Source: a virus. From it: 26,840 nucleotides of DNA. The notes under the pieces were generated by a model. The model was not told the origin of the DNA and ran no database searches. It worked only from the letters and a program-made list of their open reading frames with translations. This document shows, in pieces, positions 1-26,840 of the stretch; positions within the stretch are counted from its first letter, which is position 1, and every line of letters starts with the position of its first letter. The position numbers were made by a program, and so were the translations under genes. Location of the stretch: the IMG/VR virus record IMGVR_UViG_3300010885_030919, positions 1 through 26,840 of that record. One strand, given 5' to 3'.

Positions 1-1595
1 CCAATGCCATGGAATCCGAATCTACCTGCATTTTGTTGTAGCCATTGATTTTCTCTGCTATTAGCTTGGTGTGCACCGCCACCTAAATCTAAAGCTAATC
101 CCCATCCATGATTTGAAGTTCCTGGATAAGCAGCCAAACCACCCTGAGAATAAAGACCTTTTTGTCTCGCAACTGCAACCTGTTGTGCATATGGTCTATA
201 TGAATCTGTTATACTCCAAGAAATACCTTCTTGACGAGCTGCGTCAAACATTTGTTTATAAGCATGTGCAGCTGCAGGTGCTAAACGATGATTACCTTCA
301 CCAATTGACATAAGTTCAGCATCTGATAATCTACCATTACCACCTTGTTGACCACCCATATCTTCGCCACCACCATAACCTCTGCGATCATCTCCCATAA
401 CAGCAGAAGCAGCTGTGGCTTGTCCGCCTGATTCTGGATTATTGCCACCAGCAATTGGTGTAGCATTTGGGCCACCAGTTGGTGTAACTTCTGGTGTTGC
501 AGGAACTGCAGTATTTTGTGGTTGAGTTACTGGTGCACCACCACTCAATTGTTGTTGACGTTCAGCAACATTTGATGAAATTGGTGGTTGTGATACTTTT
601 GGTAACTGATTATTTGTAGCAGTTTGTGGTTCTGCATCTTTACCTGCAAGAGCTACGGCATTTGCTGCTCTTTGTTTTATTTCTGTGCCTTTAGATCTTT
701 CATATTGTGAATCAATAATAGAAGCTGCTGTTATAGCATCTTTTGCGCTCAATAGAGCATCACCAGCTCTTTTTTCAGTATTAGTTAATTCCCAATGAAC
801 AAATGCTAATTGTTCTTTGAAAGAAGCCTGTTCAAGTTTCTTGCCAAAATGTTGTTCAAATAAAGCTTGTCTATCCGGATGCCATTGTGCAATACCAACA
901 GCTTGGCCACCATCACCTCTTCTTTTACCAGATATTACATCTGAAGAGAAATTATCAGATTCTTGCTGAAGATTACCAACAATACCTGCAGATTGAGCTT
1001 TTGACCATCCTTGTGTTTGGAAAAACTGCATAGCTTCAGAAGAATTACCATTTTGGTCTGCTGGTTTTATACCTGATAGTTGTTCTAAAGATGGTCTTTG
1101 TCTATTTCTAGATTCAAACTGTTCTCCAGAAGATAATATTCTTTCAGCTTGTTGTCTTTGTGAAGATCCACCACTTCCTACAACAGCCGCTACAGATGCT
1201 GTAGCAGCAGCTGCAGCCATTTTTCCTGCTTTCCCAAGACTAGCTAATAACCCTAATCCACTATTACCACCACTGTTTCCACTACCACTACTTAATGATC
1301 TTGAAAGATTATTCAATGAATTCAACATATACATTTGTATCTGAATCGATTGAGATAATAAACTATTAGTTTGATTTATTCTATTAGCTACTTCTTGCTG
1401 GCTACCAGAAATAACATCTTGTAATTGAGGACCGATACCAGCAATTTGTTGTTTTTGTGATGCAAATACTGAATGTACATCCTTAAGAATTCTGGACATA
1501 TTTTCATTATGTTCATCAGCAGCAGCTCTGAACTGATTTGTTGCTGCATTCATACCACTTGCAGCTTTAGCTATTTGCCCTAATTCGTTTGCCAT
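1..1595 (-). CDS. Tail lysozyme / M15 (VanY-type) peptidase fusion, partial (C-terminus cut by window edge)
   Basis: The frame is open from an ATG at 1595 to the left edge, giving 531 residues without a stop. Residues 1-105 are helical and Gln/Asn-rich. A Gly/Ser linker and an Ala-rich hydrophobic stretch (about 116-145) follow. Residues about 185-300 look like a phage tail lysozyme domain: GIVGNLQQESDNF carries the likely catalytic Glu (E212), followed by GIAQWHPDR. A Pro/Gln/Gly-rich linker (about 320-410) leads to a D-Ala-D-Ala carboxypeptidase-type domain from about 415, with the zinc motif SNHGWGLALD (H496, D503). The last zinc ligand expected in this family would lie past the edge. Both domains would cut peptidoglycan. 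The start overlaps the holin stop (TAATG), so translation is probably coupled. No signal peptide is visible. Whether it is a virion hub enzyme or the lysis endolysin is not decided by the sequence. Confidence 0.82.
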   Translation of the reverse strand, partial: MANELGQIAKAASGMNAATNQFRAAADEHNENMSRILKDVHSVFASQKQQIAGIGPQLQDVISGSQQEVANRINQTNSLLSQSIQIQMYMLNSLNNLSRSLSSGSGNSGGNSGLGLLASLGKAGKMAAAAATASVAAVVGSGGSSQRQQAERILSSGEQFESRNRQRPSLEQLSGIKPADQNGNSSEAMQFFQTQGWSKAQSAGIVGNLQQESDNFSSDVISGKRRGDGGQAVGIAQWHPDRQALFEQHFGKKLEQASFKEQLAFVHWELTNTEKRAGDALLSAKDAITAASIIDSQYERSKGTEIKQRAANAVALAGKDAEPQTATNNQLPKVSQPPISSNVAERQQQLSGGAPVTQPQNTAVPATPEVTPTGGPNATPIAGGNNPESGGQATAASAVMGDDRRGYGGGEDMGGQQGGNGRLSDAELMSIGEGNHRLAPAAAHAYKQMFDAARQEGISWSITDSYRPYAQQVAVARQKGLYSQGGLAAYPGTSNHGWGLALDLGGGAHQANSRENQWLQQNAGRFGFHGI

Positions 1596-2044
1596 TAGTT
1601 GCTACCATTTACCTTTGCTAGTTTTTCTTGTCCTCGTGTCCACGCAGCCACACCGAGGATTGCTGCAAACGAAAGGTGAATTAAACCGCCATTAGATAAT
1701 GTTAAAGGCACCCATGCTGTGTAACCGATTTGAACACCAAATGCTTTGTAGATAATCGGAATAAACATACTAATAGCTGGAAAAATAATAAAATCCATTA
1801 AATTGATTGCCATGTAGAGCCAACCCATTGCTGGTCTCCAGTAAGCTTTTACCCAATGTTCTTCTTGTTGATCAAGTTGTGATTCTACTATTTCTTTATC
1901 AATAGAAGTTTGAGCTAAACCAACAGATGCCTGTGCAATTGCAGAATTGCTGTTATCAATAACAACAACGGAAGGTGCAGCTGTGGTAATGCTGACTTCT
2001 GGAATTAATGGTGGCGGTGTATCAGGATTTGCTCTAATTACCAT
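1595..2044 (-). CDS. Holin (3TM-superfamily type)
   Basis: This 149-residue protein matches what I know of the phage 'holin of 3TMs' family: WRPAMGWLYMAI near residue 69, DFIIFP, then WVPLTLSNGG and ILGVAAWTRGQEK. Holins form inner-membrane lesions that set lysis timing. About 65 polar N-terminal residues, Ser/Gln-rich with no signal peptide, come first. Hydrophobic segments lie at about 74-99 (long enough for one span or a tight hairpin) and 119-135, and the C-terminus is charged. The start overlaps the upstream 62-residue gene by 11 bases and the stop overlaps the lysozyme-peptidase start, so the three appear translationally coupled. The adjacency to a peptidoglycan-degrading gene supports a lysis role. 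The number of membrane spans is inferred by eye. Confidence 0.82.
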   Translation of the reverse strand: MVIRANPDTPPPLIPEVSITTAAPSVVVIDNSNSAIAQASVGLAQTSIDKEIVESQLDQQEEHWVKAYWRPAMGWLYMAINLMDFIIFPAISMFIPIIYKAFGVQIGYTAWVPLTLSNGGLIHLSFAAILGVAAWTRGQEKLAKVNGSN

Positions 2045-2222
2045 TTTGCAGTCTTTGTTTTGCGTCTTCTGTTTCTTTTATATGTTTCATTAACAATTCA
2101 ATATAAATGTCTCTTTCAAAAGGTATTAAATTTTCAATTTCACTAAGAGAATATTTATGGTGTTGAGCTAAAGAGAATATCGTCGAGAAATAATTCTGTA
2201 ACGAATTATGGCTCAACGCCAT
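2034..2222 (-). CDS. Small protein in -1 frame of the gp26/gp51-type gene; possible frameshift extension
   Basis: This open frame of 62 residues starts at an ATG inside the last codons of the upstream gene (10-base overlap). It is acidic and helical, with a motif YSLSEIENLIPFERDIYIELL that resembles small proteins found downstream of gp26-type genes in marine T4-like phages. There is no Shine-Dalgarno sequence before the ATG: the preceding bases are a run of eight T on this strand. The frame is -1 relative to the upstream gene and is open through the T run, so the product could be made either by coupled re-initiation or as a C-terminal extension after a -1 frameshift. A chaperone-like role in tail or hub assembly is an inference from that arrangement. 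The exact function is unknown. Confidence 0.7.
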   Translation of the reverse strand: MALSHNSLQNYFSTIFSLAQHHKYSLSEIENLIPFERDIYIELLMKHIKETEDAKQRLQNGN

Positions 2223-2920
2223 GAAAAAAAATCGTTTAGTGAGTTTAACACGATTTTCCTTTCATTGCCAAGTTTATTTGTATACTTTATTTCATACTCT
2301 AATTTTGGAGCAGAGATAAGGAAATTTTGAATATCATCGAACGTTTTCATATTTAAATTTTCTAAAAATGATTCAAGTTCTTGTTTCTTATAATTTTTAG
2401 CTTCATAGATATTATCTTCATAGTAAATCTTATCTACACATCTAATGATTAATTCGAACATATAATTTTTATCTAACTTCAAAAACTCTTCATCGTCATA
2501 TAAAGTTGCAGGTGGGTATTTCATAATAATACCAGAATTTTCTGTTATCTTAATATTTGTATCTGAATCTTTTGGAAATACAACTTCGATATTGTTAAGG
2601 TCTACATTGAAATCATATGACTGATCGTCTTCATAATCTTTATATGTAAGCTTTGCAATATTATCAACAGAGAATGCTCTTAGCTTTAGAAAGATATATT
2701 CTAGATCAAATACAGCTAGTTTGTTTACATCAAACTTATCTTCTGTGCAACAGTTGTTAACAATCTGTTTAATAGCTCCAAGAATTTCTCCTTGGTTTTC
2801 GCTTTCCCTTGCCATAAGAAGAAGTTTTTCTTCTTTGACTAAGAAAGGTCTAAATTTAACAACTTTCTTAAGAGAAGGAATCTTGATATTATATAAAGGG
2901 TATTCAATCTTAGGTAGCAT
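2213..2920 (-). CDS. gp26/gp51-family baseplate hub assembly protein (possible tail assembly chaperone analogue)
   Basis: The protein has 235 residues. The N-terminal pattern MLPKIEYPLYNIKIPSLKK followed by KFRPFLVKEEKLLLMA is the signature I associate with the T4 baseplate family that includes gp26 and gp51 (about 200-250 residues). These proteins are needed for assembly of the central baseplate hub. The middle is acidic, and a helical region NYMFELIIRCVDKIYYEDNIYE follows at about 150. The C-terminus LNDFFSWR is encoded across a run of eight U immediately before the stop. The ATG has a good GGAG ribosome-binding site 7 bases upstream. The stop overlaps the start of the next gene in the -1 frame, an arrangement like the G/GT tail assembly chaperones of lambda-type phages. 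I cannot separate gp26 from gp51 by eye. Confidence 0.75.
   Translation of the reverse strand: MLPKIEYPLYNIKIPSLKKVVKFRPFLVKEEKLLLMARESENQGEILGAIKQIVNNCCTEDKFDVNKLAVFDLEYIFLKLRAFSVDNIAKLTYKDYEDDQSYDFNVDLNNIEVVFPKDSDTNIKITENSGIIMKYPPATLYDDEEFLKLDKNYMFELIIRCVDKIYYEDNIYEAKNYKKQELESFLENLNMKTFDDIQNFLISAPKLEYEIKYTNKLGNERKIVLNSLNDFFSWR
2223..2232 (-). promoter_or_regulatory. Candidate -1 programmed frameshift site (U8 run)
   Basis: On the minus strand the end of the gp26/gp51-type gene reads GAT TTT TTT TCA TGG CGT TGA. This contains a perfect in-frame U UUU UUU heptamer, four codons from the stop. A -1 slip would continue as TTC ATG GCG directly into the 62-residue frame, giving a fusion of about 295 residues. 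Eight identical bases are also a place where sequencing or replication slippage can occur. No downstream pseudoknot was worked out. Confidence 0.45.
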
Positions 2921-2939
2921 ACTATAACTCCACTAGTAA

Positions 2940-3644
2940 TTAAAAGCTTATAAGGTCTGTCGTATTTCTTAAATTTTGAACATTTTGTTGTGATATAAAT
3001 TGTTGCTCTTCTGCAGATAATGTTTGTACTTCTGAACTTTCTATGGTGTACTCTGTATATGAAAAACCAATGTTTAATCTTAGCAAATTACCTTGATCCG
3101 CCCAGTTTAAATTAACTTCTCTCATTGAATTTGGAAATGCTTCGAATAGGTTTATTTGTTGAACTTCATTTCCGTAAATGTCGTACATTATAATTTGAAT
3201 AGTTGTTGAGTATTGATCTTTATATTCTGCGGTATAAGAAGGTATTTTATTTGATGGACCACCGCCTCTTGCAGAAGAAGTTCCAGTAAATTCAAATATA
3301 CCTCTGATCCAATTATGCCAAAATTGCCAAATATTACCATAACCGTCCGACATTATAGAAATAGATGTATCACCAAATTGTGCGTTCATTGGTTGTTTCT
3401 GAGTAGGTCCAACACCATAGTGATTGACATCGGCATTGATCAATGTTATTCCAGGAGTTCTTATAGATTCTACTCTGAAAGATAAATCTTTTGCGATATT
3501 AATAATATTTTCTGGCGAACCAGTATTGTTAATAGCTGTATTGAATAGTATAGGAGGAGGCGTAAGTATAACTTTAAAGCGATTATTTGTTAAATAACCA
3601 CCGCCTGAAATATTTGTTTTAAAGTTTACTATATTAAATGGCAT
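2940..3644 (-). CDS. Tail tube family protein, gp54-like baseplate-tube junction (gp19/gp54 family)
   Basis: This 234-residue protein has the features of the T4 gp19 tail-tube superfamily: RVESIRTPGITL, then NHYGVGPTQKQP, a strand-rich core, YKDQYSTTIQIIMYDIYGNE, and an LFEAFPNSM segment followed by a final beta region (LNIGFSYTEYTI). It is longer than T4 gp19 (163 residues) and shorter than T4 gp54 (320). The GVGP..KQP loop and the setting among baseplate genes make the tube-initiator role (gp54-like) more likely than the main tube subunit, but this is inference. The C-terminal 30 residues are Gln/Ser-rich and probably helical or flexible. A ribosome-binding site AGGA precedes the ATG, and the previous gene ends 8 bases upstream. 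Confidence 0.72.
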   Translation of the reverse strand: MPFNIVNFKTNISGGGYLTNNRFKVILTPPPILFNTAINNTGSPENIINIAKDLSFRVESIRTPGITLINADVNHYGVGPTQKQPMNAQFGDTSISIMSDGYGNIWQFWHNWIRGIFEFTGTSSARGGGPSNKIPSYTAEYKDQYSTTIQIIMYDIYGNEVQQINLFEAFPNSMREVNLNWADQGNLLRLNIGFSYTEYTIESSEVQTLSAEEQQFISQQNVQNLRNTTDLISF

Positions 3645-3652
3645 TTCTGTTC

Positions 3653-4237
3653 CTAGTAAGGTGGTGATGCTTTAGAAGCATATCTTCTATCTGGATTTAT
3701 TTTCCACAACTGCATTGGTAATAACAGAGCTTTATCCCAATCTTTAGGATTAACATATTGAAATGCACTTTTTACATGACCATAAAGGTATCTTTTAACA
3801 CAATTTTCAAACCCAGAGAATTTGGTAGAAGATTGTTTTAATACATTATATGAAATATTAAGTTTCGTCGAATCATTGTATTTATCATTATTAGCGATAG
3901 TATGAAGAGCGTTCATTAAAACAGCTCTACCTTTTGGTGGTAGATAATGAAGATTGATTGCTAAAAATCCACTAGTTGAAAACTCTAATGGGAATACAAG
4001 AGGAAACATATCATAGAACGGTAATTTATCTTTAAATTTAGGGTCGTATACAAACATAAACATTTTACCGATTTCTGGTACACCAACGTTTTTGAAAATC
4101 CTATATGGATCTGCAGCTTCATTTACTTGATTTTCGTTGACGTTCATCGCTTGATCACGAAACCAGTTTTGTGCTTCTTGTGTATCGCGAGCAGAAATGC
4201 TTTTGGCAGCTTTATTTATTTGTTGAAACAAATACAT
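3653..4237 (-). CDS. Conserved T4-like phage protein of unknown function
   Basis: The protein has 194 residues. After a helical, polar N-terminus of about 50 residues comes a compact region rich in aromatic residues: GKMFMFVYDPKFKDKLPFYD, then FPLVFPLEF, LHYLPPKGRAVLM and CVKRYLYGHVKSAFQYV. I recognise this pattern from proteins of marine T4-like phages that are usually annotated only as hypothetical, and I do not know a demonstrated function. Its start overlaps the gp4 stop (TAATG), so it is co-translated with the head-completion gene. In T4, gene 4 neighbours gene 2 (DNA end protector), but I cannot support that identity from sequence. There are no membrane segments or signal peptide. Confidence 0.75.
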   Translation of the reverse strand: MYLFQQINKAAKSISARDTQEAQNWFRDQAMNVNENQVNEAADPYRIFKNVGVPEIGKMFMFVYDPKFKDKLPFYDMFPLVFPLEFSTSGFLAINLHYLPPKGRAVLMNALHTIANNDKYNDSTKLNISYNVLKQSSTKFSGFENCVKRYLYGHVKSAFQYVNPKDWDKALLLPMQLWKINPDRRYASKASPPY

Positions 4238-4689
4238 TAATAAGTAATCCCTAATTCTTTTTCAGTAAAAATAACAAACTTCCATCCTCTATCTTTACAA
4301 TATTCAGATGCAGCTTTCCATTTAGCTTCATTAGTTCCCCAAGTTTTAACTTCTGTAAGATATCTTGCGGTCATTTTTTCTTGTCTTGCAGGAGGTTTGG
4401 TTTGTTTTGCAGGTTTAATTTCAATGATGACAGTTTCTTTTACATTATCTTTATTTATTTTGGTAACAATAAAATCCGGATAATATCTATGTATTTTACC
4501 ATCTATTGGCGACCTGTAAGGTATAATTATCACTTCAGATCCCCATGTAATGATCTGCTTGTCTTCGTCTAACCGTAACATTAATTTAAGTTCCCATCCA
4601 GAACGATAAATAATGTTAGATGGATCACCTTTGTACTTTTGTGGATTTTTGGGTTTAAAATAACCTTGATATAGTTTCATCTTCACCAT
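4237..4689 (-). CDS. 4: Head completion protein gp4 (PD-(D/E)XK nuclease-like fold)
   Basis: The 150-residue protein closely follows the T4 gp4 pattern (150 residues): NPQKYKGDPSNIIYRSGWE at the N-terminus, WGSEVIIIPYRSPIDGK, HRYYPDF, VIIEIKP, TWGTNEAKWKAASEYCKDRG and FTEKELGI at the C-terminus. gp4 acts late in head maturation, needed for filled heads to become joinable to tails. The sequence keeps a full PD-(D/E)XK-type set: E33, D72 in YYPDF, and E90-x-K92. A nuclease activity is therefore plausible. The start is uncertain: ATG at 4689 has no ribosome-binding site, while an in-frame ATG at 4680 (product starting MKLYQ) has a weak GGTGA close upstream. This is the first gene of the leftward cluster. 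Confidence 0.9.
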   Translation of the reverse strand: MVKMKLYQGYFKPKNPQKYKGDPSNIIYRSGWELKLMLRLDEDKQIITWGSEVIIIPYRSPIDGKIHRYYPDFIVTKINKDNVKETVIIEIKPAKQTKPPARQEKMTARYLTEVKTWGTNEAKWKAASEYCKDRGWKFVIFTEKELGITY

Positions 4690-4736
4690 TTATAATAAAT
4701 ATTTGTCTGATATTTAGCGGATTCTAAGGAACGTAA
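4690..4736. promoter_or_regulatory. Divergent intergenic region with late-promoter-like AT box
   Basis: This is the only gap between the divergent gp4 and gp48-like clusters, so promoters for both directions are expected here or very close. On the plus strand AATAAATA (4694-4701) differs by one base from the T4 late box TATAAATA and lies about 25 bases before the AAGGA ribosome-binding site of the rightward gene. On the minus strand TATAAATG (4694-4687) runs into the first ATG of gp4. The region is AT-rich, so chance matches are possible. Confidence 0.4.
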
Positions 4737-5534
4737 ATGCCATCACCTATACCAACTAAACCATCAGCAAGTTTCCAAACCGGTGTGTTTCCTGCAGATC
4801 TTCTTGCTGATCGTGGTAGTGTTTTTTATACTAGCATAAATTTTGTCAAATATAGTAATCAATATAATAGTACACTTGGTGGTATTGCTAACATTACAAA
4901 TGGCGCATTAAATTTTTTCGGTTTAGGTTCGGCTGCAGCTCCAAAATCAATGCCGTTAGGTGGGTTTAGTTTACCATTACCAAGTAAAATTAATGAAGTA
5001 CAAACAGTAACATGGGAAGATGCATCTGCTATTTCACAAGCAGCTTCTTTAGCTCAAAACCTCGCTGGTATGTTACCTGGAGGTACAGCTTCTAATTTAC
5101 TTTCTTTGGCAACTAATGCAGCATCGGCTTTAGGAGAATTTGGTGGAGCTGAAACGGGATTAGCTCTTAATCCGCAATTGTATATGCTTTTCAAATCACC
5201 TAATTTTAAAGAGCATATGTTTTCTTGGACGTTTACGCCAAATAATGAACAAGAATCAAATGAATTAAGAAATATTATCAACTCGTTTAAACTATATTCT
5301 CTTCCTAGTACAAATGGTTTACTTTACAATTATCCAAGTATAGCTATGATACAGTTTATGCCAGATGATTATTTTGCATTTAAAATTAAACCATGCGCAT
5401 TAGTTTCTGTTAATGTAGATTATAGTGGTGGTGGTAGACCATCATTCTTTAAAAATGGAGCTCCTACAGTCGTTAATCTTGGTTTAGCGTTTAAAGAAAT
5501 AGAGCTTTGGAATCAAGACAATTACGAATCATAA
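4737..5534 (+). CDS. 48: Baseplate tail tube cap, gp48-like
   Basis: This protein has 265 residues. The diagnostic part is residues about 140-200: LNPQLYMLFKSPNFKEHMF, FSWTFTPNNEQESNELRNII and LPSTNGLLYNYPSIAMIQF, the core I know from gp48-type tube cap proteins of T4-like phages. The C-terminal part ends in strands (VSVNVDYSGGGRPSFFKNG, VNLGLAFKEIELW) like tail-tube domains. In T4, gp48 (364 residues) sits on the central hub and, with gp54, starts tube polymerisation. This copy is about 100 residues shorter. The N-terminal 60-130 region is Ala/Gly/Leu-rich and probably helical. AAGGA lies 6 bases before the ATG. It is the first gene of the rightward cluster; its tube partner (gp54-like) is in the leftward one. 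Confidence 0.78.
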   Translation: MPSPIPTKPSASFQTGVFPADLLADRGSVFYTSINFVKYSNQYNSTLGGIANITNGALNFFGLGSAAAPKSMPLGGFSLPLPSKINEVQTVTWEDASAISQAASLAQNLAGMLPGGTASNLLSLATNAASALGEFGGAETGLALNPQLYMLFKSPNFKEHMFSWTFTPNNEQESNELRNIINSFKLYSLPSTNGLLYNYPSIAMIQFMPDDYFAFKIKPCALVSVNVDYSGGGRPSFFKNGAPTVVNLGLAFKEIELWNQDNYES

Positions 5535-5542
5535 GGTAAAAA

Positions 5543-6433
5543 ATGTCACAGGATAGATATTTCGATAAATTTCCAGTTATACAATATGGTAATTCAACAT
5601 CAAATGTAGCGATGGTTGATATTACTAAACGTGTGGCATTTTTAGATACAGTTTATTCTAACCCTTATGTTTTTTATCCATATGATCTTTCTGAATTTGA
5701 ACGTGCAGATCAATTTAGCTATAGATATTATGAAGATTCCTATAAAAGTTGGATTTTATATCTATCAAATAAAATTACAGATCCATATTATGAATGGTAT
5801 CTTCAGCAAGACGAATTCGATAATTTCATTATTTCGAAATATGGTTCTGTACAATTAGCGTCTCAAAAAATAATTTATTATGTCAATAATTGGTCTAACC
5901 AAGAAAACATAAGCGTTAGTAGATTTAACTCGCTTTCAGTCGATCAACAAGGTTATTGGGATGAAGTTTATGGATATAATAATCAAATAACTTCTTATAA
6001 AAGAAAAGAAGTAGATTGGATTGTTAATACAAATGAAATAGTTTCTTATTCAGTTGCTAATACGCAATTTATTAAAGATGAAGTCGTTAAGATATTTTTT
6101 GATGTCAATCATATAGGTCATGGACAAGTTTTAGCTAATACAGGAACATTATACGTTCAGCATGTTTCTGGAACTACTCTTGCAAACAGTACAGTTTCTA
6201 TAACTGGTAGTAGTTATATCTATGGTGAAGAATCAGGTGTTAATACAGCCTTTACTTCTGCATCATTAATTTCATCTACGATAGTTCCAGAAGAACAAGC
6301 TTATTGGGCTGCGCTTTCATATTATGACTATGAAAGACAAAAGAACGAATATAATAAAACTATTCAAGTTTTAGATAATAGATATTCTAGAATCATTGTA
6401 GATAATGTAAAAACTTTATTGAGTAATACCTGA
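5543..6433 (+). CDS. 53: Baseplate wedge subunit gp53
   Basis: This 296-residue protein matches T4 gp53 (196 residues) at both ends. The N-terminal half has FSYRYYEDSYKSWILYLSN followed by ITDPYYEWYLQQDEFDNFI and YGS, corresponding to the T4 'YWVLL...DPYYGW' region that joins neighbouring wedges around the hub. The C-terminal helix (about 250-293: AYWAALSYYDYERQKNEYNK onward) corresponds to the T4 C-terminal helical part. Between them, residues about 174-247 form an extra beta-rich, Ser/Thr/Gly-rich segment absent from T4. The AAGGT ribosome-binding site is close to the ATG. The stop overlaps the next start (TGATG). Confidence 0.85.
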   Translation: MSQDRYFDKFPVIQYGNSTSNVAMVDITKRVAFLDTVYSNPYVFYPYDLSEFERADQFSYRYYEDSYKSWILYLSNKITDPYYEWYLQQDEFDNFIISKYGSVQLASQKIIYYVNNWSNQENISVSRFNSLSVDQQGYWDEVYGYNNQITSYKRKEVDWIVNTNEIVSYSVANTQFIKDEVVKIFFDVNHIGHGQVLANTGTLYVQHVSGTTLANSTVSITGSSYIYGEESGVNTAFTSASLISSTIVPEEQAYWAALSYYDYERQKNEYNKTIQVLDNRYSRIIVDNVKTLLSNT

Positions 6434-7671
6434 TGCCAATTGGTGATATTTTAATTAATTCATTTACTATTGGTAGTATGGATGTAACAAACCAAAATGT
6501 AATTGGACTTGTTGGATTCAACATATATGAAGATATATTGAATCCTCTTGGACCAGTTGGTGAAGCTAGATTAAATGATTTTAATGATGCTGTTAGTAAA
6601 AATAACATCAATGGTAAAGAAAATGTATCCATAGGGTTTTCTTTAGATCAAAATGGTAGGTCTATAAACTTTAAATTTAAATTATTACAAAATACAAACG
6701 GCGATGATGGTTCTATGGATTTGAAAGGTTCGGGTCATAGTAAAAGATCGGACTTTAGATTTGTAACAGCAGAAATGTTAAATTCACAAGGTAATTTTAT
6801 TTCTAAAAGTTACGATACACAAACCAGTCAAATGATTAAAAATATATTAACTGATTTTATAAAAACAGATAAGCAAGTTGATATACAGGAAGAAACTAAA
6901 GGTAATAGAAGATTAGTATTTAATAATGAACATTTTGTAGATGTATACAGAAAATTAAATCATGAACACGTTTCTTCAACACATGAATCTTCTTGTTATG
7001 TACTTTTTGTACAATGCGATGGCGGTAGTCAGAAATATGTATTTTCCACATTTGAAAAGTTATTTGAGCAAAGCCCAGTTGTAAAACTACAACAATCTCA
7101 TACTTTATCTCGTGGTAGTGTTTCAGATCAAGAAAAACAAAATTCAATGATTTGGTTTAAACCATCAGATACTTTTTTCACACCTTCTCGTTCTTTGACA
7201 AAACCAAATGAAGTAACATATAATATGACGACTGGTAAAGCAAGTTCTGTTCAGCCAAAACCAGCTCCGAATTTTACTTTTGCTGATCGCGGTGGCGTAT
7301 TTTCTACTCCTCCTGCCAGCGCCAATGGTGTTCCTGTGCATACAGTTAATGATCCAGCAAATAACAAAGATGACACCTATAGCTCAACTGCAAGAAAAAA
7401 CAGAGCTGCTTTCCTTGCTTTTCTTTCGCAAAATTCAGCGGAATTTGAAATTCCAGGTAATCCTGATATTAAACTTGGTAGTATGATTGAAATTGATATT
7501 CCTAAAAAATCAAATCAAGATAATGAACAAGGCGAGAGTCAAATTAATGGTAAAGCATTAGTTGTAGCTATTAGACATAAGGTTCAACCTCTAGGTCAAA
7601 CACCTAGATATACAATGGTAGTAAGAGTAGTTAAAGGTTCTTATAAACAAGGTGGAGGTGGTAATGGCTGA
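6433..7671 (+). CDS. 27: Baseplate central hub protein, gp27-like
   Basis: The protein has 412 residues (T4 gp27 has 391). N-terminal features are GLVGFNIYEDILNPLGPVGE and a region of alternating strands (SIGFSLDQNGRSINFKFKLL). The middle contains LNHEHVSSTHESSCYVLFVQ and FEKLFEQSPVVKL. Near the C-terminus FEIPGNPDIKLGSMIEIDIP (about 338-357) and GKALVVAIRHKV are the hallmark of hub proteins of the gp27 / P2 gpD / Mu gp44 type: a 'PGN..l..G..i.i.ip' strand pair then 'H.v' and a terminal strand. gp27 trimers form the ring linking tail tube to the spike. Position directly before the gp5-type OB gene supports this. The stop overlaps the next gene by 8 bases, and its C-terminal Gly codons supply that gene's ribosome-binding site. 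Confidence 0.8.
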   Translation: MPIGDILINSFTIGSMDVTNQNVIGLVGFNIYEDILNPLGPVGEARLNDFNDAVSKNNINGKENVSIGFSLDQNGRSINFKFKLLQNTNGDDGSMDLKGSGHSKRSDFRFVTAEMLNSQGNFISKSYDTQTSQMIKNILTDFIKTDKQVDIQEETKGNRRLVFNNEHFVDVYRKLNHEHVSSTHESSCYVLFVQCDGGSQKYVFSTFEKLFEQSPVVKLQQSHTLSRGSVSDQEKQNSMIWFKPSDTFFTPSRSLTKPNEVTYNMTTGKASSVQPKPAPNFTFADRGGVFSTPPASANGVPVHTVNDPANNKDDTYSSTARKNRAAFLAFLSQNSAEFEIPGNPDIKLGSMIEIDIPKKSNQDNEQGESQINGKALVVAIRHKVQPLGQTPRYTMVVRVVKGSYKQGGGGNG

Positions 7672-7963
7672 TATATACGCAGCAGAAGTAAGAAATATTA
7701 TGGATCCTTTAAAATCAGGTAGAGTTCAGGTAAGAATTTATGGACTTCATGACGACGAACAAGCTGTCAAAGATGATCATTTACCATGGGCATTACCATT
7801 ACAACCTGTAACTTCCGCTGCAACTGCTAAAGTAGGAACTATACCAGTAGGTTTATTAGTAGGTTCTAGAGTTATGATTACATATTTACACACTGACATC
7901 GCAATGCAATATCCAATTATACTTGGATCTTTTGCTCGTGGTGCATTGCCAGCAGGAGGATAA
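7664..7963 (+). CDS. gp5 OB-fold domain as a separate protein (hub-spike adaptor)
   Basis: The product is 99 residues starting MADIYAAEV. The ATG at 7664 is preceded by GGAGGTGG, a strong ribosome-binding site; an in-frame GTG at 7652 is an unlikely alternative. VRNIMDPLKSGRVQVRIYGL, then LPWALPLQP, GLLVGSRVMITYL and YPIILGSFAR are the N-terminal OB-fold pattern of T4 gp5 and VgrG-type spikes ('D....GRV.VRI.G.H......LPWA..l.P', 'G..v.v.f...d...P.I.G'). In T4 this domain is the first part of gp5 (575 residues), before lysozyme and beta-helix. Here it ends after the OB fold. It should bind the gp27-like ring. Neighbours are gp27-like upstream and an unknown gene downstream. Confidence 0.85.
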   Translation: MADIYAAEVRNIMDPLKSGRVQVRIYGLHDDEQAVKDDHLPWALPLQPVTSAATAKVGTIPVGLLVGSRVMITYLHTDIAMQYPIILGSFARGALPAGG

Positions 7964-7964
7964 T

Positions 7965-9473
7965 ATGGCTTTAGGCGGTGCAGATCAAACATCTGATAAA
8001 GCGGTAGGTGCAGGTGCATTAGATTCTGCCACATATGGCGTTGATACTTTTGGTAGTGCAGATACTCATAAGAAAGCACCAAATAATACCAAAGTAAATG
8101 GTTCAGTACCGAACACTAATCCAAAATATAATAATGCAACAGTTGTTAAAAATGACGCAGGTCAACCTGCAGTTTCAACATCACGTTCTCAAAATGCACC
8201 AAACGCAGATAACCCAACTGTAGCTTCTGCACCTCCTGGTATGAAATTACCAGATGCTTTAAAAAAGGTTGACCCAAAAGCTATAGCTTCTTCGATGAAA
8301 AATATGATGAGTTTGCTTAACCTTGTTAAAAGCGTTATGAACAGTGCAAGTAGTCATTCACAAACTAAATCTGTTACTAAAGGTTTTTCAGGAGCTCTTT
8401 CTATTCTTGCTCATAATCATGGGTTTAGTAAAGTTATAACAGCTTTTAATATTGCTCTTAATAACAACGGAATTAATTACATTGAAACAGCATATCAACC
8501 TATTGTTAAAGAAGGTTTGGCTAATTTAATTCAGCAGGTTATGATATTTGGTGAAGATAATATACCAGCTCCAAAACTGCCTCCTATCGTTTATGGTACA
8601 GTTTTACCAGCATTGAATTTAATAGTGTCGTTTTATAAAGTACCAAATCTTTACGTACAACAGTATTATTCATCTAAAACTGATCCATATCCAGGATATA
8701 TTCAATGGTTAGGACCAAATGGAGACTATGTATATTCTCTTAGACTACCAACACAATACCCATATGAATCTGCAGATGAAGATATATTAAGAACTTCTGA
8801 AATAGAGATTGCACTTGGATTTGAACCTTACATTATAAATTCAGGAACTATTCCGCTATTTCTTACACCTGCAGTGATAAATAATGTATTAGATATCGCC
8901 AGCGCCAATATACAAAAAAATGGCATGGAGAAAAATATGGGTAATGGTTCATCTGTTAATTTGATGAGTTTATTACCGCAATTGATGGGTGTTGCTGGAA
9001 CTGCTTTAAATTTATCTCAAACATCTCATTTACCTACATCATTTTTAAATCAAAGTACTGTTTCTACATCATTACAAAAATTTGCAACAAATGTTTCTAT
9101 GGCTAAATTAATGCAATCTAAATCTGCAGGAGCTTTTAATATTCCATCAGCATTTAGTAGTCTTACAAATATTGCATCACTGGCAGGAGCTTTAGGTTCA
9201 TTGGGGATTTCTATACCAAGTTTAGCTGCTGCAGCTGGTCTTACAAGTATTAGTAGTTTAGGTGCTGTTGCAGATATTACTAAATTATTAGCTTCTTCTT
9301 CGAATGCACTGAATCAATTGAATTCGCTTGGTAAATCTCCTTCTGGATTAGCATATGATGCGTATACAGCTGCAGGTGCTACCTCGGCTTCAGTGGCTCT
9401 TGGATTACAACACTCTAATGTTTCTACAGCTGGTATTTTAGCTACCGAATTATTATTAAGTAAGGTATTGTGA
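7965..9473 (+). CDS. Unrecognised 502-residue protein in the hub-spike cluster
   Basis: The ATG at 7965 follows the OB-protein stop by one base and has AGGAGG upstream; an in-frame ATG at 7923 would lie inside the previous gene and is rejected. I do not recognise the family with certainty. Residues 1-95 are Asn/Ala/Thr-rich and probably disordered. Residues about 100-215 are helical. A more conserved-looking core at about 230-310 includes DPYPGYIQWLGPNGDYVYSL, LPTQYPYESADEDI and IEIALGFEPYI. The last 170 residues are Ala/Ser/Leu-rich helices. It lies between the two separated halves of gp5 and so is probably a virion hub or tail-tip component; this is inferred from position. There is no lysozyme motif and no signal peptide. 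Confidence 0.8.
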   Translation: MALGGADQTSDKAVGAGALDSATYGVDTFGSADTHKKAPNNTKVNGSVPNTNPKYNNATVVKNDAGQPAVSTSRSQNAPNADNPTVASAPPGMKLPDALKKVDPKAIASSMKNMMSLLNLVKSVMNSASSHSQTKSVTKGFSGALSILAHNHGFSKVITAFNIALNNNGINYIETAYQPIVKEGLANLIQQVMIFGEDNIPAPKLPPIVYGTVLPALNLIVSFYKVPNLYVQQYYSSKTDPYPGYIQWLGPNGDYVYSLRLPTQYPYESADEDILRTSEIEIALGFEPYIINSGTIPLFLTPAVINNVLDIASANIQKNGMEKNMGNGSSVNLMSLLPQLMGVAGTALNLSQTSHLPTSFLNQSTVSTSLQKFATNVSMAKLMQSKSAGAFNIPSAFSSLTNIASLAGALGSLGISIPSLAAAAGLTSISSLGAVADITKLLASSSNALNQLNSLGKSPSGLAYDAYTAAGATSASVALGLQHSNVSTAGILATELLLSKVL

Positions 9474-9474
9474 A

Positions 9475-10266
9475 ATGGGATTATTAGATAATTTTAATAA
9501 ATTTTTAGAGAAAGCTCCATATGATGATGGAAGAGCTTCTCCTGATTATCCATGGATTCATGGAAGCGGTGGTTTACTTGGTGATAGAACCATAGTTCAT
9601 GCTAACCCAGATAAACCAGATGAAGCATATCTAGAAAAAATACATCATGATGGAACCTTTGAACATAAAGAAGCCAATGGTCTATTAAGTAAAATTGCTA
9701 AAGAAGTAAGAGAATATATCTCTGGTGGTCATAGTCATAATTCCGATGGCAATAAAGCAGATCACACACAGGGTAATAAAAATACAGATGCTAAAGGTGA
9801 TATGGGAACTGCTTCTGGTGGCGACCATTTCAAAGGGCATGGCGGTAAAGAGATAGGTGGATCTTCGGAAGGCGGTCATCACCACACAGATGGAGATGAT
9901 TTTCGAACTTCAAAAGGTAACGTCGTTCATGCTCATGAAGGTGATTTACATACTAATCACGAAGGCGATCATGTTTCAACTGTAATTGGTACAAAATACC
10001 ATACTACTGTTGGAGATCATGGTATTAATGTTCAAGAAGGTAGCTATGATACTAAAGTTAATAATGGTAAATTAAGATATGATGTTAAAGGTAATATGTC
10101 TTTATTAAGTCATGATCAAATTAATTTATATGTTGGCGAAGGAACTGGCGTTATAAATTTAAGTGCATCGAATAAAATAACATTAACTGTTGGAAGTAGT
10201 AAAATTGAAATGACTCCTAGCGGTATAACTATAACTGCATCTGCGGTAAATTTTGTAAAGGTATAA
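9475..10266 (+). CDS. Central spike protein, gp5 C-terminal beta-helix type
   Basis: The protein has 263 residues. The N-terminal part has YPWIHGSGGLLGDRTIVH and YLEKIHHDGTFEH, common at the head of phage spike proteins. Residues about 84-183 are Gly/His/Asp-rich with 15 histidines (including GGHHHTDGDD). From about 140 to the end, short strands repeat roughly every eight residues with Gly at turns (GTKYHTTVGDHG, GSYDTKVNNG, NKITLTVGSSKIEMTPSGIT), the pattern of the triple-stranded beta-helix of T4 gp5C and VgrG. As a trimer it would form the membrane-piercing needle, capped by the PAAR protein encoded next. No lysozyme domain is present. It starts one base after the previous stop, with AAGG upstream. 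Confidence 0.85.
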   Translation: MGLLDNFNKFLEKAPYDDGRASPDYPWIHGSGGLLGDRTIVHANPDKPDEAYLEKIHHDGTFEHKEANGLLSKIAKEVREYISGGHSHNSDGNKADHTQGNKNTDAKGDMGTASGGDHFKGHGGKEIGGSSEGGHHHTDGDDFRTSKGNVVHAHEGDLHTNHEGDHVSTVIGTKYHTTVGDHGINVQEGSYDTKVNNGKLRYDVKGNMSLLSHDQINLYVGEGTGVINLSASNKITLTVGSSKIEMTPSGITITASAVNFVKV

Positions 10267-10267
10267 A

Positions 10268-10570
10268 ATGGCTATAGCTCATAGAAATGGCGATTTGCGA
10301 GCCTGTGGTGCTACTACTGTTGTTGGTGGGCAAAACTTTGTTTTCGTAGATGGACAACTTTGGTCTGTAAATGGTGACCCAAATAGTCATGGTGCTGGTC
10401 AATTGATTAATTCACAATCTTATGTTACTATAAATGGAATACCTGTTATACTTGTTGGAGATCAGGCAGCTCCCGATAATTTATCACCAGATGTTTTGGA
10501 TGGTGGTGTTACTCCTCATGATGATCCATATGCTAGTAGCGGCGATAGTTTAATAAACGTAGTAGGATAA
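10268..10570 (+). CDS. PAAR-motif spike tip protein (gp5.4-like)
   Basis: The 100-residue protein begins MAIAHRNGDLRACGATT, and GDPNSHGAGQL, VTINGIPVILVGDQAAPDN and DGGVTPHDDP follow. This is the PAAR layout: short strands with conserved His and Cys residues that bind one metal ion at the tip of the beta-helical spike. Candidate ligands are H5, C13, H41 and H84, matching the three-His-one-Cys set seen in PAAR tips. T4 gp5.4 has the same role. The gene directly follows the spike gene, which is the usual order. An AAAGG ribosome-binding site lies before the ATG. Confidence 0.9.
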   Translation: MAIAHRNGDLRACGATTVVGGQNFVFVDGQLWSVNGDPNSHGAGQLINSQSYVTINGIPVILVGDQAAPDNLSPDVLDGGVTPHDDPYASSGDSLINVVG

Positions 10571-10571
10571 A

Positions 10572-10997
10572 ATGGCAACATCAAGAGCAGACGTAATATT
10601 AAATCCTAGAGGTAAAAGAGAAGATTTCTCTGACTTTCTAGATAGCTTTGCTATGACTCCAGTTGGTAATCAGCTTGGTAAAGTAACAGATGTTCAATCT
10701 GTTAATCAATCATTGAAAAATCTTATCCTAACAAGTGTTGGTGAAAGACTATTCCAACCGCTCATTGGATGCAGTATATATAATTCTCTTTTTGAATTAA
10801 ATGATAATATGCAAGCTTCTAATATGAAATTTTTAATTGAAACAACAATTAAAAATAACGAGCCAAGAGCTTCTGTTATTGGAGTTAGTGTGTTACCTGA
10901 GGCTGACGAAAATACTTTTGGGATTAATATTATTTACAACATCATAAATAGTACTGATCCTATAACGCTTAATTTTACACTTAAAAGAGTTCGATAA
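10572..10997 (+). CDS. 25: Baseplate wedge subunit gp25
   Basis: This 141-residue protein belongs to the gp25/gpW family (T4 gp25 has 132). It has DVQSVNQSLKNLILTSVGER, then LFQPLIGCSIYNSLFEL, and the conserved EPR core in NNEPRASVIGVSV (around 94-106), ending in a beta strand that packs the wedge core. gp25 with two gp6 chains forms the wedge core bundle, which initiates sheath assembly in T4. It directly precedes gp6, which is the common order in T4-like and other contractile-tail systems. AGGA precedes the ATG, and its stop abuts the gp6 start. Confidence 0.93.
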   Translation: MATSRADVILNPRGKREDFSDFLDSFAMTPVGNQLGKVTDVQSVNQSLKNLILTSVGERLFQPLIGCSIYNSLFELNDNMQASNMKFLIETTIKNNEPRASVIGVSVLPEADENTFGINIIYNIINSTDPITLNFTLKRVR

Positions 10998-12821
10998 ATG
11001 GCCAACAGCGCACTACAGTTATCTTCCCTTGATTTTGATACTCTTAAACAAAATCTTAAGACGTATCTTTCTACACAGTCAGTTTTCAAAGATTATAATT
11101 TCGATGGTTCTAACATCAACGTTCTTCTTGATGTTATGTCATATAATTCATATTTAAACTCTTTCTATTTAAATATGGTTGCATCGGAAATGTTTCTTGA
11201 CTCGGCTCAAAAATTAGATTCCGTAGTTTCGCATGCAAAAGAACTTAACTACACTCCTCGCTCAGCAAAATCAGCAGAGGCTAATCTTTATTTCCAAGTT
11301 GACACATCGACACCTTCGCCCTTCACAATTAAAAAAGGTTCTATGTTTGGTGGAACTAATGCAAATGGTACATATACATTTGTGACAGATAAAGATTATT
11401 CTTTTACTTCTGCAAATAATACATTTACGATTCCTAATTTAGCAATTTATCAAGGTAAGTATATAACTGATACTTTCATATATAACGTATCAAACGAGGC
11501 TCAAAGATTTATCTTATCGAATAAAAATATCGATACTGATAGTATTACTGTTGTAGTTACAGAAAATAATGTTAATACTAATTTCTCTGTAGCCACTACT
11601 TTGTTTAATCTTACTGCTACTTCAAATGTATATTTCCTTCAAGCTGCACAAAACAATCAATACGAGATAGTTTTCGGAGACGGCAATTTCGGTAGAATTC
11701 CAAATAACTTAGCTATATTAAATATCAATTATAGAGTTACCAATGGATCTGATGCCGATGGTATTACTTCATTTATCTGTAATCAAGATTTAGGTCTCAT
11801 GAATGGCGGTACTGCCTCTGTTCAAACTCCAATAACTGTTATTGCAAATTCTTCAGGTGGAGCTAATGCTGAATCAATCGATTCTATTAAATTTGCAGCC
11901 CCAAGATATTTTGCTACACAACAAAGAGCTGTTGCATCTGATGACTATTCATCGCTTATTCTTGGTAATTTCGGTGGCTCTATTTCTGACGTAAGTGTAT
12001 ATGGAGGAGAAACTTTAGAACCGAAGCAATATGGTAAAGTTGTTGTTGCTCTTAAACCAATTGGTGGTACTGTATCCCCTGATTATATAAAAACTGAAAT
12101 TATTTCTTTTATGAAACCATATATTGCTTTACCAAATAAAGTAATTGTAACGGATCCTGAATATCTATATTGTAAGATAAACACAACAGTTCAATATGAT
12201 AAAACAATCACAACAAAATCTTCAATTGGTTTGCAAGCTGATATTCTCGCAGGAATTGTTCAGTATAGTGCAGATCATATAGAAAAATTTGGTAATGATC
12301 TTAGATATTCTAAACTTGTTGCTCATATTGATGATACTGATACAAGTATTACCAGTAACGACACTTCAATTAATATTATTAAAAGATTAACACCTGCATT
12401 AAATTATTCTTCTACATTTAGTTTCAGCTTTAATAATGCAGCTGAAATAGAACAACTATCTCCTGGTTACACTAAAAAAAATCCTTTATCGGATGAACCT
12501 GTTGTCACTTCAACTGCATTCACATATGTTGACACTACTGGAACTTCATATCCTCTATCATATATAAGAGATGACAATTTCGGCAATCTTCTAGTTTATA
12601 GTACAATTAATGGTGTTTTCAGTGTTTTAAATTCTACAATAGGTACTATTGATTATACTACTGGAGATGTTAAAATCAACAATCTATTGACATCATACTA
12701 TGGTAATTATATTGAACTTTATATGGTTCCAGCCAATAAAGACATTATCGTTAACAATAATAAAATCTTATTAATCGACCCTAATGATGTTACAATTACA
12801 ATGGTTGAAAAGATAGTATAA
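10998..12821 (+). CDS. 6: Baseplate wedge subunit gp6 (baseplate J family)
   Basis: The protein has 607 residues (T4 gp6 has 660). The N-terminus FDTLKQNLKTYLSTQSVFKD, then GSNINVLLDVMSYNSYLNSF and NMVASEMFLDSAQKLDSVVS, is the classic gp6/baseplate-J beginning. YEIVFGDGNFGRIP (around 222-235) and ESIDSIKFAAPRYFATQQRA then VASDDY are the family's central motifs, followed by SDVSVYGGETLEP. gp6 dimers form the continuous inner baseplate ring. The C-terminal 120 residues are beta-rich and Ser/Thr/Asn-rich. It follows gp25 with no gap and its stop overlaps the next start (TAATG). Confidence 0.93.
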   Translation: MANSALQLSSLDFDTLKQNLKTYLSTQSVFKDYNFDGSNINVLLDVMSYNSYLNSFYLNMVASEMFLDSAQKLDSVVSHAKELNYTPRSAKSAEANLYFQVDTSTPSPFTIKKGSMFGGTNANGTYTFVTDKDYSFTSANNTFTIPNLAIYQGKYITDTFIYNVSNEAQRFILSNKNIDTDSITVVVTENNVNTNFSVATTLFNLTATSNVYFLQAAQNNQYEIVFGDGNFGRIPNNLAILNINYRVTNGSDADGITSFICNQDLGLMNGGTASVQTPITVIANSSGGANAESIDSIKFAAPRYFATQQRAVASDDYSSLILGNFGGSISDVSVYGGETLEPKQYGKVVVALKPIGGTVSPDYIKTEIISFMKPYIALPNKVIVTDPEYLYCKINTTVQYDKTITTKSSIGLQADILAGIVQYSADHIEKFGNDLRYSKLVAHIDDTDTSITSNDTSINIIKRLTPALNYSSTFSFSFNNAAEIEQLSPGYTKKNPLSDEPVVTSTAFTYVDTTGTSYPLSYIRDDNFGNLLVYSTINGVFSVLNSTIGTIDYTTGDVKINNLLTSYYGNYIELYMVPANKDIIVNNNKILLIDPNDVTITMVEKIV

Positions 12822-15076
12822 TGAAATTTTCAATAGAAAAGAAAATCTCTAATTTCATTGAGAATCAATTTCCTAGATTTTATCAGGAAGAAGGTGAAAA
12901 CTTCATCCTGTTTACAAAAGCATATTATGAATGGATGGAAACTACTGGCAATCCAATCGCAGAAGCCAGAAAACTTTTAGATTACCGTGACATCGATAAT
13001 ACATTAGATGCATTTCTACAGCATTTCCAAACAAAATATCTTTATGGTATCCCATTTGATGTTATCATTAATAAAAGATTTCTATTAAAACATATCTTAG
13101 ACGTTTATCGTTCTAAAGGTTCTATTCAGTGTTATAAACTTTTATTCAAACTCATATACAATGAGGATGTTACAGTTTATCTTCCATCTGATGATATGTT
13201 AAGAATTTCTGATGGTACATGGATCCAGCCAAAATATCTAGAGATTAACGATACTGGTAATCTTAATATTTTTGTCGGTAAGAAAATTGTTGGTGTTACA
13301 TCAGGTACATCAGCAATCGTTGAAAATGTGGTAAAAAATCCTATCAATCAAGGTATCGTTTGTAACTTTGCGATTTCTAATGTTTTACCAAATGGTGGCA
13401 CTTTCACTAAAGGTGAAAAAATAACAATAGAAGGTAAAACTGATTCTATTAGTATTTCTACCGCTCCTGTCATTTTAGGTTCTTTGGATCATTTAAATAT
13501 CGTTAATGGTGGACAAAATTTCCAAGTAGGTGATATTCTTAAAATAGCTCATTATGAACCTTCAAATAACCAAGTTATTTCTTCTGGTGTAGATGGACGT
13601 GTAAGAGTAACGAAACTTGCAACAGCCTATGGTGCAGTGAATTTTACTATCAATTATGGTGGATTTGGATATCTTCCAAATTCTCATGTTTTCGTATATA
13701 ATGCAGATGGAGACACTAGCGGTACTGGTGCTTCTTTTACCACAGGAAACTTCTCTTATGTTAGAAGTATAAAATATAACACTGATTTAATTTGCGATTA
13801 TTCTAGCAATGCTATCAATTCTGTATATAATTTCCCAGGAAATCTAACTGCTAATTTATCTACTCCTATATCTTCTGCATTAAGATATACTAATACATTA
13901 TTTGGATCTATTGCTACTCTAAACAACATTGTTTCAGGTAATAATTATATTAAAGAACCTTATGTTTTTGTTAGATCAACTCAATTATCTAATACATTAC
14001 CTGGAACAGTAAGTACTTCAACATCTTCTAATACCGTTACTGGTACTGGAACAAACTTTACATACTATTTTTCCGCTGGTGATGTTATTGCATTTCAAGC
14101 AAATAGCATAGCTGTAGATTATCAAGTTATTAGAAATGTTGATAGTGATACTAGTATTACACTTTATGGACCTCCAAAATACTCCAATACAGTTGCAACG
14201 TTCAGAGCTGCTCCAGTTACTTTAACTTCTAACTTTGCAAACTATGATCCTACAGTTATTCAAAATGATAACACTATTGCAGGTAAAAACGAAATTGTAG
14301 TAGGTACACCTTCTTTTGGTAATAATATCGTAGCTGAAGTTACTGCAATTGGATCAGGTAAAGGTTATCTAGATTATGAATTAGTAAAAGCATATAGATT
14401 AAATGCATTGAGCACACCAGCAATTGCTAGTGGTGGAACTGCATATAGTAATAATGACGCTTTAGTTTTCACAGGTGGAATTTACACTACTCCAGCAGCT
14501 GGATATGTTACTACAGATAATGCTGGTGTTATTACAGCTGTTGTTTTAACACAAACTGGTTCTGGATTCACATCATTACCAGCCATATCAGTAAAAAGCA
14601 CTACTGGCTCTAATGCTGTTTTAACTTCTTCGATCGTAGAATATGATACAACAAACTCTATCCAAGGTCGTGTCGTTAAAAAAGCTATTGGTAGAGACGT
14701 TGGGTACTGGTCGACAACACAAGGTTTCTTGAACTCAGATAAATACATTCAAGATAGTTATTTTTATCAAGATTACTCTTATCAAATTAGAACTAATATT
14801 ACTCTTGATAAATATAAAAATATATTATATAATACATTTCATGTTGCCGGTTCTGAACTTTTTGGTGATTTTTATCAAACCATTAATGAATCTTTATTGG
14901 CTAGTGTATTATATGAATCAAATAAACCAATTATACAAGTTACGTCAGATAGTTCGATAATTACAGCAGATTCCAATATTACAGTTGATGCGCTTATTGA
15001 TAATGAAATAACTGTAGATATAACAACAATACTCTCTGATAGTACAAGTGTTACTTCGGATAGTTCGTTTTTTTAA
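12821..15076 (+). CDS. Baseplate/tail structural protein in the gp7 position
   Basis: The protein has 751 residues. Residues 1-130 (FIENQFPRFYQEEGENFILF, YYEWMETTGNPIAEARKLLD, YRSKGSIQCYKLLFKLIYNE) are a conserved helical module of baseplate proteins from marine T4-like phages. The rest is beta-rich, with repeats of the form 'I.nGG..f..GD.l' (LNIVNGGQNFQVGDILKI near 224) and 'I..GG..Y..nD.l...GG'. A recurring GT-domain occupies residues about 395-465. The last 45 residues are Asp/Ser/Thr-rich with repeated SDS and TADS units. Position after gp6 suggests the gp7 wedge role, but T4 gp7 is longer (1032) and I see no firm sequence match. Translation is probably coupled to gp6 through TAATG. Confidence 0.75.
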   Translation: MKFSIEKKISNFIENQFPRFYQEEGENFILFTKAYYEWMETTGNPIAEARKLLDYRDIDNTLDAFLQHFQTKYLYGIPFDVIINKRFLLKHILDVYRSKGSIQCYKLLFKLIYNEDVTVYLPSDDMLRISDGTWIQPKYLEINDTGNLNIFVGKKIVGVTSGTSAIVENVVKNPINQGIVCNFAISNVLPNGGTFTKGEKITIEGKTDSISISTAPVILGSLDHLNIVNGGQNFQVGDILKIAHYEPSNNQVISSGVDGRVRVTKLATAYGAVNFTINYGGFGYLPNSHVFVYNADGDTSGTGASFTTGNFSYVRSIKYNTDLICDYSSNAINSVYNFPGNLTANLSTPISSALRYTNTLFGSIATLNNIVSGNNYIKEPYVFVRSTQLSNTLPGTVSTSTSSNTVTGTGTNFTYYFSAGDVIAFQANSIAVDYQVIRNVDSDTSITLYGPPKYSNTVATFRAAPVTLTSNFANYDPTVIQNDNTIAGKNEIVVGTPSFGNNIVAEVTAIGSGKGYLDYELVKAYRLNALSTPAIASGGTAYSNNDALVFTGGIYTTPAAGYVTTDNAGVITAVVLTQTGSGFTSLPAISVKSTTGSNAVLTSSIVEYDTTNSIQGRVVKKAIGRDVGYWSTTQGFLNSDKYIQDSYFYQDYSYQIRTNITLDKYKNILYNTFHVAGSELFGDFYQTINESLLASVLYESNKPIIQVTSDSSIITADSNITVDALIDNEITVDITTILSDSTSVTSDSSFF

Positions 15077-15093
15077 CAAGGATATAGCAAAAA

Positions 15094-17079
15094 ATGGCTC
15101 AGCAAATAGTTAATACAGGTATTGTAGCTAATGACGGAGTAGGTGATCCGCTACGCACTTCTATGCAAAAAGTTAATAATAACTTTTCTGAATTTTATTC
15201 CGTATTTGTTCCTGGATCTTCAAATAACGTAACAGCTTCAAATAACTTAACTGTTACCGCTAACGTTATTTCGAATAACATTTTTGCTAATACTAAACTT
15301 AAAGTTGGTTCTGCAGCAGGATATGATTTTGGTTCCCTTGCTATTATAGAAATTGACGCCTCTCAAAATACCTATGTTCAATCAGTTATTCAAAATGCTA
15401 ATTCTGGAACTAACGCTTCTGGTGATCTTGTAATCACTGCTGATACTGGTAATGATTCCGTCAACTATGTCGACTTTGGTATTAATAGCTCTACGTATTC
15501 TAATACGACATATACTATTGCTGGAGCATTAGATGCCTATCTTTATACTTCAAATACTAATTTAACTATCGGTACAGCTTCTGCAAAAGAAGTTATATTC
15601 CATGCTGGTGGTACATTAGCTGCAAATAAAGTTTTAACAATCAATGCAACAGCAGTAACAGTTGTAAATAGTATAAGCTTAGTTGCTAATGGCGCTAGTG
15701 GCGCTGCAGGTCAAGTTCTTACTTCAAATGGAAGTGCTTTATATTGGGGTAATCCATCTGTTAACGTAACCGCACAGTATTCATGGACAAATACTCAATC
15801 ATTCAGTAATACTATTACATTCGGTAATAGCACTAGTAATTCAACCCTTACTGCAGCTATTACTTTAAGACAATCTAATTCGACTGTTAATGCTTCGATG
15901 AATTCTAATACAGTTCAAATTGCCAACTCAACTGGTAACACCCAAATTACTGCTACATCATTACTAACGCAAACTAGCGCCACTGTTAACAGTAATATAT
16001 CTGCAACTCAGATAAGTGTTGCTAACTCAACTGGTAATATTGCTGTTACTGCTACTTCTGTAACTTTATCAAATTCAACTGCAGCTTTTCTTGTCGCTAA
16101 TGCTACTGGCGTTTATGCAACTGTTAATGCTGTATTTAATAGCACAAACCTATTATATACTGGTAATACGACAACACAACCAACTGTTACCTTAGCTAAT
16201 ACTGGATCATTTACAATTGGTAATAGTAGTACTACACAAACTACTTCTACTATCGCAGTTGCCAATTCCGTGGGTAATATTGCTATTACACCTACTTCTG
16301 TAGCATTATCAAATACAACTCAGCCAATATTTGTCGCTAACTCGACAGCTGTAACTGCTTTCAATAAAATTCAAATTGGTAATAATGCCATAAATCCATA
16401 TTCATATGGTACTGCAGCAGCTGTTGAAGTTGATTTATCATCTAATGGATTCGTTCAGGTTGTAATACAAAACTCAAATACACAATTAAATGCTTCTTCT
16501 GACCTTGTTGCAGCAGCTGATAGTGGTAACGATGTAAGCAACTACGTCGATCTTGGTATCAATAGTTCTACATATTCTAATGCATCTTATAATATCGGTG
16601 GAGCATTAGACGCTTATCTTTACGCTTCTAACGGTGCATTAACTATTGGTACTGCTTCTGTTAAAGACGTTGTTATCCATGCTGGTGGTACAACAACTAC
16701 TAACAGAATTCTTACTGTTAATACAAGTGCTGTTACTGTAAATACTTCAGCCAACCTTACTGTCTTATCAAATACATTTAACCTTGGTACTTCAAACGTT
16801 GCTGGCCATACAACTTATGGTGCAGGTGGATATACATATCTACCAAACGGTTTGAAAATGATATTTGGAGCGATTACGACTGCTAACTCTACAGCTAACA
16901 TTATATCGTTTTCTGCGCAAAGTGGCGTTTCATTTACTTCAAACTGTTACTCGCTAACTTTAACTTCAAACGCTGTAGCTTCTGTTGCAGCTGCATATAC
17001 AGTTAATGCTACTAGCTTTACATTAATAACAAATAGTGCTACTGCATCGACTGTATCGTTTATGGCGATTGGTATTTAA
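15094..17079 (+). CDS. Fiber-like virion protein with duplicated domain
   Basis: The protein has 661 residues. The N-terminus IVNTGIVANDGVGDPLRTSM followed by QKVNNNFSEFY is a well-known entry motif of phage fiber and baseplate appendage proteins ('NDGTGDPLR.A..KiN.NF.E.Y'), where it precedes a trimeric shaft. Two copies of a domain of about 122 residues sit at 70-191 and 425-549, each containing IQN.N, a D-x-GND run, YVD-x-GINSSTYSN, GALDAYLY and HAGG. Between them are Asn/Ser/Thr-rich repeats (NSTGNI, SNST) typical of beta-helical shafts. The C-terminal about 90 residues (AGHTTYGAGGYTYLPNGLKM then IFGAITTANS) look like a fiber tip domain with 'LPNGLk..FG'. It lies between the gp7-position gene and gp8, where T4 has no fiber. 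AAGGA precedes the ATG. Confidence 0.78.
   Translation: MAQQIVNTGIVANDGVGDPLRTSMQKVNNNFSEFYSVFVPGSSNNVTASNNLTVTANVISNNIFANTKLKVGSAAGYDFGSLAIIEIDASQNTYVQSVIQNANSGTNASGDLVITADTGNDSVNYVDFGINSSTYSNTTYTIAGALDAYLYTSNTNLTIGTASAKEVIFHAGGTLAANKVLTINATAVTVVNSISLVANGASGAAGQVLTSNGSALYWGNPSVNVTAQYSWTNTQSFSNTITFGNSTSNSTLTAAITLRQSNSTVNASMNSNTVQIANSTGNTQITATSLLTQTSATVNSNISATQISVANSTGNIAVTATSVTLSNSTAAFLVANATGVYATVNAVFNSTNLLYTGNTTTQPTVTLANTGSFTIGNSSTTQTTSTIAVANSVGNIAITPTSVALSNTTQPIFVANSTAVTAFNKIQIGNNAINPYSYGTAAAVEVDLSSNGFVQVVIQNSNTQLNASSDLVAAADSGNDVSNYVDLGINSSTYSNASYNIGGALDAYLYASNGALTIGTASVKDVVIHAGGTTTTNRILTVNTSAVTVNTSANLTVLSNTFNLGTSNVAGHTTYGAGGYTYLPNGLKMIFGAITTANSTANIISFSAQSGVSFTSNCYSLTLTSNAVASVAAAYTVNATSFTLITNSATASTVSFMAIGI
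15301..15666 (+). repeat. Intragenic domain duplication, copy 1
   Basis: Residues 70-191 of the fiber-like protein. Shared blocks with copy 2 include GINSSTYSN, GALDAYLY, LTIGTAS.K and HAGG. By eye roughly 60 percent of residues are the same once aligned. Confidence 0.8.
15901..16340 (+). repeat. Degenerate shaft repeats in fiber-like gene
   Basis: The stretch encodes repeated NSTGNI.(V/I)T.TSV.LSN.T units. The 60-base block 16021-16080 matches 16261-16320 at about 47 positions by eye, exactly 240 bases (80 codons) apart, and both are followed by a shared TTGTCGCTAA. This is best read as fiber-shaft repeats, not a DNA-level element. Confidence 0.65.
16366..16740 (+). repeat. Intragenic domain duplication, copy 2
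   Basis: Residues about 425-549 of the fiber-like protein, homologous to copy 1 at 15301-15666 over their whole length. DNA identity is clearly lower than protein similarity, so the duplication is not recent. Confidence 0.8.
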
Positions 17080-17087
17080 GGAATAAA

Positions 17088-18614
17088 ATGGGTAAAATTT
17101 TACCAGCCTTTAAGAATGCAATTATCGACGATATTGCAGATGGTATTTTAGCGAATACTACTCACTATTATGCATTCGCTGCATTTTCTGCTAATACACC
17201 ATCTGCTACAGTAGATGATTCTTTCATCAATGATTGGCAAATGTTATTTGGTAAGAAAATAACATACGGAAATATTTTCCCAGTTATTTCTAATAAAATT
17301 TGGACAACTAATACCGTATATGACATCTATGATAATCATGTCGATTTATCAGAATCTGATTTTTATATTTCTTCTCAATTAGGTGGTTATTATCTTATCT
17401 ATAAATGTCTTGATAATGCAAATGGAGCTCCTTCAACTGCTAATCCTAGTTCTGTAGCTATACCTACACAAACTTCGACATTTCAAACTGCTGATAATTA
17501 TAAGTGGAAATATATCACTTCAATTAGTTCTGCTGTCTATAATAGATTTGCAACTGACGCTTATATGCCAGTATATCCAAATTCTTCTATTGTTTCAGCC
17601 GCTACACAAAATAGTGGTATAGATAATATTTTAATCGCTAATTCTGGTTCTGGATATAACTCTTATCATAGCGGAATTGTACAATCAGTTAATACTTCTA
17701 TTATTCAAATAGAAGCATCTGCTTCTACTATTGATACTTTTTATAAAGGAAATGCGATTTACCTTTACAGTAATGGTACGCCTTCTTCTTCACAACTTTT
17801 AAATGTTTCAAATTCTTATTCAAATTCTACTGGTAGATATATTATACCCGATGCAGCACCAAATACATCAATTATTCAAGCTGGTGTTTCTGGATATATA
17901 ATTTCTCCAAGAATTAAAATATATTCAGATGCTACTAATCCTCCTGCAGCATATTGCACAATGAATACAACATCTAATAGTATTGCAAATGTTATAATTA
18001 TCAATAGTGGTTCAAATATAACATGGGCTAATATTGCAGTTATAAGTAATACTAGTTATGGTTCTAGTGCTAATTTACAGGCGATTGTTCCACCTCCAGG
18101 TGGTCATGGTTCAGATCCTGCCAGCGAACTATTTGTAAAAGGTATGGGTATATATTTTACTTTTTCAAACAATGAAGTTAATTCTATTCCTACAAATATT
18201 TCTTATAGTAAAATAGGCTTGATTAAAAATCCATCTGCAATTGATGCTACTGGAGTTAAAACCGCTGTAACATCAGCTAATGCATTTAGTTCAATATTAC
18301 AGGCTAATTTATCTCCAACATTAAATACTCTTTCTTTACTATCCGTTGGTGATACTGTTACTGGAAATACTAGTGGTGCAGTAGGAACTGTAGTATTTTG
18401 TAATACTAGCACGGTATTTTTAACAGGCGATAAAACTTTTGCAAATAATGAATATATTGTAAGTAGTAATGGTAGTATCTCTACGACACTAGTTATAAAT
18501 ACATTAGGTGATGTTTACACAAAAGATATAAAGCCCATATACGTTCAATCGATTAGCACAGTTTCGAGATCTAACACTCAAAATGAAGCGTTTAAAATGA
18601 TTATCCAAATTTAA
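17088..18614 (+). CDS. 8: Baseplate wedge subunit gp8-like
   Basis: The protein has 508 residues (T4 gp8 has 334). Residues 1-150 carry the gp8 pattern: AFKNAIIDDIADGILANTTH, WQMLFGKKITYGNIFPVISN, WTTNTVYDIYDNH, YLIYKCLDNANGAPST and DNYKWKYITSIS. A later PPPGGHGSDPASEL (around 337-350) is also characteristic. gp8 dimers sit at the wedge periphery in T4. The extra length is in beta-rich insertions and in the C-terminal half, which includes LSVGDTVTGNTSGAVGTVVF. The ribosome-binding site is AAGGA. It lies between fiber-like and DUF4815-type genes, as wedge and appendage genes often intermix in these phages. Confidence 0.82.
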   Translation: MGKILPAFKNAIIDDIADGILANTTHYYAFAAFSANTPSATVDDSFINDWQMLFGKKITYGNIFPVISNKIWTTNTVYDIYDNHVDLSESDFYISSQLGGYYLIYKCLDNANGAPSTANPSSVAIPTQTSTFQTADNYKWKYITSISSAVYNRFATDAYMPVYPNSSIVSAATQNSGIDNILIANSGSGYNSYHSGIVQSVNTSIIQIEASASTIDTFYKGNAIYLYSNGTPSSSQLLNVSNSYSNSTGRYIIPDAAPNTSIIQAGVSGYIISPRIKIYSDATNPPAAYCTMNTTSNSIANVIIINSGSNITWANIAVISNTSYGSSANLQAIVPPPGGHGSDPASELFVKGMGIYFTFSNNEVNSIPTNISYSKIGLIKNPSAIDATGVKTAVTSANAFSSILQANLSPTLNTLSLLSVGDTVTGNTSGAVGTVVFCNTSTVFLTGDKTFANNEYIVSSNGSISTTLVINTLGDVYTKDIKPIYVQSISTVSRSNTQNEAFKMIIQI

Positions 18615-18627
18615 TTAGGGAATAACT

Positions 18628-21600
18628 ATGCCAATTAAGACAGATTTAAATACTCCTCCCTACTATGATGATTATAATGCAAATAACGAATATTATCGTA
18701 TTTTGTTTAGACCTGCAACCGCTGTACAAGCTCGCGAACTAACACAAACACAATCGATTCTTCAAAATCAAATTGAAAATTTCGGTAATTGGGCTTTTAA
18801 AAGCGGTGACATCGTTTCAGGTTGCGCCATTCACGACGATCCAGCTGTTGATTTCGTACGTCTTCAAGATTTTCAAACAAATACTGCATCTTTTAGTATA
18901 GTTTCATTTGCCAATTTGCAAGTTGTTAGCGCAACTTCTAACTTGACTGCAACTGTTCTTTATGCAAATTCAGGTCTAGTTTCTCAGTATCCAAATACAA
19001 ATGTTATCTATGTTAACTATGTTAATACAGGTAATAATGGTGCTAAAGTATTTTCTAATAATGAATCTTTAATTTTCTATACTAATCCAAGAACTGGAAA
19101 TAATACAGCCGATACTGTTGCTATAGTAAATACATATGCAAATTCTACTTCTGGACAAACAGCTGTTGGTTTAGCGCATGGTGTCCATGTTGATGCTGGC
19201 GTTGTTTATCTTAATGGTGTATTCGTCAATGTATTAAATCCAACATATGGTATTGTTAATAATTTCGGAACATATGCAGGTAATAATGTTGTTGGGTTCA
19301 CATTAACTGAATCTATCGTAACAGAAAATCAAGATACATCATTACTTGATAATGCTCTCGGTTATTCAAATGAAAATGCTCCAGGAGCACATCGTTTAAA
19401 ATTATTACCAACTCTTGTTTCTCTTGACCCAACTACTTCTTCAAACACAAACGGATTTAATCCGATAGTTTCATATAACTATGGATCCCTTATTACCCAA
19501 ACAATCGCTTCGAAAAATGTATATTCTATTATCGGCGATGTTATGGCTAAGAGAACATATGAAGAATCGGGTAATTATGTTGTAAATCCATTTGTTGTTG
19601 ATAGTGTTACTTCTGGTCCAATTTCTTTATCTTCAAATCAAGTTTTTGGCAGAATTAATCCAGGCGTTGGGTATGCACAAGGTTATCGTGTAGAATTACA
19701 AAAAGCAGCATATATTAATATGCGTCGTGGTGTTGATACAGATAATAATAGCCAACAACAAATTACTTTTAATTATGGTGGATATTTTCTATTAAATGAA
19801 GTAGCTGGTGATTTTGATTTTACAAAAGCTGCAAGTGTTACACTATATGACACTGCACAACAAGCAGTAACCAATAGAACTTGGAATTCTTTAACTCCTA
19901 CTGGAACAGCTATCGGTACAGCTTCTTTAAAATGTTTTACATATAATAATGGTTCAATTGGTTCTAACACTGCACAATACAATCTTCATGTATTCAATGT
20001 TTTTATGAATTCAGGTTATAATGTAAGTCAAATTAAATCTGTATATTATAATGGCACAGTTAAAGGTGTAGGCGATTTAGTAAAAACAGGTATCCAATCT
20101 TCTTCTGTTAAAGATCAACTTTATACTTTTGGTACTCCAGGTCTTTTAAATTTAAGAGATACAAGCAATAATATTAATACAGAATACGTTTATAGAAATA
20201 GAACATCTGCTACGATGAATACTAGTGGCGACTTAACTGTTACCATTACTTCATCTGCTCCAGGTGGTACTGATATTTTACCATATGGTATTGGACAACT
20301 TGCAGACTCTGATGCTGTATCATTTAATCTTATTGCTACTGCAAACGTTGATTCTGCTGCTCTTACGGGTACTGTAAACGTTTCTAGTACAAGCACTACA
20401 GTTCTTGGTAACGCGACTTCATTTTTAACTGCTTTTAATCCATTTGATACTATTAAAGTTGGTTCTGATAAAAGAACAATTGTTTCTATAACTAACGCAA
20501 CATCTCTTACAGTTGATTCTGCATTTACATCTACTTTAACTACACAAACATATAATAAAACATATGTTTCTGGAAAACTTATTCCAATAAGCACAGCTTC
20601 TGTTAATGGTCCTACTTCTTTTGTTAACGTAACAAATTCGACATCATTTACAATTAACACCGCCGAAGTTCCAAGTTCTGGGTTAGCAGTTGATGTTATC
20701 TATGATATATTAAGAACAAATACTAGACCAGCTGCAAAAGTAATTAATAAAAATCGTTTTGTTAAATTAAATACTTTAACAACGCCAAATGGTCCATGGT
20801 GCTTAGGATATAGTGATGTGCACCAAATTAGAGCAATTTATGGATCAAGTGATGGCACATATTCTATTACCAATAATGATGTAACAGAAAATTTTGTATT
20901 AGATACAGGTCAAAAAGATACACATTATGATCTTGCTTATTTGTATCCTACTTCTGGATATAATACTAATGCAACTCCATATCTATTAGTTAAGTTAGAT
21001 TATTTCTCCGCTAATACTTCAGCTGGTGTTAATTTTTATACTGTTGAATCATATCCAATAAATGATGGGTTACCTGGATTTGTTACCGTTTCATCGAGTA
21101 ACACTATAGTTCTCGGAACAGATACAACTTTTAATACATCTTTTAATATTGGTGATCTTATTCAAGTAGATAATTTAACATTTAGAACTGTAAGTAGCAT
21201 TTCAAATTCTACATATATGACTGTGAATAATCCATTTAATAATAATCTTGTAAATGTAAATTATTATAATGCAACATCAATACAAACTAAAGATATGCCT
21301 CTTTATGTCGATGATTCAGGTAAAAAAATACCGCTAAGAGATTATGTAGATTTCCGTGTCAATAGCGTTATAACTGCAACTGATACTGGTAAATGCGACA
21401 CATCAAATACATCGCAGTTAACTGCTGCTATTTCTGCAGCAACTGTTAATCCTTCTTCTACGCTTACTTTTTCAATACCAACTAATGGGTTGAATGTACC
21501 TTCATATGGTAAAAATTTCCAATCTGATTATACATATTATCTTGGTAGAAAAGATTTGGTTCTTATCACATCAGATAATGTTATTAAAGTTAAAGAAGGT

Positions 21601-22527
21601 TTATCTAGTTTAAGCCCGCAGCATCCACTATATCCAGATAATGCAATGGCTGTTGCTGTTATGGATATTCCCCCATATCCATCTTTATCTTCAGACCAAC
21701 GCGATTCATTATTAACAATAAATCAGCGTTCTAAAAATATAACTCGTGATACATCTCTTGCTATTTCAGTCACTCCTGTAACTAATCGTAGATATACTAT
21801 GAAAGATATTGGGAAAATTGATTCACGAGTTACTAACTTAGAATATTACACAGCTTTAACTCTATTAGAGAAAAAAGCTACAGATATGACAGTTACAGAT
21901 CATAATGGTCTTAATAGATTTAAAAATGGTATCTTCGTAGATCCATTTAATGATTTTACTCAAAGCGATGTATCTAATCCTGAATATTCTATAGCTATAG
22001 ATAAAAATAATGGATATGCTAGGCCAAGAATTGTTCGTGAAGTTGTTAAAATTGAATTCAATAGTTCTACATCTTCAAATGTTCAACAAACAGGTCGTGT
22101 AATATCATTACCATATACTGAAGTTGCTCATATTGTTCAACCTTTTGCAACTAAATATAGAAGTTCTGCTCATGTATCACATGCATGGAATGGAACATGT
22201 GTATTAATCCCATCATATGATAATCATGTTGATACAAATAATACAGGTTCTATATCTATTACTGTAGATTTAACAACGCCATGGAATGAATTTGCACAAA
22301 GCCCATTTGGTTCTATTTGGGGCGATTGGGTAACAACTACATCAGTAACTTCTAAAACGGTCACAACTAATAATGGTGGATTTATACCTGTTGTCGATCT
22401 CGGTTATGTTGGTCAATTTACAGGTGGTCAAGCACAAGAAAATGCAAATCAAGCAGCTCTTGCTAAAATACATCAAATGTATGGTAATAATGTAACTATT
22501 GGTTCTCTTTCTATACGTCATAGTTAA
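18628..22527 (+). CDS. Large tail/baseplate structural protein with DUF4815-type N-terminus
   Basis: The protein has 1299 residues. The N-terminus (PPYYDDYNANNEYYRILFRP, VQARELTQTQSILQNQIENF then GNWAFKSGD) is the signature of the DUF4815 family found in virion proteins of marine T4-like phages. VHVDAGVVYLNGVFV and VGYAQGYRVELQKAA are also typical of that region, which covers about 600 residues. Two copies of the GT-domain follow (about 581-646 and 817-884). The C-terminal third has a strand- and turn-rich part and IPYTEVAHIVQPFATKYRSS, then a Trp-containing WGDWVTTTSV segment. It is presumed to be a peripheral baseplate or fiber-attachment protein; no individual biochemical function is known to me. 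It starts after AGGGAA. Confidence 0.8.
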   Translation: MPIKTDLNTPPYYDDYNANNEYYRILFRPATAVQARELTQTQSILQNQIENFGNWAFKSGDIVSGCAIHDDPAVDFVRLQDFQTNTASFSIVSFANLQVVSATSNLTATVLYANSGLVSQYPNTNVIYVNYVNTGNNGAKVFSNNESLIFYTNPRTGNNTADTVAIVNTYANSTSGQTAVGLAHGVHVDAGVVYLNGVFVNVLNPTYGIVNNFGTYAGNNVVGFTLTESIVTENQDTSLLDNALGYSNENAPGAHRLKLLPTLVSLDPTTSSNTNGFNPIVSYNYGSLITQTIASKNVYSIIGDVMAKRTYEESGNYVVNPFVVDSVTSGPISLSSNQVFGRINPGVGYAQGYRVELQKAAYINMRRGVDTDNNSQQQITFNYGGYFLLNEVAGDFDFTKAASVTLYDTAQQAVTNRTWNSLTPTGTAIGTASLKCFTYNNGSIGSNTAQYNLHVFNVFMNSGYNVSQIKSVYYNGTVKGVGDLVKTGIQSSSVKDQLYTFGTPGLLNLRDTSNNINTEYVYRNRTSATMNTSGDLTVTITSSAPGGTDILPYGIGQLADSDAVSFNLIATANVDSAALTGTVNVSSTSTTVLGNATSFLTAFNPFDTIKVGSDKRTIVSITNATSLTVDSAFTSTLTTQTYNKTYVSGKLIPISTASVNGPTSFVNVTNSTSFTINTAEVPSSGLAVDVIYDILRTNTRPAAKVINKNRFVKLNTLTTPNGPWCLGYSDVHQIRAIYGSSDGTYSITNNDVTENFVLDTGQKDTHYDLAYLYPTSGYNTNATPYLLVKLDYFSANTSAGVNFYTVESYPINDGLPGFVTVSSSNTIVLGTDTTFNTSFNIGDLIQVDNLTFRTVSSISNSTYMTVNNPFNNNLVNVNYYNATSIQTKDMPLYVDDSGKKIPLRDYVDFRVNSVITATDTGKCDTSNTSQLTAAISAATVNPSSTLTFSIPTNGLNVPSYGKNFQSDYTYYLGRKDLVLITSDNVIKVKEGLSSLSPQHPLYPDNAMAVAVMDIPPYPSLSSDQRDSLLTINQRSKNITRDTSLAISVTPVTNRRYTMKDIGKIDSRVTNLEYYTALTLLEKKATDMTVTDHNGLNRFKNGIFVDPFNDFTQSDVSNPEYSIAIDKNNGYARPRIVREVVKIEFNSSTSSNVQQTGRVISLPYTEVAHIVQPFATKYRSSAHVSHAWNGTCVLIPSYDNHVDTNNTGSISITVDLTTPWNEFAQSPFGSIWGDWVTTTSVTSKTVTTNNGGFIPVVDLGYVGQFTGGQAQENANQAALAKIHQMYGNNVTIGSLSIRHS

Positions 22528-22544
22528 TAATTTAGGAGATAATT

Positions 22545-25217
22545 TTGGCAACGACTGATACAACTACAACAACAAAAACAACAACTGCAACTCAACTTGG
22601 CCAGCAGATTCTTGTTCAATCACAAGCTAATACAGTTACTGTTGGTAATTTTGTAACAGATGTTACTATACAACCATATATTGCTCCAAGAATTATTTCA
22701 TTTTATGCATATAATATGCGTCCAAATCAAACAGTTCATGTATTTTTTGATAGTATTTTAGTTGATCAATATTGTGCTCCTGCAACAGTTCCTACTTCTA
22801 TATCTGATACTTCCGACTATAAATCAATTCAAAAAAATGGTAATTGGGGTGATCCAATAGTTACTGATAGTTTTGGTCAAGTTGCTGGTCAATTTAGTGT
22901 ACCAGCTTCTACATTTAAAACAGGTGATCGTGTATTAGAACTTTGCGACGTTACTAGTATTGCTCAAGGTAATGATGCAATTACAACAGTTTCTTCTGCT
23001 CAATTTACTGCTTCTAATTTAAATGTAACTAAAGAAACTGTTACATTAACAACAGTAAATCCAACTGTATCAGTTATTCCAGTTAAAAATCAAATTGTAA
23101 CAACTAATACAACACAAACTATTGTTATTCATCCTGATATTGGAACTGTTGTTGGTAGTTGGAATGAACCGATTGCACAAGGTCTTACAATTAATACTCC
23201 ATCAGGTGAAGCTGGCATTTATGCAACATCTCTTGACCTTTATTTCAAACAAAAATCTCAAATTGTGCAAAATGGTGTAACTGTTTATCTTTGTGAAACA
23301 AATAATGGTTATCCAGATGGATCAAAAATTCTTCCATTTTCAACAGTTCATTTGCCATATTCTTCTATTAATGTTAGTGCAGATGCATCTGTTCTTACAA
23401 ATTTCCCATTCGAAGCTCCAGTATTTTTAAATAATGGAACCGAGTATGCATTTGTTGTAAAACCAGATGCTGGTGATCCAGATTATTTTGTATACAGCGC
23501 TGTTCTCGGCGATGTTGATATTCAAACTGGACAACAAGTTTTCAATCAGCCTACAATTGGCACTGCCTTTTATGGAGCAACTGATTTACAATGGACTGCT
23601 CTTCAAACAGAATATATTAAATTTGAATTACATAGAGCTAAATTTAGTCAACAGGTTGGTGATGCATATTTTGTAAATCAAAAATATGACAATATATCTG
23701 TATACAATATTGCGTATGCAAATTCAACTGCTGGCGTTCTTCCTGGAGATTACCTTTTCCAATCTACTAACTCAACAGTTACTACAGTTAATACAAGTAT
23801 AAAAGGTATTGTTGATTATTATGATGATGTTAAAAATATCATATATGTAGCAAATTCAACTGGTAACTTTACTGCAAATACTTACATGCAAATTCATAGA
23901 TTTGCAAACACAACTTTAGTTACTTCGCCTGGACCAAATACTTCAACTTTGATTGCATATGCAAATACAGGCGCTTTATATAATCCATTATTTAATGCTT
24001 TTGTGCCACAATTTGCATCTGTTGTTCCTGCAGGTACGACATTAACATATGGTGTTTCGGGAACTAGTAATTCGTATGGATCAGATAGTTCTTATTATCC
24101 AGTAAATTCTGGAACTGAAACTGAATTTTATGATCAAGAGAGAATTGTTGCAAGTAGAACAAATGAAGTTTCTAGCATGGGTGGTAATAGATCACTTAAT
24201 ATTCATGCTCGATTAACTACTGATTCTGAACTTATTTCTCCTATTATCGACACGGTAAGAAATCAACAATTGGTTTTAGGTAATAAAATTGATCCAATAT
24301 CTTTTGTTTATGAAGAATTTTATTCCTCAGGTGCTTCTAAGTCAAAGTATATTTCCCAGCCTATAACATTGGCTTCTGGACAAGACGCTCAAGATTTACA
24401 AGTTATTGTTACAGCATTTAGACCATACAGCTCAGATATTCAAGTATGGACTAGATTTTTAAATGCAGAAGATTCTGATATAATTTCTGCAAAAACTTGG
24501 ACACCGATGATTAATAATGGCGCTTCTTTATATTCTAATTCAAATGATCCAACAGATATGAGAGAGTTTACATATACTGTACCACAATATTATGGTTTAC
24601 TTCCAACAAATGGAACAATAACATCTACTAGTTCATCTACAACTGTTACTGGCAGTGGTACAAAATTTCAATCTGAACTTAAAGTTGGATGGTATGTTAA
24701 TATGCTTGCCAATTCTACAGTAAATGAAACTTCAAGAAAAATTACTGCAATTGCAAGTAATACATCTTTAACTATAGATACAGCGTTTACTAATTCGTGG
24801 ACTAGTCAACCTATATTCATCGTAACTCCACCAACAACGCCATATCTATCATCTAATGATTCAATTCAATTGACTGGAACTGTTTCTGTAAATACCACCT
24901 CTTCCACTATTACAGGTTCAGGTACTAACTTTAATACGGCGATTAAAGCTGGAAATATTATATATGTAAATGGTGATCAACAATCTGTTGTGTTTGTAAC
25001 TAATTCTACTTCACTAGTTGTGCAAAAGCCATGGTCTTCAACAGTTTCTGGTGCCAATGCATATTTGATAACACCTGCTGGTTTAACATATCTTAACTCT
25101 TCGAATAATATCTATTCGACGTTTAATAGATTCCAAATAAAAATAGTATTACAATCAAATGATACATCAAGAATACCTATTCTTGACAACGTTAGAGGAT
25201 TAGCACTACAATTATGA
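22545..25217 (+). CDS. Virion structural protein with TTG start; partner of the DUF4815-type protein
   Basis: The protein has 890 residues. The start is TTG at 22545, 6 bases after AGGAG; an in-frame TAG lies 12 bases upstream and the first in-frame ATG is about 60 codons downstream, past conserved-looking sequence, so TTG is the best choice. The N-terminus is Thr-rich, then IAPRIISFYAYNMRPNQTVH and VFFDSILVDQYC (about 50-80) resemble the '(M)RP..v.F...g..P.T..y.FFDg..V' module that in other marine phages follows a DUF4815 part in the same protein. The middle includes a strand-rich domain (about 200-370) and SLNIHARLTTDSELISPIID (about 550-570), common in such structural proteins. Two GT-domains lie in tandem at about 690-763 and 778-845. 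The stop overlaps the next start (ATGA). Confidence 0.78.
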   Translation: MATTDTTTTTKTTTATQLGQQILVQSQANTVTVGNFVTDVTIQPYIAPRIISFYAYNMRPNQTVHVFFDSILVDQYCAPATVPTSISDTSDYKSIQKNGNWGDPIVTDSFGQVAGQFSVPASTFKTGDRVLELCDVTSIAQGNDAITTVSSAQFTASNLNVTKETVTLTTVNPTVSVIPVKNQIVTTNTTQTIVIHPDIGTVVGSWNEPIAQGLTINTPSGEAGIYATSLDLYFKQKSQIVQNGVTVYLCETNNGYPDGSKILPFSTVHLPYSSINVSADASVLTNFPFEAPVFLNNGTEYAFVVKPDAGDPDYFVYSAVLGDVDIQTGQQVFNQPTIGTAFYGATDLQWTALQTEYIKFELHRAKFSQQVGDAYFVNQKYDNISVYNIAYANSTAGVLPGDYLFQSTNSTVTTVNTSIKGIVDYYDDVKNIIYVANSTGNFTANTYMQIHRFANTTLVTSPGPNTSTLIAYANTGALYNPLFNAFVPQFASVVPAGTTLTYGVSGTSNSYGSDSSYYPVNSGTETEFYDQERIVASRTNEVSSMGGNRSLNIHARLTTDSELISPIIDTVRNQQLVLGNKIDPISFVYEEFYSSGASKSKYISQPITLASGQDAQDLQVIVTAFRPYSSDIQVWTRFLNAEDSDIISAKTWTPMINNGASLYSNSNDPTDMREFTYTVPQYYGLLPTNGTITSTSSSTTVTGSGTKFQSELKVGWYVNMLANSTVNETSRKITAIASNTSLTIDTAFTNSWTSQPIFIVTPPTTPYLSSNDSIQLTGTVSVNTTSSTITGSGTNFNTAIKAGNIIYVNGDQQSVVFVTNSTSLVVQKPWSSTVSGANAYLITPAGLTYLNSSNNIYSTFNRFQIKIVLQSNDTSRIPILDNVRGLALQL
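24612..25079 (+). repeat. Tandem pair of GT-type domains
   Basis: Two consecutive copies (24612-24834 and 24876-25079) of a domain with GT(I/V).....S.T.(V/I)TGSGT.F near the start and a later (N/S)(N/S)TSL.(I/V) strand. Related copies lie at about 14003-14216, 20368-20568 and 21076-21279 in two other genes. Confidence 0.7.
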
Positions 25218-25426
25218 TGAATAAATATGTAAAGACTGATATTGAAGGACTTGTTAAAGATCTTAGTAGTGGCGCTATTTTAAATGTCGATAATGCTAAA
25301 TTAGAGGCTTATAGAAAAGCGAAACAGAATGCAGCCAAAGCTGATCTTGCAAATGATAGATTAGACAAAGTTGAAAATGATTTAGATGATATCAAGCAAA
25401 TGTTGCAACAGCTATTAAAGAGATAA
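25214..25426 (+). CDS. Small coiled-coil protein conserved in T4-like phages
   Basis: This protein has 70 residues. NKYVKTDIEGLVKDLSSGAI followed by LNVDNAKLEAYRKAKQ resembles small proteins next to structural genes in marine T4-like phages, with no function known to me. The C-terminal half is a heptad-like amphipathic helix (LANDRLDKVENDLDDIKQML) and probably forms a coiled coil. The start overlaps the preceding stop (ATGATGA), with either of two consecutive ATGs usable (25214 or 25217), and no separate ribosome-binding site is evident, so translation is probably coupled. It may be a structural accessory or assembly factor. Confidence 0.72.
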   Translation: MMNKYVKTDIEGLVKDLSSGAILNVDNAKLEAYRKAKQNAAKADLANDRLDKVENDLDDIKQMLQQLLKR

Positions 25427-25431
25427 AATAA

Positions 25432-26127
25432 ATGACTTGGAATATTAGTAATATCGCAAATACAGATACCTTTCAAAAATGGCTTGACACAACCAACTAT
25501 CTTGTTAATGCAGTATCAACAGCTGCTGTAACTGTCGGTAACGCTGCAGTTGGTTCTGCTGGTATTACTGGAACATTTGCTGCTAATACTGTTACAACAA
25601 ACAATATAACAATCAATGCTAATCTTTCAGTAAATGCTATTTCTGTTGGTAATAGTACTACTAATGCGGTTGCTAATTCTTCTTCGTTAAAAATTTCAAA
25701 TTCAACTGCCAATGTTATATTAACAATACCTACAACTACTCAAATTTCTAATGGACAGTATTACCACAATGCAAATGGTTCTTGGACTATTGTTGCTGTT
25801 CCTTATCAGCCTGTCACTAGCGGTCAAACTAATACATCTGGTACAAGTTTACAATTAATTGACTCTTATGCAATTGCTTCTTATAAAGCAGCTGAATATA
25901 TTATCAGTGTTGTAGATAACGTCGTAGGTGCTAATAATTATTATATCACTAAAATATTAACAGGTCATAGTGGTGGTGCTAATTCTTTCTCAACAGAATA
26001 TGGATCTATTACTACAAATAATTCCGTTGGTGTATTCAGCGTTAATTCTGATAGCACTACTATTTCTCTAAACTTTACACCAGTTTCTACAAATACAACT
26101 GTTAAATTTATTAGGACAGTAGTCTAA
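25432..26127 (+). CDS. Small fiber-like structural protein
   Basis: The protein has 231 residues. The N-terminus ISNIANTDTFQKWLDTTNYL is typical of fiber or appendage proteins in these phages ('DTF..WldTtN..v'). Next come Asn/Thr/Ser/Val-rich repeats (NTVTTNNITINANLSVNAIS, NSTTNAVANSSSLKIS) like a beta-helical shaft. The C-terminal 85 residues (YKAAEYIISVVDNVVGANNY, then ITKILTGHSGG and STEYGSITTNNSVG) form a globular strand-rich tip that is seen in several marine phage fibers. It shares shaft composition with the 661-residue fiber-like protein. An AAAGAG sequence precedes the ATG by about 9 bases. The stop overlaps the next start (TAATG). Confidence 0.75.
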   Translation: MTWNISNIANTDTFQKWLDTTNYLVNAVSTAAVTVGNAAVGSAGITGTFAANTVTTNNITINANLSVNAISVGNSTTNAVANSSSLKISNSTANVILTIPTTTQISNGQYYHNANGSWTIVAVPYQPVTSGQTNTSGTSLQLIDSYAIASYKAAEYIISVVDNVVGANNYYITKILTGHSGGANSFSTEYGSITTNNSVGVFSVNSDSTTISLNFTPVSTNTTVKFIRTVV

Positions 26128-26510
26128 TGGCAACTAAAGCTAATCTTGTTATAGATCAAGGTACAACTTTTTCCACCGACTTGTCTCTTAAAGATGAGAA
26201 CGGCGATGCACTTAACTTGGCTGGATTTACTGCCAATTCTGTAATTAAGAAATGGTATACTTCACAAACTTCTGTTCCATTTAACACCTCTATTAATACA
26301 GCTTCTGGAACTATTACTTTAGAATTAGATGCTAATACTTCAGCTGTTTTATATGCTGGTAGATATGTATATGATGTTGATATAACTCAAACTAGTACTG
26401 GTGCAGTTTCTAGAGTGGTGGAAGGTATTATTACCGTGACTCCATCTGTAACTGCTGGAATTTATTCAACTAATAATACATGGTTCGCCAATGGCTATAC
26501 AAATGGTTGA
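26127..26510 (+). CDS. Small virion protein with Ig/BppU-like beta-sandwich
   Basis: The protein has 127 residues. KANLVIDQGTTFSTDLSLKD, GDALNLAGFTANSVIKKWY, SGTITLELDANTSAVLYAGR and YVYDVDITQTSTG follow the pattern of small structural proteins encoded beside fiber genes in marine T4-like phages ('.l.iDqG..f...i.l.d..G..ldl.g', then 'GrYvYDi'). The alternating strands suggest an immunoglobulin-like or BppU N-terminal fold, which would attach a fiber to the baseplate. That role is inference. It is coupled upstream by TAATG and downstream by TGATG. Confidence 0.72.
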   Translation: MATKANLVIDQGTTFSTDLSLKDENGDALNLAGFTANSVIKKWYTSQTSVPFNTSINTASGTITLELDANTSAVLYAGRYVYDVDITQTSTGAVSRVVEGIITVTPSVTAGIYSTNNTWFANGYTNG

Positions 26511-26794
26511 TGCAAATGACTACTGTATCTAATGTAATAGTATCTAAAAGAAGAACGGTTACTGTTTCAAGTAATGCGACAGCTGGCGTTATAAATACAT
26601 CGACGCCAGTTACATTAAAACCTATATCTACTATAGCTTCTGGTGTTACAACATTAGAATCGCTTACTGATGTAGTTTCAACTGGCGAAACTACTGGAGA
26701 CACTTTAGTTTATGATTCTGCTTCGAAGACATGGATTGCGAAACCTCTTGATTTGACATATGCCACTGGTGGTTTAGACGGTGGAACTTTCTAA
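26510..26794 (+). CDS. Short fiber-associated protein
   Basis: The product has 94 residues (MQMTTVSNVIVSKRRTVTVS onward). The ATG at 26510 overlaps the preceding stop (TGATG); an in-frame ATG at 26480 would run back inside the previous gene and is less likely, and a second ATG at 26516 is possible. The N-terminal half is Thr/Ser/Val-rich strands. The C-terminal half LESLTDVVSTGETTGDTLVY followed by WIAKPLDLTYA and DGGTF is a pattern I know from marine phage fiber and appendage proteins ('L..LtDV...g...gd.LvYd..t..w..kpl', 'DGG.F'). It is complete, ending in TAA just before a pair of late-promoter-like boxes. The function is structural by inference. Confidence 0.72.
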   Translation: MQMTTVSNVIVSKRRTVTVSSNATAGVINTSTPVTLKPISTIASGVTTLESLTDVVSTGETTGDTLVYDSASKTWIAKPLDLTYATGGLDGGTF

Positions 26795-26796
26795 AT

Positions 26797-26813
26797 TATA
26801 AATAGTATAAATA
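26797..26813 (+). promoter_or_regulatory. Two tandem TATAAATA late-promoter boxes
   Basis: TATAAATA occurs at 26797-26804 and again at 26806-26813, in the noncoding bases right after the TAA at 26792-26794. TATAAATA is the T4 late promoter consensus recognised with gp55. The boxes would drive genes past the right edge. Single copies of this octamer also occur inside genes (18494, 26590), so one match alone would mean little. The tandem pair in an intergenic gap is more convincing. Confidence 0.6.
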
Positions 26814-26821
26814 GAAACAAA

Positions 26822-26839
26822 GCAACAAGAGCAACAAGA
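26822..26839 (+). repeat. 9-base tandem direct repeat
   Basis: GCAACAAGA occurs twice back to back at 26822-26830 and 26831-26839, just after the tandem late boxes and cut by the edge. It would lie in the 5' leader of a transcript from those boxes. Further copies may lie past the window. Confidence 0.6.
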
Positions 26840-26840
26840 G

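Follow-up and report, generated by a model that had tools for sequence, protein, structure and literature searches.

Does the overlap of T4-type gp26 and gp51 genes at a run of Ts form a single locus, read into a short and a long tail assembly chaperone by -1 ribosomal frameshifting in the manner of lambda G/GT? This question was raised by a fragment of viral DNA (IMG/VR virus record IMGVR_UViG_3300010885_030919, positions 1 to 26,840; 26840 bases, here called the window), in which a gp26-type gene ends in such a run. Sequence comparison and structural modelling indicate that the locus very probably encodes a TAC-N/TAC-NC tail chaperone pair of a T4-like myovirus, with the long form made by -1 ribosomal frameshifting. 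Slippage itself, its frequency and the chaperone action of the products are matters of inference here.

The slip site and the overlapping -1 frame

The features described here lie on the minus strand of the window. The gp26-type gene (2213..2920) encodes 235 residues and its 3' end reads ...AAC GAT TTT TTT TCA TGG CGT TGA, with the TGA stop at 2215-2213. The heptamer T_TTT_TTT (2225..2231), part of a T8 run at 2231-2224, is in frame near the gene end, as the original prediction had stated. The gp51-type frame (2034..2222) has 62 residues counted from its ATG at 2222-2220. It was confirmed to be in the -1 phase and to run open from about 2261, and so through the heptamer, as far as its stop at 2034; reading across the slip site gives a predicted gp26-gp51 fusion of 295 residues, in agreement with the length that had been proposed. 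The ATG of the 62-residue frame was also correctly described as lacking a ribosome-binding site, its best anti-SD duplex being about +0.3 kcal/mol. Among the window genes, T TTT TTY occurs in frame only three times in 8684 codon positions, and only the chaperone site is near a stop (18 nt, against 498 and 621 nt for the others).

Homology and predicted structure of the two parts

The gp26-type gene matches the T4_baseplate family PF12322 (E 2e-52) and phrog_150 (1e-56). The 62-residue part matches phrog_634, baseplate hub assembly catalyst (9e-25), as well as the last 41 positions of phrog_150 (1e-4); no Pfam family was found for it at E up to 1. The window record, a 26.8-kb fragment, holds no second PF12322 copy.

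An AlphaFold2 model of gp26 built from 61 sequences had a pLDDT of 93.4. When it was compared with the PDB using VIA-align, the top rows, matching over the first approximately 90 residues, were 3fgx (Z 8.5), the HK97 tail assembly chaperone gp13 2ob9 (Z 7.4) and YqbN 3klu (Z 6.8), followed by 5ir0 (Z 4.7) and 6vek (Z 4.0); a Z near 8 can come from common arrangements, and the persuasive point is the ordering of these top rows. We take 3fgx and 3klu to be tail assembly chaperones. These matches, of moderate Z, support a TAC fold in the N-terminal part of the short form. A Foldseek search of the same model against the PDB gave no match with E < 0.001, with HK97 gp13 at rank 4, and a PDB sequence search with the gp26 alignment gave weak, unrelated matches only. 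The -1 product was predicted to be helical (pLDDT 79).

Downstream, a holin-like gene (1595..2044; phrog_3427 holin, 7.5e-7; PF11351, 2.8e-4, below cut-off) overlaps the end of the gp51 frame and is followed by a tape measure candidate (3..1595), the proposed chaperone client, which matches phrog_9570 tape measure over residues 134-368 (1e-32). This candidate also carries a tail lysozyme domain and a VanY-type peptidase domain (PF18013, 8e-25; PF02557, 3e-15) and runs past the end of the window. The chaperone locus is therefore upstream of the tape measure candidate with one holin-like gene between them; phiM19 and cyanophages have a similar gene order, with weaker tape measure matches.

Conservation of the slip site across relatives

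The original prediction had proposed a comparison of homologous loci, and had named as contrary evidence relatives that keep both genes with no slippery run or in a different relative frame. Every one of the 97 loci that contain both parts has its second part in the -1 frame. An in-frame T TTT TT(T/C) heptamer was present at the junction in 96 of them (63 T7 and 33 T6C). Such a site, with a -1 frame that matches the gp51 profile, was also seen in pf16, S-RIM50, S-SKS1, Aeh1, Aswh_1 and P19. The one exception among the 97 was an Ackermannviridae locus, L020. One further locus, L096, was set aside from this count as its second part was missed by the profile; it has T TTT TTA and a matching -1 frame. 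The phase was as predicted at all 97 loci. Relatives without a canonical heptamer do exist: in the Ackermannviridae loci L020, L111 and L104, the gp51-like part is in the -1 phase with a TAATG overlap, and L020 and L111 have AATTTTC in place of the heptamer.

Clustering at 70% identity gave 70 families, which are related to one another, so that the family counts that follow are not counts of independent events. The first Phe codon was TTT in 69/69 families, where 44.8 were expected from the usage of each gene, and the codon before the Phe pair ended in T in 69/69 (49.8 expected), even though the residue it encodes varies between D, S, N, T and A. Beginning at the slip site, the sequence of the -1 product is conserved (FF...HHKYSL.E.E..IP.ER).

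These data bear on the most serious alternative, that two separate proteins are made, with a 62-residue gp51 starting at its own codon and coupled to the gp26 stop, and with the T run merely encoding Phe-Phe. Several features are compatible with such an arrangement: gp51 is annotated as its own gene in relatives, an ATG is found near the junction in 24 of the 70 families (several as TAATG or TGATG), and a coupling overlap would also favor the -1 phase. However, 46 of the 70 families lack an ATG in the -1 frame near the junction, and in 27 this frame contains neither ATG nor GTG nor TTG between 46 nt upstream and 24 nt downstream of the stop. A separate start therefore cannot be the general way of making the second part. 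The restriction of the slippery codons to TTT after a T, the conservation of the -1 sequence upstream of any start, the missing ribosome-binding site in the window and the single frame of the T4 long form (see below) also argue against a separate start. We consider this explanation very unlikely, and a plain separate gp51 gene was rejected on the comparative data. In the window itself, a free 62-residue product could still be made by termination-reinitiation, since the ATG overlaps the gp26 stop (ATGGCGTTGA).

The joined frames might instead arise in the mRNA, if RNA polymerase slipped on the T8 run that is present in the window. RNA polymerase usually slips on runs longer than T6C, yet this is the form of 33 of the 96 heptamers. 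The heptamer is moreover kept in frame, as simultaneous tRNA slippage needs, and we regard polymerase slippage as less probable still than a separate start. A sequencing error in a truly continuous gene, suggested by the error-prone nature of homopolymers and by the continuous gp51 of T4, can safely be dismissed, as the same phase and stop context recur at 97 loci, which were drawn from many assemblies, the isolate genomes Syn1, P-SSM2, ACG-2014f and phiM19 among them.

Probable T4 counterparts of the short and long forms: gp26 and gp51

A profile was built from 11 fusion proteins. In a search restricted to the two sequences T4 gp26 and T4 gp51, it matched the former with E 3e-15 and the latter with E 2.6e-9. 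The match to T4 gp26 (208 residues) was nearly full length and reached the FF at its C-terminus, which is also the end point of the short form. In T4 gp51 (249 residues) the profile aligned with residues 115-246, the C-terminal half, continuing through the region equivalent to the -1 product; the N-terminal part matched the fusion profile weakly and was aligned by MAFFT only. T4 gp51 also matched phrog_150 over residues 3-248 (2.6e-84) and phrog_634 over residues 147-246. Judged by these alignments, T4 seems to have a separate gene for each of the two forms, whereas both would come from one locus in the window. Two separate genes for the two forms in some T4-like phages are mentioned in the PRFect paper (PMC10885494), which cites Vladimirov et al. 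2022. T4 gp51 is required, yet it is absent from the final particle (PMC3004832).

Possible stimulators of frameshifting

A stem-loop is predicted 6 nt 3' of the heptamer (2181..2218), and may act as a frameshift stimulator. Its folding energy was -15.8 kcal/mol (z -4.1), and none of 200 shuffled sequences was as stable. In the closest relatives the inner stem (ATAATTC/GAATTAT) alone is kept, and among these close relatives no covariation or compensatory change supporting the stem-loop was seen. Across families, folding 3' of the slip site had a mean z of -0.97 against -0.12 at control positions (p 3e-5, a value weakened by the choice of offset after a series of offsets had been inspected). 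Rfam gave no match at gathering score.

An SD-like motif about 10 nt upstream of the slip site was found in 28 of 69 families, compared with an expectation of 15.3 and a maximum of 22 in 40 synonymous shuffles; the window does not have it. We also considered whether the motif and the stem-loop are mutual alternatives, and rejected this since folding scores were alike with and without the motif (-0.86 and -0.78). Both stimulators are put forward as suggestions, because the downstream stem is kept only in part in close relatives. It is conceivable, though somewhat short of an even chance, that T4-like phages keep an almost invariant slip site but use stimulators that are lineage-specific and interchangeable, each tuning the ratio of short to long form: in many marine lineages an SD-like GGAGG(G) about 10 nt upstream, and in the lineage of the window the downstream stem-loop.

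Proposed mechanism and relation to known systems

Under the frameshifting mechanism, normal reading would stop at TGA (2215-2213), giving the 235-residue short form (TAC-N, gp26), while a fraction of ribosomes would slip back one base on T_TTT_TTT and produce the long form of about 295 residues (TAC-NC, gp26-gp51), in the lineage of the window perhaps aided by the stem-loop. If the analogy with lambda G/GT holds, the tape measure protein would be coated by short forms, and the C-terminal domain of the long form would recruit the tail tube protein. The fusion had been predicted to help hub or tail assembly; the data support the tail chaperone role, with the tape measure protein, and not the hub itself, as the most likely client.

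The proposed likeness to lambda G/GT was borne out by the heptamer, the -1 phase, the codon constraint, the families with no start, the TAC fold and the one-frame long form seen in T4 gp51. In lambda gpG/gpGT, and by our reading in the window locus, a short chaperone is paired with a form extended in the -1 frame at a slippery sequence, and the locus precedes the tape measure gene. The slippery sequence of lambda is G GGA AAG, in contrast to T TTT TTT in the window. The gp26 of the window is also longer than a lambda-type chaperone and has C-terminal parts beyond its TAC-like N-domain, and, unlike in lambda, a holin-like gene separates the chaperone from the tape measure candidate.

The original prediction was unaware of such a site in T4-type gp26/gp51 genes, and on this point it is superseded by the literature. 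The T4-like tail assembly chaperones gp26/gp51 were identified by Vladimirov, Gautam & Davidson (Virology 2022, 566:9-15), as cited in PMC10885494 and PMC12846349, and the latter, a 2025 paper, credits Vladimirov et al. 2022 with poly-T frameshift signals in the TAC-N genes of T4-like phages. Their gp26/gp51 chaperones and the window locus share the same gene families as well as a short and a long form. By the account of these citing papers, T4-like phages were thus known from 2022 to have this type of system, and the window locus is a well-supported further member. In the TAC locus of phage Adele (Vandenendeviridae/Andersonviridae), a -1 frameshift has been proposed at a conserved poly-T, GTTTTT, near the 3' end of TAC-N (PMC12846349); Adele-type loci belong to other phage families, and have this motif where the loci studied here have six to eight Ts.

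Cyanophage gp51 has been described as about 20% of the length of its non-cyanophage counterparts, and the gp51 of Aeh1 was reported missing in 2010 (PMC3037559). We suggest that the cyanophage protein looks truncated, and that of Aeh1 missing, because the rest would be supplied by frameshifting from gp26. Many T4-like genome annotations should then carry one joined gene product; apart from this point on gp51 annotation, our finding extends the published idea.

Arrangements at individual loci

Some loci showed features of their own. In the Aeromonas phages Aeh1, Aswh_1 and P19 (L105, L109 and L110), T TTT TTC precedes the gp26 stop, and an unannotated -1 frame matching the gp51 profile extends about 54-56 residues beyond it. 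Bacillus phage SP-15 (L106) has a possible gp51-like frame in the +1 (or -2) phase near a T6 run, with a weak match of 8.3 bits over 28 positions. At three loci (L072, L078 and L087) the distance from the heptamer to the gp26 stop is 30 nt, compared with 6-15 nt elsewhere.
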